DNA of 64,000 nucleotides from Reyranella humidisoli (GTDB taxonomy: Bacteria; Pseudomonadota; Alphaproteobacteria; Reyranellales; Reyranellaceae): positions 2,764,001 through 2,828,000 of the forward strand of contig NZ_JAHOPB010000001.1 in assembly GCF_019039055.1 (NCBI RefSeq), written 5' to 3'. The notes beneath the pieces were generated by a model. The model made no database searches and had not been told where the DNA came from. It saw nothing but the letters and a program-made list of their open reading frames with translations. Below, piece by piece: positions 1-64,000 of this stretch (position 1 is its first letter; each line of letters begins with the position of its first letter). A program made the translations under genes and the position numbers.

Positions 1-2
1 AG

Positions 3-701
3 TTCATCGACAGCGAGACGGTGGAGGAGGCCTCGCGCCGCCCCGCCGAGAGCCATCTGCTCCAGCCGCTGATCATGGGTGTCGACTGCGCGCGCGGCGG
101 CGACGACCAGAGCGCCATCTGGTTCCGCCGCGGGCGCGACGCGCGCACGGTGCCGGCGATCAAGCTGCGGGTCGGCGATCTCATGGTCCTGTCGGGCAAG
201 GTGGCGGAGCAGGCGATGCAGCATCGTGTGGCGGCGGTGTTCATCGACGAGGGCGGCATCGGCGCCGGCGTGGTCGATCGCGTGCGCCAGATGCTGCCGG
301 GCCGGCTGGTGGTCGGCGTCAATTTCGGCGGCCGCGCCGACCGCTACACGCTGGGCGACGGGATGCCGCTCACCGCCAACAAGGCCGCCGAGATGTGGGC
401 CTCGATGCGCGCCTGGCTCCGGACCGGCGCCATCCCCGACGATCCCGAGCTGAAGGCCGAGCTGACGGGCCGCGAATACGGCTTCGACCTGCACAACGCC
501 ATCCGCCTCGAGAAGAAGGAGGACATGAAGAAGCGCGGCCTGTCCTCGCCCGACAATGCCGACGGGCTCTGCCTGACCTTCGCCTATCCAGTGGCCGACC
601 TTCCCGACGACATGCGCTTCGACGGTCGCGGCGAGGGGGAGGGTGGAAGCGTCGCCGCCAACACCATCCAGTCCGACTACGACCCGCACGGGGATCTGTA
701 G
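3..701 (+). CDS. Phage terminase large subunit, C-terminal nuclease part (5' cut by window edge)
   Basis: The reading frame is already open at position 3, upstream of a GTG at 21, so this is the 3' part of a longer gene. It encodes the RNase H-like nuclease domain of the packaging motor, which cuts concatemeric phage DNA at the portal. Acidic metal-ligand segments are visible: GVDCARGGDD near the start, FIDEGG about 60 residues later and SPDNADGL near the C-terminus. The N-terminal ATPase domain would lie left of the window. The next + strand phage gene starts only 1.5 kb downstream because a foreign-looking antisense gene intervenes. Confidence 0.9.
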   Translation, partial: FIDSETVEEASRRPAESHLLQPLIMGVDCARGGDDQSAIWFRRGRDARTVPAIKLRVGDLMVLSGKVAEQAMQHRVAAVFIDEGGIGAGVVDRVRQMLPGRLVVGVNFGGRADRYTLGDGMPLTANKAAEMWASMRAWLRTGAIPDDPELKAELTGREYGFDLHNAIRLEKKEDMKKRGLSSPDNADGLCLTFAYPVADLPDDMRFDGRGEGEGGSVAANTIQSDYDPHGDL

Positions 702-818
702 AGCGGCCGGTCAGGCTGGACTCACAGCGACTGCAATGCCAAGGTCGGACCAACCGTCCCCAGAGGCGGCAGGGAGGCATCCTGGGCGACCGTTTCGACC
801 GGCCGACCCGATGTCTGG

Positions 819-860
819 AGGCCCGCCGTTCTCATCATCCCCGATCGAGCGGCGGGCCTT
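819..860 (+). terminator. Rho-independent-like terminator after the terminase gene
   Basis: The arms AGGCCCGCCG (819-828) and CGGCGGGCCT (850-859) pair over 10 bp around a 21-nt loop and are followed by a short T run (859-862). It lies 118 bp after the terminase stop. A terminator inside a phage late operon would be polar on the portal and capsid genes. The loop is long and the T run short, so strength is uncertain. Confidence 0.5.
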
Positions 861-980
861 TTCCGATTGAGGCACCGAGTAAACTTCGCCCGCCATAGCG
901 TGATTGTGTGGGGCCTCAGCATTGAGTTTGGGGGCCAGACACTTTGTGTAAGGCCACTCCCCAAACTCTTCTGCGCCTGC

Positions 981-2027
981 CTAAGAGGGCTGGCTGGTGG
1001 GACGCAAAGGTACGTACGAAATATGTAGCTTATCCCAATGATGGGGGATGCCCGCATTGCCCATTGTTCTTAGAAATGCCCCGTACATCGGTATCGGAAA
1101 CTCCGTAGGGCCAATAATGACTCGGTCGAGGAGCTTGGACGGCTCAAGCCCCTCAACATTGCGAGCCGGATCGTCTGCGAGTGGAAGCTCAATAATCTCT
1201 TGCGGTACCCCATCTATGACTTTGATTGGCTTGTTCAATGGGCAAGGGAATGGGGATGTCGGGAGGCGGATTACTCGCCACTCGCGCTCTTCTCTGAAGC
1301 CTGGATGCTTTGTAGAAACAGCCGCTACCGAAAATGCGTGAATCACCGCGTTAAGTGTTTGCTCCTCGCCGATCGACCTAACGAACTCTGCGTTGGACCT
1401 GAGGCTCGCCGCAAGTTCAAAAAGCTCGTGACCAAATTCCTTAGCGTCAAGATAGGCCACCGGAGAAGAAAATATCCCAAGGGAGTCAAAATTTCCCCAA
1501 AGATGATCCTGGTTAATGACGAGCGCGACGCCATTGCCGCGACCGTAAGCACGCCACATCGATAAACGACCAATCCGATCTTCATACTGGTGATTGGGAC
1601 CTGCATGTTCAGAAAGGCAGGTTATGTAAGTGTCGTATAGAAGCCGCTTCTGGTCGGCGTTGAACTTTTCTTCAATCTTCTTTGAAATGCCCGGATAGAT
1701 CGAATTTAGAAAAGATTGAAGATTATTGCCATGTTCGCCGCGGTAGGCTTGCGCTAAACACTCTAGACCAAACTGCACCTCCAAAACGTCATTCATGCAG
1801 CTTACCTGCCGCATCCATATGACCTTGTTGGAAAGTATTTCGTGCGCTACGTGGGCGCTAGTGTAGTAGACGAAGCGCGTTTTTAGCCTCTCGACCTCAA
1901 TGAGGCGACGCACTGCATGAGGCATAAAGGTTTCCATGTACTGAGCAACTAACGAGGGTACTCGAGCTGGACGCCTCTGCATAAAATCTCCTGCGAACCC
2001 AATCTGGCTCAGTGTTTTCGTCTTCAT
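981..2027 (-). CDS. DUF2971 family protein, antisense cargo gene in the prophage
   Basis: A 348-residue protein with the pattern of DUF2971: an N-terminal segment with YYTSAHVAHEILSNKVIWM and then CMNDVLEVQFG (the usual 'ND..E' part), a middle CLSEH...LSMWRAYGRGNGVALV segment (family pattern 'W..Y...~GvaL'), and a C-terminal FREEREWRVI (family pattern 'E.EwR.i'). The biochemical role of the family is not settled; members recur in accessory and defence islands. The gene is on the opposite strand to the phage late operon, and its codon and base use are visibly less GC-rich than the flanking virion genes, suggesting separate acquisition. Start chosen at the first ATG; an ATG 16 codons in is an alternative. 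Confidence 0.75.
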   Translation of the reverse strand: MKTKTLSQIGFAGDFMQRRPARVPSLVAQYMETFMPHAVRRLIEVERLKTRFVYYTSAHVAHEILSNKVIWMRQVSCMNDVLEVQFGLECLAQAYRGEHGNNLQSFLNSIYPGISKKIEEKFNADQKRLLYDTYITCLSEHAGPNHQYEDRIGRLSMWRAYGRGNGVALVINQDHLWGNFDSLGIFSSPVAYLDAKEFGHELFELAASLRSNAEFVRSIGEEQTLNAVIHAFSVAAVSTKHPGFREEREWRVIRLPTSPFPCPLNKPIKVIDGVPQEIIELPLADDPARNVEGLEPSKLLDRVIIGPTEFPIPMYGAFLRTMGNAGIPHHWDKLHISYVPLRPTSQPS

Positions 2028-2204
2028 ATTCTCATACGCAAGCTAGCGAAAAAGACGATCACTGGCTTTGTGGAACTAGTGGGCCCGCAATAGCGCTGTG
2101 GTCATGGGTTCCGGCGAATTAACAGTCGCCAATTTTCCCGCTTGCATCTTCAAAGTCCGCTTCATCAGTAACTCAGGGGCTCGCTTCTCACAGGAGAAAG
2201 CCCC

Positions 2205-2477
2205 TTGGGAATTTTTGGTGGCGGTCAGGCCGCTTATCCTCCGATCTCGCCGCCGGCGCTGCCGCCGGCACCTGCGCCCGTTCCGTCGATGGCCGATCCG
2301 TCGGTGCGCGAGGCGCGGGAGGCGCAGAAGAAGCGCGCCGCGGCCATGGCGGGCTATGCCTCGACCATCGCCACCGGCGGGCTGGGGGTCACCGGTAACG
2401 CCTCGACCACCGCGTCGGGTGCTTCAGGCGTCGGTGGCGCCGGCCTGGCCGGCGGCAAGACCCTGTTGGGGGCCTGA
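2205..2477 (+). CDS. Small phage protein upstream of the portal gene (TTG start)
   Basis: A 90-residue protein starting at TTG, chosen because a good AGGAG lies at 2192-2196 with an 8-nt spacer; the same CAGGAG ribosome site recurs before other genes of this phage. It has a Pro/Ala-rich N-terminal third, a short charged helix (REAREAQKKRAA) and a Gly/Ala/Ser-rich tail. Small proteins like this are common just upstream of portal genes in podophages, but I do not recognise the function. It ends 3 bp before the portal start. Confidence 0.6.
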   Translation: MGIFGGGQAAYPPISPPALPPAPAPVPSMADPSVREAREAQKKRAAAMAGYASTIATGGLGVTGNASTTASGASGVGGAGLAGGKTLLGA

Positions 2478-2480
2478 GCG

Positions 2481-4166
2481 ATGGCGCACGATCCCGCGCT
2501 TCGCCGCCACATCGACGCCCGCCTCGCGGTCCTGAAGCGCCAGCGCCAGTCCTGGGAACCGGGCTGGCGCGACCTCTCGCGCTTCATCAATCCGCGGCGC
2601 GGCCAGTTCTTCACCTCGCCCAACCAGGGCGGTCGCGGCGCGCAGGCCAACGGCGCGATCCTCGATCCCACCGCACTTTTCGCGCTGCGCACGCTGGTGG
2701 CGGGCCTGATGTCGGGCGTCACCTCACCGGCGCGGCCCTGGTTCCGGCTCTCGATCCCCGACCGCCGCGTGGCCTCGCTGGCGCCGGTGAAGATCTGGCT
2801 CGACGAGTGCGCCGAGCGCATGCGCATGGTGTTCAACGCCGGCAACCTCTATTCGGCGCTGCCGCTGATCTACGAGGAACTGGGCCAGTTCGGCACCGGC
2901 TGCGCGATCGTCGAGTTCGACCGCGAGGACGTGATCCGCCTCTACACGCTGTCGACCGGCGAATACTGGCTGGGCCTCGACTGGCGCGGCCGGGTCGACA
3001 CGCTGGCGCGGCGCTTCATGTATTCGTACCGCCAGATCGAGGAGCGCTGGCCCGACCACGGCATCGCCGAGATCGCCGACAAGGCGCGCGGCGACGAGGC
3101 CGACAGCGAGATCGCGATCCTGCACCTGATCGAGCCCAACACCGGCTTCGAGAAGGGCCGGCTCGACTGGGGCGGCAAGAAGTTCCGCTCGGTCTACTGG
3201 CGCGAGGGCGCCGGGCAGTCGGGGGGCCAGGCCGACGGCGAGTTCATCCATCGCGGCGGCTATTCGGAGTTCCCGGCGCTGACGCCGCGCTGGGCGCCGG
3301 TCGGCAACGACGCCTATTCCAAGGGGCCCGGCCACGACGCGCTGCCCGACGTGAAGTCGCTGCAGATCCTGAAGAAGCGCGAGCACAACGCGGTCGACAA
3401 GCATGTGAACCCGCCGATGGGCGCTCACATCAGCCTGCGGGGTTCGGCCTCGTCGGTGCTGCCCGGCGCCATCAACTACTTCACCACGCAGGAGAGGGGA
3501 GCGGGGATGTGGCCGCTCTACCAGACCGCTCCCGGCGCCATCGCCGAGGTCGAGCGTCTGGTCACGCGCACCCAGGCCGTCATCAAGTCGGCCTTCTTCG
3601 CGGACCTCTTCCTGATGTTCGACCAGATGGACGGCGTGCAGCCGCGCAACCAGCTCGAGATCAGCACGCGCCGCGAGGAGAAGATGCAGATGCTGGGGCC
3701 CGTGCTGGAGAACCTGCACGACGACCTGCTGCAGCCGCTGGTCCAGCGGACCTTCACCATCATGGGCGAGAACGGGCTGTTTAGCGAGCCGCCGCGGGAG
3801 TTGCACGGCTATCCGCTCGACGTCGAGCTGATCTCGATCCTGGCGCAGGCACAGAAGGCCGCCGATCTCGGCTCGGTCGAGCGGCTGTGGGCTTTCGCCG
3901 GCAACATCGCGGCGGCGCGGCCCGAGGTGCTCGACAAGCTGAACGCCGACGAGAGCATCGACGTCTATGCCGACAAGCTGGGCGCCCCGGCCGCCATCAC
4001 CGTCGCCGACGACGTCGTGGCGCAGCTACGCGCGGCGAGGGCGCAGCAGGCGCAGGCCGCGCAGGCAATGCAGGCTGCCTCCGCCATCACCCAGGGCGCC
4101 AAGACCCTGAGCGAGACCGAGGTCGGCGGCGGCCGCAACGCCCTCCAATCCATCCTGGGAGTTTGA
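2481..4166 (+). CDS. Phage portal / head-to-tail connector protein
   Basis: A 561-residue protein of the podovirus head-tail connector family (PF12236 type). It would form the dodecameric ring at the packaging vertex that DNA passes through and on which the tail is built. The N-terminal region has the family-like WEPGWRDLSRFINPRRGQF and the following DPTALFALRTLVAGLMSGVTSPARPWF region; the C-terminus is Ala/Gln-rich and helical, as expected for the barrel. Length matches the family (about 500-560). It is closely followed by a Bbp19-like gene, scaffold and capsid. Confidence 0.9.
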   Translation: MAHDPALRRHIDARLAVLKRQRQSWEPGWRDLSRFINPRRGQFFTSPNQGGRGAQANGAILDPTALFALRTLVAGLMSGVTSPARPWFRLSIPDRRVASLAPVKIWLDECAERMRMVFNAGNLYSALPLIYEELGQFGTGCAIVEFDREDVIRLYTLSTGEYWLGLDWRGRVDTLARRFMYSYRQIEERWPDHGIAEIADKARGDEADSEIAILHLIEPNTGFEKGRLDWGGKKFRSVYWREGAGQSGGQADGEFIHRGGYSEFPALTPRWAPVGNDAYSKGPGHDALPDVKSLQILKKREHNAVDKHVNPPMGAHISLRGSASSVLPGAINYFTTQERGAGMWPLYQTAPGAIAEVERLVTRTQAVIKSAFFADLFLMFDQMDGVQPRNQLEISTRREEKMQMLGPVLENLHDDLLQPLVQRTFTIMGENGLFSEPPRELHGYPLDVELISILAQAQKAADLGSVERLWAFAGNIAAARPEVLDKLNADESIDVYADKLGAPAAITVADDVVAQLRAARAQQAQAAQAMQAASAITQGAKTLSETEVGGGRNALQSILGV

Positions 4167-4169
4167 GCC

Positions 4170-4526
4170 ATGCACGATCCCAACGACGCAAGGCAGGTCC
4201 GCCACGCCGAGCAGCTCGAGAAGCTCGAACGGCAGCGTGTCGCCGACGACCTGGGTGAGGTGATGGGCAGCGAGCCGGGTCGCCGCTTTGTGAACGGCCT
4301 GCTGGGCCTCTGCGACATCCGCAGCGATGGCTACGTGCCGGGCGGCCCCGACGCGCAGCGCCACCAGGACTACATGGCCGGCCGCCGCAGCATCGGCATC
4401 GAGCTGCTGAGCGAACTCGAACGCTACGCGCCGCACCTGACCGAGCTGATGACCGAGGAGGCCCGCCTGATGCAGGCCGAGGCCGAACTCGCCGACCTGA
4501 TCGCAGAGGAGCAGAACGATGGCTGA
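4170..4526 (+). CDS. Bbp19-like phage structural protein
   Basis: A 118-residue mostly helical, acidic protein. The segment GRRFVNGLLGLCDI and the later GRRSIGIELLSELERYAP resemble the small Bbp19 family found between portal and scaffold genes in BPP-1-type podophages. Its exact role is not known. It starts 3 bp after the portal stop and overlaps the scaffold gene by 8 bp, so it is translationally coupled to both. Confidence 0.7.
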   Translation: MHDPNDARQVRHAEQLEKLERQRVADDLGEVMGSEPGRRFVNGLLGLCDIRSDGYVPGGPDAQRHQDYMAGRRSIGIELLSELERYAPHLTELMTEEARLMQAEAELADLIAEEQNDG

Positions 4527-5115
4527 CACGATCTACACGATCACACCGGCACCCGAAGCCGATACCGCTCCGGAAACGGCAGCGGTCCGCGAGCGCGAGC
4601 TCCAGCCGGCGCCGGCGAGCGCAGAGCCTGGCACCGAAGCAACGGCGACTGCCCCGGCTGACTATTCCGGTCTCGCGCTGCCCGACGGCTACCGTGCCGA
4701 CGATCCGGTGTTCGGCGAAGCGATCAAGCTGTTCGAGGGCGAGAAGATCGCGCCGGAGACGGCGCAGCGGCTGATCGATTTCACCATCGAGCGCGACAAG
4801 GAGATCGCGCGCGCGGTCAACGACCACTCGGCCGCTTCGTGGACGAAGCAGACGGGCGAATGGCGTGCGACCGCCGAGAAGGAGTTCTCGCCCGAGGCAC
4901 TGGGCAATGCCCGCACCGCGCTCGCCCGGGTGTTCGACCGGCAGACCATCGCCTATCTCGAAAGCCTGGGCTTCACCAACCATCCCGGCCTGATCCGCGG
5001 GATGGTGAAGGTGGCCAACGCCATCAAGGACGACTCGTTCGTGGGCGGCAATGCCGGCCGCGGCAGCGGCGCGATGGACCCGAAGTCCCTCTATCCCAAC
5101 TCCCAGCACAACTAG
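4519..5115 (+). CDS. Phage scaffold-like capsid assembly protein
   Basis: A 198-residue protein immediately upstream of the major capsid gene. It has a low-complexity Ala/Pro/Glu-rich N-terminal 55 residues, then a helical core (IKLFEGEKIAPETAQRLIDF, later WRATAEKEFSPEALGNARTAL) and a C-terminal segment with PGLIRGMVKVANAIKDD, typical of podophage scaffolding proteins that direct procapsid assembly and are then released. Identity rests on position and composition rather than on a diagnostic motif. Confidence 0.7.
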   Translation: MADTIYTITPAPEADTAPETAAVRERELQPAPASAEPGTEATATAPADYSGLALPDGYRADDPVFGEAIKLFEGEKIAPETAQRLIDFTIERDKEIARAVNDHSAASWTKQTGEWRATAEKEFSPEALGNARTALARVFDRQTIAYLESLGFTNHPGLIRGMVKVANAIKDDSFVGGNAGRGSGAMDPKSLYPNSQHN

Positions 5116-5127
5116 GAAGCAATCTTC

Positions 5128-6147
5128 ATGGCAACGCTTTCCGTGACCAATCCGACCCTGGCCGACTGGTCCAAGGTCCTCGATCCGAACGGCAGCATCG
5201 CGCAGGTGATCGGGCTGCTGTCGCAGATGAACGAGATCACCGACGACATGGTGTGGAACGAGGGCAACCTGCCCACCGGCCATCGCACCAGCGTCCAGAC
5301 CTCGCTGCCGACCGGCACCTGGCGCCGGTTCAACGAGGGCATCGTGCCGACCAAGAGCACGAGCACGCAGATCACCGATTCGTGCGGCATGCTCGAAACC
5401 TATTCGGAGATCGACAAGGCGCTGGCCGACCTCAACGGCAACACCGCCGCCTATCGCCTCTCCGAGGATCGCGCCTTCCTCGAAGGGCTGACGCAGCAGC
5501 TGGCCGGCGTGCTGTTCTACGGCAACACCGCGACCAATCCCGAGCGCTTCATGGGATTCTCGCCGCGCTACAACACGACCTCGACGGCGACGTCACAGAC
5601 CGCCAACAACTTCATCTCCGGCGGCGGCGCGGGCTCGGACAACACATCGATCTGGCTGGTCGGCTGGGGCGACCTCACCGTGCACGGCATCTTCCCCAAG
5701 GGAAGCAAGGCCGGCCTGTCGATGAAGGACCTGGGCGAGCAGACGCTGCTCGATGCCGCGGGCAACCGCTACCAGGGCTATCGCACGCACTACAAGTGGG
5801 ACGCGGGCCTCACGGTGCGCGATTGGCGCTACGTCGTGCGCATCGGGAACATCGACGTGTCGGACCTCGCCGGCGCGACGCCGGCCGACCTCGTCAAGCT
5901 GATGATGCGGGCGATGAACAAGATCCCGAACATCAAGATGTGCAAGCCCGCCTGGTACATGAACCGTACCGTCAAGCAGTGGCTCGACATCCAGCGCAAC
6001 CTCGGCGCCGCCGTCTCGAACACGACCAACAACAGCAACATCCGCCGCACGCTCGACGAGAGCGACGGCCGCATCTTCGACAGCTTCGGCGGCATCCCGA
6101 TCCGCAAGTGCGACCAGATCACGCTGGCCGAAGCGACCGTGTCGTAG
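5128..6147 (+). CDS. Phage major capsid protein
   Basis: A 339-residue protein, the expected HK97-fold shell subunit of this phage type (Bbp17-like, gp7-type family). Typical features are the MNEITDDMVWNEGNLPTGHR segment near residue 35, the TWRRFNEGIVPTKSTSTQITDSCG segment that follows, and the ERFMGFSPRYN segment near residue 140. AGGAAG lies 8 nt before the ATG. It follows scaffold and precedes the Bbp16-like cement gene, as in related phages. Confidence 0.88.
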   Translation: MATLSVTNPTLADWSKVLDPNGSIAQVIGLLSQMNEITDDMVWNEGNLPTGHRTSVQTSLPTGTWRRFNEGIVPTKSTSTQITDSCGMLETYSEIDKALADLNGNTAAYRLSEDRAFLEGLTQQLAGVLFYGNTATNPERFMGFSPRYNTTSTATSQTANNFISGGGAGSDNTSIWLVGWGDLTVHGIFPKGSKAGLSMKDLGEQTLLDAAGNRYQGYRTHYKWDAGLTVRDWRYVVRIGNIDVSDLAGATPADLVKLMMRAMNKIPNIKMCKPAWYMNRTVKQWLDIQRNLGAAVSNTTNNSNIRRTLDESDGRIFDSFGGIPIRKCDQITLAEATVS

Positions 6148-6191
6148 GCGGCCCAGTCGCAAGCGGTATCCCAGGAAAGGAACCCTCATCC

Positions 6192-6620
6192 ATGATGTAC
6201 GACAAGCTCAACACGTTCGGCACCGACCAGGCGGTCACCACGACCGCCGCGTCGACCGACATCATCGACTTCGGCGCCGTGCGCGACGTCGGCAACGGCG
6301 AGCCGCTGGAGCTGGTGATCCTCTGCACGGAGACCGTCACCGCCTCGGGTGCCGCGACCGTCACCTTCAGCCTGGAGACCGACGACAATGCCGGCTTCTC
6401 CTCGAGCCTGGTCCTTGCGAGTTCGGGCGCCATCGGCAAGGCCGCGCTGACGGCCGGCACCGAGGTGCTGCGCGTGAAGGTGCCGCTCGATGCCGAGCGC
6501 TACCTGCGCACCAACTACACGGTGGCCACCGGCCCGCTGACGGCCGGCAAGTTCACCGCGTTCCTCGCCCACGACCGTCAGGCCAGCAGGGCCTACGCGT
6601 CCGGCTTCACCGTGAGCTGA
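6192..6620 (+). CDS. Bbp16-like capsid cement protein
   Basis: A 142-residue beta-rich protein directly after the major capsid gene. The open frame runs far upstream, but ATG 6192 is chosen because AGGAAAGG (6173-6180) precedes it by 11 nt and the protein then starts as this family does. In BPP-1, Bbp16 forms the cementing layer that locks the capsid. The D-rich strand pattern (FSLETDDNAGFSSSL) and the small size fit. A second in-frame ATG at 6195 is equally possible. Confidence 0.7.
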   Translation: MMYDKLNTFGTDQAVTTTAASTDIIDFGAVRDVGNGEPLELVILCTETVTASGAATVTFSLETDDNAGFSSSLVLASSGAIGKAALTAGTEVLRVKVPLDAERYLRTNYTVATGPLTAGKFTAFLAHDRQASRAYASGFTVS

Positions 6621-6634
6621 GCGGAGGCATCGAC

Positions 6635-6907
6635 ATGGCCCAGAAGAACGACAAGAGCGAGAAGAGCGAAAAGTCCACGGAGTACGTCGTCGTCGACAAT
6701 CCCTTCTACGACGGCGTGCAGCTCCATCCGATCGGCGCGCGCATCCTGTGGTCCGGCCCGCCGGGCCTCTCCCTGGTCCCGGTCGGCGCGCCGCGCCGCC
6801 GCAGCGGGGCCGAGGCGCCGATCTTCGGCGATCCGCTGGCCGGCCGTGGCGACGGCACGCCCGTCAAGGCCGCCCGTCCGGGCGATCAGGTCGTCCTCGT
6901 TCAGTGA
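6635..6907 (+). CDS. Hypothetical phage protein
   Basis: A 90-residue protein with a charged Lys/Ser/Glu repeat at the N-terminus (KNDKSEKSEKS), then a compact beta-like body. It sits in the capsid gene cluster with only 14 bp to the preceding gene, so it is probably a minor head protein. No family recognised. Confidence 0.6.
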   Translation: MAQKNDKSEKSEKSTEYVVVDNPFYDGVQLHPIGARILWSGPPGLSLVPVGAPRRRSGAEAPIFGDPLAGRGDGTPVKAARPGDQVVLVQ

Positions 6908-6960
6908 AGAAGCAGGGGCCGGTCGAGGAGGCCGGCCCCACCTCTCCGCAGGAGAAGCAT

Positions 6961-7326
6961 ATGGCTCAAGACATCGCCTACCAGTCGTCGACCGGCCGCG
7001 GCAACGTGCCGGTCTCCGAGGCGCGGCCGCTGCCGGTCGTGCTCACCGGCCTCACGGGGGCGTCATTGACGCGATCGACCGTGACCATGACGGGCGCCTC
7101 GGCGCCGCTGGTCGCCGCCGACGCCGCGCGCCGCGTCGTCATCGTCTGCAGTGCGAGGGGCAATGGCGACGCCGCCTTCGATCCCACGGGCGGCACCTGC
7201 GCGCTCGACGCCGGCATTCCCCTGTCTGGCGGCGACACGGTGCAGATCACGGGCAAGGAGGCGCAGAGCGCCATGACGCAGTTCGGCACGAACGGCCAGA
7301 CGCTCACCGTCTTCGTGGGGTCCTGA
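6961..7326 (+). CDS. Hypothetical phage structural protein
   Basis: The open frame begins further upstream but ATG 6961 is preceded by CAGGAG at 6949-6954, the ribosome-site pattern of this phage. The 121-residue product is beta-rich with Gly/Thr/Ser-rich loops and no charge clusters, like small head or tail decoration proteins. A hairpin-like GC-rich stretch lies before it (GGCCGG near 6916 and 6931). Function not recognised. Confidence 0.6.
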   Translation: MAQDIAYQSSTGRGNVPVSEARPLPVVLTGLTGASLTRSTVTMTGASAPLVAADAARRVVIVCSARGNGDAAFDPTGGTCALDAGIPLSGGDTVQITGKEAQSAMTQFGTNGQTLTVFVGS

Positions 7327-7328
7327 CG

Positions 7329-8150
7329 ATGCCGGTCGCATTCCTCAACCGCGTGCGCGGAGGCGCCTCGCGCGCCTTCGATGCCGACGTGCTGGCCTGG
7401 GAGGCGACGGTGATCGCCGCAGGCGGCTCGGTGTCGCTCGCACGCCGTGTCGTGGTCGATCAGTTCGTGTTCAGCGAGAAGGCCTCGGGCGCCTGGATGC
7501 TGACCGACGATTACTGGGCGCTGTGGGCGGAGAATGCCCCACAGGCGCTGGTATCGCTGAAGCAGAAGCGCACGGCCACGCCGGTGAACACGCCGGCATT
7601 CACGGCCGACCGGCACTATACGTTCGACGGCGCCACGAGCTACCTCAACACCGGCTTCATTCCCGGTTCGCACGGGATCAACTACACCGGGACGAGCCAG
7701 CGGATCGCCGCCTACGAACGAACCAACCTCAGTGCATCGGGTGCTGTGGCAGGAACGCGGATCGGCACCAGCAGCAGTATTTCGATCATCCCGCGCAATG
7801 GCACCGCATTCTCCGGATCCACGAACAATAGTGCCGGCAGCGTGAGCTTCACGCTTTCCGTCGTCGACAGCCGCGGCCTCAAGGCGCTCAGCCGCGCTGG
7901 CGGTGGAACGACGGCGCTCGGCTACGATCGCGGTGTGCGGCTTACCGACGCCACCGGGCTCACCGTCGGTTCGTCGGCGCCGGCAGTGGCGCTTTCGATC
8001 GGCTGCATCAACAGCAACGGCACGCCGATTTCGCTTCGGGCCGCATCGGTCGGGTTCGTGGCGATCGGCGGCCCGCTCTCCGATGCCCAGGAACTGGCCC
8101 AGTACAGCGCCGTGCAGGCGTGGGCGACCTCCGTCGGAGCCAACGTATGA
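7329..8150 (+). CDS. Phage protein with LamG/concanavalin-like C-terminal region
   Basis: A 273-residue protein. The N-terminal 70 residues are specific to phage proteins; the rest has the strand pattern of a laminin-G/concanavalin-like beta sandwich (FDGATSYLNTGF near the start of the domain, and a closing AIGGPLSDAQELAQYSAVQAW). Such domains are found on phage particle surfaces and bind sugars. ATG 7329 lies 2 bp after the preceding stop, and the gene overlaps the next by ATGA. Confidence 0.6.
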   Translation: MPVAFLNRVRGGASRAFDADVLAWEATVIAAGGSVSLARRVVVDQFVFSEKASGAWMLTDDYWALWAENAPQALVSLKQKRTATPVNTPAFTADRHYTFDGATSYLNTGFIPGSHGINYTGTSQRIAAYERTNLSASGAVAGTRIGTSSSISIIPRNGTAFSGSTNNSAGSVSFTLSVVDSRGLKALSRAGGGTTALGYDRGVRLTDATGLTVGSSAPAVALSIGCINSNGTPISLRAASVGFVAIGGPLSDAQELAQYSAVQAWATSVGANV

Positions 8151-8368
8151 GCCTGTTCATCATCCTGACGGCTGCGCAGGCCGATGCGGTGCGCGGGTCC
8201 ACGATGCCTCCGGCCGCGCTCGATCCGATCGAGCGCCGCGACGGCGTATTCATCCTGGGCCTCACCGTCCTCTCCGATCCGGCGCACGCGATGCACCACC
8301 CACTGTTGTCGGGCCTTCCGCGGCTGGACAGCGCCGATCCCGCGTTTCCGCCGGAGATCGAGGCATGA
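8147..8368 (+). CDS. Hypothetical small phage protein
   Basis: A 73-residue protein whose ATG overlaps the preceding stop (ATGA at 8147-8150), the coupling used repeatedly in this operon; the longer upstream start is therefore not used. The N-terminus is hydrophobic (MSLFIILTAAQADAV). It overlaps the following gene in the same way. No family recognised; it is probably a small structural or chaperone protein. Confidence 0.55.
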   Translation: MSLFIILTAAQADAVRGSTMPPAALDPIERRDGVFILGLTVLSDPAHAMHHPLLSGLPRLDSADPAFPPEIEA

Positions 8369-8634
8369 GCATGGAGCGGGACCACATCATCCTCCCGCGC
8401 GAGGCGCTCGACGCCATGCTCGAGGATGCCGCGGAGCGCGGGGCGCGCAAGGCACTGACCGGCATCGGGCTCGGCGACGAGAAGGCACCGGAGCACATCC
8501 GTGGCCTGCGCGACCTGTTCAACATGTACCGCACCGTCCGCGACGGCGCGCTGAAGCAGATCGGCCAGGGGCTCGCGCTCGTGCTGATCGGTGCGCTGGT
8601 CTTCTTCGCGTCGACCAAACTCCCCAACAAGTAG
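8365..8634 (+). CDS. DUF6127-like phage membrane protein
   Basis: An 89-residue protein with an N-terminal IILPREALDAMLEDAAERGARKAL segment and an IRGLRDLFNMYR helix that resemble the DUF6127 family of alphaproteobacterial phages and prophages. One membrane segment follows near the C-terminus (LALVLIGALVFFAS). It is coupled by ATGA to the gene before and lies 7 bp upstream of the endolysin, so a role in lysis (pinholin-like or accessory) is possible but unproven. Confidence 0.6.
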   Translation: MSMERDHIILPREALDAMLEDAAERGARKALTGIGLGDEKAPEHIRGLRDLFNMYRTVRDGALKQIGQGLALVLIGALVFFASTKLPNK

Positions 8635-8641
8635 GTGAAGC

Positions 8642-9118
8642 ATGAGCCATGCGGCCAATTCCCTGCTGGTCACGTCCGAAGCAGGCCTCGCCCTGATCAA
8701 GGCGTTCGAGGGGCTGGAGACGGCGGCCTATCCCGATCCAGGCAACAGGATCACCGGCGAGCCCTGGACGATCGGCTACGGCCATACGCGCGGCGTCCGC
8801 CGCGGCGACACCTGCACCGAGGAGCAGGCCACGGCCTGGCTGCGCGAGGACCTGCATGCCGCCGAGGGCGCGGTGCGGCACCTGGTCGACGTGCCGCTGG
8901 CGCAGGGCCAGTTCGATGCGCTGGCGAGCTTCGTCTTTAACTGCGGGGCCACGGCCTTCAGCAACTCCACGCTGCTGCGGCTGCTCAATGCCGGCGACGT
9001 CGCGGCAGCGGCGGGGCAGTTCAAGCGCTGGAATCGAGGGGGCGATGGCGTGCTGCCGGGCCTTGTCCGCCGTCGCGCCGCCGAACGCGACCTTTTCATC
9101 TCACAGGAGACTGACTGA
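8642..9118 (+). CDS. Phage endolysin, T4-type lysozyme (GH24 muramidase)
   Basis: A 158-residue muramidase that cleaves the N-acetylmuramic acid–N-acetylglucosamine bond. The catalytic triad of the family is visible as Glu23 (AFEG), Asp32 (YPDPG) and Thr49 (GYGHT). The later SFVFNCG and WNRGGDGVLPGLVRRRAAERDLF segments are also family hallmarks. No signal peptide or signal-anchor is seen, so export depends on the holin encoded immediately downstream. It overlaps that gene by one base (TGATG). Confidence 0.93.
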   Translation: MSHAANSLLVTSEAGLALIKAFEGLETAAYPDPGNRITGEPWTIGYGHTRGVRRGDTCTEEQATAWLREDLHAAEGAVRHLVDVPLAQGQFDALASFVFNCGATAFSNSTLLRLLNAGDVAAAAGQFKRWNRGGDGVLPGLVRRRAAERDLFISQETD

Positions 9119-9657
9119 TGCCTTTTCTGCCGATGCTGCTCGGCCTCGCGCCGACCGTCGCCTCGTGGATCCTGGGCGACAAGACCGGCGCCGCCGTGTC
9201 GAAGGTGACCGGCATCGCCCGCGACATCCTGGGCACCGACACGGCCGATGGAATCGAGCGCGCGATCGCCGCCGACCCCAATCTGGCGCTGCAGTTCCGC
9301 ATGGCCGTGATCCAGGCCGAGGCTGATTCGCGCCGGCAGGAGTTCGATACGCTGCAGGCGCAACTCGCCGACGTCCAGAGCGCCCGCAACCAGACCGTCG
9401 AGCTGGCGAAAGCGGGCTCGGCCATCGCCTGGGGCGCGGTCGTGGTCAGCGTGCTGGTGACGGCTGCCTTCATGTCGGCGCTGTGGTTCATCGTGCGCCA
9501 GGAGATCCCGCTCGCCTCGCGCGAGATCGCCTACATCCTGCTGGGCACGCTCGGCGCCAAGTTCGGCGACATCGTCGCCTATTGGGTCGGCTCCAGCTCG
9601 GGTTCGGCGCAGAAGAGTGCGGCCCTCGAGAAGGCCGTGGCCGGGGGAGGGCGCTAG
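9118..9657 (+). CDS. Holin of the 3-TM family
   Basis: A 179-residue protein with a hydrophobic N-terminus, a central coiled region (residues 60-100, Gln/Ala/Glu rich) and two strong membrane segments near residues 102-127 and 138-155. The pattern matches the 3-TM holins of gene transfer agents and alphaproteobacterial phages, which open the inner membrane for the endolysin. The start codon overlaps the endolysin stop, making a lysis cassette. Confidence 0.8.
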   Translation: MPFLPMLLGLAPTVASWILGDKTGAAVSKVTGIARDILGTDTADGIERAIAADPNLALQFRMAVIQAEADSRRQEFDTLQAQLADVQSARNQTVELAKAGSAIAWGAVVVSVLVTAAFMSALWFIVRQEIPLASREIAYILLGTLGAKFGDIVAYWVGSSSGSAQKSAALEKAVAGGGR

Positions 9658-10284
9658 ATGCCGGCCGACACCGACATCGCGAACATGGCGCTGAGCCGTC
9701 TCGGCACGCGCGCCACCATCGCCGATCTCTCCGAGAACAGCACCGAGGCCCGCCAGATCAAGCTCTGGTACGCCACCGTGCGCGACGACCTTCAGTCGCT
9801 GGTCGACTGGAACTTCAATCGCGTGAGCCAGGCGCTCGCCTCGTTGGGCACGCCGCCGGCACGCTGGGCGTCGAGCTACGCCTATCCGTCGGATTGCCTG
9901 AAGATGCGGCGGCTCGACTTCGGCACCGCGAGCTGGGTCGCTGGCGACCCGGCGAGCGACTTCGAGATCGCGTCGGACGGCAGCGGCACCTTCCTCTACT
10001 GCAACGAGGACAGGGTCTCGGCGGTCTACGCCCAGCGGGTGACCGATCCGGCCCGCTTCACGCCGGGCTTTGTCCTGGCCCTCGTCGATTGCCTCGCCGC
10101 GGCGGTGGCCCATGCCATCACCCAGAAGGCCGATCTCGCCGAGATGCTGCTCAGACGAGCACAGGAGCGCATCGAGCGCGCCCGTGCCGACAGTGCCAAC
10201 GAAGGCATCGCGCAGGGTGATGCCGAGCGTTTGGCGCAGAGCCTGGTCGTCCGCGATTTCGACTGGATGGGAGACGGTACATGA
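9658..10284 (+). CDS. Tail adaptor protein (T7 gp11 / tail tubular protein A-like)
   Basis: A 208-residue protein starting with the family-typical DIANMALSRLGTRATI and followed by a helical segment with EARQIKLWYATVRDDLQSLVDW. Such proteins form the 12-subunit ring that joins portal and nozzle. The start codon directly follows the holin stop, and the 3' end overlaps the nozzle gene by ATGA, the same gp11-gp12 order as in T7. Confidence 0.8.
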   Translation: MPADTDIANMALSRLGTRATIADLSENSTEARQIKLWYATVRDDLQSLVDWNFNRVSQALASLGTPPARWASSYAYPSDCLKMRRLDFGTASWVAGDPASDFEIASDGSGTFLYCNEDRVSAVYAQRVTDPARFTPGFVLALVDCLAAAVAHAITQKADLAEMLLRRAQERIERARADSANEGIAQGDAERLAQSLVVRDFDWMGDGT

Positions 10285-12767
10285 CGACTCCGACCATCCT
10301 GCCGAGCTTCGCCGCCGGGGAACTCTCCCCGGCGCTTCATGGCCGCGTCGATCTCGCGAAGTACCAGGTCGGGCTGGCGACGTGCCTGAACTGGTTCGTG
10401 CATCCCTTCGGTGGCGTCAGCACGCGCGCCGGCACGGCGTTCGTCGGCGAGGTCTATCGCCATACCGGCCGCTCGCGGCTGGTCCCGTTCGCCTTCAACA
10501 CGACGCAGACCTACGTGCTGGAGTTCGCCGATCAGAAGATGCGCGTCATCAAGGACGGCGGATACGTGCTGGAATCGGCGCTCACGATCACCGGCATCAC
10601 GCAAGCCAACCCGGGCGTGGTGAGCGCCAGCGGCGCGCATGGCTTCTCCAACGGAGACATGGTCTGGCTGCAAGACATCTCCGGGATGCCGGAGTTGAAC
10701 CGCCGCCGCTACACGATCAACGGCGTCACGGGCTCGACCTTCGAGCTGGGCGTCAGCACGGTCGGGCTCGGCCCCTGGACCTCCGGCGGCACCGCGGCGC
10801 GGATCTACACGCTCGGCACGCCCTACCTGACGGCCGATCTCGCCCGCCTGAAGTACGTGCAAAGCGCCGATACCATGACGCTCACCCACCCGTCCTATGC
10901 GCCGCGCACCCTGACCCGCACCGGGCACACCTCGTGGACGCTGACGACGACGACCTTCGCCCCGACACAGCAGCCGCCGACCTCCGTCGCGTCCGACAGC
11001 CCCGGCGCCTCGTACAGCTACGTCGTGACCGCGGTGAGCGAGGAGACCGGCGAGGAAAGCGTCGCCTCGTCCGTCGTCACCTCGGCCGACCAGACCTCGA
11101 CCGTCTCGTGGACCGATGCCACCGACGCCGGCTCCTACAACGTCTACAAGGCCAGGAACGGGGTGTACGGCTTCATCGGCCGCGCGCCGGATGGGTCGCC
11201 GGGCTTCACCGACACCTCGATCGAGCCCGACACGTCGGATGGCCCGCCGCAGGCCAAGAACCCGTTCGACGCCGCCGACAAGTATCCCGGCTGCTCGACC
11301 TATCACGAGGGCCGGCAGTGGTATGCCCGCACCAACACCAAGCCGCAGACGCTCTATTCGTCGGCCTCGGCCGCCTTCAACAACATGAACACCAGCACGC
11401 CGTCGAAGGACAGCGACGCCATCACCCGCACCATCGCCAGCCGCGAGGTGAACGAGATCCGGCACCTGCTCAGCCTCAACGTGCTGCTGGTCTGGACCTC
11501 GGGCGCCGTCTGGAAGGCGTGGGCCGGCGCACAGGCCGATGTGATGACGCCGGCCAATTGCGCGGTGAAGCCGCAGAGCTACGAGGGTATCGCCGATATC
11601 CCGCCGATCGCCACGGAGAGCAGCGCGGTCTACGTCACGGCGTCGGGCAAGAAGGTCCGCGACGTCGCCTATGAGTTCGCGTCGGACAGCTTCCAGGGCC
11701 GCAACGTCTCGATCCTGGCTGGCCACCTGTTCGAGGGCCGCACGATCGAGGAATGGGCCTATGCCAAGGACCCCGACGGCATCATCTGGTGCGTGCGGTC
11801 CGATGGCGTCCTGCTGGGCTTCACCTACCTGAAGGAGCACGACGTCTACGCCTGGCACCGGCATGTGACCGATGGCCTCGTGGAAAGCGTGGCCTGCATC
11901 ACCGAGGGCAGCGAGACGATCCTCTATCTCGCCGTGAAGCGCACCGTGAACGGCCAGACCGTCCGCTACGTCGAGCGCATGGCCTCGCGCTACTTCCCCG
12001 ACGTCCATTCGTCGTGGTGCGTCGATTCCGGCACCGGCTACAACGGCTGGAACACCGACGCCACCCGCACCCTGACCCTGAGCGGGGCGGCCTGGAATGC
12101 CGGCGACACCGTCACCGTCACCGCCGACGGCCACACGCCGTTCACCGCGGCCTCGCTCGGCACGCAGTACATCCTTCGCAGCGGCCAGAACCAGGTCACG
12201 GTGACGGTGACCGCCTACACCGACTCCAGCCATGTGAGCGCCACCCTCGACATGGCGCCCGATGTCTCCATGCAGGCGACGGCGATCCCGGATTGGGCGC
12301 TGGCGTCGATCACGCTGGACGGGCTGTGGCACCTCGAGGGCCGGGCCCTCGCCATCCTGGCCGACGGGTCGGTGCAGCCCACGGCGACGGTGAGCCGCGG
12401 CAGGATCACGCTCACCCGCGCCGCCGGCCGGATCGTGGCAGGGCTGCCCTATGTCTGCGATCTCGAAACCCTCAACATCGAGGCCGGTCCGCCGACGCTG
12501 CAGGGCCGCCTCAAGGTCATCAACGAGGTGACGCTCCGGGTGAAGGATACCCGCGGCCTGTCGGTCGGTCCGACCTCGTCGCGCCTCGTCGATATCAAGG
12601 AACGGCTGGGCGAGAACTACGGCTATCCCACCATGCTGGTGACCGGCGACGAGAAGGTCCTGATCGATCCCTCGTGGAACACGCAGGGCCGGGTGTTCGT
12701 CCGCCAGTCCAACCCGCTGCCCGCCACCGTCGTCGCCATCATCCCCCGCCTCGAAGCAGGAGCCTGA
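10281..12767 (+). CDS. Tail nozzle protein (T7 gp12 / tail tubular protein B-like)
   Basis: An 828-residue beta-rich protein, the largest in the window. The N-terminal FAAGELSPALHGRVDLAKY and NWFVHPFGGVSTRAGT segments are the standard opening of podophage nozzle proteins, which form the tip of the short tail. Length fits the family (about 790-850). It lies between the gp11-like adaptor and the fibre gene. Confidence 0.85.
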   Translation: MTTPTILPSFAAGELSPALHGRVDLAKYQVGLATCLNWFVHPFGGVSTRAGTAFVGEVYRHTGRSRLVPFAFNTTQTYVLEFADQKMRVIKDGGYVLESALTITGITQANPGVVSASGAHGFSNGDMVWLQDISGMPELNRRRYTINGVTGSTFELGVSTVGLGPWTSGGTAARIYTLGTPYLTADLARLKYVQSADTMTLTHPSYAPRTLTRTGHTSWTLTTTTFAPTQQPPTSVASDSPGASYSYVVTAVSEETGEESVASSVVTSADQTSTVSWTDATDAGSYNVYKARNGVYGFIGRAPDGSPGFTDTSIEPDTSDGPPQAKNPFDAADKYPGCSTYHEGRQWYARTNTKPQTLYSSASAAFNNMNTSTPSKDSDAITRTIASREVNEIRHLLSLNVLLVWTSGAVWKAWAGAQADVMTPANCAVKPQSYEGIADIPPIATESSAVYVTASGKKVRDVAYEFASDSFQGRNVSILAGHLFEGRTIEEWAYAKDPDGIIWCVRSDGVLLGFTYLKEHDVYAWHRHVTDGLVESVACITEGSETILYLAVKRTVNGQTVRYVERMASRYFPDVHSSWCVDSGTGYNGWNTDATRTLTLSGAAWNAGDTVTVTADGHTPFTAASLGTQYILRSGQNQVTVTVTAYTDSSHVSATLDMAPDVSMQATAIPDWALASITLDGLWHLEGRALAILADGSVQPTATVSRGRITLTRAAGRIVAGLPYVCDLETLNIEAGPPTLQGRLKVINEVTLRVKDTRGLSVGPTSSRLVDIKERLGENYGYPTMLVTGDEKVLIDPSWNTQGRVFVRQSNPLPATVVAIIPRLEAGA

Positions 12768-12771
12768 TCCC

Positions 12772-14184
12772 ATGGCCCTCAGCACCACGACCCGCAAGGT
12801 CATCTTCAACGGGAACGGCTCCGCGACCGTCTTCCCCTACACCTTCCCGATTCCCGCCGCGTCCTGCCTGTCGGTGATCTACACCGACGACGCCGACGTC
12901 GAGACCACGCTGTCGCCCAGCGAGTACACGGTGACCGGCATCGGTTCGGCCTCGGGCGGCAATGTGACCTACACCCGGTCGGGTTCCGCGATCGCCAGCG
13001 GGACCAAGCTGACGATCGTGCGCACGGTGCCCTATACCCAGCTCACGGTTCTGTCGAACCAGGGCGGCTACTATCCGGAGATCGTCGAGGGCCGGTTTGA
13101 TCTGGTCTACATGGCGCTGCAGCAGCTCGCCGAGATCGTCGAGCGCTACACCGTCAGCAGCATCAGCGACCCCGCCACGGAGCAGAGCAACTATGCCCTG
13201 ATCCAGGCGCTGCAGCAGATGGACCTGCTGACCACGGATGCCGACCTGCTGACCCGCGTCTCCGGCGCCTATGCCCGGCTGGCGCGCGGCAATCCCGGCC
13301 AGTATCTCGGCGTCTCCGGTGGCGGCGCGCTGCAATGGCAGACGCCGTCGTCTCTCTCCTTCTCCGGGGTGCGTCAGACCGTGAGCGCCGGGCCCGTCAC
13401 CTCTGCGGGCCTGCCCAGCCTGCTGCCCTCGACCACCACGGCGACGCTCAATCTGACATCGCAGAACGTCTCCTCGACCTATCCGCTGGTCGCCACGGCG
13501 GCGGGCGGCTGGTCGAACGCGACCGGCGCCCCTGTCGACACCATCGGCTACAGCACGACGAACCTGACCTGGACCGGCCTGACCGCCAGCCGCGCGACGG
13601 CGACGCCGAACTTCCTCTACGTCACGATCTCCGGTGGCACGATGACCCCCGGCAAGACCCTGCTGGCGCCGATCTACCAATGGGGCGGCACGCCCAGCAC
13701 GACGAGCGGACAGTTCACCTTCAACATCAGCGAAATGCGCGGCTACCTCGGCAACGGCACGACGGCGCCGCAGGTCAACCTCGTGTTCGTCGGCGAGGCC
13801 GCGACGGACGGCAGCGCCGTCATCTCGACCGTGGCCTATGCCTATAGCGGGCGGTACGCGTCGGACTGGACGGCCACGCTCACGAATTCCGGCACGACGG
13901 CGCCTTGCAACATCGGAGCGGAACCGTCGCTCTACCTCACGAAGTACGTCGTGAAATGCACGACCACTGACCTCAACTATGCTGTCGGTGAGATGCTGGT
14001 GAACGGGGTGTTCACGGCCTCGACGAACTCATCGCAGGTCGTGCCCTACGTCGGGACGCGCAACGTCATCGGTATCCCCGTCGTCGCCAATCAGGCCGCC
14101 ATCAACAAGACCTCCGGCGCGTTGACGGTTGCCTTCACGTCGGCAAACTGGTCGTACAAGTTCGTCGCGGAGCGCGGCTGGTGA
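12772..14184 (+). CDS. Phage tail fibre / receptor-binding protein
   Basis: A 470-residue protein. The first 130 residues have the T7-fibre-like virion-attachment fold (FPYTFPIPAASCLSVIYTDD and later GRFDLVYMALQQLAEIVERY). The remainder is Thr/Ser/Gly-rich beta structure without cell-wall or depolymerase motifs, so it is likely a plain adhesin. Receptor specificity would reside in the C-terminal half. It overlaps the next gene by ATGA-type coupling. Confidence 0.78.
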   Translation: MALSTTTRKVIFNGNGSATVFPYTFPIPAASCLSVIYTDDADVETTLSPSEYTVTGIGSASGGNVTYTRSGSAIASGTKLTIVRTVPYTQLTVLSNQGGYYPEIVEGRFDLVYMALQQLAEIVERYTVSSISDPATEQSNYALIQALQQMDLLTTDADLLTRVSGAYARLARGNPGQYLGVSGGGALQWQTPSSLSFSGVRQTVSAGPVTSAGLPSLLPSTTTATLNLTSQNVSSTYPLVATAAGGWSNATGAPVDTIGYSTTNLTWTGLTASRATATPNFLYVTISGGTMTPGKTLLAPIYQWGGTPSTTSGQFTFNISEMRGYLGNGTTAPQVNLVFVGEAATDGSAVISTVAYAYSGRYASDWTATLTNSGTTAPCNIGAEPSLYLTKYVVKCTTTDLNYAVGEMLVNGVFTASTNSSQVVPYVGTRNVIGIPVVANQAAINKTSGALTVAFTSANWSYKFVAERGW

Positions 14185-14630
14185 TCACGATGCTGCCCGC
14201 CACCGAGGACGACGCGCGCGAGCTCGCACCGCTGCTGCGGGCGGAGGATCGGGCCGAAGTGCTGGCGCTCGGCTGCGATCCCGTCGATGGCCTGCTGCAG
14301 AGCCTGTCGGGCTCCTGCGAGGCTTGGACCTATCGGGACGACGAGCGAATGATCTGCATGGCCGGCGTCGCGCCCTTGAGCCTGATCGGCCGGACCGGTG
14401 TGCCGTGGCTGCTGGGCTCCGACCTCGTGCAGGTGCATCGCCGCGCCTTCATGCTCGAAACCCGGCGCATGGTCGCCCGCTGGCTCGACATGTTCGCCGT
14501 CTTGCGCAACACCGTCGATTGCCGGTACGAAGCCGCACTCCGCTGGCTGCGATGGTTGGGGTTCACCTTCGGCGAGCCGTTTCCCATGGGTCGGGGCTTG
14601 TTTCGGTGCGCCGAAAAGAGGGCCACATGA
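14181..14630 (+). CDS. T7 gp13-like (DUF2833-type) phage protein
   Basis: A 149-residue protein with a degenerate GNAT-like fold typical of T7 gp13 relatives (acidic N-terminus, then WTYRDDERMICMAGVAP, and a C-terminal ALRWLRWLGFTFGEPFP). In T7, gp13 is needed for assembly of the internal core. It sits between fibre and a true GNAT gene and overlaps both. Confidence 0.65.
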   Translation: MITMLPATEDDARELAPLLRAEDRAEVLALGCDPVDGLLQSLSGSCEAWTYRDDERMICMAGVAPLSLIGRTGVPWLLGSDLVQVHRRAFMLETRRMVARWLDMFAVLRNTVDCRYEAALRWLRWLGFTFGEPFPMGRGLFRCAEKRAT

Positions 14631-15079
14631 TCCGCCCCTGCACCGTAGCCGAACTGGAGGCCGCGCCGACGTTCGCCGACATGCTCGCAGAATACGCCGC
14701 GGAGTCGGCCATCGAGGGCATGCCGCCGCCGTCGGCCAGGATGGAGACCTATCACGCGCTGAGCGACATGGGCGCGTTGCACGTCCTGGCCGCATGGGCG
14801 GGCGACACCCTGGCGGGCTTCATCACCGTGCTGGCCGCGCCGCTGCCGCACTACGGGCGGACCGTGGCCGTCAGCGAGAGCTTCTTCGTGGCCAAGGCCC
14901 ACCGCTCGACAGGCGCCGGGCTGAAGCTGCTGCACGCCGCGGAGGACAGGGCCCGCGAGTTGGGTTCGCCCGGCCTGCTGGTTAGCGCCCCCTTCGAGGG
15001 CGACCTGTTCAAGGTCCTGCCGCGTGTCGGCTACGCCGAGACCAACCGCGTCTTCTTCAAGAAGGTGAGCCATGAATGA
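14627..15079 (+). CDS. GNAT-family acetyltransferase-like phage protein
   Basis: A 150-residue protein beginning at an ATG that overlaps the preceding stop (ATGA, 14627-14630). The GNAT core is visible: a strand with VLAAWAGDTLAGFITVLAAP, then FFVAKAHRSTGAGLKLLHAAED (the acetyl-CoA loop region) and a C-terminal VGYAETNRVFFK. The substrate is unknown. GNAT-like genes at this place are common in podophages and may have structural rather than enzymatic roles. Confidence 0.65.
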   Translation: MIRPCTVAELEAAPTFADMLAEYAAESAIEGMPPPSARMETYHALSDMGALHVLAAWAGDTLAGFITVLAAPLPHYGRTVAVSESFFVAKAHRSTGAGLKLLHAAEDRARELGSPGLLVSAPFEGDLFKVLPRVGYAETNRVFFKKVSHE

Positions 15080-15503
15080 ACTGGCCGCGCCGCGCCTGCA
15101 CATCGCGCCGATGAGCGCGACGACGATCGAGAAGGTGCGCGAACTCGAATTGCTCGTGGCGACCCTCTCGCAGCTGTCGATCCCGACGGACCATGCCTTT
15201 CATGCCGGCGTCTACGCGCGCACCGTCATGGTGCCAGCGGGAGCAGTGATCACCGGCGTCCTGATCAAGATTCCGACGCTGCTGATCGTGAATGGCGACG
15301 CCGTCCTGCACACCGAACGCGGCCCGGTCGAGGTCCACGGCTACAACGTCATCCCCGCGGCCGCCGGTCGCAAGCAGGCTCTCGTCGCGATCACGGATAC
15401 CCATCTCACGATGATCTTCGCGACCGCCGCCAGGGACATCGACGCCGCGGAGCGCGAGTTCACCGACGAAACCGACATGCTCATGTCGCGCAAGGAGGCT
15501 TAA
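15072..15503 (+). CDS. Cupin-like phage protein
   Basis: A 143-residue protein with a single beta-barrel-like segment (VMVPAGAVITGVLIKIPTLLIV, then VNGDAVLHTERGPVEVHGYNVIPA) of cupin shape but without a clear metal-binding His set. It overlaps the preceding GNAT-like gene by 8 bp and precedes the gp14-like gene by 3 bp, so it belongs to the internal-protein cluster. Function unknown. Confidence 0.55.
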   Translation: MNELAAPRLHIAPMSATTIEKVRELELLVATLSQLSIPTDHAFHAGVYARTVMVPAGAVITGVLIKIPTLLIVNGDAVLHTERGPVEVHGYNVIPAAAGRKQALVAITDTHLTMIFATAARDIDAAEREFTDETDMLMSRKEA

Positions 15504-15506
15504 CCC

Positions 15507-16109
15507 ATGTCTGGTCTCAGCACGGCCGCCATCCTCTCGCTCAGCGCCACGGCGCTCAGCACCGGCATGGGCGTCATGGGCCAAATCAGCCAGCAGAACG
15601 CCCAGGCGCAGGCCGCCAGTGCCGCCCAGGCGCAGGCCGTCTACCAATCGCAGGTCGCCCGCCAGAATCAGAAGCTGATGGACCAGCGAGCGGCTGACGC
15701 GAAGCGGCACGGGCAGGTGGCCGAGGAGAATCGGCGCCGATTGATGCAGCAGCAGCTTGGTCAGCAGACGGCAAGGCTCGCCGCGCAAGGCACCGACTTG
15801 GAAGGCAGCCCGCTCGACATCCTTGGCGACACCAGAGCGGCGGGTGAACTCGAAGGTCTGACAATCCGCGCCAACGCTGCCCGCGAGTCTTACGGCTATC
15901 AGACCCAAGGTTTGGGCTACAGCAACCAGTCGATCCTGGAGAGCACGCGCGCCGCAAACTCGGTCTACACGCCGAATTATCTGGGAGCGGGGGGCTCGCT
16001 ATTGGCGGGGGCCAGCACGCTCGCGGAACGCTGGAAGTCCTTCCAGAACAACAATCTTGCGTCGACCGTTGACGACAATATGGGCACCGGCAGCGGATGG
16101 ACCTATTAG
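15507..16109 (+). CDS. Internal virion protein (T7 gp14-like)
   Basis: A 200-residue protein with a hydrophobic N-terminal segment (AAILSLSATALSTGMGVMG), a long Gln/Ala-rich coiled helix (residues 28-90) and a Gly-rich middle with AAQGTDLEGSPLDILGD. This is the usual layout of gp14-type internal proteins that are ejected into the host envelope with the genome. In complete phages the large gp15/gp16-type protein follows; here it is a remnant. Confidence 0.7.
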   Translation: MSGLSTAAILSLSATALSTGMGVMGQISQQNAQAQAASAAQAQAVYQSQVARQNQKLMDQRAADAKRHGQVAEENRRRLMQQQLGQQTARLAAQGTDLEGSPLDILGDTRAAGELEGLTIRANAARESYGYQTQGLGYSNQSILESTRAANSVYTPNYLGAGGSLLAGASTLAERWKSFQNNNLASTVDDNMGTGSGWTY

Positions 16110-16117
16110 TACGAATG

Positions 16118-16488
16118 CTACTGGAACATGCTCGAGGAGGCGGCATTGGCACCGTCGCCCTTGAAGCCAGTCACGCGCTTGTTGGTGTCGGAGAAGACCT
16201 GTACTCGACAGTGGATCGTGACTGGCGTCGGGGCCGTCGTTGTGGCGAACACCTGCGCATTGTCGATGAAACCCATCGTCGAGCTGGTCGACACGGCCGT
16301 CGAATCGTATTCGCTGCAAAGGTGTAGACTGGGCCGTTCTGGTTCCGGGACTCGCTCACCGGCGCGCCACACACCGGCGTGATCGCCTTGATGGGCTGCC
16401 CTTGGTAGTGCGAGATTGCGCGCATCGAATCGGCTTGCGCATCGACGCCGCCCGCCGACGCCAGAGCCATCAGAACGACGTCCCTCAT
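16118..16488 (-). pseudogene. Frameshifted gene for a small secreted protein
   Basis: Two minus-strand frames join into one product of about 123 residues. The first frame starts at ATG 16488 after an AGAGGA ribosome site and gives a signal-peptide-like N-terminus (MRDVVLMALASAGG, then DAQA) and a body ending GPVYTFAAN. The second frame continues with YDSTAVSTSSTMGFIDNAQVF to the stop at 16118-16120. A single missing base near 16310 (AATACGAT where AATTACGAT would restore the frame) explains the break. It lies antisense between the gp14-like gene and the decayed internal-protein gene. Family not recognised; a sequencing error is the alternative. Confidence 0.5.
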
Positions 16489-16500
16489 TGGTATCCTCTC

Positions 16501-17198
16501 CGCGCCGCGGTCGGAACGCTATCGCAGGGAGCCGCCTATCAGCCGACGGTCGAGGCCAAGCCGCTGCCGGTCGTAGCTACCTCCAGCAGCGCGCCGGCGG
16601 GCGCTTTTGGCAACACGATGCAGACGGAGGGCGACGCGAAGGCCCTGCTGTTGGCTGGTGAACAACCCGGCGACGGGCCTCGCGGGCCGCGATCCCGAAA
16701 CTGGGCTTGCCGGAGTCGCCGGTACCGTCCCGTTGCTGGGCGCGCTGAAGTACCGCTATCTCGCGCGGGCGAAGGGGACGCGCCAGAAGGCGCTGCTCGA
16801 ACCGCTGATCGACCGCCGTCTCGACCGCGCCGGCGGCGACCTCGGGCGGATAGTGGCGCAGGCGACGTCGGTGCTGGACGACAGCATCGTGGCCGAGCGC
16901 CTCTCCGACCTGCGGCAGGACGCTTCGTTGTCCTGACAGGACCCGGCCCATCTGCGCCTGCCGGGCCTCACCGCGGTGGATGAGCTGCGCTACCAGGGCG
17001 AGCGCCGCGGCTGGGAAGCGGGCCGGACCGATGCGGTGGTTTTGCACCGGCCGGAGCGATCTCTATGCCGCGGCGGTCGAAGCCGCGATCGGCCAGGATC
17101 CCGAGCGCGCGGCAAAGCTCTACGCCCACACGCGACACGTGATCCAGCCGGAGCGGCAGTCGGCGGCAAATGCCTGTAGCTGCCCAAGCGGCCCGTGA
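16501..17198 (+). pseudogene. Remnant of large phage internal/ejection protein (gp15/gp16-like)
   Basis: Pieces in three frames line up in order. The first gives AAYQPTVEAKPLPVVATSS and a following PAGAFGN, like N-termini of podophage internal core proteins. After a frameshift near 16655 comes ALLEPLIDRRLDRAGGDLGR, then an in-frame TGA at 16934-16936 probably replacing a Trp codon (DASLS-stop-QDPAHL), and TAVDELRYQGERRGWEAGR. A second frameshift near 17050 leads to DLYAAAVEAAIGQDPERAAK and VIQPERQ. The normal protein is several hundred to over a thousand residues long; the rest is missing. Assignment is by position after the gp14-like gene and by segment resemblance, so moderately sure. Confidence 0.55.
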
Positions 17199-17328
17199 AG
17201 GCCGATCGCCTTGAGGCCTCCGGCAAACGTCGCGACTGGCTGCCGCGTTGACCGGGGCATTGACGGTCTTCCCGGCGCGGCGCGGGCATGCATAGTGCTC
17301 GCCGCTGATTTCTCAGGAGGCAGATGAC

Positions 17329-17859
17329 ATGGTGAAACCTGTACGCCGTATCGTGACGGGTCACGACGGGGAGGGTCGGTCCGTGTTCCTCGAGGACGGC
17401 CCGGCGCCGAATCCGTTCTCGCCGTCGCATTCACCAAATGTAGGGCTGACCAATCTCTGGTTGCTCGACGCGGTTCCCGCGACCAACGAGGCGGGACAGG
17501 CCGACCCGACGGCCCGGCCGTTCAGGCTCGAACCGCCGCCGGCCGGCAATGTCGTGCGCATCGTCGAGTTTCCGCCCGACAAGGAGCGCAACTACGGCAA
17601 TCAGGCCGAGGTGTTCAGCCAGTACGGCGCCGCCCAGGCGCACGACAAGGCCGCGCGTCACCCCGGCTTCCACAAGACCTACAGCGTCGACTACGCCATC
17701 GTCATCGAGGGCGAGATCTGGGCGTTGATGGATGTTGGCGAGACGCTGATGCAGGTTGGCGACGTGCTGATCCAGCGAGGCACCAACCATGCCTGGGCCA
17801 ATCGCACCGACCGCATCGCCCGCGTGCTCTTCGTTCTGAACGGGGCCGCACCCGTATGA
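17329..17859 (+). CDS. Cupin-domain protein
   Basis: A 176-residue protein with a C-terminal double-stranded beta-helix: VDYAIVIEGEIWALMDVGE, then GDVLIQRGTNHAWANR, the two conserved cupin motifs with the second His. The N-terminal 90 residues (RRIVTGHDGEGRSVFLEDG) are typical of alphaproteobacterial cupins of uncertain substrate. A strong CAGGAGG lies 8 nt before the ATG. It is the first intact chromosomal gene after the prophage remnant. Confidence 0.85.
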   Translation: MVKPVRRIVTGHDGEGRSVFLEDGPAPNPFSPSHSPNVGLTNLWLLDAVPATNEAGQADPTARPFRLEPPPAGNVVRIVEFPPDKERNYGNQAEVFSQYGAAQAHDKAARHPGFHKTYSVDYAIVIEGEIWALMDVGETLMQVGDVLIQRGTNHAWANRTDRIARVLFVLNGAAPV

Positions 17860-17973
17860 TCGGGCCAAGAGGACTGACCGCGCAGATATACCGGGCGGCT
17901 TCTGGGTGCTGAAACAACCGGAACCTCCATGCCGCGATCGCATTGGAACTGAAATCCGATCACGGAGGTTTAG

Positions 17974-18252
17974 ATGCGCGCGCTCAGTTTTTCTGCCGCT
18001 CTTGTCGTTGTAACCTGTCTTGCCACGCCCGCTTTGGCCAAGGATAGAGCCGTAACACACCAGGAAAAGGCGAGCCTCGAGGCGGCGGTGAAGTCGGCGG
18101 GCTGCACGGGCGGCAGGATGGAGTTCGACGACGACAGGTCGCCGCCCCATCCCTCGGGCAAGTTCGAAATCGACGATGCGATGTGCGGCAACCAGAAGCA
18201 CGATCTTGTATTCGATCACGACTTCAAGTTGATCTCCAATGAGGCAGATTAG
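17974..18252 (+). CDS. Small secreted protein, PepSY-like
   Basis: A 92-residue protein with a clear signal peptide (MRALSFSAALVVVTCLATPALA, cut after ALA). The mature part has two cysteines and a helix followed by strands (KASLEAAVKSAGC, then GKFEIDDAMC and DLVFDHDFKLIS), a layout like single PepSY domains in the periplasm. Function not established. A GGAGG precedes the ATG. The stop overlaps the end of the convergent LysR gene by 4 bp. Confidence 0.7.
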   Translation: MRALSFSAALVVVTCLATPALAKDRAVTHQEKASLEAAVKSAGCTGGRMEFDDDRSPPHPSGKFEIDDAMCGNQKHDLVFDHDFKLISNEAD

Positions 18253-19163
18253 AGGGGCTCCTTCGATTCCCCTGCCTGCCAGGCGGTGGCGGCCTCACGC
18301 GCGATGCGGGTGAAGTTGCGTACCAGGCCGGTGGCTGTGCCGGTGCGCCAGGCCATGGCCATAGCCAGCGGGGCGGGATTCTCGGCGATCTGAAGGACGC
18401 GCAGGCCCGGCATGTTGAAGCGCGTCACCGTCGACGGCGCAACCGCGACCCCAAGGCCCGCAGCCACGAACCCTGCCACCGTGTGGATCTGGTCGGCATA
18501 CTGGACGATGCGCGGTGAGAAGTTTGCGCGCCGGCACATATCCATTGCGCGCGCATGGAGGAGCGGCAAGCCGGCCCGTGAGTACATAACGAAAGGCTCC
18601 CCCGCGAACTGGCGAAGCTGCATGTCACTCCGGGTAGCCAGCCTGTGCGTGGAGGGCACCAGCGCGAGGAAGGGTTCGCGGATCAGTGTCACGATCTGCA
18701 GCGATCGCGAGCTGAGTGGCGGCCTTAGCAGGGCGACGTCCAGGCTTCCCGCTTCGAGCGACGTCACCAGGATCGACGTCGTGAGCTGCCGTAGCTCCAG
18801 TTCCACGTCGGGATAAGCCGAGCGAAAGCGCGCGACGATCGGCGGCAAGAGCGTGAAGGCATTGGACGGGGCGAAGCCGACAGTGAGGCGTCCCGTCTCG
18901 CCGCTCCCCAGGCGCCGCACATCGTCCACGGCCTGGTCAGCCCCATCGAGAAGCCGCCGTGCCCGCTCATAGAGGAGGAGGCCCGCCTGCGTCACCTCGA
19001 ATTTCTTCTGGGTCCGATGGAGAAGCTCGACGCCGAGTCGGTGCTCGAGGCTCTGGATCTGGCGGGTGAGGGGCGGCTGGGCGATTCCCAGCGACGCGGC
19101 TGCCCGTCCGAAATGGCCTTCCCGCACAACGGCGCAGAAGTATCTCAATTGCCTCAGATCCAT
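18249..19163 (-). CDS. LysR-family transcriptional regulator
   Basis: A 304-residue protein with an N-terminal winged HTH (residues 1-60: MDLRQLRYFCAVVREGHFGR, then LGIAQPPLTRQIQSLEHRLG) and an inducer-binding domain of the usual size. The target is not obvious: there is no closely divergent gene, as the nearest upstream gene starts 323 bp away. A T-N11-A palindrome lies immediately before the start codon and suggests autoregulation. The gene converges with the small secreted protein gene. Confidence 0.93.
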   Translation of the reverse strand: MDLRQLRYFCAVVREGHFGRAAASLGIAQPPLTRQIQSLEHRLGVELLHRTQKKFEVTQAGLLLYERARRLLDGADQAVDDVRRLGSGETGRLTVGFAPSNAFTLLPPIVARFRSAYPDVELELRQLTTSILVTSLEAGSLDVALLRPPLSSRSLQIVTLIREPFLALVPSTHRLATRSDMQLRQFAGEPFVMYSRAGLPLLHARAMDMCRRANFSPRIVQYADQIHTVAGFVAAGLGVAVAPSTVTRFNMPGLRVLQIAENPAPLAMAMAWRTGTATGLVRNFTRIAREAATAWQAGESKEPL

Positions 19164-19168
19164 TGTCG

Positions 19169-19183
19169 ATACCCAAAAGGTAT
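19169..19183. promoter_or_regulatory. T-N11-A palindrome, likely LysR box at its own gene
   Basis: ATACC-CAAAA-GGTAT is a perfect 5-bp inverted repeat containing the LysR-type T-N11-A (T at 19170, A at 19182). It ends only 6 bp upstream of the LysR start codon, where binding would overlap the initiation region. The rest of the 323-bp gap to 19486 contains the second set of repeats described separately and no gene that I can support. Confidence 0.5.
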
Positions 19184-19300
19184 TGAAGGCTGGTCTGACG
19201 ATAATGGACGTGTCCCGGGCAAGTTGGCAACGTCGGGTTGCATATTGTGTGATTCGGCAATAGCGAAAATTGGCTTTGCGGCGCGAATTGGCGATCGTTA

Positions 19301-19339
19301 ATTGCGTTCAAACAGCAATTTACTCATTGCGAAAGCAAT
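19301..19339. promoter_or_regulatory. Paired ATTGC/GCAAT inverted repeats upstream of the XRE gene
   Basis: Two inverted repeats of the same half-site follow each other: ATTGC (19301-19305) with GCAAT (19315-19319), and ATTGC (19326-19330) with GCAAT (19335-19339), with 25 bp between the starts of the two units. The stretch is AT-rich for this genome and lies 147 bp before the XRE gene. It looks like a tandem operator, probably bound by that regulator. Confidence 0.4.
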
Positions 19340-19485
19340 CCCCGGCGGGATTTCTGCATGACCGTCTCCTTTGGCTTGGACGACCCGGCACGGTCGGTGA
19401 TACCGATGCAGTGAAAGTTGTTTTGAGCCTGGCCGGGCTTTCGGCGCGTAGTGCGTAGGACCGTCGAACAGGAAGAAGAACAGGA

Positions 19486-19938
19486 ATGGCAAAATCGCAT
19501 CCCGTCGACGCTCACGTCGGTATCCGCATGCGCCAGCGTCGCACCCTGCTTGGCATGAGCCAGACCAGGCTGGGCGATGCGGTCGGTCTCACCTTTCAGC
19601 AGGTGCAGAAGTACGAGCGGGGGGCGAACCGGGTGGGCTCTAGCCGTCTCTTCGAGTTTGCCAAGGCGCTGGACGTGCCGGTTTCCTATTTCTTCGACGA
19701 AATGCCGAGCAACGTGCTGGCTGGCCGGCCGATGGCGGCCCGCGTCAAGAAGGGTGGCGGCTTTGGCGAGGCCGGCACCCCCTTCGCTGTCGAGAAGGAC
19801 CCTCTGATCAAGCGTGAGACGCTGCAGCTCGTGCGCGCGTACTACAAGATTAAAGAGCCTTCGGTGCGCAAGCGCATCTACGAGCTGGTCAAGACCATGG
19901 GCGCCGCCAGCACCAGCGTCGAACGCACCAGAAAATAG
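19486..19938 (+). CDS. XRE-family helix-turn-helix regulator
   Basis: A 150-residue protein with an XRE DNA-binding domain at about residues 12-65 (IRMRQRRTLLGMSQTRLGDA, then FQQVQKYERGANRV). The C-terminal 85 residues include FDEMP and a basic helix (ASTSVERTRK end). This size and pattern is a conserved alphaproteobacterial family of Cro/CI-type regulators of uncharacterised targets. GGAAGAAGAACAGGA precedes the ATG. It stands alone between the LysR gene and asd. Confidence 0.88.
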   Translation: MAKSHPVDAHVGIRMRQRRTLLGMSQTRLGDAVGLTFQQVQKYERGANRVGSSRLFEFAKALDVPVSYFFDEMPSNVLAGRPMAARVKKGGGFGEAGTPFAVEKDPLIKRETLQLVRAYYKIKEPSVRKRIYELVKTMGAASTSVERTRK

Positions 19939-20011
19939 ATAGGCCGTCGTCGCGAGCGGAGATACCCGGCTCGCGACGATCTAGATGCTCCGGCAGTTCC
20001 TGACGCCAATG

Positions 20012-21031
20012 TCAGGCCGCCAGCAGGTGCTCCGCGATCTGAACGGCGTTGAGAGCCGCACCCTTCAGCAACTGATCGCCCGCCACGAACAGCGAGATCG
20101 AGTGGCCGCTCGGATCCCCGAGGTCCTGGCGGATGCGCCCCACCAGGATGTCGTCCTGCTGGCTGGCATCGCGTGGCATCGGGAAGATGTTGCGCTCGCG
20201 GTCGTCGACCAGGCGCACGCCCGGCGCGTTGGCGAGCAGCACGCGCACCCGGGCCTCGTCGATCGGACGTTCGCACTCGAAGGTGACGGCGGCCGCATGG
20301 GCGCGCAGCACCGGCACGCGCACGCAGGTCGCCGACAGCCGCAGGTCCGGATCGCCGTAGATCTTGCGGGTCTCGCGCATGACCTTGGTCTCCTCGTCGT
20401 TGTAGCCGGTCTCGGGATCGATCGCGGTGTTATGACTGAACAGGTTGAAGGCGTAGGGGTGCGGCAGCACCCTGGGCTGGAAGGCGCGGCCGTCGAGATA
20501 GGCGCGTGTCGAGTCCGCGAGCTCGTCCATGGCCGCGGCGCCGGCGCCCGAGGCCGCCTGATAGGTGGCGATGGTCATGCGCCGGATGCGGTTGTGCTGA
20601 TGAATCGGCCAGAGCGGCGTGATGGCGATGATGGCCGCGCAGTTGGGATTGGCGACGATGCCCTTGTGGCCGGCGATGGCGCCGGCATTGATCTCTGGGA
20701 TCACCAGCGGTACCTCCGGGTCCATTCGGAAAGCCGAGGAGTTGTCGACCACGATGGCGCCGGCCGCGACCGCGATTGGGGCGTAGCGCTTCGATATGCC
20801 GCCACCCGCCGAGAACAATGCGATATCGACGCCCTCGAAGCTCTTCTCGGTGAGTTCCTGGACGACGAGCGCCTTGCCGTCGAAGGAAAGCTCGCGGCCC
20901 ACGGAGCGGGCGGAGGCGAGCAGGCGCAGCTCCTTCACCGGGAAACGCCGCTCGGCGAGGCAGCGCAGGAACTCCATGCCGACGGCGCCGGTGGCGCCAA
21001 CGATGGCTACTGTGAGAGGTCTCGAATTCAT
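20012..21031 (-). CDS. asd: Aspartate-semialdehyde dehydrogenase
   Basis: A 339-residue enzyme that reduces beta-aspartyl phosphate to aspartate semialdehyde with NADPH, the branch-point step to lysine/diaminopimelate, threonine and methionine. GATGAVG (residues 12-18) is the nucleotide loop, Cys131 in NPNCAA the active-site nucleophile, and YQAASGAG follows as in the family. AAGGAG is 7 nt before the ATG. It is the sole gene of its transcription unit, preceded by a threonine-rich leader peptide and a terminator hairpin. Confidence 0.97.
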   Translation of the reverse strand: MNSRPLTVAIVGATGAVGMEFLRCLAERRFPVKELRLLASARSVGRELSFDGKALVVQELTEKSFEGVDIALFSAGGGISKRYAPIAVAAGAIVVDNSSAFRMDPEVPLVIPEINAGAIAGHKGIVANPNCAAIIAITPLWPIHQHNRIRRMTIATYQAASGAGAAAMDELADSTRAYLDGRAFQPRVLPHPYAFNLFSHNTAIDPETGYNDEETKVMRETRKIYGDPDLRLSATCVRVPVLRAHAAAVTFECERPIDEARVRVLLANAPGVRLVDDRERNIFPMPRDASQQDDILVGRIRQDLGDPSGHSISLFVAGDQLLKGAALNAVQIAEHLLAA

Positions 21032-21070
21032 GTCTGTCTCCTTCGTTGAAGCCGGGAGACGGACGCCTGG

Positions 21071-21106
21071 AAAGACAAAGGCCCCGTCCGAAACCGGCGG
21101 GGCCTT
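21071..21106 (-). terminator. Attenuator terminator hairpin upstream of asd
   Basis: On the minus strand AAGGCCCCG (21098-21106) pairs with CGGGGCCTT (21078-21086) over 9 bp, with a small inner CCG/CGG stem, followed by TTTGTCTTT. It lies between the leader peptide stop (21133) and the asd start (21031), the position of a transcription attenuator. The leader's GGTGGGCC can pair with its 5' arm (GGCCCCGCC, one bulged C) and so compete with terminator formation. Confidence 0.7.
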
Positions 21107-21132
21107 GAGGTTGTCCTATGTCACGTTCGACT

Positions 21133-21207
21133 CTACGCGCACGTCCTCGCCGGCCCACCGAAGGTGGTCGTTTTGGTCGTGGTCGTTTTGGTCGCGAAAC
21201 GCATCAT
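21133..21207 (-). CDS. Threonine-rich leader peptide of the asd attenuator
   Basis: A 24-residue reading frame with 9 threonines and 2 lysines; after MMRFA it reads TKTTTTKTTT, then FGGPARTCA and a TAG stop. The Thr codons are ACC and ACG and come from a repeated 12-mer ACCAAAACGACC. The start ATG (21207, or 21204) lies only a few bases after the predicted transcription start, so translation would be near-leaderless; no ribosome site is seen. Ribosome stalling at the Thr run when charged threonyl-tRNA is scarce would free the downstream segment to form an antiterminator. Direct evidence of translation is lacking. Confidence 0.7.
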   Translation of the reverse strand: MMRFATKTTTTKTTTFGGPARTCA

Positions 21208-21216
21208 CGTGGACCG

Positions 21217-21246
21217 GGTATAGGACAGAGGCCGGGCGAGTGTAAA
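21217..21246 (-). promoter_or_regulatory. Sigma70-type promoter for the asd leader
   Basis: TTTACA (21241-21246) and TATACC (21217-21222) are separated by 18 bp on the minus strand. Transcription would start near 21210, just upstream of the leader-peptide ATG at 21207. The -35 box lies 8 bp after the stop codon of the upstream dioxygenase gene, so asd need not depend on read-through. Confidence 0.5.
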
Positions 21247-21254
21247 GGCCGGCG

Positions 21255-22094
21255 CTAGTTCTTCCGCAGGAACGGCTTGTCGCCGCACACCGTGACGCGG
21301 TGGCCGTACCGTCGGTGCGGGAAGTAGTCGAACATTGCGTGGTGCTGGACGCAGCGATTGTCCCAGAACGCCACCGAATTGGGCTGCCACTTGAAGCGGC
21401 ACTGGAATTCCGGCGTCTCGATGTGGCGGTAGAGCATCTCCAGCAATGCATCGCTCTCGTGCTTGCGCAGCTGCGGGATGCGGAGCGTGAAGCCGCGATT
21501 GACGTAGAGGCTCTGCTTGCCCGTCACGGGATGGGTGCGCACCACCGGATGCTCGGCGTTGGGGAACTTGATGCCGTCGCGGTCCGTGGCCTTCACGCGA
21601 TAGTAATGCGCCTTGGAACTGTCGTGCAGCGCCGTCAGGCCTTGCAGCAGCTGCTTGATGGGCTCCGAGAGCGTGTCGTAGGCGCGATACATGTTGGCGA
21701 ACAGCGTGTCGCCACCGCCCTCGGGCGGCACCTCGGTGAGATAGAGGATCGAGCCCATCGGCGGCTCGATGTCGCACGATACGTCGGTGTGCCATTCCTC
21801 GCCGGCGACATGGCGCGATTTCTCGTCGGCCTTGATGACCAGGATCTCGGGATGTTCGGGCAGTTCGATCGGCGCGTTGGGATGGACGTGCAGCGGCCCG
21901 AAACGGCGGCCGAACTCCTTGTGCTGCTCGACCGACATCTTCTGGTCGCGAAAGAAGATCACCAGGTTCTCCATCAGCGCATCGTGCACTTCCTGAAACT
22001 GCTGGTTGCCGAGCGGCTTGCCGAGATCGACACCGGAAATCTCCGCCCCGATACCGGGCGTCAGCTTGCGCACTTCGATCGACTGGTAGGTCAT
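21255..22094 (-). CDS. TauD/TfdA-family Fe(II)/2-oxoglutarate dioxygenase
   Basis: A 279-residue enzyme. The longer frame upstream is rejected because ATG 22094 has GGGAGGAA 6 nt before it and starts as the family does (MTYQSIEVRKLTPGIGAEIS). The iron-binding HxD is in EEWHTDVS, the distal His in NRCVQHHAMFD, and the 2-oxoglutarate-binding Arg in the C-terminal HRVTV. The family hydroxylates sulfonates, phenoxyacids and similar small acids; the substrate cannot be told from sequence. Confidence 0.9.
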   Translation of the reverse strand: MTYQSIEVRKLTPGIGAEISGVDLGKPLGNQQFQEVHDALMENLVIFFRDQKMSVEQHKEFGRRFGPLHVHPNAPIELPEHPEILVIKADEKSRHVAGEEWHTDVSCDIEPPMGSILYLTEVPPEGGGDTLFANMYRAYDTLSEPIKQLLQGLTALHDSSKAHYYRVKATDRDGIKFPNAEHPVVRTHPVTGKQSLYVNRGFTLRIPQLRKHESDALLEMLYRHIETPEFQCRFKWQPNSVAFWDNRCVQHHAMFDYFPHRRYGHRVTVCGDKPFLRKN

Positions 22095-22251
22095 GGGCTT
22101 CCTCCCGGAACTTTTGTCCGTTGCCCATGAGGATACGCGCTGCGGCGGCCTGCCGGAGGAGAATTTCATCTGAGTCCGTAATGCGGACTCGGAGGGTGGG
22201 CAGATGTGGTGCATGGGCCGTTCCGGTGAAATCCGGTAAGATGAACCGGCG

Positions 22252-23295
22252 ATGAAGATCGACGTCGACCATTATCTCGTGCTGGGCGTGCCGCGGACGG
22301 CGGACGCGGCGATGATCCGCGCGGCCTATGTCGATCTCGCGAAGAAGTACCACCCCGACGTCGCCTCGGGGAATCCGGAGCTGGCGGCCTACAATTTCCG
22401 CCAGATCACGGCCGCCTATCAGGTTCTGAGCAATCCCGAGGACCGCGCCGGATACGACGCCAGGGTTCGGTCGGTGCTCGACGCCGAGCGCGCGCGCCGC
22501 GCACAGGCGGCCCGGGCGGCGGCGACCGCGCGGGCGGCGAAGGCGGCGGGCAAGGCCCGTTCCCGGCAGCGCATCGCGGCGATCCTGTTCGGCAAGGTGC
22601 GCTCGGCGGTCCGGGCGGCGGCTTCGCACCCTGCCCCGGGGCTTCGTCAGTCTCTGCCCGGGTTGTTCCCTCCGCCGCGTCTCATGGCGCCGGTGGGCCC
22701 GCTGCTGCATGCCGATGCGACTGCGCGTCGGCGGGCCGCGGTGATGCTTGCCGCGGTGCTGCTCGTTTTCGTCGGCGTCATCGGCTACCTCGCGCAGCGC
22801 TACGTTCGCGGGCCCGGCTTCGAAGTGATGGCCGCCTCCGAAGCGATGCGGCCCGGGGCGGAGCCGCCGGCTGACAAGCCCCGTCCCGCGCCGGTGCCGC
22901 AGATGCAGCAGCCCAGCCAATACGGTGCCTCGCCCGACCGTCCGCCCTCGGCCCCGATGCCGGGCGTCGTTGCGGGCCGCGCGGCTGTTCCGAAGCCCGC
23001 GCCGGCCGAAATCACCGACGGCCAGTCGGTCTGCATCGCGGACGACGGTGCCAAGTTCGCGATCATCAACCGCGGCGGCGAGCCCACCGTGATCTACAAC
23101 GGCGCCGTACCGGTGCGCGCCTCGGTGCTGTTCGCCGACCGCCATCTCGTCGTGCTCACCGGGATCGTGCCAACCGACAGGATCATGATCGGTATCCAGC
23201 GCGGCCAGGAGAACGGCACGCACGTCTATTACGCCGACCACCGCGGCGCGATCGTGCAGACCGTCGCCGCGCGCTGCGAGGGGCGGGCGTATTAG
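22252..23295 (+). CDS. Membrane-anchored J-domain protein
   Basis: A 347-residue protein with an N-terminal J domain (residues 5-70, HPD at 34-36, QITAAYQVLSNPEDRAGYD), an Arg/Ala-rich linker, one membrane span (about 162-181: AAVMLAAVLLVFVGVIGYLA) and a Pro-rich periplasmic stretch ending in a small globular domain with two Cys. It would recruit DnaK at the inner face of the membrane. The architecture is not that of DnaJ, DjlA or CbpA. It is divergent from the dioxygenase gene. Confidence 0.85.
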   Translation: MKIDVDHYLVLGVPRTADAAMIRAAYVDLAKKYHPDVASGNPELAAYNFRQITAAYQVLSNPEDRAGYDARVRSVLDAERARRAQAARAAATARAAKAAGKARSRQRIAAILFGKVRSAVRAAASHPAPGLRQSLPGLFPPPRLMAPVGPLLHADATARRRAAVMLAAVLLVFVGVIGYLAQRYVRGPGFEVMAASEAMRPGAEPPADKPRPAPVPQMQQPSQYGASPDRPPSAPMPGVVAGRAAVPKPAPAEITDGQSVCIADDGAKFAIINRGGEPTVIYNGAVPVRASVLFADRHLVVLTGIVPTDRIMIGIQRGQENGTHVYYADHRGAIVQTVAARCEGRAY

Positions 23296-23346
23296 AGCCG
23301 ACCGGCGTCAGTAGAGGTGACGCACATCTCGTCATGACAACACCGG

Positions 23347-23430
23347 TGTCATCCCGAGCGCAGCGAGGGATCCGCGTTCTTCACGTAGACCATGAAAGAG
23401 AAAGATCCCTCGCTACGCTCGGGATGACAC
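23347..23430. repeat. REP-like intergenic palindrome
   Basis: Arms GTGTCATCCCGAGCGCAGCG and, 30 bp further on, CGCTACGCTCGGGATGACAC pair almost perfectly over about 27 bp. The element fills the gap between the J-domain and enoyl-CoA hydratase genes, which are convergent, and could act as a bidirectional terminator. Half-copies of the same core occur near 38290. Confidence 0.7.
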
Positions 23431-23521
23431 GTTGGGGTTGGCCGGGAGGCGTGCGGCCGATCCCCAAGCATGACGAAGGCCGGCCCGCTTTGCACAGGCC
23501 GGCCTTGGTCGTTTGGTCGCT

Positions 23522-24328
23522 CTATTTCTTGCGCACACTCTCGAGGGTCGGCAGGCGATACCGGTCCTCGGGATCGTTCCAGCCCTTGAAGTTGGGCTTG
23601 CGCTTCTCGGCGAAGGCGGCGCGCGATTCCATGAGATCGCTCTTGGCGCCGTGGTCGTGCAGGGCGTCAGCGAGCTTCACCATGTCGGGGCCGGGCGCGG
23701 GACGCATCTGGCGCATCATGTGGACGGTGTTCACGCGGCTGGCTGGCGGCAGGGTCAGCAGATGCTCGGCCATCGTCATCGCCGTCGGCATCAGGTCGGC
23801 GGCGTCGACCAGGCGGTTGACGAAGCCGATCTCGTAGAAGCGCTGCGCGGTGAAGCGGAATCCCAGCGCCATCTCCATCGCCACAGGATAGGGCAGGTTG
23901 GCGATGTGGCCGTGATTGTAGCCGCCCAGCAGCCAGCGCTTGGCCTCGGAGACCTCGAACACCGCCTCGCGCACGGCGACGCGCAGGTCGGTGCGCTCGA
24001 CCAGCATGAAGCCGCCGCCCATGGCGAAACCGTTGATCGCGGCGATCACCGGCTTCTCGAGCTTGCCCGACATGAACGGGTCCTCGATCTCCGGACGGCG
24101 GCCGCCCGGTGTGCCGTCCTTGAGCGATTCCTTCATGTCCTCACCGGCGCAGAAGCCGCGCCCGGCCCCGGTGAAGATCGCGACTTCGAGTTCCTTCGAT
24201 GTGCGGAACTCGTTCCACGCCTTCGACAGCTCGGTCCGCATCTCATGATTGAGCGCGTTCAACCGGTCGGGCCGGTTCATGCGAACGACGAAGATCTGCC
24301 CGTGCTTCTCGGTCTCGACGACAGCCAT
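23522..24328 (-). CDS. Enoyl-CoA hydratase/isomerase family protein
   Basis: A 268-residue crotonase-fold enzyme. The oxyanion-hole segments are present (GAGRGFCAGEDMKE and INGFAMGGGFML) and an EVSEAKRWLLGGY segment occupies the active-site loop. The C-terminal 30 residues (FAEKRKPNFKGWNDPEDRY) are of the hydratase type. It could be a hydratase, a dehydratase or an isomerase of acyl-CoA; substrate unknown. It is followed 12 bp later on the same strand by an alpha/beta hydrolase, so the two are probably co-transcribed. Confidence 0.88.
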   Translation of the reverse strand: MAVVETEKHGQIFVVRMNRPDRLNALNHEMRTELSKAWNEFRTSKELEVAIFTGAGRGFCAGEDMKESLKDGTPGGRRPEIEDPFMSGKLEKPVIAAINGFAMGGGFMLVERTDLRVAVREAVFEVSEAKRWLLGGYNHGHIANLPYPVAMEMALGFRFTAQRFYEIGFVNRLVDAADLMPTAMTMAEHLLTLPPASRVNTVHMMRQMRPAPGPDMVKLADALHDHGAKSDLMESRAAFAEKRKPNFKGWNDPEDRYRLPTLESVRKK

Positions 24329-24340
24329 TTCTTGTTTCCT

Positions 24341-25162
24341 TTATCCCTTCAGAAAGGCCAGCAAGTCTGCGTTGAGCTGGTCCTTGTTCATGGTGGCGAG
24401 CCCGTGGCTCCCCTTTGGATAGACCTTGAGTGTCGCACCCTTCACCAGTTTGGCGGAAGCGCTGCCCGAAGCGTCGATCGGCACGATCTGGTCGTCGTCA
24501 CCGTGGATGATCAGCGTCGGCACGTCGAACTTCTTCAGGTCTTCGGTGAAGTCGGTCTCGGAGAAGGCCTTGATGCAGTCGAGCAGCGGCTTCAGCCCGC
24601 CCATCATGCCCTGCATCCAGAAGAAGTCACGGACGCCCTGGCTCACCTTCGCGCCGTCGCGGTTGGCGCCGTAGAAGGGCGTCGTCAGGTCCTTGAAGAA
24701 CTGCGAGCGATCGTCGGTCACGCCCTTGCGGATGCCGTCGAACACTTCCATCGGCAGCCCGCCCGGATTGGCCGCGGTCTTGAGCATCTGCGGCGGCACG
24801 GCGCCGACCAGCACGGCCTTCGAGACGCGCCTGGTGCCATGCCGGCCGATGAAGCGAGCCACCTCGCCACCGCCGGTCGAATGGCCCACCATCGCCGCGT
24901 CCTTCAGGTCGAGCGCCTCGAATAGCGCCGCCAGATCGTCGGCATAGGTGTCCATCTCGTTGCCGTCCCAGGGCTGGCCCGAGCGGCCATGCCCACGGCG
25001 ATCGTGCGCGATCACGCGGAAGCCGTTGTGGGCGAGGAACACCATCTGGTCTTCCCAGGCATCGGCCGTCAGCGGCCAGCCATGGCTGAAGGTTACCGCC
25101 GGACCCTTCCCCCAGTCCTTGTAATAGATGTCGGTGCCGTCGCGGGTTTTGATGAAAGGCAT
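24341..25162 (-). CDS. Alpha/beta hydrolase, non-haem chloroperoxidase/arylesterase type
   Basis: A 273-residue enzyme. ATG 25162 is preferred over the upstream ATG because AGAGGAG precedes it. The catalytic triad is visible: Ser in GHSTGGG, Asp in GDDDQIVP and His in GSHGLA. The opening [16 protein letters not shown] and [14 protein letters not shown] are hallmarks of cofactor-free haloperoxidase-like esterases. Physiological substrate unknown. Confidence 0.9.
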
Positions 25163-25247
25163 GGAACGCTCCTCTCGCTGCGATGAAAAGCTCGCCGCGG
25201 GAGAATGCACCAGCTGTGAGGCCGGCGCGAGTAGACGTTATGAGGGG

Positions 25248-26489
25248 TTAACGCCGCTCGAAATCGATGCGTTCGTCGACGGGGAGGCCGAGCAGGTGGC
25301 GGCGCAGGCAGTCGAGGCCGAGTTCGGTCGCGCCGACGCGCACCCAGTCGCGGCCGCCGATCAGGCGGGCCTGGCGCGTTACGGCGCCGGTCGCGTCGGC
25401 TAGGCCGATGCAGATCTTGCCGCCCATGTCGGGCCGGTCCGCGCCTTCGTCGAGTTCGAGCAGCACGACCAGCGCATGGCTGGCGCCGGTCGAGGCGCGG
25501 ATGGCTTTTGCCACAGCCGCCGCCTGGTCGGGCGTCACCGAGGTGGCGCCGAGTTCGGCAAGATCGCGCGCGACGATGCCGCGGCGGAAGGCGCGCTCGG
25601 CGCCCGCCAGCGGCGCGAGGCGCGCGGCGAGATGGCCTCCCGTCACCGTCTCTGCGAGGGCCAGCGTAAAGCCGCCCGCCAGCAGCTTGCCCAGGATCAC
25701 GCCTTCGATGGTCTGCTCGTCTTCGGCCACGATGAAGTTGCCCAGCCGCTTGCGCACCTCGGCCTCGGCCGGGTCGAGCAGGGCGGCGAGGGCGGGTTCG
25801 TCGTCGGCGCGCAGCGCGAGCTTGGTCTCGAGCTGCGGATAGTGCGCCTGGAATCCGAGCTTGATGCCGCCACCTTCCTTGAAGGCCTCGATGTCGCCCA
25901 GCATCTGGTCGGCGCGCGATTCGCCGATGCCGAACGTGTGGAAGCGCTTCAGCCTGGTGACGCCCTTGATGCCGCTCATCGCCAGGATGCGCGGCAGCAC
26001 CTGTTCGTCGAGCATGCGGCGCATCTCGCGCGGCACGCCCGGTGTGAAGAAGAAGCGGGCCTTGCCGATGGTGACAGCGAAGCCGCAGGCGGTGCCGATC
26101 GGATTGTCGATGAACTCGGCATTGGCCGGCAACATCGCCTGCTTCACGTTGTTGGGCGGCATGACGCGGCCGCGCCGCGCGTAGGATTCGGTCATGCGCG
26201 TCATCCAGTAGTCGCTCAGCACGAGCTCGACGCCGCAGGCCTGGGCCGCGACCTCCTGCGAGAGATCGTCGACCGTGGGCCCGAGCCCGCCGTTCACGAT
26301 CACCGCATCGGCGCGCTCGCCGGCCTGATGGAAGGCCTTCAGCAGGCTCTCGCGGTCGTCACCGACCGTTGTGCCCCAATGAACGCCCAGGCCGACCTCG
26401 ACGAGGCGGCGGGCCATGTGGCTGTAGTTGGTGTTGACGGTCTTGCCGGTGAGGATCTCGTCGCCGGTACAGAGGATTTCCACGCGCAT
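25248..26489 (-). CDS. cinA: CinA-family protein with degenerate C-terminal amidohydrolase domain
   Basis: A 413-residue protein. The N-terminal 170 residues are a MoaB/CinA nucleotide pyrophosphatase domain (CTGDEILTGKTVNTN, GGLGPTVDDLS, PGVPREM). The C-terminal 150 residues correspond to the nicotinamide-nucleotide amidohydrolase domain, but the usual ESCTGG reads ETVTGG (280-285) and the following YSNxxK is absent (FRRGIVARDL at 301-310), so the nucleophile and its partners seem to be lost. In bacteria with an intact enzyme it recycles pyridine nucleotides. The gene diverges from the RraA-like gene. Confidence 0.88.
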   Translation of the reverse strand: MRVEILCTGDEILTGKTVNTNYSHMARRLVEVGLGVHWGTTVGDDRESLLKAFHQAGERADAVIVNGGLGPTVDDLSQEVAAQACGVELVLSDYWMTRMTESYARRGRVMPPNNVKQAMLPANAEFIDNPIGTACGFAVTIGKARFFFTPGVPREMRRMLDEQVLPRILAMSGIKGVTRLKRFHTFGIGESRADQMLGDIEAFKEGGGIKLGFQAHYPQLETKLALRADDEPALAALLDPAEAEVRKRLGNFIVAEDEQTIEGVILGKLLAGGFTLALAETVTGGHLAARLAPLAGAERAFRRGIVARDLAELGATSVTPDQAAAVAKAIRASTGASHALVVLLELDEGADRPDMGGKICIGLADATGAVTRQARLIGGRDWVRVGATELGLDCLRRHLLGLPVDERIDFERR

Positions 26490-26554
26490 GGCCGGAATTA
26501 TCGGCTAACGTCGCGTCTAAAGCGAGAGATCAAAAGCGAGTGGGAGAGAAGACC

Positions 26555-27271
26555 ATGACCGTGCTGTCATCCGATCTGAAGGAAGCGCTGGCGAAAGTCG
26601 GCACCTCGACCCTGACGGGTGTGCTGAACCGGCGGGGACTGCGCAGCATGACCCTGTTCGACGTGTGGCCGATCCGGCCCGAGCAGCCGCGCATGGTCGG
26701 GCTCGCCTTCACGATGCGGTTCATTCCATCGCGCGAGGACAAGGACGGACCGACGTCCACCAATCGCTCGATGGTGCAGCCGCAGGCGATGGAGGAGTGT
26801 CCGCCGGGCCATGTGCTGATGATCGATTCGCGTGGCGATTCGCGGGCGGCCTCTGCGGGCGATCTCTACGTCGGCCGGCTGAAGGCACGTGGTGCCGCCG
26901 GCATCGTCACCGACGGCGGCTTTCGCGACACCGACGGTGTGCACAAGACGGGACTCCCGGCCTATCACCGCCGCCCGTCCTCGCCGCCCAGCCCGATCGC
27001 GCATCGCCCGGTCGACCTCAACCTGCCGATCGCCTGCGGCGGTGTCGCCATCTATCCCGGCGACGTGATCGTGGGCGACCGCGACGCGATCGTCGTCATT
27101 CCGCCCGACATCGTCGAGGCCGTCGCCGAGGAAGCGCTGAACAACTACCACTACGAGGAATTCGCGGAGGCCGAAGTGGCCCGCGGGCGCTCACTGAAGG
27201 GCCTGTTCCCCGTGGCCGGCGAGGAAGCCAAGCGCGACTTCGAAGCCTGGAAGTCGCGAGGAAAGAAGTAA
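26555..27271 (+). CDS. RraA-like / HMG aldolase-family protein
   Basis: A 238-residue protein of the RraA/4-hydroxy-4-methyl-2-oxoglutarate aldolase superfamily. ATG 26555 is chosen over the upstream GTG because GGAGA lies 9 nt before it. The central GDLYVGRLKARGAAGIVTDG and then FRDTDGVHK carry the conserved metal/substrate Arg-Asp; the C-terminal half has YPGDVIVGDRDAIVVIPPD, a near-perfect family motif. Known members are aldolases of aromatic catabolism or RNase E inhibitors; no aromatic pathway is linked here, so it is left as a family call. Confidence 0.87.
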   Translation: MTVLSSDLKEALAKVGTSTLTGVLNRRGLRSMTLFDVWPIRPEQPRMVGLAFTMRFIPSREDKDGPTSTNRSMVQPQAMEECPPGHVLMIDSRGDSRAASAGDLYVGRLKARGAAGIVTDGGFRDTDGVHKTGLPAYHRRPSSPPSPIAHRPVDLNLPIACGGVAIYPGDVIVGDRDAIVVIPPDIVEAVAEEALNNYHYEEFAEAEVARGRSLKGLFPVAGEEAKRDFEAWKSRGKK

Positions 27272-27315
27272 GACTCATACTCCTCGCCCTCGTCAGGGGG
27301 AGGGGAACGTGAGCG

Positions 27316-27711
27316 TCACGCCAGCGACGTCCTGATCTCCAGCCCGTTTTTCAACGTGAGCGTCACCGGGGTGCGCTCGGCGATGTCGGCCATTCGTTTC
27401 TTCTGCTCGTCGTCGACGGCGCCCTCGATGGTCAGGACGCGGTCGATGCGCTGCTTGTCGCCGTCGCGGCTGAAATGGATGTCGGCATGCACGGCCGTGA
27501 CCGGCCACTGCTTGCGGTCGGCATACATGCGAAGCGTGATGACGGTGCAGGCGCCCAGTGCCGAGGCCAGGAGGTCGTAGGGGGCGGGGCCGGCATCTTT
27601 CCCGCCGAGCTCCGGGCCTTCGTCGGCTGTAAGCTTGTGATGCTCGCTGTGACCGGTCGCGATGGCGGTTGCGTAGTTGGTCGTGCCGATGCTTGCCTTT
27701 GCGTGCGCCAT
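27316..27711 (-). CDS. OsmC-family protein
   Basis: A 131-residue protein with the OsmC/Ohr fold. The Cys of SALGACTVITLRMYA and the upstream GPAPYDLLAS are the conserved core; the Glu/Arg of the N-terminal part is not clear, and the second Cys typical of Ohr (C in VC-type motif near the end) is not seen, so a single-Cys OsmC-like protein is more likely than a thiol peroxidase of the Ohr class. It lies in a compact region with no shared operon partner. Confidence 0.85.
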   Translation of the reverse strand: MAHAKASIGTTNYATAIATGHSEHHKLTADEGPELGGKDAGPAPYDLLASALGACTVITLRMYADRKQWPVTAVHADIHFSRDGDKQRIDRVLTIEGAVDDEQKKRMADIAERTPVTLTLKNGLEIRTSLA

Positions 27712-27766
27712 GTCCGGCTCCCGATGCGTCGGAGCGCCCCCGCTTCAGGGACGCTCCGGCACCAGT

Positions 27767-27904
27767 CTAGCGGCGCTTGCGGCGAACCGCTGCCTTCTTC
27801 GTCGCCTTCTTCACGGCCTTCTTCGCCGCGGTCTTCGTCTTCGTCACGGCCTTCTTCGCCGCCTTCTTGACGCTCTTCTTCGCAGCTTTCTTCTTCGCAG
27901 CCAT
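27767..27904 (-). CDS. 45-residue Lys/Ala-rich histone H1-like protein
   Basis: ATG 27904 has AGGGAGA 6 nt upstream; the upstream ATG at 27964 is a worse start. The product consists of KKAAKK-type repeats (MAAKKKAAKKSVKKAAKK, then KKAVKKATKKAA) and ends in RRKRR. It resembles the C-terminal tails of histone H1-like proteins and HU variants that bind DNA or RNA non-specifically. No globular domain is present. The gene is convergent with none and follows the SelD fusion by 60 bp. Confidence 0.7.
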   Translation of the reverse strand: MAAKKKAAKKSVKKAAKKAVTKTKTAAKKAVKKATKKAAVRRKRR

Positions 27905-27964
27905 TCGGTTCTCCCTGTGCAAAAATGCGAGACGGCGGACGCCGGACCTCGCATAACATTGCAT

Positions 27965-30190
27965 CTAGCGCGCGATTCGCATGCTTGTCTCGTTTTCTTC
28001 GCGCGCCCGCACCGTCCCGACATGAGTCATGTCGTCGCTGATCGGCGCGTCGGAAGGCAATGCCGCGAGCAGGCCGCCGGCGGTCTGCGGATCGAACAGC
28101 AGCGACACCTTGGGGTGCGATGCGGCGCGATCCATGCCGTCGATGAGATGACGCGCGCGCAAATTCTCCGGCTGCAGCGAACTCGCGAAGCCTTGCGCAA
28201 ACAGTTCGGTCGCCCCCGGTAGCGCCGGCAGCGCATCGAGATCTATGTCGACCGCGACATTGCCGCTCGCGCGAATCATCTCGGCGAGATGGCCCGCAAG
28301 TCCGAAGCCTGTCACGTCGGTGCAGGCATGTGCACCCGCATCGAGCAACGCTTGTGCAGCGGGGCCCGACGGCGTGCGCATCGACGCGAGCGCCGCTTCG
28401 ATCCAGGCGGCCCTGGCCATGCCGCGCATCGCGGCGGCAAAGATCACACCCGTCCCGAGTTTCTTCGTGATCACCAACCGGTCGCCGGGACGCAGTCCGC
28501 CCTTGCGTAACGCGTGCGACGCAACGACGAGGCCATTCACGGAAAACCCCAGCGCCGCCTCCGGTCCTTCGCCGGAATGGCCGCCGATCAGCGCGCAACC
28601 CGCATCGTCGAGTACCCGCCGCGCGCCGGCCAGCATCTGGAAAAGGTCTTCCTCCATCAGCCGTTCCGCCGCCGCCGGCACCACGGCAAGCGCCAGGGCG
28701 CTGTGCGGCTTCGCGCCCATCGCCCAGACGTCGCCCAGCGCATGCACGGCCGCGATCTCGCCGAACACGAAGGGATCGTCGATGAAGGTGCGGAAGAAAT
28801 CGACCGACTGCACCAGCGCCTGTCCCGCAGGCACCTCGATCATCGCCGCATCGTCGGGCGCGTCGAGGCCGATGGCTGCGCTGGAGCCGGGCGAGGGGCC
28901 GAGGCGCGCCAGCACGCGGTCGAGCACGCCCGCGCCCACCTTGGCGCCGCAGCCGCCGCAGCGCATGCCGATATCGGCCAACAGGCGTTTTGCTTCCGCG
29001 TCGGCCAGCGCCGGATCGGGCGGCGCGGTGCGCGCGCCTGCGTCCATCGGGGCCGCCGGCGGCTCGCGATACATGCGCATCCACTTGCGGTCGATATGGT
29101 CCTTCCAGCGCCAGACCCATTCGCCCTCGATCGCAAAGCCACCGCGTGTCGCCACGGCGTTTCCGTCGCCGGTGCCGAGGATCGACAGGTAGCGGCGTTG
29201 CGGAGTGAAGGGCCGGGGCGGCTGGCCCAGCAGCGCGAGCCGCAGGTTCGCGGCGAGCGGCGGGCCGTGGCGCACGGCGAAGACGCCGGCCTTGGGCCGC
29301 GGATGCGCGGTCACGCTGGCGCAGTCGCCGGCCGCGAACACGGTCGGGTCGCCACTCGACGCAAGTGTCGGCTCGACCGCGAAGAAGCCGCGCTCGTCGA
29401 GCGGAAGACCTGTTTCGGCGAACCAGGTCGCGGCGCTGGCCTGCGTCACCACGAAGGCGTCGTCGGCTGGCAGCCGCTCGCCGCTCTCGAGATGGACGGC
29501 GTCAGCGTCGATGCGCGTGGTGGCAGTATTCTCGATCAGCCGCACGCCGCGCCGCCGGAAGATCGCGCGCATGCGCTGCCGCGCCGCGACCGCCTGGCCC
29601 GACAGGATCTCGCCCTTGGTGGCCAGCGTCACCGACACCTGGGCGCCGCGCGCGACCTGGCGCAGGCGATGGTCGATGGCCAGCGCCAGCTCGACGCCGC
29701 CCGCGCCACCGCCGATCACGACGATGTCGAGCGCGCCCTGCCAGTCCTTGACCCGTTCGAGGAAGCCCAGCCACCGCCGGCCCAGTTCGGCGATCGGCTT
29801 GACCGGCGTCGCATACTCGGTCGCGCCGTCGATCGCCTGCATGCTGGGCGACGAGCCGACATCGAGCGAGACCAGATCGTAGGAAACCGGCGGTCGATCC
29901 TTCAACAGCACCTGCCGGTTGAGCCGGTCGAGCCCGACCGCCTCGGCATGGATCAGCCGCGCGCCGCTCCACGCGCAGAGCCGCGCCAGGTCGATATGGC
30001 ATTCGTCGAACGTGTAAGTACCGGCCACGAAGCCGGGGATCATGCCGGAATAGGGCGTCTCGATGTCCCGCCCGATCAGCGTCAGCCGCACGCCGGGCAT
30101 CGGCTTCATGCCGAAGCTTCTGACCACATGGACATGCGAGTGCCCGCCGCCCACGAGCACCAGGTCTTTCAGGAGGGGCGCCGATTGCAT
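27965..30190 (-). CDS. selD: NADH-dehydrogenase-like oxidoreductase fused to selenide, water dikinase
   Basis: A 741-residue fusion. Residues 1-370 form an FAD/NAD(P) oxidoreductase (VLVGGGHSHVHVV at 11-23; VVIGGGAGGVELAL near 157; VFAAGDCASV near 284). Residues 408-741 are SelD, which makes selenophosphate from selenide and ATP. The E. coli catalytic GCGCK is here GCGAK with Cys414 and Lys417 kept and the non-essential second Cys replaced by Ala. Selenophosphate feeds selenocysteine or 2-selenouridine in tRNA; neither selAB nor mnmH is in the window. The flavin half may deliver reduced selenium. Confidence 0.92.
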   Translation of the reverse strand: MQSAPLLKDLVLVGGGHSHVHVVRSFGMKPMPGVRLTLIGRDIETPYSGMIPGFVAGTYTFDECHIDLARLCAWSGARLIHAEAVGLDRLNRQVLLKDRPPVSYDLVSLDVGSSPSMQAIDGATEYATPVKPIAELGRRWLGFLERVKDWQGALDIVVIGGGAGGVELALAIDHRLRQVARGAQVSVTLATKGEILSGQAVAARQRMRAIFRRRGVRLIENTATTRIDADAVHLESGERLPADDAFVVTQASAATWFAETGLPLDERGFFAVEPTLASSGDPTVFAAGDCASVTAHPRPKAGVFAVRHGPPLAANLRLALLGQPPRPFTPQRRYLSILGTGDGNAVATRGGFAIEGEWVWRWKDHIDRKWMRMYREPPAAPMDAGARTAPPDPALADAEAKRLLADIGMRCGGCGAKVGAGVLDRVLARLGPSPGSSAAIGLDAPDDAAMIEVPAGQALVQSVDFFRTFIDDPFVFGEIAAVHALGDVWAMGAKPHSALALAVVPAAAERLMEEDLFQMLAGARRVLDDAGCALIGGHSGEGPEAALGFSVNGLVVASHALRKGGLRPGDRLVITKKLGTGVIFAAAMRGMARAAWIEAALASMRTPSGPAAQALLDAGAHACTDVTGFGLAGHLAEMIRASGNVAVDIDLDALPALPGATELFAQGFASSLQPENLRARHLIDGMDRAASHPKVSLLFDPQTAGGLLAALPSDAPISDDMTHVGTVRAREENETSMRIAR

Positions 30191-30218
30191 CGTGTTCTCT
30201 ATATCCCATTCTCATATT

Positions 30219-30315
30219 CCTCTCCCCCGCAGGGGGAGAGTCAGGTGAGGGGGCACGGCACGGCCCATCACCTGTAACCTCCTCACCCTACCTCTCTCCC
30301 TGGCGGGGGAGAGGA
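30219..30315. repeat. GC-rich palindromic repeat (CTCCCCCTGC..GCAGGGGGAG type)
   Basis: A CCTCTCCCCCGCAGGGGGAG palindrome at 30219-30238 is repeated in diverged form as CTCTCCCTGGCGGGGGAGAG at 30294-30313, with a CACCTGTAACCTCCTCACCC link. A half copy of the same family lies at 27282-27306. These repeats lie in intergenic regions only. Confidence 0.55.
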
Positions 30316-30317
30316 GA

Positions 30318-31964
30318 ATGAAAGTCGAAGAGGATGACCGGTGCCTGCGATCTATTAGTAGCGTGTCCATAAATTATAATGTATATCAATTGATTAGGGG
30401 CGTTTGTTCCCCTTCTTTCGGAGCGCGTCTCATCGCCGTCACGTCCGGCCTCTCGGTATCCCCTGATCTCTCCGAGGCCGGCGCCTCGACTGCCGCTCAG
30501 CCGCGTTCGGCCTGGTCCCTGTCCTGGCCGCTGGTGCTGGGTCTGCTGCTCTTCATCTGCCTCGCCAACGGAAGCGGCCTGCCGCTGCTGGCCGACCCCG
30601 ACAGTCACTGGCATATCGCCGTCGGCAACTGGATGCTGGCGCACGGCACGGTGCCGACGGTCGATCCGTTCTCCTTCACCTTCGCAGGCCAGCCCTGGAT
30701 CGCCAAGGAGTGGCTGTCGCAACTGCTGATGGCGGTGGCCTTCAAGCTCGGCGGCTGGGGTGGCGTCACCGTGCTGGCGGCGACCGCTCTCGCCGCGTCC
30801 TTCGCGCTGATGCTGCGGCTGCTGCTGCGCGACCTGCGCCCGCTGCCGGCCGCCCTGTTCGCGCTGGCCGCCATCGCGATGACCTTGCCGCACTTCCTGG
30901 CGCGGCCGCATGTCCTTGCCTTCCCGTTCATGCTGATCTGGATGGCGGGCCTTGTGCGTGCCGTCGAGGAGCGCCGCGCGCCTGAACCATTGCTGCTGAT
31001 CGCCATGCTGCTGTGGGCCAACCTTCACGGTGGCTTCACGCTCGGCCTGCTGCTGGGCGGCGCGTTCGCGGTCGAGGCCCTCCTGGGCGCGCGCGACCTG
31101 ACCGAACGCAAGGCGCTGTCCGTCGGCTGGGCGAAGTTCGGCGCAGCCGCCTTCCTCGTCGCCTGCATCACGCCCTACGGGCCCGAGCCGATCCTCGTCA
31201 CCCTCCGCATCTTCGGCATCGGCGACGCGCTGGCCTTCATCTCGGAATGGAAGTCGCCCGATTTCCAGAAGCAGCCGCTGGCCGAGCTGGTGCTGCTGAT
31301 CGCGCTCTACGCCGCCCTGTCGCGCGGCTTGAAACTGCCGCTGCTGCGCCTGCTGGTCGTGCTGGGCCTGCTTCATCTCTATCTCAGCTACGCGCGCAAC
31401 GCCGAGCTGCTGGCCATGCTCGCGCCGCTGGCGATCGCCCCGCTGCTCGCGCGGCAATGGCCGGCGCTGCGGCCCGATCCGTCCCCCGGCCTTGGCGCGT
31501 CGCTGTCGGACCAGGCCGCCGCGCTGGCGCTGCCGGCCGGCCGCGCCGCCGTCCTGGTGGGTATCGCCTGCTGCGCAGCGATCGCGCTCGGCCTGGTGCG
31601 CTATGGCGGCATCGTGCCGCCGCTCTCGACCATGCCGTCGACCGCGATGGCCTATGTGAAGCAGGCGGGCATCGGCGGCCGTGTCCTCAATCACTATAAT
31701 TTCGGCGGCTATCTCATCCATGCCGGCGTGCCGACCTTCGTCGACGGCCGCGGCGAGCTCTACGGCCGTGACTTCATCCGCCGCTACGCCGACACGATCG
31801 GCCTGCGCGGTGGCGAATCGCTCGAGCAGCTTCTCGAGCGCAATCGCATCGACTGGACGTTCATGCCGCCCGACCAGCCGGCCAACCGCCTGCTGGCGCG
31901 CCTGCCGGGCTGGCGCCAGGCCTATGCCGACGAGGCGGCGGTGATCTTCGTGCGTGAGCGCTGA
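30318..31964 (+). CDS. Polytopic GT-C-like membrane protein
   Basis: A 548-residue protein with about 10-11 membrane spans from residue 70 on. The extracytoplasmic loop with ADPDSHWHIAVGNWMLAHG and then PWIAKEWLSQL is a signature of GT-C-type membrane glycosyltransferase-like proteins of alphaproteobacteria. The C-terminal 110 residues form a soluble domain (GRVLNHYNFGGYLI, then FVDGRGELYG). The start is uncertain: ATG 30318 lies in a repeat, and GTG 30363 or TTG 30390 are alternatives; the first 55 residues look non-native. Substrate unknown. Confidence 0.7.
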   Translation: MKVEEDDRCLRSISSVSINYNVYQLIRGVCSPSFGARLIAVTSGLSVSPDLSEAGASTAAQPRSAWSLSWPLVLGLLLFICLANGSGLPLLADPDSHWHIAVGNWMLAHGTVPTVDPFSFTFAGQPWIAKEWLSQLLMAVAFKLGGWGGVTVLAATALAASFALMLRLLLRDLRPLPAALFALAAIAMTLPHFLARPHVLAFPFMLIWMAGLVRAVEERRAPEPLLLIAMLLWANLHGGFTLGLLLGGAFAVEALLGARDLTERKALSVGWAKFGAAAFLVACITPYGPEPILVTLRIFGIGDALAFISEWKSPDFQKQPLAELVLLIALYAALSRGLKLPLLRLLVVLGLLHLYLSYARNAELLAMLAPLAIAPLLARQWPALRPDPSPGLGASLSDQAAALALPAGRAAVLVGIACCAAIALGLVRYGGIVPPLSTMPSTAMAYVKQAGIGGRVLNHYNFGGYLIHAGVPTFVDGRGELYGRDFIRRYADTIGLRGGESLEQLLERNRIDWTFMPPDQPANRLLARLPGWRQAYADEAAVIFVRER

Positions 31965-31969
31965 ACGCT

Positions 31970-32368
31970 TCAGCGCCAGTCGATCGGATTGAAGTCGAGA
32001 TAGACCAGGAAGGCATAGACGAAGAGCGTCGGTAGGCTCCCAACTGCCAGCAATGTCAGGCCGCCGCCACTTATGCCGCGCCGGGCCAGCAGGACGCCGC
32101 AGGCGGTGAGGCTGACGAGCATCGCTATCAATCCCGCGCAGATCGAAAGCTCGATGACCATCACCCCGTCGTTGGCGAGCATTCCGGCGGCAAACCATAC
32201 GAGCCCGACCACGCCGGCGATGTTGATCGATGCGAGCAGGGCCGCGACGACCTGCGCGGCCTTGCCCGCGTTCGGGGCGGTCAGGCCCTGCCGCCCGCCG
32301 AACGCCTGCAACAGGACGAACGTCACGATCGCGGCGGCGAAGACGAGAAGAAGGGGCGAGATCTGCAA
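31970..32368 (-). CDS. Small membrane protein of unknown function
   Basis: A 132-residue protein with four predicted membrane spans (around residues 5-22, 42-62, 68-90, 100-125). No catalytic or transport motif recognised. Its 3' end lies 5 bp beyond the stop of the convergent GT-C-like gene. It may be co-transcribed with the thioesterase gene 43 bp upstream. Confidence 0.6.
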   Translation of the reverse strand: MQISPLLLVFAAAIVTFVLLQAFGGRQGLTAPNAGKAAQVVAALLASINIAGVVGLVWFAAGMLANDGVMVIELSICAGLIAMLVSLTACGVLLARRGISGGGLTLLAVGSLPTLFVYAFLVYLDFNPIDWR

Positions 32369-32411
32369 ACGGCTTGCCTCGTTCGACGCGGGTCGTGCGG
32401 CCGGCGGCCCT

Positions 32412-33137
32412 TTATTCCTTCAACACGATCCACGTGCAGTGGCCCAGCGCGCAGAGGCGGCCGGACTTGGTGTAGAGCGCGGTGCCGGAATAGAGCTTGC
32501 GCCCCTCGGCGCCGATGCGCCAGCCGACGACGGCGCAGCGTTCGCCGACCCTGGGGCGTTCAAGCACCTTCGCGGTCATGCGGCCGGTGAGGGCGGGACG
32601 TATGTCGTCGGGATCCTGGGCGGCCCAGGCGCCGGGACAGTCGAGCGTGCCCCACAGGAATTCCGGCCTGATCCGGCCGTCACCGTCGGCGTGGTTGGCG
32701 TGCGGCACATAGCAGGAGAGGGAAGTGCCGCTGCCTGAATGGCTGCCGAACACGCGCAAGCCGTCGCCCACGCCGCGGCTGCGGCCACAGACGAGGCACC
32801 ATTGGAAGTCGCTGCCCTCGCCGCAGCCGCCGACTGCGTCCTGGTGCAACACCGCATTCCAGTCCGAGGGTGGCTTCGGCGGATCGAGATGGTCGACCTT
32901 CCCGGCACGCGCTTCGCAGATCAGCGTGTCGCCGTCGCGCATCGTGATCGCCGCGTCCTCGCGTAAGAGATTCATCCGGGTCTCAATCGGGATCGGCGCG
33001 CGCAACGTGATCTCCACCGCGCCGTCGCCGCCGAAGGCCTTGTTGTAGCGCTCGGCCAGCAGGCCGGAGACATAGCCGCCATTGCCCGACAGGCGCGGGC
33101 CGTTGAAGCCGGCCTTGATGATGAGAGTGTCGTCCAC
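32412..33137 (-). CDS. Thioesterase-like (hot-dog) protein
   Basis: A 241-residue protein. GTG 33137 is chosen because GAGGG lies 6 nt upstream and the protein then starts at the conserved fold; the longer frame runs into the divergent MFS gene. Features are FNGPRLSGNGGYVSGLLAE at residues 10-28, a strand with VEITLRAPIPIETRM, and a DWNAVLHQ then FQWCLVCGRSRG centre with Cys residues. The fold resembles acyl-CoA thioesterases with two hot-dog units. Substrate unknown. Confidence 0.68.
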   Translation of the reverse strand: MDDTLIIKAGFNGPRLSGNGGYVSGLLAERYNKAFGGDGAVEITLRAPIPIETRMNLLREDAAITMRDGDTLICEARAGKVDHLDPPKPPSDWNAVLHQDAVGGCGEGSDFQWCLVCGRSRGVGDGLRVFGSHSGSGTSLSCYVPHANHADGDGRIRPEFLWGTLDCPGAWAAQDPDDIRPALTGRMTAKVLERPRVGERCAVVGWRIGAEGRKLYSGTALYTKSGRLCALGHCTWIVLKE

Positions 33138-33255
33138 CTTGGCCCTCGCAACATGAAAATCGGGCGCCGAAGCTGGCGTGCGCATGCGGAGAATGCAAGC
33201 CTGCCGGGCCAGCAATCGGCTTGCATCGCCGCTCGGGCTCGTCGAGGTTGGGGCG

Positions 33256-34467
33256 ATGGGATCGGCTTTGCCGTGGGCGCTCGTGGCGCTGTGTTTTGCG
33301 CTCGGCGTCGCCAGTCGCTCGGTCAGCGACACGTTCGTCGTCTTCGTGCCCGCGCTCCAGCACGACTTCGACGCCAATCGCGGCCCGGTCACGCTGATCT
33401 ACAGTTTCGCCTTGCTGGTCGGCGGCACCGCGGCGCCCATCACCGGCTGGATCCTCGACCGCTTCGGCCTGCGCGCGCTGACCGTGATCGGCGTGATCGC
33501 GGCGGCCGGCAGCACCGCCCTCGCCTCGCAGGCAAGCCAGCTCTGGCATCTCTACCTGTCGCTGGGCGTGATGATGGGGTTCGGCGCGGCCTCGCTGTCG
33601 GGCATCCTGTCGTCGTCGCTGATCGGCCGCTGGTTTCCGGCCGATCGGCTGGGCGTGCCGCTCGCCGTGTCGTGGTCGGCCTCGGGCGTCGGGGCGATGG
33701 CGACCTTTCCGGCGGCTCAGTACCTGATCGACACCGATGGCTGGCGTCACGCCTATCTCGTCTTCACCGCCTTGACCGCGTTGTTCATCCCGCTGCTGCT
33801 GGTGCTGCCGTGGAAGAAGATCGAGCGCGGGGCGCCGGGCCTCGCGAAGCTGCGCGAGAGCGCGGCGCCGGGCGTCACGGTGGGCGAGGCGCTGCGCGAT
33901 TGGCCCTTCTGGGCGCTCACCTCGTCCTTTGCGCTGACGTCGATCGGCATTTTCTCGCTGGTGCCGCAGAGCGTGGTCTATCTGCTGGAGCGCGGCATGG
34001 ACGGTCCCTACGCCGCGCGCGCGATGGCGGTTGCGGGCTTCCTGACGCCGCTCGGCATGATCGGGTTTTCCTGGCTGGCCGATCGCGGCGGGCGCCGGCT
34101 GGCGGCAATCCTGGCCTATGCCTGCTCGATCGCGGGCGTGGGCGCCTTGGCGATGGTGCGCGGGCCGGGCGACGATTTCTGGCTGTGGACCTTCGTGCTG
34201 CTGTTCGGCGGCAGCATGGGCTCGCGCGGGCCGATGATCTCGACGCTCGCCACCTTGCGCTATCGCGGCGCGCATTTCGGCCGCATCTACGGGCTGATCG
34301 CCATCGGGATGGGGCTGGGCGGTTTCCTCGGTGCCTGGATCGGCGGGGTGCTGCACGATCTCACCGGCGGCTATGCCGCCGTCATGGTGCTCTCGGTGGT
34401 GGCGCTCGCCACCGCCGCGGCGACGCTGGGTTCGGAGGCTGGCGCGCGGGAGCGGCTCAGCCGCTAG
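33256..34467 (+). CDS. MFS transporter
   Basis: A 403-residue protein with 12 spans, N-terminus MGSALPWALVALCFALGVAS. The inter-TM2/3 motif (GWILDRFGLRAL, family pattern G-x3-D-R-x-G-x-R) and the TM5 part (WSASGVGAM, then FPAAQYLI) are of the major facilitator superfamily, OFA/monocarboxylate-like branch. ATG 33256 is preferred over upstream starts that overlap the thioesterase gene. Its 3' end overlaps that of the convergent antiporter by 11 bp. Confidence 0.85.
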   Translation: MGSALPWALVALCFALGVASRSVSDTFVVFVPALQHDFDANRGPVTLIYSFALLVGGTAAPITGWILDRFGLRALTVIGVIAAAGSTALASQASQLWHLYLSLGVMMGFGAASLSGILSSSLIGRWFPADRLGVPLAVSWSASGVGAMATFPAAQYLIDTDGWRHAYLVFTALTALFIPLLLVLPWKKIERGAPGLAKLRESAAPGVTVGEALRDWPFWALTSSFALTSIGIFSLVPQSVVYLLERGMDGPYAARAMAVAGFLTPLGMIGFSWLADRGGRRLAAILAYACSIAGVGALAMVRGPGDDFWLWTFVLLFGGSMGSRGPMISTLATLRYRGAHFGRIYGLIAIGMGLGGFLGAWIGGVLHDLTGGYAAVMVLSVVALATAAATLGSEAGARERLSR

Positions 34468-35662
34468 GCGGGTTGGGCGTTGCGATCTGCTTCGTGGCCC
34501 GGTCCGTCAGGACCAGGCCGATCAGCGAGCTTACGATCACCAGAACCACGGTGGCGTTCAGCATCGGCTCGTCTATCAGGCGCTGGCCGGCGGCATTCCG
34601 GGTGGCGTAGGCCACGAGGGCCACGGCCAGTGTGGCGGCGACTTGTGGCACCGATAGAGAGAACATCAGACGCCGGTCGGGCGCGGCGTAGCCCAGCAGG
34701 CGCCCCGCGATTTCGGCCGCCAGCCACTTGCCGCCGAACAATGCGCCGAGCACGCCCACTACCAGTAGCGGTTGCTCGCGCAGGGTGGTGAAGAAGACCC
34801 TGAAGTCGACGAGGAACCCAGCCGCGATGAAGAAGACCGGGATGAACAGGGTCTGGCTCATGATCTCGAGCGAATCGTCGCTCGGCGTGTCGTCGAAGGC
34901 TCGCTTCAGCGCAACGCCCGCCAGGAAGGCGCCGATAATGCCCTCCATGCCGATCCATTCCGCGACCTGCGCGGCGATCGCCATGACCAGCAGCATGATC
35001 AGCGCCCGTGCCGATTTGGTCGTGCCCATCGTCGCGAGCATTTTCCTGGCCAGCCAACTCAGTCCCAGCAGCACGGCGGGCACGTAGAGCGCGAGCCACA
35101 GGATCTCGATCAGCACGCTTTTCGGGTCGAAGCCGCTGAGATGGATCGGCAGGCAGATCGCGAGCACGAAGATGGACAGCAGGTCGGTGAATACGGTGGC
35201 GCCGACCGTGGCCACGACCGATTCGCGGCCCATGAGGCCTGCCTGCTTGAGGAGCGGCAAGCCGAGCAGCGTGTGCGAAGCCAGGACCGCGCCGATCACG
35301 GCACAGGCATTGGGGGAATAGCCGAGCGCCGCGGCCATCGCGATCGCCAGGATGAAAGGACAGGCAAAGGTCAATGCTCCGAATGTGGCGGCCTTGCGCC
35401 GCGCACGGTTGAACTGCGCGAGATCGACTTCGAAGCCTGCGAAGAACATCAACAGCAGCTTGCCGATCTCGGAGAAAAAATGAATGACCTGCCCATCCGG
35501 CTTCAGGATGCCGAGGACCTGCGGCCCCAGGACGATGCCGGCGAGAATGTAGCCGACCGGTCCCGGCAGACGGAGGCGCTCCAGCAGGCGGGGCAACACG
35601 AGGGTGAGCATCAGCGTGAAGGCGAATGCGGTGAGCAGCGGCAGCTTCGTCAGGAACTCCAA
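34457..35662 (-). CDS. CPA2-family Na+/K+:H+ antiporter (Kef-type)
   Basis: A 401-residue membrane protein with 12-13 spans. Features are LRLPGPVGYILAGIVLGP near residue 35, FFAGFEVDLAQFNRARRKA, VLASHTLLGLPLLKQ, TVFTDLLSIFVLA and the acidic GMEGIIGAFLAGVALKRAF. There is no C-terminal TrkA/RCK domain, so it is a short member. It exchanges monovalent cations for protons at the inner membrane; the ion is not determined by sequence. Confidence 0.9.
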   Translation of the reverse strand: MEFLTKLPLLTAFAFTLMLTLVLPRLLERLRLPGPVGYILAGIVLGPQVLGILKPDGQVIHFFSEIGKLLLMFFAGFEVDLAQFNRARRKAATFGALTFACPFILAIAMAAALGYSPNACAVIGAVLASHTLLGLPLLKQAGLMGRESVVATVGATVFTDLLSIFVLAICLPIHLSGFDPKSVLIEILWLALYVPAVLLGLSWLARKMLATMGTTKSARALIMLLVMAIAAQVAEWIGMEGIIGAFLAGVALKRAFDDTPSDDSLEIMSQTLFIPVFFIAAGFLVDFRVFFTTLREQPLLVVGVLGALFGGKWLAAEIAGRLLGYAAPDRRLMFSLSVPQVAATLAVALVAYATRNAAGQRLIDEPMLNATVVLVIVSSLIGLVLTDRATKQIATPNPPSG

Positions 35663-35839
35663 CCTCGTCTCCCCCGAGTCAGGTGCTGCCGACTATGACA
35701 CGTCCCGTGCGACTAGATGACATGTGGGTGACAGTTCTTCCCGCATATTGTGTTTCGCCCGGAGTCCGGCCACTATGGCCGCCATGTTGGACCGGATAGA
35801 CTTTCCGAGTAGTCCCACTCCGAGGCGGCGGACTTAGCC

Positions 35840-36403
35840 GTGACACCGGGCCTTGAGTCCTGCCATGCGCTGGTTCTCAACGCCGATTTTCGGCCTTTGT
35901 CGTATTTTCCCTTGTCCGTCTGGTCCTGGCAGGACGCCGTAAAGGCCGTGTTCCTCGACCGGGTGTGCGTGGTCTCGCAGTACGAGCGCATCATCCACAG
36001 CCCGACCTTCGAGATGCGGCTGCCCAGCGTGATCGCGCTGAAGGAATACGTGCCGGCGGCCCGCCGGCCGGCCTTCACGCGGTTCAACGTCTTCCTGCGC
36101 GACCGCTTCACCTGCCAGTATTGCAACGGCGACTTCGCCACCAACGAACTCACCTTCGACCATGTCGTGCCGAAGTCCCGCGGCGGCCGCACGAGCTGGC
36201 AGAACGTCGTCACCGCGTGCAGCCCGTGCAACCTGCTGAAGGGAAACAGGCTGCTCAGGGAAAGCGGTCTCGTCTTGCACTGTGCGCCGGTCGAGCCTTC
36301 GACCCAGCTCCTGCAGGAACACGGCCGCGCCTTCCCGCCGGGCTACCTCCACGAGAGCTGGCGTGACTTCTTGTATTGGGATTCGGAGCTGGATCAGGGC
36401 TAA
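35840..36403 (+). CDS. HNH endonuclease family protein
   Basis: A 187-residue protein with GTG start. The HNH zinc motif is complete: CQYCNGDF, then FDHVVPKSRGG, W-N-V-V and CSPCNLLKGNR. Upstream (residues 10-80) is the N-terminal domain found in the conserved alphaproteobacterial HNH family of about 185-190 residues (LVLNADFRPLSYFPLSVWSW). Function in the cell is unknown; a role in DNA repair or restriction is possible. A strong inverted repeat begins within its last codons. Confidence 0.88.
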   Translation: MTPGLESCHALVLNADFRPLSYFPLSVWSWQDAVKAVFLDRVCVVSQYERIIHSPTFEMRLPSVIALKEYVPAARRPAFTRFNVFLRDRFTCQYCNGDFATNELTFDHVVPKSRGGRTSWQNVVTACSPCNLLKGNRLLRESGLVLHCAPVEPSTQLLQEHGRAFPPGYLHESWRDFLYWDSELDQG

Positions 36404-36440
36404 GGCGTTCGCACGTGAACGACCTTAGCCCTGATCCAGC
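36388..36440. terminator. Long inverted repeat starting inside the HNH gene end
   Basis: GCTGGATCAGGGCTAAGG (36388-36405) pairs perfectly with CCTTAGCCCTGATCCAGC (36423-36440) over 18 bp, then after a one-base bulge CGTTC pairs with GAACG, leaving a 7-nt loop. The HNH stop codon (TAA, 36401-36403) is within the left arm. There is no T run, so it is a strong RNA structure or bidirectional barrier between convergent genes rather than a textbook terminator. Confidence 0.6.
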
Positions 36441-36444
36441 ACCG

Positions 36445-36480
36445 GCGGGCGGCAGCGCCTTCTGAGGCGCGAGAGCCCGC
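36445..36480 (+). other. Symmetric hairpin in the HNH–coq7 gap
   Basis: GCGGGC (36445-36450) pairs with GCCCGC (36475-36480), an internal loop GGCA/GAGA follows, then GCGCC pairs with GGCGC around a TTCTGA loop. It lies directly after the long inverted repeat. Together with it the two form a tandem structure between convergent genes. No known RNA family recognised; no T run. Confidence 0.35.
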
Positions 36481-36605
36481 ACGGTTCAGAAAAGATGATG
36501 GTGTTGAAGCCTTCCCCGTCCTTCCGTCGTTTTGCGCGAGGATCGCAGATCTCTCCGCTACGCCTAGCTAAGCGAGGCTCCGGTCGAGATGACGGGGTGC
36601 ATTAG

Positions 36606-37169
36606 CTAAATTCGAGTCGATAGCCAGATCGCCAGCCGCGAGCCGGTCTTGATCACGGCGGACAGCGCCTCGTAGCCCGGCGCCTGTTCGGCGCCCGCGG
36701 CGAGCGCTGTGTCGCGGTGCTCGATCTCCTCGTCGCGGAACTTCTCGACCGTGGCGCGCAGGTCCTTCTCGTCGTCGCCGAGCCTGGCCGCCTGTTCAGC
36801 GTAATGCTCCTCGATCGTCTCCTCGACGGCAACGGTGCAGGCCATGGCGGCCTTGTCGCCCATCAGCGCCGTCGCGGCGCCCAGCGCGAAGCCTGCGACG
36901 CTCCACAGCGGCGACAGCACGGTCGGCCGCACCCGGCGCTCGACCAGCAGCCTGTCGAACACCTTGTTGTGCTGGCGTTCCTGGGCGGCCATGTGCTGGA
37001 TACGGCGGCCGGTCTCGCTGTTGCTCCGTCCGGTCCAGCGCAGCGCGGCGAGCTGGCCTTCGTAGATGCGCACGGCGCCGAACTCGCCCGCCTGGTCGAC
37101 GCGGATGGTGCGCTCGACCACCTGGCGGGGATCGGGATCGCCGGGATTGCGGTTGTCACCGGTCTTCAT
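36606..37169 (-). CDS. coq7: Demethoxyubiquinone hydroxylase
   Basis: A 187-residue di-iron enzyme of ubiquinone synthesis that hydroxylates demethoxyubiquinone. The six iron ligands are in AGEFGAVRIYEGQ, AAQERQHNKVF (E-R-Q-H), VAVEETIEEHYAEQ and RDEEIEHRDTA. ATG 37169 overlaps the dsbB stop by 4 bp, so both are translated together. The pairing of coq7 with dsbB is common in alphaproteobacteria, as DsbB passes electrons to ubiquinone. Confidence 0.95.
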   Translation of the reverse strand: MKTGDNRNPGDPDPRQVVERTIRVDQAGEFGAVRIYEGQLAALRWTGRSNSETGRRIQHMAAQERQHNKVFDRLLVERRVRPTVLSPLWSVAGFALGAATALMGDKAAMACTVAVEETIEEHYAEQAARLGDDEKDLRATVEKFRDEEIEHRDTALAAGAEQAPGYEALSAVIKTGSRLAIWLSTRI

Positions 37170-37669
37170 GTTCTGGCCACCCGCGAGAGGGACGAAGCGA
37201 GGCCGCCGGCGAGGATTGCCGACAGGATCGCGTTCCACCCGGCCATCGAGATGCCGAACAGCGACCACACGATCGCGTCGCACCGGACCATCTTGGCGCC
37301 GAACAGGTACTTCTTCAGCTCCTCGGGCGAGAGACCCGTCGGCACCGTACCGGTGCAGGATTGCGGGCCTTGCCACCAGCGATACTCGACGCCGGCATGG
37401 AAGATGCCGATCGCCGAGCTGATGGCGATGGCAGCGATGGCGATCACCACGAAGATGGTGGCGAGGCGCGGCCGGCTGGACGAGGCGAAGGCGGCGAGAC
37501 CCGCGGCCATCGCCGCGAAGTGTGGCCAGCGCTGCCAGTGGCACATCTCGCAGGGCGCGAGGCCCATCACGTACTGGAAGAAGAACGCGCCGCCGATCAT
37601 CACGCCGCTGCCGAGCAGCGCGATCAGGCCGAGCTGGCTGGGAAGGGGAAGGCGCTGGGCTGCGGCCAT
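37166..37669 (-). CDS. dsbB: Disulfide bond formation protein B
   Basis: A 167-residue inner-membrane protein with four spans. The cytoplasm-near periplasmic pair is Cys40/Cys43 (PCEMCHWQRW) and the second pair Cys105/Cys130 (QSCTGTVP, VRCDAIVW). It re-oxidises DsbA and passes electrons to quinone, matching the ubiquinone gene coq7 that overlaps its 3' end. It starts 10 bp before the next gene ends. Confidence 0.95.
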   Translation of the reverse strand: MAAAQRLPLPSQLGLIALLGSGVMIGGAFFFQYVMGLAPCEMCHWQRWPHFAAMAAGLAAFASSSRPRLATIFVVIAIAAIAISSAIGIFHAGVEYRWWQGPQSCTGTVPTGLSPEELKKYLFGAKMVRCDAIVWSLFGISMAGWNAILSAILAGGLASSLSRVART

Positions 37670-37678
37670 TGCAAGACC

Positions 37679-38260
37679 CTAGAAGAGGAACCGGACGACG
37701 ACGAATCCGCCGATCAGGGCGAACAGGAAGAGCCAGGTAAGCAGGGTCAGGCGCTTCTCGATGAAGGCCCGGATCGGCTCACCGAACTTCCACAGCAAGG
37801 CTGCCACGAGGAAGAACCGCAGGCCACGCGTCAAGATGGACGCCCACACGAACGTGAACAGGTCGAAATGCGCGGCGCCTGAAGCAATGGTCACGAGCTT
37901 GTACGGGATCGGCGTCAGGCCCTTGATCAGGATGAACCAGGTGCCGTACTCGGCGAAGCCGGCGCGGAACGCCGCGAGGCCCGCCTGCAGCCCGTAGGTC
38001 TTCACCACCCAGGCACCCAGCGTCTCGAAGAAATAGTAGCCGATGGCATAACCGAACAGCCCGCCCGCCACCGAGCAGATCGTGCAGACCAGCGCGATCT
38101 TGAAGGCCTTCTCCCGGTTGGCCAGCACCATCGGCACCAGCATCACATCCGGCGGGATGGGGAAGAACGAGCTCTCCATGAAGGAGACCACGCCCATCGC
38201 GGGGATGGCGTTTTTGTGTTGGGCGAGGCGGATCACCCAGTCATACAGGCGGCGGATCAT
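37679..38260 (-). CDS. YqaA/DedA-family membrane protein
   Basis: A 193-residue membrane protein (5-6 spans). The early ESSFFPIPPDVMLVPMVLAN and the later GLTPIPYKLVTIASGAAHFDL are the re-entrant loop motifs of the DedA (VTT) superfamily, small YqaA branch. These proteins translocate or affect lipids and maintain proton motive force. It lies 9 bp upstream of dsbB on the same strand and may form an operon with dsbB-coq7. Confidence 0.88.
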   Translation of the reverse strand: MIRRLYDWVIRLAQHKNAIPAMGVVSFMESSFFPIPPDVMLVPMVLANREKAFKIALVCTICSVAGGLFGYAIGYYFFETLGAWVVKTYGLQAGLAAFRAGFAEYGTWFILIKGLTPIPYKLVTIASGAAHFDLFTFVWASILTRGLRFFLVAALLWKFGEPIRAFIEKRLTLLTWLFLFALIGGFVVVRFLF

Positions 38261-38363
38261 GCGGCGCGATTTCTAGCGCGTCCCCCCCAGCGAAGCGAGG
38301 GACCTTTCTGCTGCCGAAACGGCGTGCTCGCGGGGGCGGCTCCGGTTTGGCACACTCGCCCGC

Positions 38364-39584
38364 ATGTCAGCCCTGAGTCAGCTCCATCTCGCCCAGCCGC
38401 TCACCCTGCCCAACGGCGTCGTGCTGAAGAACCGCATCGGCAAGGCGCCGCTTACCGAGGGGCTGGCCGATGGGATGAACCGTGCCACCGAACGGCATGT
38501 GAGGCTCTACGGACGCTGGGCCGCGGGGGGCGCCGGGCTCGTCGTCACGGGCAACGTGCAGGTCGACCGGCGCTACCTCGAACGGCCGGGCAATGTGGTG
38601 ATCGACGGCAATGACGGGCTTGAGGCGCTTCGGGCCTATGCGCGCGCCGGCACGGTCAACGGCACGCAGCTCTGGATGCAGATCAACCATCCAGGCCGCC
38701 AGACGCCGCGCCGCGTCTGCGACCAGCCGGTGGCGCCCTCGGCGGTTCCGCTGGCGCTGCCCGAGAGCGCCTTCGCACACCCGCGCGCGATGACGGCGGA
38801 GGAAGTGGCCGACCTGCCGCGCCGCTTCGCCCATGCCGCCCGGGTGGCGCACGAGACGGGCTTTACCGGCGTGCAGGTCCATGCCGCGCACGGCTACCTG
38901 CTCAGCCAGTTCCTGACACCGCTGGCCAACCGGCGCGACGATCGCTGGGGTGGCGATATCGCCGCCCGCGCGTCCCTGCTCCTCGAGGTCGTACGCGCCG
39001 TGCGGGCGGCCACGGCACCCGGCTTCTGCATTTCGGTGAAGCTCAATTCGTCGGATTTCCAGCAAGGCGGTTTTTCGAACGAGGAATGCCTTCAGGTCGT
39101 GACGTGGCTGGGCGAGGCCTCGGTCGACCTGATCGAGATTTCCGGCGGCAACTACGAGAAGCCCGCGATGATGGGCAGCGGCGCCAAGGAAAGTACGGTC
39201 CGGCGCGAGGCCTACTTCCTCGACTATGCGCGGTCGGTCCGGAAGGTCGCGACCGTGCCCATCATGCTGACCGGCGGGTTCCGCACGCTGGCCGCGATGG
39301 AAGCGGCGCTGGAGGAGGGCGCGTGCGACGTGATCGGGCTTGGCCGGCCGATGTGCGTCGACACCGATCTGCCCAATCGCCTGCTGCGCGGCGAGACGGA
39401 TCGCGCCGAAGCCTATGAGGAGCGCATCGTGCCCGCGAAGGCGGGCCTCGGCTGGTTCTGCCTGCAACTCATTGCCCACGGCGACGGACGCGAACCCGAT
39501 CGGGCGCTGGACGGCGAGGCGGCAATTCGCGGCTATCTCGCCAACGAGGAAAGCACCGCGGCGACGCTCGAAGGGCGTTCGTGA
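38364..39584 (+). CDS. NADH:flavin oxidoreductase (old yellow enzyme family)
   Basis: A 406-residue TIM-barrel flavoenzyme. Signatures are PNGVVLKNRIGKAPLTEG near residue 20, LWMQINHPGRQTPR, HAAHGYLLSQFLTPLANRR and GLGRPMCVDTDLPN. It would reduce activated C=C bonds with FMN and NAD(P)H. The upstream gap contains half of a GC-rich intergenic repeat. No partner enzyme is linked, so the substrate is unknown. Confidence 0.92.
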   Translation: MSALSQLHLAQPLTLPNGVVLKNRIGKAPLTEGLADGMNRATERHVRLYGRWAAGGAGLVVTGNVQVDRRYLERPGNVVIDGNDGLEALRAYARAGTVNGTQLWMQINHPGRQTPRRVCDQPVAPSAVPLALPESAFAHPRAMTAEEVADLPRRFAHAARVAHETGFTGVQVHAAHGYLLSQFLTPLANRRDDRWGGDIAARASLLLEVVRAVRAATAPGFCISVKLNSSDFQQGGFSNEECLQVVTWLGEASVDLIEISGGNYEKPAMMGSGAKESTVRREAYFLDYARSVRKVATVPIMLTGGFRTLAAMEAALEEGACDVIGLGRPMCVDTDLPNRLLRGETDRAEAYEERIVPAKAGLGWFCLQLIAHGDGREPDRALDGEAAIRGYLANEESTAATLEGRS

Positions 39585-39731
39585 ACCTCCAACGCTCTTG
39601 CCGGTACGGCATTGGTCCGCAGAAGAGACGCCATCCTGCCGGACCTGCTCCTCACGGGCATTTTTGAGCGGCCGTTTCGGCGGCCAGGGTTATGCTGACG
39701 AAGCACCTGTAAGCGATCGGCGGAACCGGAC

Positions 39732-40433
39732 ATGACCAGATTGCGAGTGCATCGGGAGAACCATCTCGTCCAACGGATCGGTTGGCTTCGCGCCGCCGTG
39801 CTGGGGGCCAACGACGGCATCGTCTCGACGGCAAGTCTCATCGTGGGTGTGGCTGCGGCCGCCACGGCGCCGGGCGACGTGCTGATCGCGGGTATCGCCG
39901 GACTGGTGGCCGGCGCCATGTCGATGGCGGCGGGCGAGTATGTTTCCGTGAGCTCCCAGGCTGACACCGAGCATGCCGACCTGGCACGCGAGGGCGCTGA
40001 ACTCGCCGCAAATCCGGACTTCGAGCGGGACGAGCTGGCGGAGATCTATGTCGGCCGCGGAGTCGAACCCGCGCTCGCGCGGCAGGTGGCCGAGCAGCTG
40101 ATGACCAGGGGCGCCCTGGAGGCGCATGCCCGCGACGAACTCGGGATATCCGGCGCGACCGCGGCCCGTCCCCTCCAGGCCGCGCTGACCTCGGCCGCGA
40201 CCTTCTCGGTGGGCGCGGCGATGCCCTTGCTCATGGTGGTCGTGGCGCCGGCCGGCTGGCTGGTGGGCGCGGTCAGTGCGGCCTCGCTGCTCTTCCTCGC
40301 CCTGCTGGGCGCGATCGGCGCGCGTGCGGGCGGCGCCGATGTCTGGCGCGCCACGGTCCGCGTCACCTTCTGGGGCGCGCTCGCCATGGCACTGACCGCC
40401 GGCATCGGCCGCGTGTTCGGCACGGTCGTCTGA
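39732..40433 (+). CDS. VIT1/CCC1-family transporter
   Basis: A 233-residue membrane protein. The conserved RAAVLGANDGIVSTASLIVG near residue 20 and AGAMSMAAGEYVSVSSQADTE near residue 60 form the metal-translocation motifs of the vacuolar iron transporter family. A cytoplasmic helical loop (residues 80-140) precedes three more spans. In bacteria it exports Fe(II) or Mn(II). The upstream region has no obvious Fur or Mur box that I can defend. Confidence 0.9.
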   Translation: MTRLRVHRENHLVQRIGWLRAAVLGANDGIVSTASLIVGVAAAATAPGDVLIAGIAGLVAGAMSMAAGEYVSVSSQADTEHADLAREGAELAANPDFERDELAEIYVGRGVEPALARQVAEQLMTRGALEAHARDELGISGATAARPLQAALTSAATFSVGAAMPLLMVVVAPAGWLVGAVSAASLLFLALLGAIGARAGGADVWRATVRVTFWGALAMALTAGIGRVFGTVV

Positions 40434-40456
40434 GCGGGCCCGCGACGGCCAACCCG

Positions 40457-40747
40457 CTACATCGACGCGTCGCGCAGCAACCCGACCAGCCTGCGATACT
40501 CGCCGATCGTCGGCAGGCCGGGATCGTGGGGGCGTCGATTCAGGGGGAGGTCGGTCGCCAGCAGCATCTCGAGCTGGCGCATGGCGTGCTCGCAGTCCGT
40601 TTGGCCGGCGCCGAGGCGCACCAGCACCTCGGCCAGCCATTCGCACTCCTTGGGATCGAGTTCGCGCCCACGGCTCTCCACCTCGTCGAGGAACAGCTCG
40701 ACATAGCGGAACAGGGCGGCCTGTCGGGCCTTGGGATCGGGGGCCAT
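40457..40747 (-). CDS. Hypothetical protein
   Basis: A 96-residue helical, acidic protein. Start at ATG 40747 is a guess; the frame extends upstream with an out-of-character N-terminus. Features are a FLDEVESRGRELDPKECEW segment and a C-terminal GLPTIGEYRRLVGLLRDA. No family recognised. It converges with the VIT gene 23 bp away. Confidence 0.5.
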   Translation of the reverse strand: MAPDPKARQAALFRYVELFLDEVESRGRELDPKECEWLAEVLVRLGAGQTDCEHAMRQLEMLLATDLPLNRRPHDPGLPTIGEYRRLVGLLRDASM

Positions 40748-40938
40748 GGCTAGCGACGAAGGGGAAAGGACCTGGAAGCGACTGTCATGCTGCGCCGTCA
40801 CGAAGGTGAGCGGGAGCGCGGTACACTCGGGTCGGATGTCGCCGTCTCTCGGTCGCCGGCGCTCGTGCATCTGGCCGGCGATGGCCCGCAATAGGCCGGT
40901 CGCCAGGGGATCGGCAAGCAGAATTTGGCGCCGTTGGA

Positions 40939-41199
40939 CTACGGCTTGGCGGCGCCGGCGCGCGGGACGGGCCGGGCCGGTGCGGGACGCTTCTCCAGCC
41001 GTTCGATGCGCTGCTCGAATCCCGCCTGCATCTTCTCCAGCCGTTGCTGGAGCTGCTGGTTCTGGACCTTGAGCTGCTCGATCCGGGCCGACAGGGCCGC
41101 CGTCGATCGCTGCAGCTCGTTCAGCCGCCCTTCGACGCCGCTCTGGGCGGCGGCGGCGCCGGGCAGGACGAGCAGCGCCAGAAGGGCGAGGCGGTGCAT
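40939..41199 (-). CDS. Small exported coiled-coil protein
   Basis: An 86-residue protein with a signal peptide (MHRLALLALLVLPGAAAA, probable cleavage AAA-Q), then a heptad coiled coil (residues 22-68: LNELQRSTAALSARIEQLKV, then QQLQQRLEKMQAGFEQRIER) and a Pro/Ala-rich C-terminal tail. Resembles small periplasmic tether or trimer-forming proteins but no family is recognised. It lies 13 bp downstream of the nitronate monooxygenase gene on the same strand. Confidence 0.65.
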   Translation of the reverse strand: MHRLALLALLVLPGAAAAQSGVEGRLNELQRSTAALSARIEQLKVQNQQLQQRLEKMQAGFEQRIERLEKRPAPARPVPRAGAAKP

Positions 41200-41212
41200 G
41201 GAAGCGAAGCAG

Positions 41213-42214
41213 CTACTCGGCGGCCTGCTTCAGGCTCGTCGGCACCGTCTCGCCGGCGAACAGGGCGGCGCGGGCCGCCTCGTACTCGGCCTTGAGACGG
41301 GCAACGATTTCGCCGGCCGGCGGCGCGTCGTGGATCTGGCCCACGCCCTGTCCGGCGCCCCAGATATCGCGCCACGCCTTGACCTTCATGTTGCCGCCCG
41401 AGCCGAAGTTCATCTTGCTCTTGTCGGCTTCCGGCAGCGCGTCGGGGTCGAGGCCGGCGGCCGCGATGGAGCGCTTCATGTAGTTGCCGTGCACGCCGGT
41501 GAAGAGGTTCGTGTAGACGATCTCCTCGCCGTTCGAATCGATGATGCACTGCTTGTTGGCGTCGGTCGCGTTGCCTTCCTTGCTCGCGGTGAAGCGCGTG
41601 CCGAGATAGGCGAGGTCGGCGCCCATTGCCTGGGCCGCCAGCACCGAGGCGCCGTTGGAGATCGAGCCCGACAGCAGGATCGTGCCGTCGTAGAACTGGC
41701 GCACTTCCGGCACCAGGGCGAAGGGCGAGAGCCGGCCGGCATGGCCGCCCGCACCGGCGCACACCAGGATCAGGCCGTCGACGCCGGCCTTCAGCGCGCG
41801 CTTGGCGTGCGTCACGTTGGTCACGTCGTGGAACACCAGGCAGCCGTAGCGGTGCGCCGAGACGACCACGTCGTCGGGCGCGCGCAGCGAGGTGATCTGG
41901 ATCGGCACCTTGTACTTCTCGCACATGTCGATGTCGTGCTGCAGGCGGTCGTTGGAGCTGTGCACGATCTGGTTCACCGCGAAGGGCGCGACCTTCTTCT
42001 CCGGGTGCTTGGCCTTGTAGTCGGCCAGCTCGCCGGTGATGCGCTTCAGCCACTCCTCGAGCATCTCCTTCGGGCGCGCGTTCAGCGCCGGGAAGGAGCC
42101 GACGACTCCCGCCTTGCACTGTTCGATGACGAGGTCCGGGTTGGACACGATGAACAGCGGCGCGCCGACCACCGGGATCGAGAGGTTGTCGCGCAGCAGG
42201 GCGGGAAGGGCCAT
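41213..42214 (-). CDS. Nitronate monooxygenase / NAD(P)H-dependent flavin oxidoreductase
   Basis: A 333-residue FMN TIM-barrel protein of the 2-nitropropane dioxygenase family. Key segments are IPVVGAPLFIVSNPDLVI, then VFHDVTNVTHAKRALKAGVDG, VCAGAGGHAGR (phosphate loop) and ANDG-like substitutions. The HAGR and YLGTRFTASKE motifs are conserved. It oxidises propionate-3-nitronate-like toxins or reduces quinones. AAGGAGCGA precedes the ATG. Confidence 0.9.
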   Translation of the reverse strand: MALPALLRDNLSIPVVGAPLFIVSNPDLVIEQCKAGVVGSFPALNARPKEMLEEWLKRITGELADYKAKHPEKKVAPFAVNQIVHSSNDRLQHDIDMCEKYKVPIQITSLRAPDDVVVSAHRYGCLVFHDVTNVTHAKRALKAGVDGLILVCAGAGGHAGRLSPFALVPEVRQFYDGTILLSGSISNGASVLAAQAMGADLAYLGTRFTASKEGNATDANKQCIIDSNGEEIVYTNLFTGVHGNYMKRSIAAAGLDPDALPEADKSKMNFGSGGNMKVKAWRDIWGAGQGVGQIHDAPPAGEIVARLKAEYEAARAALFAGETVPTSLKQAAE

Positions 42215-42296
42215 CGTTTCGCTCCTTGGATTCGTACGTCTTCGTGTCGGGTTACGGGCCTAGCACGGCGCCGGCCCCGGTCCCAAGCGGTTGTCG

Positions 42297-42962
42297 CTAT
42301 TTCGCGTAGTCGTAGGCGCCGCCCTTTTCCAGGGCCCGCTTGTAGGCGGGGCGGGAATGGATGCGGTCGAGGAATCCCTTGAGCCGGGGCATTCCCCGGA
42401 TCGCCGGCGCGCGCGCGCTCGCGGCCTCCAGCGGAAAGCTCATCTGGATGTCGGCGGCCGTGAAGTCGGGGCCGGCGAACCATTCGCGGCGCGACAGCTC
42501 GCCTTCGAGGAACATGAAGTGGTTGCCGATCTGCGGTGCCAGCAGGGTCTTGTCCGCACCGCCGGAGATGGCGCGGGCCACCGGCCGCATGAAGAACGGC
42601 ACGCGCGACGGGATGCGGTCGAACACCAGCTTCATGAACAGGAGCGGCATCAGCGAGCCCTCCGCGTAGTGCATGAAATAGGTGTACTGCAGCCGCTCCG
42701 GCGTGCCGGCGGCCGGGGTGAGTTTGCCCTCGCCATAGGTTTCCGACAGGTACTCGAGGATCGCGCCGGATTCGGCCAGCACCTTGTCTCCGTCGGTGAT
42801 GACCGGTGACTTGCCCAGCGGATGGACGTTGCGCAACTCCTGCGGCGCCTGCATCGACGGCTGGCGCTGGTAGCGCTTCACCTCGTAGGCCAGGCCGAGC
42901 TCCTCGAGCATCCAGAGGATGCGCTGTGAGCGGGAATTGTTCAGGTGATGGACGGTGATCAT
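42297..42962 (-). CDS. Glutathione S-transferase
   Basis: A 221-residue protein with an N-terminal thioredoxin fold (MITVHHLNNSRSQRILWMLE; SRSQRI gives the catalytic Ser; PVITDGD, ESGAILEYL) and an all-helical C-terminal domain. Start ATG 42962 lies 1 bp after the stop of the carotenoid oxygenase gene, so the two form one transcription unit. It may conjugate or isomerise the aldehyde products of carotenoid cleavage, but this is inferred from position only. Confidence 0.9.
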   Translation of the reverse strand: MITVHHLNNSRSQRILWMLEELGLAYEVKRYQRQPSMQAPQELRNVHPLGKSPVITDGDKVLAESGAILEYLSETYGEGKLTPAAGTPERLQYTYFMHYAEGSLMPLLFMKLVFDRIPSRVPFFMRPVARAISGGADKTLLAPQIGNHFMFLEGELSRREWFAGPDFTAADIQMSFPLEAASARAPAIRGMPRLKGFLDRIHSRPAYKRALEKGGAYDYAK

Positions 42963-42963
42963 C

Positions 42964-44397
42964 CTACAGCGTACCGGGCCGCCAGTTGCCGTGGAAGCCC
43001 GCCGGGACGCGGCTGCTGAGATGCGCAAGCGCCACGGGCCCCTTGGCGATGTCGGTCGCCTCGAAAACGCCGAGGTCGCTGCGGCCCTCGGCGGAGCGGA
43101 AGATCGTCGCCAGCACCCAGCCGTCGCCCTCGGCCGCCGTGTCGTGGCGCGGCACGAACACCGGTTCGCCGAACCGGTCGTCCTCGCCCGCCTTCCAGGT
43201 GGCGTTGGTGCCCTTCTTCAGGTCGTAATGGGTGATGCCCTCGCCGCGGCGCACGCCGGCATGGGTGATGTTGCCCGACACGATCCAGCCATGGCGGTAG
43301 TCGCTCATGCAGAAGCGCTCGTCGAAGCGCGGGAACTCGCCGGTCCGATCGTCGAGCTGCTCCTCGCGGAAGGTGTTGGACTGGCCGGACAGGTCGAAGG
43401 TCCAGCGGAACAGGCGCGCGGCCGGCGGCTCCTTGGTGGAGGGCGAGCCGTCGGGCAGCGGGAACAGCGGCGCCACGTCGTACTTCATGACGTCGATCAC
43501 GATTTTGCCGTCCGCCGTCTCGAAATGGTTCATCGGGTGGAAGACGTAGGACGGCGGCGCGGTCACCCACTTCACGTCGGCCACGGTGCCCTTGCGCGGG
43601 ATGAAGGCGATGTGCGTGCCCTTGTCCGGTTCCCAGGCGAACGGCGGCAGGCCGCCCATGGCGCGCTCCATCGACGAGGTGAGCGGGAAGATCGGCACGA
43701 CGATCCAGTTCTTCGTCACCGCGAAGTCGTGGATCATGGAGGGGAAGGGACCGTCGAGGATCTCGGCGCGCGTCACCGTGCCGTCCGCGGTCACGGTCTG
43801 GAGGCTGACTTCCTTGGTGAAGCGGCCGGTCGCCGAATAGCCGAAGAAGATCATCTCGCCGGTCTCGGGATCGAACTTGGGATGTGCGGTGAAGGGACCA
43901 ATGAGCTTGTCGCCGAACGTCTCGTAGCCGCCGTCCTTGGGGCCGACCGGCATCAGGCTCTTCGGATCGAGCGAGAAGGGCGCATGCGCCTCCTCCAGCG
44001 CCAGAAGTTTGCCGCCGTGCCAGACGATGTTGGTGTTGGCGATGGTCGAGTTCAGGGCGAACACGCGCGGGTCGGTGTAGCGCGGATTGCCGAACGTGCC
44101 GGAGAGGCCTTCGCCCTCCTCGTTCTCGATCTTCCACTTGGGCGTCCGCACCCAGCGGTTCTTGTAGGAGACGTTGCCGTTCTCGATGTGGAAGGCGTGG
44201 ATCATGCCGTCGCCGCCGAACCAGTGATAGGGACCGCGCGGTGCGAACTGCGGGTTGGGCCCGTTGCGATAGAGAGTGCCGCAGAGTTCCTTCGGCATCT
44301 CGCCACTGATCTGGAGATGTCCCGCATCGGCCTCGGTGTTGACCGGCGCGAAGTAGCCCTTGAGGAACGGATTGTCGGTCGGAAATGCCTTGGCCAC
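42964..44397 (-). CDS. Carotenoid oxygenase
   Basis: A 477-residue seven-bladed beta-propeller Fe(II) enzyme of the carotenoid cleavage dioxygenase family. The four His ligands are expected in FTAHPKFD, MIHDFAVTKN, MNHFET and GFHGNW, all of which are present. Start GTG 44397 with AAGGAGA 7 nt upstream is preferred to the longer frame. The oxygenase may act on apocarotenoids or on lignin-type stilbenes. It is followed by a GST gene, and a 13-bp dyad lies upstream of its ribosome site. Confidence 0.92.
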   Translation of the reverse strand: MAKAFPTDNPFLKGYFAPVNTEADAGHLQISGEMPKELCGTLYRNGPNPQFAPRGPYHWFGGDGMIHAFHIENGNVSYKNRWVRTPKWKIENEEGEGLSGTFGNPRYTDPRVFALNSTIANTNIVWHGGKLLALEEAHAPFSLDPKSLMPVGPKDGGYETFGDKLIGPFTAHPKFDPETGEMIFFGYSATGRFTKEVSLQTVTADGTVTRAEILDGPFPSMIHDFAVTKNWIVVPIFPLTSSMERAMGGLPPFAWEPDKGTHIAFIPRKGTVADVKWVTAPPSYVFHPMNHFETADGKIVIDVMKYDVAPLFPLPDGSPSTKEPPAARLFRWTFDLSGQSNTFREEQLDDRTGEFPRFDERFCMSDYRHGWIVSGNITHAGVRRGEGITHYDLKKGTNATWKAGEDDRFGEPVFVPRHDTAAEGDGWVLATIFRSAEGRSDLGVFEATDIAKGPVALAHLSSRVPAGFHGNWRPGTL

Positions 44398-44416
44398 GGG
44401 AAGTCTCCTTCTGGGT

Positions 44417-44456
44417 AACGCCGTGTATCTATCCAAGATTATCGATACACGGCGTT
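44417..44456. promoter_or_regulatory. 13-bp perfect dyad upstream of the carotenoid oxygenase gene
   Basis: AACGCCGTGTATC (44417-44429) and GATACACGGCGTT (44444-44456) are perfect inverted repeats separated by 14 bp. On the minus strand a GATAAT -10-like hexamer lies within the spacer, and the right arm ends 6 bp before the AAGGAGA site of the oxygenase. The layout suits a dimeric repressor that controls the oxygenase–GST unit. No TetR- or GntR-type gene is adjacent. Confidence 0.5.
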
Positions 44457-44556
44457 TCCCGCAAGAGCCGAATCCCGGCTTGCCGAAGCTCCGTGGGGAC
44501 AAACAAAGTGTGGCGTGCTTGGCTGCTTCGTTCGAGATCGTCTAATCAACAACGGC

Positions 44557-45168
44557 ATGAACATCACCAATCCTGTCCTGCCGCCCGGGTATTCCGCCGT
44601 TCCGCCGGGGCACGTCGCGACCATCGTGACCAGCCTCGAAATGCCGGCCCGTCCGCCGCAGCGGGCGGCGCGGCCTTTCCCGCCGGGCTTTGCGCTGGAG
44701 CCGCTCGAACGGACCATCGCGGCCTATCGCGAACTCTATCGCGCGGTGGGGACGGACTGGCTGTGGTTCTCGCGGCTGGTCATGGCGGACGAGAAGCTGC
44801 AGGCGATCCTCGACAACGCCGAGGTGGAATTCCTCGTCCTGCGCAAAGACGGGCGGAATGTCGGCATTCTCGAACTCGACTTCAGCAAGCCGGGGGAATG
44901 CGAGCTGGCGTTCTTCGGGCTGGCTGCCGAGGCAGTGGGAACGGGTATTGGGCGGACCCTGATGAACGAGGCGATCGCGCGGGCCTGGGCGCGGCCGATC
45001 AGGCGGTTCTGGGTGCATACCTGCACGCTCGACCATCCCGCGGCGCTCGACTTCTACCGGCGGTCCGGCTTCGTGCCCTATGCCTTCCAGGTCGAGGTGT
45101 TCGCCGATCCGCGCCTCACCGGCATCCTGCCGCGCGACTGCTCACGGCACGTGCCGCTGCTGGGCTGA
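44557..45168 (+). CDS. GNAT acetyltransferase
   Basis: A 203-residue protein with a single GNAT domain in its C-terminal 130 residues: LRKDGRNVGILELDFS, then FFGLAAEAVGTGIGRTLMNEA (acetyl-CoA loop GxGxG) and HTCTLDHPAALDFYRRSGFVPY. The N-terminal 50 residues are Pro-rich. ATG 44557 is chosen over a start 14 codons upstream because the family begins here. Substrate unknown. The 3' end overlaps the convergent MFS gene by 27 bp. Confidence 0.85.
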   Translation: MNITNPVLPPGYSAVPPGHVATIVTSLEMPARPPQRAARPFPPGFALEPLERTIAAYRELYRAVGTDWLWFSRLVMADEKLQAILDNAEVEFLVLRKDGRNVGILELDFSKPGECELAFFGLAAEAVGTGIGRTLMNEAIARAWARPIRRFWVHTCTLDHPAALDFYRRSGFVPYAFQVEVFADPRLTGILPRDCSRHVPLLG

Positions 45169-46446
45169 GGCGGCCGCGCCCGCGGCCTCGCGGTTCTCAG
45201 CACGCCAGAAGTAGACCCAGCCGGCGATGCCGAGCGCCAGGAGGAGCAGGCCGAACCAGAACTCGGTGTGGGTCGGGCCGATCAGGTCGAACATCGGTGT
45301 CGCCGCGACATTGAACAGCAGCATCGAGCCCGCCATCACGGCGAGCCGTAGCCGGAAAACACGGGCGATCTCGGCGCCGCGGAACACGGTCTGCATGCGG
45401 GTGATCATCGGGATGAAATAGAACGGCCCGCCGAAGCCCGCGACCAGGCCCGACAGCATCATCGCCGGCAGCTTGTAGGGATTGTCGAGGCCCCAGGCCG
45501 ACAGGGCGATCAAGGCGAAGCCCGTGCCCATGGCGACATAGCCCAGGAACATGGTCGAGAGCGGGCGGCGGAAACGGACGCTGCCGGCCACCAGGTTGCC
45601 GGCCACGTCGCCCACGCCGCAGGCGCCGACGATCATGCCGAGCGAGGCCAGACCGTGCAGGCCGAACAGGTGCGGATCGTGCTCCACCACCATCAGCGCG
45701 ATGCAGAGCTGCAGCGCCACGCTCCAGGGGCCGTTGGCGAAGGCGTTGATCATCAGCAGCGCGCCCATCCGCGGCTCACGCAGCATCAGTCGCGCGCCGT
45801 CGAGCAGGGCGTCCCACGCGCCGCGCCAGCCGCCGCGTCCGGGTCGCGGCTTGTAGGCCGGGTCGTACAGGCGGTCGCGCACCGCCCAGACCGCCAGCGC
45901 CGACAGCACGAAGCCCACCGCCGTGATCGACAGGAAATGGATCACCGGCAGCAGCGTGTTCAGCACCGCCGCCATCATCGGCCCGATCAGGCGGGCGAGC
46001 CGCCACGTCGCGTCGAACAGGCCGTTGATCGCCTGCATGGCGTCGCGATTCGTGACCAGCACCGGCACCGCCGACTGCAGCGCCGGCGTGAAGACCATGC
46101 GCATCGCCGCGAGGCCCATCACCGAGACGATGAGCAGCGGGATCGAGATGCCCCAGAGGTAGAAGCCGAGCACCGGCAGGATGGCCAGCACCGCGCTCGC
46201 ATACTTGGCGCCGATCATGGCGCGGTCGGCGCGCCAGCGGTCGAAGGCGGAGGCGCCCAGCAGGCCGACCACCAGCATGGCGCCGTACTGCGTGGCATTC
46301 ACGTAGCCCGCGGCATTGCCGATCTGCTCGGCCGCGATCCACACCACGGCCACGCGGAACAGGTCCTCGCCGATGGTCGAGGCGGCGAGGCCCGACCAGA
46401 TCGTGGCAACGGCGGGATCCTTGAGCGGACGGAAGACGGGGATCAT
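45142..46446 (-). CDS. MFS transporter
   Basis: A 434-residue protein with 12 spans. It opens MIPVFRPLKDPAVATIWSGL, matching the enterobactin-exporter-like (EntS) MFS branch, and contains the cytoplasmic loop with SAFDRWRADRAM and GLVAGFGGPFYFIPMITRMQ. ATG 46446 is chosen because upstream codons belong to the repeat element at 46468. Substrate unknown. Confidence 0.85.
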   Translation of the reverse strand: MIPVFRPLKDPAVATIWSGLAASTIGEDLFRVAVVWIAAEQIGNAAGYVNATQYGAMLVVGLLGASAFDRWRADRAMIGAKYASAVLAILPVLGFYLWGISIPLLIVSVMGLAAMRMVFTPALQSAVPVLVTNRDAMQAINGLFDATWRLARLIGPMMAAVLNTLLPVIHFLSITAVGFVLSALAVWAVRDRLYDPAYKPRPGRGGWRGAWDALLDGARLMLREPRMGALLMINAFANGPWSVALQLCIALMVVEHDPHLFGLHGLASLGMIVGACGVGDVAGNLVAGSVRFRRPLSTMFLGYVAMGTGFALIALSAWGLDNPYKLPAMMLSGLVAGFGGPFYFIPMITRMQTVFRGAEIARVFRLRLAVMAGSMLLFNVAATPMFDLIGPTHTEFWFGLLLLALGIAGWVYFWRAENREAAGAAASAQQRHVP

Positions 46447-46467
46447 GCCGCGCGACGATTCCCAACC

Positions 46468-46576
46468 ATCCTCATCCTGAGGAGGCGCGAAGCGCCGTCT
46501 CGAAGGATGGGCAACGGACGCGGTGCGGGTTCCCACCCTTCGAGACGCGGCCTGCGGCCGCTCCTCAGGGTGAGGC
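46468..46576. repeat. Large GC-rich intergenic palindrome, copy 1
   Basis: Outer arms ATCCTCATCCTGAGGAG and CTCCTCAGGGTGAGG enclose inner arms GTCTCGAAGGATGGG and CCCACCCTTCGAGAC. A second copy of the same layout lies at 51279-51394. The palindrome separates two same-strand genes and has a hairpin-rich form typical of non-autonomous repeats mobilised in trans; no transposase is in the window. Confidence 0.75.
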
Positions 46577-46597
46577 AAATTCCTGGAAGTGCAATCT

Positions 46598-47830
46598 TCA
46601 GCGAACCCACACGCCGCCGTCCTTGTTTTTGTACCCGAGCGACAGATAGGCCGCGTCGACAAGCGACTGGCCGCGCTCGTTCATCAGCAGGCCTGGGCCC
46701 ATGCGGTTCATCGTGTAGCCGAACGACAGGCCGGCGACCGGATCGGCGAAACCGAGCGAGCCGCCGGCGCCGACATGGCCGAAAGCCGGGCTGCCCAGGA
46801 TCACGCTGTCGCAATCCTCGCCCCACAGCTTGGCGGCCATACTGCGCCGGCGATTGTCCATCGACTTCATGAAGCCCAGCGCAAAGCGCGTCGGGATGCG
46901 CAGGGTGGCGTCGTCGTGCGTCGCCATCGAGACCTCGCCCATTCGGGCGAGCGTGGTGGCATCGACCAGGTCGCCGCCGCCGTTCGCCAGCGGGGCGTAC
47001 ATGCCGGCCAGCCCGCGCGCGTTGGTGATTCCGTTGGCCGCGCCGATTTCGGCGGCATGGCCCGCGCGGCTGTTGGCACCGCCGGAGCGCCAGGCGCCGT
47101 TGTTGAAATAGAACAGCGCGGCCACCGATTCCTTGTTGGTCGCGAGATCTCGCATGAAGGGCGTCACCGCGTCGGCGACCTTGTAGACATGCGGCACGAT
47201 CGGCGCGACGCGCGGCTCGATCGCCTCGGGCAGGCCGATCCAGAAATCGAGACCCAGCGGGCCCGCGATTTCTTCCCGAAAGAAGGCACCCAGCGACTTG
47301 CCGCTCGCGCGCCGCACCATCTCGCCCACCGTCCAGCCGAAGGTGAAGCCGTGATAGCCGTTGCGCGTGCCGGGTTCCCAGAACGGGACTTCGGCCGCCA
47401 GCCGCTCCGTCATGTAGGCCCAGTCGTAGGGCCCGTCGTCCTTCACCGGCGCGCGCACCGCGGGCACGGCGGAGGAATGGTCGAGCATCATGCGCGTCGT
47501 CACGCGCTCCTTGCCGTGCTGCGCGAACTCCGGCCACAGCTCGGCGACCGGTGCGTCGAGATCGAGCTGGCCTCGGCTCGCCAGCACATGCGCACACAAG
47601 GCCGTCGCGCCCTTGGTGCAGGAGAAGACGATGCTCACAGTGTCGCGTGTCCACGGGGCCTTGCTCTTGGGATCGGCGACGCCGCCCCACAGGTCGACCA
47701 CCGTCTCGCCGCCCATCGTCAGGCAGGCCGAGGCGCCGATCTCGCCCTTTTCCCTGAAGTTCTTCTCGAAGGCCTCGGCGACACGCTCGAAACCCGGACG
47801 GCAGGTGCCTCCGATCGCTGCGTCGCTCAT
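46598..47830 (-). CDS. Serine hydrolase, class C beta-lactamase family
   Basis: A 410-residue protein with the SxxK nucleophile in SCTKGATAL, the YxN-type residues in FTFGWTVGEM and the C-terminal KTG-like part in GAGGSLGFAD. It is cytoplasmic (no signal peptide) and resembles EstB-type esterases more than true beta-lactamases. ATG 47830 overlaps the upstream esterase stop by 4 bp. Confidence 0.88.
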   Translation of the reverse strand: MSDAAIGGTCRPGFERVAEAFEKNFREKGEIGASACLTMGGETVVDLWGGVADPKSKAPWTRDTVSIVFSCTKGATALCAHVLASRGQLDLDAPVAELWPEFAQHGKERVTTRMMLDHSSAVPAVRAPVKDDGPYDWAYMTERLAAEVPFWEPGTRNGYHGFTFGWTVGEMVRRASGKSLGAFFREEIAGPLGLDFWIGLPEAIEPRVAPIVPHVYKVADAVTPFMRDLATNKESVAALFYFNNGAWRSGGANSRAGHAAEIGAANGITNARGLAGMYAPLANGGGDLVDATTLARMGEVSMATHDDATLRIPTRFALGFMKSMDNRRRSMAAKLWGEDCDSVILGSPAFGHVGAGGSLGFADPVAGLSFGYTMNRMGPGLLMNERGQSLVDAAYLSLGYKNKDGGVWVR

Positions 47831-48498
47831 TGTTTCGGCACCGGCAGCTTGAAGGCTTCGAGCACGAAACGGGCGGCGTGGGAGAGACCGGTCTGGTCGA
47901 TCCCGTGGCCGATGCCCGGTGCGATGTGTACGCCGACCTGTACGCCGTTCTCGTTCAGCGTCTGCGCCGCGCGCTGGGTCAGGACGGCCGGCAGCATCTC
48001 GTCGCTGTCGCCGTGGACCAGCAGGACCGGCGGCTTCGACCTGATCTCGGCCTTCAACGTGTCGGGTCCGGCCAGCATGCCGGAGAAGCCGACGATGCCG
48101 GCGAGCGGCTTCGCGCGGCGCAGGCCGACATGCAGCGCCATCATCGTGCCCTGGCTGAAGCCGATCAGGACGGTCTTGGATTCGTCGAGGCCGTACTGGG
48201 CCATCGTGTCGTCGAGGAACTGTTCGACGAAGGGCGCGGCCGACCGCACGCCCGCCGCCGCCACCGCGGGGTCGAGGCGCGAGATGCCGAACCACTGAAA
48301 GCCCATCGGATTGCCCTCGCACGGGTAGGGCGCGTTGGGCGAATGGAATACCGCGTCGGGCATCAGCGGCGCCAGCACGGGCGCGAGGCCGATCAGGTCG
48401 TTGCCGTCGGCGCCGTAGCCGTGCAGCAGGATCACGAGGTGGCCGGGTTTGCCGCCGGCGTGCGGGCCGTGGCTGGGGCCGTCGAGCTTCTTGGTCAT
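47827..48498 (-). CDS. Carboxylesterase/phospholipase-type alpha/beta hydrolase
   Basis: A 223-residue hydrolase with LVILLHGYGADGNDLI near the N-terminus, nucleophile Ser in GFSQGTMMAL, Asp in HGDSDEMLP and His in GIGHGID. This is the family of bacterial acyl-protein thioesterase-like carboxylesterases. It overlaps the serine hydrolase start by 4 bp and the AlkA-like gene end by 4 bp, so the three are one transcription unit. Confidence 0.9.
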   Translation of the reverse strand: MTKKLDGPSHGPHAGGKPGHLVILLHGYGADGNDLIGLAPVLAPLMPDAVFHSPNAPYPCEGNPMGFQWFGISRLDPAVAAAGVRSAAPFVEQFLDDTMAQYGLDESKTVLIGFSQGTMMALHVGLRRAKPLAGIVGFSGMLAGPDTLKAEIRSKPPVLLVHGDSDEMLPAVLTQRAAQTLNENGVQVGVHIAPGIGHGIDQTGLSHAARFVLEAFKLPVPKQ

Positions 48499-49160
48499 GT
48501 CGCCTTCTTCTCCTTTGCCGACCAGTCCGGCATGTTGCGGCGATAGTGCCAGAGGACGAGCGCCGCGGCGCTGCGCCAGGGCCGCCACGCCTCGGCGATT
48601 TTGAGAAGCCGCTTTGCGTCGGGGCGGGTGCGCAGCTTCTTGAGATGCTGCGCGGCGACGACGAGGCCGAGGTCGAGGCCCGGCATGATGTCGGGCCGGC
48701 CGTGCGCGAACATCAGGTAGATCTCGGCGGTCCACGGACCGATCCCCTTGGCCTGCGTCAGCATGGCGATGGCCTGGGCATCGTCGAGCTCGTGCAGCCG
48801 GTCGAACGTGATCCGCCCCTCGACGATGTCGGTGGCGAGGCTGCGGCCGTATTTCATCTTGGCGCCGGAGAGGCCGACGGCGCGAAGCTGCTCGTCGCTC
48901 ATCGCCAGGAAGTCCGCCGGCTCCATCGACGGCACCGCCGCTTCCAGCCGCAGCCAGATGCTGCGCGCGGCATGAACCGAGACCTGCTGGCCGACGATCG
49001 AGCGCATCAGCCCGCCAAAGCCGGTCGGCATCTCCCGCAGTTCGGGATGACCCGCTTCCGCCAGCGCGCGCGCGATGTCGGGATCGGCGTCCGCCAACGC
49101 AGCGAGCGCCTTTTTGAGAGTCTTCTTGTCGAGGACGACCGGGGATGTCGCTTTCGCCAT
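48495..49160 (-). CDS. DNA-3-methyladenine glycosylase II (AlkA-like)
   Basis: A 221-residue HhH-GPD protein. The helix-hairpin-helix is LTQAKGIGPWTAEIYLMFAHG; the catalytic Asp follows in MPGLDLGLVVA; an N-terminal IVGQQVSVHAARSIW is the other family signature. It removes alkylated bases from DNA. Start ATG 49160; an ATG four codons upstream is possible. It shares a divergent region with gluQ. Confidence 0.88.
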   Translation of the reverse strand: MAKATSPVVLDKKTLKKALAALADADPDIARALAEAGHPELREMPTGFGGLMRSIVGQQVSVHAARSIWLRLEAAVPSMEPADFLAMSDEQLRAVGLSGAKMKYGRSLATDIVEGRITFDRLHELDDAQAIAMLTQAKGIGPWTAEIYLMFAHGRPDIMPGLDLGLVVAAQHLKKLRTRPDAKRLLKIAEAWRPWRSAAALVLWHYRRNMPDWSAKEKKAT

Positions 49161-49206
49161 GTCTCCCGCCATAGCACGTGGCGAGGGGGCGCTGTAACGT
49201 CGGATC

Positions 49207-50070
49207 ATGACGGTGGTCACGCGTTTTGCCCCCAGCCCGACAGGCGAACTTCATCTCGGCAGCGCCTATTCGGCCCGCATCGCCTGGCAGCGCGCGCGCG
49301 CCGTGGGCGGCACGTTCCTGGTCCGCATCGAGGATATCGACATCCGCCGCTGCCGCCGCGAGTACGAGACCGCGATGCTGGCCGACCTGGAGTGGCTCGG
49401 TCTCGCCTGGGACGGCGAGGTGCGCCGCCAGTCCGATCATTTCGCGGACTACGGCCGCGTGCTGGACCAGCTCGACGAGCGTGGGCTGGTCTATCCCTGC
49501 TTCTGCACGCGCGCCGACATCGCCGCCTCGGCCAGTGCGCCGCACCCGGTGGCGATGGGGCCGGACGGGCCGCTCTATCCCGGCACCTGCCGCCATCTCC
49601 CGGTCGAGGAGCGCCGCCGCCGCCTTTCGGCCGGCATCGAGCATTGTATGCGCTTCCATGCGACGCGCGCTGCGGAGCAGGCGGGACCTTATGCCTTCTT
49701 CGACGAGGCGCTCGGCCGGATCGAGGGCCAGCCGGAGCTGATGGGCGACTTCGTGATCGCCCGCAAGGACACGCCGACCAGCTACCATCTCTCGGTCACG
49801 GTCGACGACCATCTGCAGGGCGTCACGCTGGTGACGCGCGGCATCGACTTGCTGCCGTCGACTCACGTTCACGCGCTGCTGCAGAAGCTGCTGGGCTACG
49901 CTGCGCCGCAATATGCGCATCATCCCCTGCTGACCGATGCGACCGGCCGGCGCTTCGCCAAGCGCCACCGCGACCTCACCATCCGGAGCTTGCGCGAAAG
50001 CGGCAAGACCTCCGCCGAGGTGTTCGAGATGATCGACGGTTGGAGTTGCGCGGTGCCGGCGAAGGCATAA
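49207..50070 (+). CDS. gluQ: Glutamyl-Q tRNA(Asp) synthetase
   Basis: A 287-residue truncated glutamyl-tRNA synthetase homologue that attaches glutamate to queuosine of tRNA-Asp. The HIGH-like motif is in FAPSPTGELHLGSA, the zinc cysteines in YPCFCTR and YPGTCR, and the KMSKS-like loop in GRRFAKRHRD. It lacks the anticodon-binding domain. It is followed 10 bp later by the Rieske gene. Confidence 0.94.
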   Translation: MTVVTRFAPSPTGELHLGSAYSARIAWQRARAVGGTFLVRIEDIDIRRCRREYETAMLADLEWLGLAWDGEVRRQSDHFADYGRVLDQLDERGLVYPCFCTRADIAASASAPHPVAMGPDGPLYPGTCRHLPVEERRRRLSAGIEHCMRFHATRAAEQAGPYAFFDEALGRIEGQPELMGDFVIARKDTPTSYHLSVTVDDHLQGVTLVTRGIDLLPSTHVHALLQKLLGYAAPQYAHHPLLTDATGRRFAKRHRDLTIRSLRESGKTSAEVFEMIDGWSCAVPAKA

Positions 50071-50080
50071 CATCGGCGGC

Positions 50081-51238
50081 ATGGACCGGAACGAACAACT
50101 GGCCGTCGGGAGGCGGCTGCTCGGCCATATCGACGGCCGCACAACCGATCTCGCCGACGCGATGTTCCACAACCGTGTCGACGCCTATTCAGACCGCGAG
50201 CGCGCCGCGCGCGAACGCGACTCGCTGTTTCGAAGCCAGCCGCTGTTCATGGGGCTTTCGTCGCGCCTGTTCAAGGCCGGCGACTACATCACCGAGGACG
50301 TGGCCGGCATGCCGGTGCTGCTGGTGCGTGGGCCCGACGGCATGGTGCGCGCCTTCGCCAATGTCTGCCGCCATAGAGGCGCACCTGTGGCAGAGGGCTG
50401 CGGCAACGCCCGGGCCTTCGTCTGCCCCTATCACGCCTGGACCTACGACGCGCAGGGCAGGCTGCTCGGCGTCACCGACAAGGCGGGCTTCGCCGGCCTC
50501 GATATCGGCGCGCACGGGCTGGTGCGGCTGCCTGCCGGCGAGAAGCACGGCATGATCTTCGTGCGCGCGACGCCGCTGCGGGAGGGGGAGCCGGCCGAGA
50601 TCGACGTCGATGCGGTGCTGGGATCGTTCGTTCCCGATTTCGCCGCGCTGCAGCCGGAGACCTATCCGCTCTATTCGGTCGACCGCATCACCCCGCGCAT
50701 CAACTGGAAGTTCGCCGTCGACACGTTCCTCGAGGGCTATCACATCCCGCATCTCCACCGGAAAACCATCGCGCCATACTTCATCGGCAATTGCGGCACC
50801 TTCGACAGTGCGGGACGCCACGGCCGCATGTGCGTGCCGCGCACCTCGATCGAGGCGCTGCGCGCACTGCCCGACGACCAACGCAATCTGCGCCCGCACA
50901 TCATCGCGATCTACCAGCTGTTCCCCAACACCATCATCATCTGGCAGGTCGACCATATCGAGATCTGGCGCGCCTTCCCCGATCGCAACGACCCCGGTAG
51001 CTGCTCTGTCGAGTTCACGCTCTACCGCCCCGCCGACAGCGACCGTCCGGAGAAGCACTGGGCCAAGAACCGCGACATCGCCATCCGCACCGTGCTGGAC
51101 GAGGACTTCCCGCTGGGCGAGCGCATGCAGATCGGCTTCGAATCCGGTGCGACGGGCGAAGTCATCTATGGCCGCAACGAGCCATCGCTGGTCCACTTCC
51201 ACAACTCGATCCGCAGCGCGCTCGGCGTGGCGGCGTGA
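50081..51238 (+). CDS. Rieske-type aromatic-ring hydroxylating oxygenase, alpha subunit
   Basis: A 385-residue protein. The Rieske [2Fe-2S] ligands are in CRHRGAPVAEG and CPYHAWTYD (C-x-H and C-x2-H). The mononuclear-iron motif follows in DTFLEGYHIPHLHRKTI. The rest resembles choline/carnitine- and phenylpropionate-type oxygenases. The reductase partner is not in the window, so it probably uses a shared ferredoxin reductase. Substrate unknown. Confidence 0.92.
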   Translation: MDRNEQLAVGRRLLGHIDGRTTDLADAMFHNRVDAYSDRERAARERDSLFRSQPLFMGLSSRLFKAGDYITEDVAGMPVLLVRGPDGMVRAFANVCRHRGAPVAEGCGNARAFVCPYHAWTYDAQGRLLGVTDKAGFAGLDIGAHGLVRLPAGEKHGMIFVRATPLREGEPAEIDVDAVLGSFVPDFAALQPETYPLYSVDRITPRINWKFAVDTFLEGYHIPHLHRKTIAPYFIGNCGTFDSAGRHGRMCVPRTSIEALRALPDDQRNLRPHIIAIYQLFPNTIIIWQVDHIEIWRAFPDRNDPGSCSVEFTLYRPADSDRPEKHWAKNRDIAIRTVLDEDFPLGERMQIGFESGATGEVIYGRNEPSLVHFHNSIRSALGVAA

Positions 51239-51278
51239 GCGGAGCGTTGCACGCTTCGTCAGGCTGCCGATCAGCCTT

Positions 51279-51394
51279 CATCCTCATCCTGAGGAGTCGC
51301 GCCCCGCGCGGCGTCTCGAAGGATGGGCCTCAGGCGAGGTGCACGTTGCCCACCCTTCGAGACGCGCCGCTGCGCGACGCTCCTCAGGGTGAGG
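51279..51394. repeat. Large GC-rich intergenic palindrome, copy 2
   Basis: Outer arms ATCCTCATCCTGAGGAG (left) and CTCCTCAGGGTGAGG (right) with inner arms GTCTCGAAGGATGGG and CCCACCCTTCGAGAC, as in the copy at 46468. The right side is followed by TTTTTATT, so this copy could end transcription of the Rieske gene. Confidence 0.75.
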
Positions 51395-51424
51395 TTTTTA
51401 TTGGGGCGCTACAGACGGCCCTTT

Positions 51425-51832
51425 ATGCCCTCTAGCAAGACCGCCCGCGTCGCGCTGATGTTGAGCGTGATCCTCTTCGCCGCCAGCCTCACCCAGGACG
51501 CGTTCTGCGTCTCCGGCATCTGCTCGGATTGGCCCGGCTGGAGCATCCTGCTGTTTGGTGCGCTGGGCCATACGAGCTGGTTCGCCAACCCGCTGCTCGG
51601 CGCCTCGTGGATTGCGACCTCGTTCAGTCGCCGCGTGCCGGCGCTGATCCTGGGCGTGGCCGCCCTGGCGCTCGCCGGCTCCTTCCTGTTTGAGACCAGC
51701 GTGATCACCAACGAGGCCGGTATGGCCAACCCTGTGACCGGCCTGCGCGAAGGCTACTGGCTGTGGCTCGCCAGCACGGCGATGGCCGCGATTGCCGCGT
51801 TCTTTGCCCGCAAGGTGCCGGTGAAGCTTTAA
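51425..51832 (+). CDS. Small membrane protein
   Basis: A 135-residue protein starting at ATG 51425, just after repeat copy 2; the longer frame would translate the repeat. It has about four spans (residues 7-24, 35-55, 65-90, 108-128) and two Cys in the first loop (FCVSGICSDW). Function unknown. Confidence 0.6.
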   Translation: MPSSKTARVALMLSVILFAASLTQDAFCVSGICSDWPGWSILLFGALGHTSWFANPLLGASWIATSFSRRVPALILGVAALALAGSFLFETSVITNEAGMANPVTGLREGYWLWLASTAMAAIAAFFARKVPVKL

Positions 51833-51862
51833 CAGTCGCGCGCGACGTCGACGGCCAACCAG

Positions 51863-51955
51863 TCTTGTCATCCTGCGCGAAGCGGAGGATCTCACGCGAG
51901 CCCTGGAGTACGCCGGTCGTTCGGCGAGGTCCTTCGCTGCGCTCAGGACGACAGA
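51863..51955. repeat. GC-rich palindrome of the TGTCATCC type
   Basis: TGTCATCCTGCGCGAAGCGG on the left and TTCGCTGCGCTCAGGACGACA on the right form an imperfect inverted repeat (about 20 bp arms). It lies in the gap between two convergent genes and belongs to the same broad class as the repeat at 23347. Confidence 0.6.
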
Positions 51956-51956
51956 A

Positions 51957-52517
51957 TCACCGCCCCTCGAGCTGCTTGTTGATCCAGACCTGCGCCGTGT
52001 TCGATTCGAGGAACTCGTGCGCGAGCTTGCGTCTGGCCGGATCGCGCGCGTCGCCGTCGATGATCGCGGTGATGACGTCGCACTTGTAGGCCACGGCGAC
52101 GGCCTCGCCGTAGCGCAGGGACTTGTTGTTGCGGCGGTGGACGTAGACGCGGGTCCAGCCCGTGAGGTCGGTGACGCGGATGCGTTCGCCCCGGCCGACG
52201 GGTTCGAAGCGCGGGTCGAGTATCCGGATGTCGACGGCGCGTTCCAGGGCGGCATCGCTCGCGATGCCCTCGGGGCAGTCGCCGGTGCCGAGGCCGTCGA
52301 GCGTCAGCCAGACGAAGACGTCGTGATCCTCGCCGCTATAGGCGCGTCCCGCCGGCGTGCGCTCCGTCGAAAGCGGCCAGGTGAAGGGCCGCCAGCCGAG
52401 CTTGTCGGTCGGCCCTAGCGCGACCTGCCGCTCGGCGAACCAGGCCAGGGCGGCCAGCGCGGCGACCTGCGCCACGCCGAGCAGGATGTAGAGGCGCGTC
52501 TGGCGGCTCAGGGCCAT
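51957..52517 (-). CDS. Hypothetical membrane-anchored protein
   Basis: A 186-residue protein with one N-terminal membrane span (residues 8-27: LYILLGVAQVAALAALAWFA) and a globular domain outside the cytoplasm with two Cys (TGDCPEG, YKCDVIT). No family recognised. It follows the amidase operon on the same strand by 20 bp. Confidence 0.6.
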   Translation of the reverse strand: MALSRQTRLYILLGVAQVAALAALAWFAERQVALGPTDKLGWRPFTWPLSTERTPAGRAYSGEDHDVFVWLTLDGLGTGDCPEGIASDAALERAVDIRILDPRFEPVGRGERIRVTDLTGWTRVYVHRRNNKSLRYGEAVAVAYKCDVITAIIDGDARDPARRKLAHEFLESNTAQVWINKQLEGR

Positions 52518-52537
52518 CGGACGCGCCAGCCTTCACA

Positions 52538-53959
52538 TCAGATCTGGTGCGCCATCGGCGGCGCGGGGATCGGGCGGACGCGTTCGTAGGCCGCCGCGGC
52601 GCGCAGGACGAGGGCGTCGCGGGCGTGGCCGCCGACGATCTGCAGGCCGATCGGCATGCCGTCGCGGTCGAGGCCGCAGGGGATGGTGGCGGCCGGCTGG
52701 CGCGTCAGGTTGAAGGCGAGCGTGAAGGGCGTCCAGCCGATGTCGACACCGTCGCCGCCCCACGCCGCGTTCTCGTTCACCGCGAAGGCGGTCATCGGCA
52801 TGGTGGGCGTCAGCAGCAGGTCGTACTTGGCCATGAACTGGTTCATGATCGCCGAGACCGTCTGGCGCTGGTGGATCGCCGTCACGACCGCTTCCTGGCC
52901 GAGCTGCGCGCCGTACTCGGCGGCCTTCACCAGGCCCGGATCCATCAGCTCGCGCTTCTCGGCGCTGAAGCTCTTGAGCAGCAGCGCGACGTTCGACTGC
53001 CAGTGGGCATTCAGGATCTTGCGCGGATCGAGGCCCATGAAGTCGGGCTGGTCCTCGACGATCTTGGCGCCGAGCGTCTTGAACACCTTGACCGCCTGCT
53101 CGACGGCGAGAGCGACGTCGCGGTCGATCTTCTCGCGTTCGACGAAGCCCAGGTTGGGTGAATAGGCGATGCGCAGGCCCTTCACGCCCTTGTCGAAACC
53201 CTTGAGATAGTCCTCGGCATCGTCAGGACGGCCATAGGGGTCGCGCGGGTCGGGGCGGGCGATGACATTCATCATCATCGCAGCGTCGCGCACGGTGCGC
53301 GTCATCGGCCCGATGTGCGAGAGCGTGCCCTGCGCGGACATCGGAAACAGCGGCACGCGCGCCTGCGTGGGCTTCAAGCCGAACAGGCCGCAGAAGGAGC
53401 AGGGGATGCGGACCGAGCCCGCGCCGTCGGTGCCGATCGCGAGATTGCCCATGCCGACCGCCTCGGCCGCGGTGCCGCCGCCCGAAGATCCGCCGGACGT
53501 GCGGCCGATCTTCCACGGATTGTGCGTGGCGCCAAACAGCTTCGAATCGGTGACGCCCTTCCAGCCATATTCGGGGGAGGTGGTCTTGCCGAGCAGCACG
53601 GTGCCGGCCTCGCGCAGCCGCTGCGCCACCGGCGCGTCGACGGTGAAGGGGCCGTCGGCATCGGTGGCGAGGCTGCCCATGCGCGTCGGCATGCCCTTGG
53701 TCAGCACCATGTCCTTGATGGTGATCGGCACGCCGTCGATGTCGCTCAGGCGCTTGCCGCCTTTCTTCCAGCGCTTCTCCGAGGCGCGCGCCTGGCGCAT
53801 CGCCGAATCGGGATCAAGATGTTGGAAGGCGTTGAGCTGGCCATTGAACGCGTCGACGCGGGCCAGCGCCGCCTTGGTCGCCTCGACCGGCGAGGCCTTG
53901 CGGGCCTTGAACAGTTTCACCAGCTCGTGGGCCGGCATCATCGCAAGGTCGGCGGTCAT
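52538..53959 (-). CDS. Amidase signature-family enzyme (second of a tandem pair)
   Basis: A 473-residue protein. The catalytic Lys lies in VPITIKDMVLTKGMP, the cis-Ser and nucleophile Ser in GGSSGGGTAAEAV and GTDGAGSVRIP. The sequence is of the AS family (amides, carbamates, possibly cyclic imides). It abuts the upstream amidase stop by 0 bp (53959/53960), so it is translated with it; the two are diverged paralogues with conserved positions throughout. Confidence 0.92.
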   Translation of the reverse strand: MTADLAMMPAHELVKLFKARKASPVEATKAALARVDAFNGQLNAFQHLDPDSAMRQARASEKRWKKGGKRLSDIDGVPITIKDMVLTKGMPTRMGSLATDADGPFTVDAPVAQRLREAGTVLLGKTTSPEYGWKGVTDSKLFGATHNPWKIGRTSGGSSGGGTAAEAVGMGNLAIGTDGAGSVRIPCSFCGLFGLKPTQARVPLFPMSAQGTLSHIGPMTRTVRDAAMMMNVIARPDPRDPYGRPDDAEDYLKGFDKGVKGLRIAYSPNLGFVEREKIDRDVALAVEQAVKVFKTLGAKIVEDQPDFMGLDPRKILNAHWQSNVALLLKSFSAEKRELMDPGLVKAAEYGAQLGQEAVVTAIHQRQTVSAIMNQFMAKYDLLLTPTMPMTAFAVNENAAWGGDGVDIGWTPFTLAFNLTRQPAATIPCGLDRDGMPIGLQIVGGHARDALVLRAAAAYERVRPIPAPPMAHQI

Positions 53960-55369
53960 CTACTTGATCTCCGGGAGGACAGGGAATTTCAAGGGGTGGG
54001 CTTCGGCATAGGCCGCGGCGGCGCGCAGCACCAGCGCATCCTTGTAGTGCGCCGACACGATCTGCAGGCCGACGGGCAGCCCTTGCCGTGACAGGCCGCA
54101 CGGCACCGTCGCCGCGGGATGGCGCGAGAGGTTGAACTGCGGTGTGTAGGGCGACCACATGATGTTGCCCTTGCCGTCGGGGCCGGGCGGCAGGTTGGTG
54201 CCTGCCGAGAAGGGCTGGACCGCAACGGTGGGCGTGAGCAGCAGGTCGTACTTCTCGAAGAACAGGTTCCAGGCCAGCGTGAGGTCGCGCCGAGTCACCT
54301 GTGCATTCACCACGTCCTGCAGCGTGTAGCGCAGGCCCGCCCTGGCGCCGGCCAGCAGGCTCGGATCGAACTCGTCGTGGCGTTCCTCGGGGAAGACCTG
54401 CAGCAGGCGCTGCAGCGCCGAGAGCCAGTGGATCACGAAGGCGCGGCCGGCCTCGCCGAAGGAGAACGGCGCCTCGACCTCTTCGACCGTGCAGCCCAGC
54501 GCCGCGAAGTCCCGCGCCGCCTTCGTCACCATCGCGGCGACCTCGATGTCGAGCGGATGGTCGCCGAGGCGCAGCGCGAAGCCGACCTTCAGCTTCCTCG
54601 GCAGCCTGCCGAGCTTCCTCGTGTAGTCGGTGTCGTCCTCGGGCAGGGCATGGCCATCGCGCGGATCGGGCCGGGCGATGGCGTTCATCATCAGCGCCGC
54701 GTCGAGCGCGGTGCGCGCCATCGGGCCGGTGTTGGACAGGTCGCCGGTCATCGAGGGCGGCCAGGCCGGCACGCGGCCGAACGTGGCCTTGAGGCCGATC
54801 AGCCCGTTGAAGCTCGCGGGAATGCGCACCGAGCCGCCGCCGTCGGTGCCGATGGCGATCGGGCCGAGACCGGCCGCCACGGCCGCGCCCGCGCCACCGG
54901 ACGATCCGCCCGGCGTCATGCCGGTGTTCCATGGATTGCGCGTGATGCCGTGCAGCGGCGAATCCGTCACGCCCTTGTGGCCGTATTCCGAGCTGGTGCT
55001 CTGCGCAAAAACGATCGCGCCGGCCTCGCGCAGCCGCGCCACCGCGGGCGCGTCGGCGTCGACGGGAGTCTTGTCGGTGAGCTTGCTGCCCATCGAGGCT
55101 GGCCAGCCCTTCACCCGCACCAGCTCCTTGACCGAGACCGGCACGCCGTCGAGCGGCGAGCGCGGCTCGCCCTTCTTCCAGCGCTTCTCGGACACACGCG
55201 CCGCGGCCAGCGCGGCCTTGGCATCGACATGGCAGAGCGCGTTCACGGTCGTCGCGAGCGTCCCGGCACGCACCAGAACCGCCTTCATCGTCTCGACCGG
55301 GGAGGCCTTGCCCTTGGCGTAGAGCCGTCCGAGTTCGGCCGCGCTCGCCTGTGTGAGATCCTGCGTCAT
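53960..55369 (-). CDS. Amidase signature-family enzyme (first of a tandem pair)
   Basis: A 469-residue AS-family enzyme with the catalytic Lys in VPVSVKELVRVKG, Ser-Ser-Lys triad parts in GGSSGGAGAAVAAGLG and GTDGGGSVRIPASF. Overlaps the TPR gene upstream by 4 bp, giving TPR–amidase–amidase order on one messenger. Together with the TPR protein it may process a peptide-like or amide nutrient, but no substrate can be named. Confidence 0.92.
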   Translation of the reverse strand: MTQDLTQASAAELGRLYAKGKASPVETMKAVLVRAGTLATTVNALCHVDAKAALAAARVSEKRWKKGEPRSPLDGVPVSVKELVRVKGWPASMGSKLTDKTPVDADAPAVARLREAGAIVFAQSTSSEYGHKGVTDSPLHGITRNPWNTGMTPGGSSGGAGAAVAAGLGPIAIGTDGGGSVRIPASFNGLIGLKATFGRVPAWPPSMTGDLSNTGPMARTALDAALMMNAIARPDPRDGHALPEDDTDYTRKLGRLPRKLKVGFALRLGDHPLDIEVAAMVTKAARDFAALGCTVEEVEAPFSFGEAGRAFVIHWLSALQRLLQVFPEERHDEFDPSLLAGARAGLRYTLQDVVNAQVTRRDLTLAWNLFFEKYDLLLTPTVAVQPFSAGTNLPPGPDGKGNIMWSPYTPQFNLSRHPAATVPCGLSRQGLPVGLQIVSAHYKDALVLRAAAAYAEAHPLKFPVLPEIK

Positions 55370-56772
55370 GCCGCTTCTCCCGTTCTCGTGTGGGCGGCGC
55401 GATACTGGCGGGCGAGCTGTTCGGCCTGGTATTCGGCGGCCAGCGCCTGTTCGGTGCGGCCGACCTTGCGATAGACGTCGGCCAGCGCGCGCTTGGTCGC
55501 CGCCACGCCCGGACGCTCGCGCTCGTCGGCCTGCAGGATCGCCAGCGCCGCGTCGTTCCAGCCGGCGCGGGTGAGCGCGTCGAGATGGATGGCGCCGAAC
55601 AGTGCGCGCTGCGCGATCGATCCGCCCAGCGTGCGCAGGTGCGGCATCGCCTGGCCGATCAGGCGCGCGGCGGTCGCCATGTCACCGGAAGCATGCGCGG
55701 CGAGGCCGTGCGCCAGCGGCACCACGCAATCGGCCCAGGTCTCGCGCTCGAACGGCCGGGCACGCCCGGCGCGATCCTCCAGGCTCGCCAGCATCTCGGT
55801 GACAGCGCTGCGGTCGCCGGCGCGCGCCAGCCCGTAGAGATAGTGGACGTCGTGGAAGGCCGAGAGATGTTCGTTCAGGCGCGGCTTGAGGTAGGTCGCG
55901 AGATCGGTCCAGCGCGCGCCCACATCTACGCCGCGCAATTCCAGCCGCGCCAGCAGGGAGACGGCATTGGCCTGGTCTTCGCAGAACTCCTTCCACACGC
56001 CCCAGACGCGATCGTCGTACAGCGCCAGCGCCTCGTCGGTGCGATCGAGATCGATCAGGAACAGCGCCAGGTGCCACCAGTTGTGCGTCTGCATGAAGGA
56101 GTTGCAGTCGGCCCAGGTGTCGGACACCGAATTGAGGAAGGTGACGCCCTCCAGCAGCCGGCCACGCGCCTCGAAGCAATGCGCGATGGCGTGATGCGCC
56201 CATGGGTCGTTGCGGTCGAGCGCCAGGCTCTTGCGCGCCGCGGCCTCTGCTTCGTCGAGGCGATTGCATTCTTCGAGGCCGAACGCGTACATGCCCCAGA
56301 CGAAACGGTTGTCCGGGTTTGCGGCGACGAGCTTCTCGCCGACATCGAGCAGCGTCTCGGCCTCGCCGCGGTTGAAGGCCAGCAGCTGCGCCAGCTTGCC
56401 GGCCAGCAGGTCGCGCGGCCATTCGGAGACGATCCGGCGGAACTGCTGCAGGCTGCGGTCGGTGTCGCCCTCGACCCAGAACTCGATGGCCCCAAGCCAT
56501 GCCCGCTCGCGCGCGCCGGCACCCGGCGTCATCTGCTGCGCGCGCGACAGGTAGCGTTTGGCCGCGGCCTGACCCTCCGGCGAATACATCGTGAGGACCA
56601 GACTCGCCGCCACGAGCGGGAACATCAGGCACTTTTCCTCGCGGTCGGCGGCGGCCATGAAGTCGGCGAACCGCTTGCCGAAGCCCAGCCATTCCTGCGT
56701 CACAAAATCGAGCGCGGCGACCGCGCCCTCGTCCGCATTGCCCAGCTCCAACCCTTGCCCGTCGCGCGCCAC
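55366..56772 (-). CDS. TTC38-like tetratricopeptide-repeat protein
   Basis: A 468-residue protein. GTG 56772 with GAGGGA 6 nt upstream is chosen because the ORF upstream carries a foreign N-terminus. It has helical repeats; the WAHHAIAHCFEARGRLLEG and then WADCNSFMQTHNWWHLALFL segments are the signature of the TTC38 family. Function of bacterial members is unknown. It is the first gene of the amidase operon. Confidence 0.88.
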   Translation of the reverse strand: MARDGQGLELGNADEGAVAALDFVTQEWLGFGKRFADFMAAADREEKCLMFPLVAASLVLTMYSPEGQAAAKRYLSRAQQMTPGAGARERAWLGAIEFWVEGDTDRSLQQFRRIVSEWPRDLLAGKLAQLLAFNRGEAETLLDVGEKLVAANPDNRFVWGMYAFGLEECNRLDEAEAAARKSLALDRNDPWAHHAIAHCFEARGRLLEGVTFLNSVSDTWADCNSFMQTHNWWHLALFLIDLDRTDEALALYDDRVWGVWKEFCEDQANAVSLLARLELRGVDVGARWTDLATYLKPRLNEHLSAFHDVHYLYGLARAGDRSAVTEMLASLEDRAGRARPFERETWADCVVPLAHGLAAHASGDMATAARLIGQAMPHLRTLGGSIAQRALFGAIHLDALTRAGWNDAALAILQADERERPGVAATKRALADVYRKVGRTEQALAAEYQAEQLARQYRAAHTRTGEAA

Positions 56773-56905
56773 GCCTGATCCCTCGAATTTACAGGGAGCG
56801 AGTTTCGCATGCCGTGGCGCGGGTGGTCGAGGGGCTAGCTCTGCTCCGGCCCGTCGCCGATACTCATGCCAAGCAAGACGAAGAAGAACCTTCAGGGAGG
56901 AAATC

Positions 56906-57877
56906 ATGAAGCGTCGCCATCTGCTGGGCTCCGTTGCGGTCCTGGCCCTCGCACCGTTGCCGTCGCGTGCCCAGACTTTCCCCGACAAGCCGATCCGCTT
57001 CGTCGTGCCCTATGCGCCGGGCGGCGCGACCGACACCTCCGCGCGCATCGCGGCGGAGTACCTGACGAACAAGTTCGGCCAGCAGGTGCTGGTCGACAAC
57101 AAGCCGGGCGGGGGCACGATCATCGCCACCGAGATCGTCACCAAGGCGAAGCCCGACGGCTACACGATCCTCATGGCGGCGGCTCCCGTCGCCACCAATA
57201 CGTCGTTCGGCCTGAAACTGCCCTACGATCCGGTGAAGGATCTGGCGCCGATCTGCAGCTATGTCGACATGCCGCTGCTTCTCGCCTGCAATCCCAACGC
57301 ACCCTACAAGACGATGGCCGAATTCATCGCTTGGGCGAAGACGCAGAGCTCGCCGATACCTTACGCCTCGGCTGGCAACGCCAGCATGCCGCATCTTTGG
57401 GGCGAGCAGCTCAGGATGGAGACGGGCATCAAGCTCGAGCATATCGGCTACAAGGGCAGCGCCGATGCGCTGAAGGACGTGCTGGGCGGCCACGTCATGC
57501 TGTTCTCCGACACGCTGCTCCCGGGCGGCCTCGCGGTGAAGGACGGCAGGTTGCGCGGGCTGGTCGTCGGAGCCGCAAAGCGCGTGCCGATGCTGCCGGA
57601 CGTGCCGACCGTGGCCGAGGCGGGCCTGCCCGCCAACCTGACGGGCGCGGTGTTCTTTGGCGTGATGGCGCCGGGCGGCACGCCCGAGCCGATCGTCGCG
57701 GCCCTGAACGCGGCCTTCAACGAATTGCTGCGCGATCCTGCAACGGCCAAGAAGCTCGTCGACCTCGGCTTCGTCCTGGTCGGTGGCAGCGCCGCCGATT
57801 ACGGCAAGCGCCTCCTCGCCGAGACGGAAAAGTGGCGCAAGGTCATCAAGGAAGCGAACATCTCGCCGCCAGCTTGA
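56906..57877 (+). CDS. Tripartite tricarboxylate transporter binding protein (TctC/Bug)
   Basis: A 323-residue periplasmic solute-binding protein. ATG 56906 with AGGGAGG upstream gives a signal peptide (MKRRHLLGSVAVLALAPLPS, then RAQTFP). The conserved YPDKPI-like start is FPDKPIRFVVPYAPGGATDT and the ligand loop is PAGGTP-like near residue 260. No TctA/TctB gene is adjacent, as is common for orphan Bug proteins. It diverges from the TPR/amidase operon, which it might serve. Confidence 0.9.
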   Translation: MKRRHLLGSVAVLALAPLPSRAQTFPDKPIRFVVPYAPGGATDTSARIAAEYLTNKFGQQVLVDNKPGGGTIIATEIVTKAKPDGYTILMAAAPVATNTSFGLKLPYDPVKDLAPICSYVDMPLLLACNPNAPYKTMAEFIAWAKTQSSPIPYASAGNASMPHLWGEQLRMETGIKLEHIGYKGSADALKDVLGGHVMLFSDTLLPGGLAVKDGRLRGLVVGAAKRVPMLPDVPTVAEAGLPANLTGAVFFGVMAPGGTPEPIVAALNAAFNELLRDPATAKKLVDLGFVLVGGSAADYGKRLLAETEKWRKVIKEANISPPA

Positions 57878-57913
57878 AGGCCGAGCGAAGCTCGGCCGCC
57901 TCGCCCAAGTCGG

Positions 57914-58273
57914 TTACGACTTGGGCGATCCGCCCAGAAAGCAGAAGATGCTGCCCGTCTTGTTCGCGCAGATGTGGCTGCGTCCATCCGGCGCGAGTTC
58001 CTGCAGCACGACCTTGGGCGGCACCTGCACCCAGCGGCCGTCCAGCAGGGCGACCCAGGTGCCGTCGTCCTTCTGGTAGGCACGGGTCGGACGGCAATCG
58101 CCTTCGACGCCGTTGATCGTGCCGCTGCAGCACGACGCGTTGGAACCCGGCCGTTTCAGCTTCTGGTACCAGTCGTGATGCTCGGCATGGCCCTGGCCAT
58201 GGGTGCCATCCTGCGCCACGGCAGGAGAAACGAACGCTGCTGCCAGCGCGACAATGAGCGACTGTCGTGGCAT
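57914..58273 (-). CDS. Small secreted Cys-containing protein
   Basis: A 119-residue protein with signal peptide (MPRQSLIVALAAAFVSPAVA), then a His-rich stretch (HGQGHAEHHDWY) and four Cys (SCCSG, GDC, IC, FC). ATG 58273 is chosen over GTG 58285. The family is a common alphaproteobacterial one of unknown role; the His/Cys content hints at metal binding. It converges with tctC-type gene by 36 bp. Confidence 0.65.
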   Translation of the reverse strand: MPRQSLIVALAAAFVSPAVAQDGTHGQGHAEHHDWYQKLKRPGSNASCCSGTINGVEGDCRPTRAYQKDDGTWVALLDGRWVQVPPKVVLQELAPDGRSHICANKTGSIFCFLGGSPKS

Positions 58274-58304
58274 CGGGACCGCCACCTTTCGGACGTGCCG
58301 TCGT

Positions 58305-59180
58305 TCAGCCTGAACCGTTGCGCGGAGCGTACATCATCCTGAGCCCCGCCACGATGGGGATGAAGTCGGGATCGTCGGCCGACAGCATGCCGTGGCGCAC
58401 GAAGAAGTCGATCAGCACGAGATTGCAGTTGTGCTTGAATTCGGCGGTGTCGCGCACCGTCTCGAACACGCGCTGGGCCGGCCACAGCTCGAACGAATGG
58501 ACCTCGCCGTCATTGGCGCGCGGCGTGAAGTCGTGCGGCAGTTCGAGATCGAAGCAGGTCATCACGTCGGGCTTGAGCTGCTGGCCCGACTGGTTCCAGT
58601 AGCCGACGACGCTCACGGCCTTGGCCTGCTGCGCCAGCTCGGGCGGGATCGAGGCTTCCTCGCCGCACTCCTTCACGAGGTTCTCGTGCAGGCCGAGACC
58701 CGCGGGCTGGCCGCCCGCCACGGTGTTGTCGAGCTGGCCTGGAAAGGTCGGCTTCTCGTAGGAGCGGCGCGGCACCCAGATGTGCAGGCCGTCGGCGCGA
58801 CGCACGAAGCCCGTCATGTGCGGGCCGCCGGCGCGCACGCCGAACCACGGCACGGCCGAACGCTCCATCGCCATCAGGAAGGGCGCGCCGTCCTGCGGCG
58901 CCACGGCGTAGCTCTCCTCGCGCCACAGGCCCTTGAAGTAGCCGCGCTCGCGCAGGGCCAGGAGAAAGGCGCGGACCTCGGCGGTGCGCGTCTGTGGCGT
59001 GTCGAGGCGCGGATCGAGATGCCAGGCTCCGTCGCGGCGCTCGAACAGGCCGCTGTCCTGCACCGCATCGGCGGCGAAGTCGCGATGGACGAAGCCTGCG
59101 CGATGAGGCCCCACGAACCACGGCTCGAACTGCGCGAGATCGGCGTTGTTGCAGCGGCGGATATGGTCGAGGAAGGACAT
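58305..59180 (-). CDS. DUF4743 plus NUDIX hydrolase
   Basis: A 291-residue protein. Residues 1-110 form the N-terminal DUF4743-type domain (LAQFEPWFVGPHRAGFVHRDF); residues 110-270 form a NUDIX fold with the NUDIX box in GLGLHENLVKECGEEASIP (pattern G-x5-E-x7-REUxEE; here K-E-C-G-E-E). Relatives are described as thiamine-pyrophosphate or similar pyrophosphohydrolases. ATG 59180 is chosen for family fit. Confidence 0.82.
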   Translation of the reverse strand: MSFLDHIRRCNNADLAQFEPWFVGPHRAGFVHRDFAADAVQDSGLFERRDGAWHLDPRLDTPQTRTAEVRAFLLALRERGYFKGLWREESYAVAPQDGAPFLMAMERSAVPWFGVRAGGPHMTGFVRRADGLHIWVPRRSYEKPTFPGQLDNTVAGGQPAGLGLHENLVKECGEEASIPPELAQQAKAVSVVGYWNQSGQQLKPDVMTCFDLELPHDFTPRANDGEVHSFELWPAQRVFETVRDTAEFKHNCNLVLIDFFVRHGMLSADDPDFIPIVAGLRMMYAPRNGSG

Positions 59181-59210
59181 GGGGCGGGGAGATAGCATAG
59201 AGTGCCGCCG

Positions 59211-59576
59211 ATGACCGAAGACGAACTTCAGGCGCGGCTCGACGCCACGCTGCCCGCCGCCGACCTCCATGGAGTGTTCGTCGAGGAGTGCCAGGACCAG
59301 GACGTGCGCCTGCGCTTTTCACCGGCTGCGGGAGGCGAATGGACCATGGCGGCGCTGCTGTCGCTGGTCGACACGTCGCTGCGCGCCGCCGCGGGTCTGG
59401 ACGCGCGCGTGTCGCATCTGAACGTCACGGTGCTGCGGCCGGCGCAGGCCGCCGACGTGATCGCACTTTCGCGCGTCCTGCGCCGCGACGGGCAAGCGTC
59501 CCATGCCGAGACCTGGCTCTTCAGCCACGCCGTCGTCGAGCCGATGCTGCACGCGACGGCGACGCTTCGCGACTGA
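59211..59576 (+). CDS. PaaI-type hot-dog thioesterase-like protein
   Basis: A 121-residue single hot-dog domain protein: EWTMAALLSLVDTSLRAAAG (helix with Asp), then HLNVTVLRPAQAADVIALSR and SHAETWLFSH. It would cleave acyl-CoA. ATG 59211 is chosen over GTG 59202. The gene is followed 14 bp later by cbiZ. Confidence 0.7.
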   Translation: MTEDELQARLDATLPAADLHGVFVEECQDQDVRLRFSPAAGGEWTMAALLSLVDTSLRAAAGLDARVSHLNVTVLRPAQAADVIALSRVLRRDGQASHAETWLFSHAVVEPMLHATATLRD

Positions 59577-59590
59577 CGCGGCAGGACCGG

Positions 59591-60283
59591 ATGCTGCGCT
59601 CGTCCTTCACCCTCGATTGCGTGCCGCCGTTCCTGACGGTGCGTTTCGACGAGCCGCAGCGCACGCTGGGATGGTCGCTGCTGCATCCGGGCTTTGCCGT
59701 GGCGCGCGACATCGTCTGGGTCGAGGTGCGCAATCGCGATCTCGGCCCCTCGGTCGATCCTCTGGCGTTCCTGGCGGCGCGACTGGCAGAGGCGGGGCGT
59801 CCCGATGCGCTGGCCTTCATGACCTCCCGCGACATAAGCCGCCATCACTGCGCGCGGCGTGAGGTCGAGGGCATTGCCGCGACCTGCGTGACGACGGTCG
59901 GCCTGGCCAATGCCGAGCGGGTAGGCGCCCGCAAGGCGCGCGCGCCTCATGCCGGTACGATCAACACTCTGGTCCATGTCTCCGTGCCGCTTACGGACGG
60001 CGCGCTGGTCGAGGGGCTGTCGATCGTGGCGGAGGCGCGCACGGCCGCCATCGTCGACTGGGGCCGAGCCGAGGCGGGTGCCGCCGTCACCGGCACCGGG
60101 ACGGATTGCATCGTCGTCGCATCGCCGCAGGCGGGAACGCCGCACGCCTATGCCGGCCTCCATACCGCGGTGGGCGAGGCGATCGGCGGCGCGGTCTACG
60201 AAGCGACGCTCGAGGGCGCGGCGCAATGGCAGCGGGATTTCGCCGCTTTCATCGCGGCGGGCAACGTCGCCGTGCCGCGCTAG
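59591..60283 (+). CDS. cbiZ: Adenosylcobinamide amidohydrolase
   Basis: A 230-residue protein recognised as CbiZ, which cleaves the aminopropanol amide of adenosylcobinamide (and pseudo-B12) to adenosylcobyric acid for corrinoid salvage. Family segments are FLTVRFDEPQRTLGWSLLHP, TVGLANAERVG, PHAGTINTLVHVSVPL and TGTGTDCIVVASP, then YAGLHTAVGEAIGGAVYEA. ATG 59591 is chosen over the earlier start in the same frame. Its 3' end is 7 bp from that of the convergent B12-dependent ecm. Confidence 0.9.
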   Translation: MLRSSFTLDCVPPFLTVRFDEPQRTLGWSLLHPGFAVARDIVWVEVRNRDLGPSVDPLAFLAARLAEAGRPDALAFMTSRDISRHHCARREVEGIAATCVTTVGLANAERVGARKARAPHAGTINTLVHVSVPLTDGALVEGLSIVAEARTAAIVDWGRAEAGAAVTGTGTDCIVVASPQAGTPHAYAGLHTAVGEAIGGAVYEATLEGAAQWQRDFAAFIAAGNVAVPR

Positions 60284-60289
60284 AAGAGG

Positions 60290-62269
60290 CTAGGCGGCTT
60301 CCTTCCAGGCGCCGTCCACCACCGACACCACGTCGCGCATGATTTGCGTGAGGTCGAAGTCCTTGGGCGTGTAGACGCGCGCGACGCCGGCGGCGATCAG
60401 GGCCTCGGCGTCGGCGGGCGGGATGATGCCGCCCACGACCACCGGCACGTCGCCAATGCCGGCTTCACGCATGCCCTTGAGCACGTCGCTCACCAGCGAG
60501 ACATGGCCGCCGGACAGGATCGACAGGCCCACGACATGCACGCTCTCCTCGAGAGCGGCATTGACGATGCGCTCGGGCGTGAGACGGATGCCTTCGTAGA
60601 CGACTTCCATGCCGCAATCGCGCGCGCGCACGGCGATCTGCTCGGCGCCGTTGGAATGACCGTCGAGGCCGGGCTTGCCGACCAGGATCTTGATGCGCCG
60701 GCCGAGACGGCGCGACACCGCGTCGACCTCGCGGCGCGTGACTTCGAGGCGGCCGTCGGTGACGCCGGCGGCGCGCGCGACGCCGGTGGGCGCACGATAT
60801 TCGCCGAACACGCCGCGCAACGCCTCGGTCCATTCGCCGGTCGTGACGCCAGCCTTGGCGCATTCGATCGACGCCGGCATGACGTTGCGGTCTTCCTTGG
60901 TGGCGGCGACCAACTCCGCGAGGGCTGCCTTCACCGCCGCGCCGTCGCGGTTCGCGCGCCAGGCGTTCAGTCGCTCGATCTGGCCGCGCTCGACCGAATC
61001 GTCGACCGTCAGGATCGAATCCTGGCCGCCGGCCAGAGGGGAGGGCGCGCCCTCGGTGTAGGCGTTGACGCCGACCACGGTCTGCTCGCCCGATTCGATG
61101 GCGGCGAGGCGCTTGAGGTTGGATTCGACCAGCCGCTGCTTCATGTAGGCGGCCTCGATGGCCGCGACGGCGCCGCCCATGTCGGCGATGCGGCCCATCT
61201 CGGCCAGCGCTTCCTGCTTCAGTGATTCGACGCGGGCGGCGATCTCCTTGCTGCCGTCGAAGATGTCGCCGTATTCGAGAAGGTCGGTCTCGAAGGCCAC
61301 GATCTGCTGCAGGCGCAGCGACCATTGCTGGTCCCACGGCCGCGGCAGGCCGAGCGCCTCGTTCCACGCGGGCAACTGCACCGAACGCGCGCGGGCGTTC
61401 TTGCTCATCACCACGGCCAGCATCTCGAGCAGGATGCGATAGACGTTGTTCTCGGGCTGCTGCTCGGTGAGGCCGAGCGAATTGACCTGCACGCCGTAGC
61501 GGAACAGGCGCTGCTTGGGGTCGGCGACGCCGTAGCGATTCAGCGTGATGTCTTCCCACATCTCCGCGAACGCGCGCATCTTGCACATTTCGGTGACGAA
61601 GCGGATGCCGGCATTCACGAAGAAGGAGATGCGGCCCACCACCTTGGGGAAGTCGGCGTCGGGCACCTGGCCGCGCGCCTTGACCGCGTCGAGCACGGCG
61701 ATGGCGTTCACGAGCGCGAAGGCCAGTTCCTGCACCGGCGTCGCGCCGGCTTCCTGCAGGTGATAGCTGCAGACGTTCATCGGGTTCCACTTGGGAACCT
61801 CGCGATAGGTGAAGCCGATCGTGTCGGCGGTCAGCCGCAGCGACGGCTCAGGCGGGAAGATGTAGGTCCCGCGCGAGAGATATTCCTTGATGATGTCGTT
61901 CTGGGTCGTGCCCTGCAGCTTGGCTCGGTCGACGCCCTGGGCTTCGCCGGTCGCGATATACAGGGAGAGCAGCCAGGCGGCCGGCGCGTTGATGGTCATC
62001 GACGTGTTCATCCGGTCGAGCGGGATGCCGTCGAACAAGGCGCGCATGTCGCCGAGATGGGAGATCGGAACGCCGACCTTGCCGACTTCGCCCTTCGCCA
62101 GTACGTGGTCGCTGTCGTAGCCGGTCTGCGTCGGCAGATCGAAGGCGACGCTGAGGCCGGTCTGGCCGCGCGCCAGATTGGTGCGATAGAGCTCGTTCGA
62201 CTTCTCGGCCGTGGAATGGCCGGCATAAGTCCGGATGAGCCAGGGCTTGTCGCGATTGGGCAGGGTCAT
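60290..62269 (-). CDS. ecm: Ethylmalonyl-CoA mutase
   Basis: A 659-residue B12-dependent mutase (MeaA type) of the ethylmalonyl-CoA pathway, which converts ethylmalonyl-CoA to methylsuccinyl-CoA during growth on acetate-like C2 units. The substrate domain starts with IRTYAGHSTAEKSNELYRTN and contains TGYDSDHVLAKGEVGKVGVP; the B12-binding DxHxxG is D536-H538-G541. Length fits Ecm better than methylmalonyl-CoA mutase subunits. The divergent region to yjgN contains a CTGC-N3-GCAG palindrome. Confidence 0.94.
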   Translation of the reverse strand: MTLPNRDKPWLIRTYAGHSTAEKSNELYRTNLARGQTGLSVAFDLPTQTGYDSDHVLAKGEVGKVGVPISHLGDMRALFDGIPLDRMNTSMTINAPAAWLLSLYIATGEAQGVDRAKLQGTTQNDIIKEYLSRGTYIFPPEPSLRLTADTIGFTYREVPKWNPMNVCSYHLQEAGATPVQELAFALVNAIAVLDAVKARGQVPDADFPKVVGRISFFVNAGIRFVTEMCKMRAFAEMWEDITLNRYGVADPKQRLFRYGVQVNSLGLTEQQPENNVYRILLEMLAVVMSKNARARSVQLPAWNEALGLPRPWDQQWSLRLQQIVAFETDLLEYGDIFDGSKEIAARVESLKQEALAEMGRIADMGGAVAAIEAAYMKQRLVESNLKRLAAIESGEQTVVGVNAYTEGAPSPLAGGQDSILTVDDSVERGQIERLNAWRANRDGAAVKAALAELVAATKEDRNVMPASIECAKAGVTTGEWTEALRGVFGEYRAPTGVARAAGVTDGRLEVTRREVDAVSRRLGRRIKILVGKPGLDGHSNGAEQIAVRARDCGMEVVYEGIRLTPERIVNAALEESVHVVGLSILSGGHVSLVSDVLKGMREAGIGDVPVVVGGIIPPADAEALIAAGVARVYTPKDFDLTQIMRDVVSVVDGAWKEAA

Positions 62270-62316
62270 GGTGGCGGTTCGCAGTCCTGTTGACGTAGAC
62301 TGGCCTACACCAGATC

Positions 62317-62333
62317 ATGCTGCATTGCAGCAT
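62317..62333. promoter_or_regulatory. Palindrome ATGCTGCA-T-TGCAGCAT between ecm and yjgN
   Basis: A perfect 8-bp inverted repeat around one base, containing CTGC-ATT-GCAG (62320-62330), the site type reported for PhaR of Paracoccus. It lies 48 bp upstream of ecm. It also covers the ATG proposed for the YjgN protein. PhaR-type regulators respond to PHA granule state; ecm shares acetyl-CoA/crotonyl-CoA with PHB metabolism. Binding by PhaR is an inference from the motif. Confidence 0.4.
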
Positions 62334-63603
62334 CGAAAATTTTGCATTGCGGCGGGGTATCCGGGAGTTGAGTGAAGCGTCTTCTCCCTGGCAGCAGGCG
62401 GCGAGTGAGCCGGCAAACCGGCCGAGCCCCGAAACGTCCGGCCCATCTGGCCCGACCTCCCCGCCCGGCACGGCCTGGCAACCCGACCTGACACCGAGCC
62501 AGCCGGTCTATGACGGGCGGCTGGGCGAACTCTATGCAATCTACCTGCGCCATCTGGCGCTGATGCTGGTGACGCTCGGCTGGTCGCGCTTCTGGGGCCG
62601 CACGCGCATCCGCCGTTATGTCTGGAACCATATGTCGGTGCTGGGCGACCGCTTCGAATATCGCGGCCGCGGGCGGGAGCTGATGATCGGCTTCCTGCTG
62701 GCGCTCCTGCTGATCGCGGCGTGGGCCGGGCTGATGTACGTGGTCTGGATATACGTCTTCCACCAGAAGCCGTTCGCCAGTTTCGGCATGTTCGACATCT
62801 TCTCGCTGTCGGTGTTCCTGATCGGCTTTCCGCTGGCCTATGTCGGGCACTATGCAGGCCTGCGCTACAAGCTCTCGCGCACGCGCTGGCGCGGGATCCG
62901 CTGCGGCATGGCGGGCTCGGCCTGGCGCTACGGCGCCATCGCGATGTTCCTTCATTTCGCCAACGCCTCGACGGCCTATCTGCTCACGCCGGTCGTATCC
63001 GTGAATCTGGCGCGGCCGCGCATCGTCAACGCGCGGGTCGGCACGCAGGGCTTCACCTTCGCGGGCCGCGCCGGTGACATCTACGGCCGCTACATCGGCT
63101 ATTACTTCCTGAACATCCTGGCCTGGGCGATCGCGGCCGGCGCCACATTCGCCCTGATCGGCGGCACGATCGAAAGCCTGGGCTTCACGTTCGAGGATCT
63201 CCAGAAGCTCTTCTCCCATCCCAGCCTGCGGACCGTCGTGGTCGTGCTGGCCGTCGGCTTCGCCGCCTATCTGCTGTTCGGCCTGCTGATCCTGCCGCTG
63301 CGCTGCTGGTGGCAGGCCTACCTCATGCGCTACCTCGTGACCCGCAGCCGCGCCGGCAACGTGCTGTTCGCGACGGCGCTGTCGACGCGCCAGATGTGGG
63401 GCTTCCTGGTGCTGAACTACCTGATCGTGCTGCTGACCCTGGGCATCGGCTGGCCATGGGTCATGCACCGCACGATGAAGCTGATCGCGGGACAACTCTG
63501 GATCTACGGCGCGCCGCTGGGTGGCGACATCCGCCAGCCCACCGACCTCGGCCCGACCTACGGCGAGGGCCTGCTCGACCTGTTCGACGTGAGCGGGGTC
63601 TGA
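62317..63603 (+). CDS. YjgN-family (DUF898) membrane protein
   Basis: A 428-residue protein, Pro-rich for 60 residues then with 6-7 spans. Conserved parts are YDGRLGELYAIYLRHLALML, then LGWSRFWGRTRIRRYVWNH and ITPVVSVNLARPR-like segments. ATG 62317 lies inside a palindrome and lacks a ribosome site, so TTG 62368 may be the true start (411 residues). Together with the following gene it forms the common DUF898–M48 pair. Confidence 0.82.
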   Translation: MLHCSIENFALRRGIRELSEASSPWQQAASEPANRPSPETSGPSGPTSPPGTAWQPDLTPSQPVYDGRLGELYAIYLRHLALMLVTLGWSRFWGRTRIRRYVWNHMSVLGDRFEYRGRGRELMIGFLLALLLIAAWAGLMYVVWIYVFHQKPFASFGMFDIFSLSVFLIGFPLAYVGHYAGLRYKLSRTRWRGIRCGMAGSAWRYGAIAMFLHFANASTAYLLTPVVSVNLARPRIVNARVGTQGFTFAGRAGDIYGRYIGYYFLNILAWAIAAGATFALIGGTIESLGFTFEDLQKLFSHPSLRTVVVVLAVGFAAYLLFGLLILPLRCWWQAYLMRYLVTRSRAGNVLFATALSTRQMWGFLVLNYLIVLLTLGIGWPWVMHRTMKLIAGQLWIYGAPLGGDIRQPTDLGPTYGEGLLDLFDVSGV

Positions 63604-63605
63604 CG

Positions 63606-64000
63606 ATGGCCGCCCGATATTATGACGGCCATACCGCCGGGGTGCAGGAAGTGATGCTGCGCGTCACCGCCAGCGAGCTGGTGATCTATCGGCCAGCGGA
63701 TTCGAGCATCGTCGCGCGCTGGCCGGTCGCGGACCTTTCCGTGCTGGGCGATTCGCAGCACGAGGCCGTGCCACCCGTGACCGTGCGCGGCAGCGAGGCG
63801 CGGCTGGTGATCGAGGATCCGGCCTGGCGCAAGCAGCTCGCCGCGCTGGTGCCGGCGTTGAAGCCGCTGGCGCTCGAGCCGGTGAAGGTCGCGCCGCGGC
63901 TCGGCGCCTATTCGCTGGCGATCGTCGCGCTGATCGGCCTGTTCTGGAGCGCGGTTGAATACGGCACCGGCTATGCCGCGCCGCTTCTGCCCTATTCGTG
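63606..64000 (+). CDS. Probable M48-family metallopeptidase, N-terminal part (cut by window edge)
   Basis: A frame open from ATG 63606 to the window end (131 codons). It has a beta-rich N-terminal domain (ARYYDGHTAGVQEVMLRV, WPVADLSVLGD) and a first membrane span (YSLAIVALIGLFWSAVEYG). This layout precedes the HExxH domain in the M48 peptidases that often follow YjgN genes; the catalytic domain is beyond the window. It starts 2 bp after the YjgN stop. Confidence 0.6.
   Translation, partial: MAARYYDGHTAGVQEVMLRVTASELVIYRPADSSIVARWPVADLSVLGDSQHEAVPPVTVRGSEARLVIEDPAWRKQLAALVPALKPLALEPVKVAPRLGAYSLAIVALIGLFWSAVEYGTGYAAPLLPYS

Follow-up and report, generated by a model that had tools for sequence, protein, structure and literature searches.

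The window analysed here is a stretch of 64,000 nucleotides of the Reyranella humidisoli genome, and its minus strand carries an aspartate-semialdehyde dehydrogenase gene for which we use a name of our own, asd2. Its product scores 397.2 bits against the NCBIfam model asd_B (TIGR01296; cut-off 324.2), as does, at 454.9 bits, the product of another asd gene of the same genome, which is 47% identical to it. A dioxygenase gene (stop codon 21257-21255) lies directly upstream on the same strand, and the following features lie between its stop and the end of asd2:

21217..21246, minus strand: promoter-like pair, TTTACA (21246-21241), an 18-nt spacer and TATACC (21222-21217), with the expected start at about 21210; from the sequence and from its placement in relatives.
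21133..21207, minus strand: leader ORF of 24 codons, MMRFATKTTTTKTTTFGGPARTCA, ATG 21207-21205, stop TAG 21135-21133; predicted to be near-leaderless.
21163..21192, minus strand: putative sensor run ACC AAA ACG ACC ACG ACC AAA ACG ACC ACC (8 Thr, 2 Lys); from the sequence and a stall scan.
21155..21167, minus strand: predicted protector hairpin CCACC-TTC-GGTGG (regions 1:2), CCACC 21167-21163 and GGTGG 21159-21155; from the fold without a ribosome.
21145..21160, minus strand: predicted antiterminator 5' strand (region 2), CGGTGGGCC + GAGG; from duplex energy and the stall scan.
21095..21110, minus strand: predicted antiterminator 3' strand (region 3), CCTC + GGCCCCGCCG, overlapping the 5' arm of the terminator.
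21071..21106, minus strand: predicted intrinsic terminator AAGGCCCCGCCGGTTTCGGACGGGGCCTT (arms AAGGCCCCG...CGGGGCCTT) at 21106-21078, followed by a T-rich tail; from the sequence and folding, and kept in relatives.
20012..21031, minus strand: asd2, second aspartate-semialdehyde dehydrogenase gene, 339 aa, the gene presumed to be regulated (NCBIfam asd_B, TIGR01296).

The leader ORF contains nine Thr and two Lys codons, eight of the Thr codons falling within the ten-codon run. Its ATG lies about 3 nt after the expected start, the terminator hairpin begins 26 nt 3' of its stop, and the ATG of asd2 follows at 21031 on the same strand. The terminator folds at -22.7 kcal/mol and the antiterminator duplex (CGGTGGGCC/GAGG with GGCCCCGCCG/CCTC) reaches -24.6 kcal/mol. 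Thus, the promoter, the 24-codon leader with nine Thr codons, the terminator and the competing pairs that the original prediction had placed before asd are confirmed to the base on the minus strand, and folding and duplex energies bear out its set of protector, antiterminator and terminator. An end-product-rich short leader ORF and an intrinsic terminator between it and the gene are both present, as expected of an attenuator. A Thr-rich ORF of this kind (at least 8 Thr in 12 codons, 12-45 codons long, a threshold chosen after the window leader had been seen) occurs once in the window and in none of 50 dinucleotide shuffles. A scan of the window also lists a terminator-like site that overlaps the attenuator terminator with a different stem, and the inverted repeat of the protector on the opposite strand. 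We considered that this could be a known RNA element and rejected the idea: none of 4227 Rfam 15 families gave a match over the gathering threshold in seven stretches, the window and six relatives' loci.

The other asd copy of the genome is a different matter. No leader of this build was seen by eye upstream of it, and none of the 48 matches in this genome to a leader model built from 22 asd leaders lies near it; the window element scores 105.5 bits with this model and the next best match in the genome 23.5 bits. The original prediction had spoken of a stand-alone asd gene. This holds in that a single asd copy stands behind the leader, and fails in that this is not the only asd of the genome, since the second lies elsewhere. 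A second, canonical asd at 44-50% identity is listed in all 25 genomes checked that have a leader-bearing gene of the asd2 type (10/10 and 15/15), genomes that had been picked for carrying the element. Outside the asd2 type, genome G117 (locus L185) has a Thr/Lys leader before its sole listed asd.

A search with the asd2 protein gave 59 named asd loci. At 65% identity or more there are 40, and 38 of them have a leader and terminator of the same build. The ten named records closest to the window, at 88-98% Asd identity, are titled Reyranella, Rhodospirillaceae or Rhodospirillales; more distant examples of the leader are MTTSTKATTKTKAPSGGSGAVRA in Bradyrhizobium, MTAMLKRTTKTTKPAGALVRARR in Rhizomicrobium and MTKTTTNTKTTTMGGRSGSCA in a metagenome-assembled genome (MAG) filed, perhaps wrongly, as Marinimicrobia. 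The two exceptions (L017 and L051, with an asd at 75% identity) have the terminator and no visible Thr/Lys leader ORF, and their leader part may have been lost. No Thr-rich leader was found at the 19 loci at 59% identity or less, which were scanned for Thr-rich ORFs only (six of them also by eye), so that a leader without Thr could be missed there. Among the oriented loci, the Thr count in 12 codons is 7-9 for L063-L073 and 1-5 for L074-L092, and the three cases with five (L081, L082 and L091) are one common frame that by eye resembles the antisense of a transporter gene. On the negative side, the asd leaders of L022 and L035 have one Thr each. L035 and L036 are two asd loci of one Acetobacteraceae MAG, and each has a leader MSGLMIKRTWNHKPSDG... 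with K, T, W, N and H codons and no Thr run.

Other samplings of the same kind gave similar pictures. Within Reyranella, the leader is present in all 11 genomes with an asd at 89% or more (the window included; these overlap the named loci), and is missing from all 19 loci examined whose copy is at 57-61%. Across the class, 9 of 12 copies at 62-75% (the window not counted) have a Thr/Lys leader; the other three (L170, L171, L173) and a 57% copy (L182) have none. The leader finder overlooks leaders with a poor T tract (for example L174, L179 and L181), and its misses are therefore not evidence of absence. When 75 Asd sequences (94 before thinning) are placed in a tree, 38 leader-bearing rows group with 4 leaderless ones in a single clade (100/100). 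L119/L158, L117/L121 and L185 fall outside this main clade, yet have Thr/Lys leaders, and the starred branches force at least four changes of leader state; the tree carries a long-branch warning, with L185 among the rows concerned. Taken across relatives, then, the leader and its Thr codons accompany asd, and the joint absence of run and hairpin that would have spoken against the idea is not what the close homologues display.

RNAalifold on a MAFFT alignment (A1) recovers only the terminator: seven pairs, in two of which both sides change. The poor alignment of region 2 accounts for this, and partner-swap tests were therefore used. The predicted region 2:3 duplexes differ by clade, for instance GGGGCTGG/CCAGCCCC in L018, GGGCTTCGG/CCGAAGCCC in L016 and CTCGTGG/CCACGAG in L121. 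When partners are permuted among the 26 asd leaders, the leaders' own pairs average -28.5 vs -25.7 for permuted ones (z -4.8), with none of 20,000 permutations as low, and none of 20,000 is as good for the 42 leaders of three gene types. Outside the invariant core the effect persists (asd z -3.8, 3/20,000; all 42 leaders, 0/20,000), also for eight leaders sharing less than 66% identity, namely the window, four other asd, one thrS and two dapA (45/20,000). The leader's own antiterminator energy lies under its swap mean in 21 of the 26 asd leaders; counting against the match, only 3 of 26 rows have the leader's own partner as the best of all. These tests leave out 5 of 47 representatives. Not entered were L136, L142, L148, L158 and L180, which have no confidently located terminator, and L185, with an uncertain leader start. 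An antiterminator that excludes the terminator, with partners matched across species, is what emerges, with the proviso that shuffles and permutations do not remove relatedness among leaders.

The position of a ribosome was then considered through a stall scan, defined as the probability that the terminator 5' arm pairs upstream before its 3' arm is made. For the window this is 0.09 when no ribosome is present. A ribosome raises it to 0.73-0.74 on most codons of the run and to 0.67, 0.42 and 0.63 on its last three Thr codons; one codon past the run the value is down to 0.18, and at the stop to 0.02. Ahead of the run, stalls at codons 2-5 give 0.70-0.73, equal to those within it, and so only the downstream edge is informative for the run. 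Against the model, in the finished RNA at equilibrium the terminator is at 0.96-0.97 wherever the ribosome stands. Stall position thus matters before the 3' arm exists (0.42-0.74 in the run vs 0.02 at the stop) and not in the finished RNA, and the switch would therefore have to be kinetic, with timing deciding, as timing does in other attenuators too. In 32 of the 42 leaders no more than two codons separate the stall boundary from the last sensor codon. This is a modest argument, because boundaries dealt among leaders reach a mean of 26/42 and 24 of 2,000 deals do as well; other residue pairs reach 7-23/42. The protector is less general: pairing without a ribosome is below 0.3 in only 16 of 42 leaders, the window among them at 0.09. 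Taken together, conservation, the fit of antiterminator partners and the stall model support the logic of ribosome-mediated attenuation proposed at the outset. Sequence and computation show that the parts are present and conserved, that the antiterminator partners match, and that stall position affects the unfinished RNA.

In 29 of 42 leaders the best promoter-like pair stops 6-9 nt short of the ATG, compared with a mean of 5.4 and a maximum of 12 of 42 in 40 rounds of a shuffle control. A strict promoter scan of the window omits the TTTACA/TATACC pair, the TATACC of which lacks the final T; the pair is supported nonetheless, since its position matches that in the relatives. With a start about 7 nt past the pair, the untranslated leader would be 0-3 nt, and the leader ORFs are thus predicted from promoter-like pairs to be near-leaderless. 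This feature had been called unusual, a view that does not stand: in the parts of these papers available to us, a leaderless leader ORF is already reported for trpL of S. meliloti (PMC10117765) and for several Streptomyces leaders (PMC8079986).

The leader model was also used on 385 alphaproteobacterial genomes, with strict filters and eight candidates scored per genome. Among the matches listed, at least 33 reach E <=1.7e-9, at least 16 of them before asd, at least 11 before thrS and at least 6 before other genes; we left aside weak R1 matches (terminator only, or E about 1e-5), which resemble terminators arising by chance. The ThrRS frames behind the leaders are short, 12 of 13 having 395-425 aa (L104, L107, L108, L111-L114, L116, L118, L120, L130 and L140) and one, L146, having 647 aa. 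In the L108 protein, Pfam finds the catalytic and anticodon-binding domains and nothing else over the cut-off, and hence the N-terminal editing domain of full-length ThrRS is presumably absent from the short ThrRS. In the two genomes checked (G240 and G111), a longer ThrRS is also encoded. Similarly, a leader or leader-like frame precedes six dapA copies, the ones closest to that of L149 (59-100%), and each of their genomes also lists a dapA relative at 33-37%. One of them, L231 (G071), has a Lys-bearing upstream frame, ILKSKKTS, with no in-frame stop before the terminator, and was left out; assembly error, frameshifting or decay could account for the missing stop. With leaders before spare copies and main copies listed beside them, the rule may be an attenuated spare and an unattenuated main copy.

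Further genes with such upstream regions were seen. Leaders of the same build (for example MTRFVRTANRKHMTRVCRAVEGVVR and ...KNAAMTRSGG...) with a similar terminator precede short frames in L131, L134, L145 and L154 (G431, G397, G233 and G103), and these frames carry a motif like LSDRELMDIGVTRAEID, which we take to be DUF1127-like. Similar terminators with short ORFs lie before GNAT acetyltransferase-like genes (L109, L132 and L150, the last confirmed by Pfam) and before ABC transporter genes (L133, confirmed by Pfam, L139 and L144), where leader composition points to no obvious amino acid.

The amino acids sensed can be approached through this set. We collected 77 leaders, reduced at 80% identity to 47 non-redundant ones (31 asd, 11 thrS, 5 dapA). 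Of the leaders, 35 had been chosen by Thr content among the 59 loci, L022, L035 and L036 by eye, 13 thrS, 18 further asd and 3 dapA leaders through the model, and those of L180, L185, L232 and L234 through a protein search; as the model was built on asd leaders, selection through it should favour Lys if anything. Among the 47, Lys makes up 12.0% of residues in asd leaders, 2.5% in thrS and 7.8% in dapA, and Thr 22.5%, 23.6% and 2.6%, respectively. Counted per leader, this is 2-5 Lys before asd (31/31), 0-2 before thrS (n=11) and 1-2 with 0-1 Thr before dapA (n=5). With relatedness not removed, asd and thrS leaders differ in Lys at p = 1e-6 and asd and dapA leaders in Thr at p = 6e-4 (Mann-Whitney). 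Two or more Lys occur even in 35 of 35 loci selected purely on Thr content, many of them closely related. The six codons that end at the edge include 57 Thr and 35 Lys of 156 before asd, 48 Thr and 2 Lys of 66 before thrS, and 5 Lys and 1 Thr of 30 before dapA. Lysine codons are therefore kept before asd and not before thrS. Asd supplies the lysine and threonine branches alike, threonine is the substrate of ThrRS and DapA opens the lysine branch, and so the leader codons fit each gene. The likely signal at asd is Thr and Lys, both made from the product of Asd, and what had been an aside, that lysine may also matter, becomes central.

It could instead be that the attenuator is real and senses Thr alone, the Lys codons being a by-product of an AC-rich run or serving to pace the ribosome. 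Thr is after all the commonest residue of the asd leaders, at nearly twice the share of Lys, and the window leader has only two Lys. We nevertheless consider this unlikely, given the scarcity of Lys in thrS leaders of the same build, the 12 of 26 asd leaders whose last sensor codon is Lys, the five dapA leaders with Lys and hardly any Thr, and the asd leader of L022 with four Lys and one Thr. We favour a two-input switch, inferred from these codons, in which a shortage of either Thr or Lys would suffice.

We consider the element very probably a ribosome-mediated transcription attenuator that controls the second asd copy, as the sequence and the stall model indicate. Transcription would start at the leader AUG or immediately upstream of it. 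Scarcity of charged tRNA-Thr or tRNA-Lys would stall the ribosome in the Thr/Lys run, where it would cover region 1, so that region 2 could pair with region 3 ahead of synthesis of the terminator 3' arm, and RNA polymerase would read into asd. When both charged tRNAs are plentiful, the ribosome would proceed to cover region 2, and the terminator would form. In this way the cell's Thr and Lys should affect termination and read-through. An additional role in trans for the terminated leader RNA or the peptide, as reported for rnTrpL and peTrpL of S. meliloti, has a precedent in a leaderless alphaproteobacterial leader in the accessible parts of the reports (PMC10117765; PMC7298713), but we hold it doubtful, since the C-terminal part of the peptide varies widely among leaders, as it should if pairing of the RNA were the conserved property.

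The attenuator also follows asd rather than its surroundings. Dioxygenase and HTH genes adjoin asd in each of the 10 Reyranella-type loci; near asd in the 49 others neither is found (up to 3 kb either side, less in some), and 28 of those 49 have the leader and terminator; elsewhere the upstream gene is accA (L014) or a methyltransferase gene (L023). The leader goes with asd, not with the neighbouring dioxygenase gene. That the hairpin merely ends the dioxygenase gene, with the small ORF incidental, is therefore hardly credible despite the position of that gene directly upstream on the same strand in the window and all ten Reyranella-type loci, being ruled out by the 28 loci that have leader and terminator without it within up to 3 kb and at odds with matched antiterminator partners, which would serve no purpose in a plain terminator. 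Upstream genes facing away from the element (L016, L018 and L025) were considered and dropped; they are minus-strand ORFs without a Pfam match. On the downstream side, a LysE-type translocator/exporter gene (4020-4646 of L014) overlaps the end of asd2, which suggests an asd2-exporter operon under one leader, and in G195 the gene after asd2 is a dapA relative.

The lysine and threonine branches share a precursor made by Asd, and a two-codon readout would be an economical control of this branch point; it is tempting to speculate that such a dual end-product readout could explain why the second asd copy is retained. Moreover, which codons matter could naturally be tested on the sister leaders, with mainly Thr before thrS and Lys before dapA. 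More broadly, the data would fit an alphaproteobacterial family of near-leaderless attenuators that puts spare copies of amino acid enzymes under starvation control (the second asd by Thr or Lys, the short ThrRS by Thr and the second dapA by Lys), with asd as a two-input branch-point sensor, a proposal to which we give even chances. Bacterial lysine control is usually credited to a riboswitch or to repressors; if the proposal is true, control through translation would be added, and the Lys leaders would to our knowledge be the first ribosome-mediated lysine attenuators.

Among known systems, the thr operon attenuator of enteric bacteria, thrL, has a Thr-rich leader, the same region 1-4 logic and an intrinsic terminator; in contrast, its leader is rich in Thr and Ile and precedes thrABC, whereas the window element has Thr and Lys codons, is near-leaderless by prediction and stands before a single asd copy. 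What appears to be new here is the breadth, the structure, the dual signal and the link to an isozyme, as judged from open-literature searches; an earlier description may lie in Vitreschak et al. 2004, reportedly a survey of proteobacterial attenuators. In these searches only PMC10117765, in its available part, bears on a Thr/Lys leader before an asd-like gene; threonine attenuators are named in general terms in PMC1262725, the word asd is absent from the main text of PMC2965389 and PMC8632094, and no such element was seen in the available part of PMC1273637. Attenuation is thus a known kind of control, and a Thr/Lys leader before a gene named aspartate dehydrogenase was already suspected in Sinorhizobium (PMC10117765, in the part available), which qualifies the original prediction's view that such use is unusual. 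There, the S. meliloti sORF SEP5, with six Thr and three Lys codons clustered near its 3' end, sits in the 5'-UTR of a gene the authors term 'aspartate dehydrogenase', and is translated and 'possibly a leader peptide' (PMC10117765, 2023). Unlike the window element, SEP5 is said in that part to be conserved only in Sinorhizobium, and no analysis of a terminator or antiterminator is given there; we liken the two by description. As far as the accessible text goes, trpL/rnTrpL of S. meliloti is likewise a leaderless leader ORF in an alphaproteobacterium, but with a Trp signal and trp genes (PMC10117765). The S. lividans thrS leader shares a leaderless Thr leader before thrS, in an actinobacterium, with two Thr codons and termination that is not clear from the portion at hand (PMC8079986). 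Finally, uORFC-8-2 before cysS of Rhodobacterales is, in the section available, a proposed ribosome-mediated attenuator in alphaproteobacteria like the one described here, differing in its Cys signal and in the gene that follows (PMC8632094).
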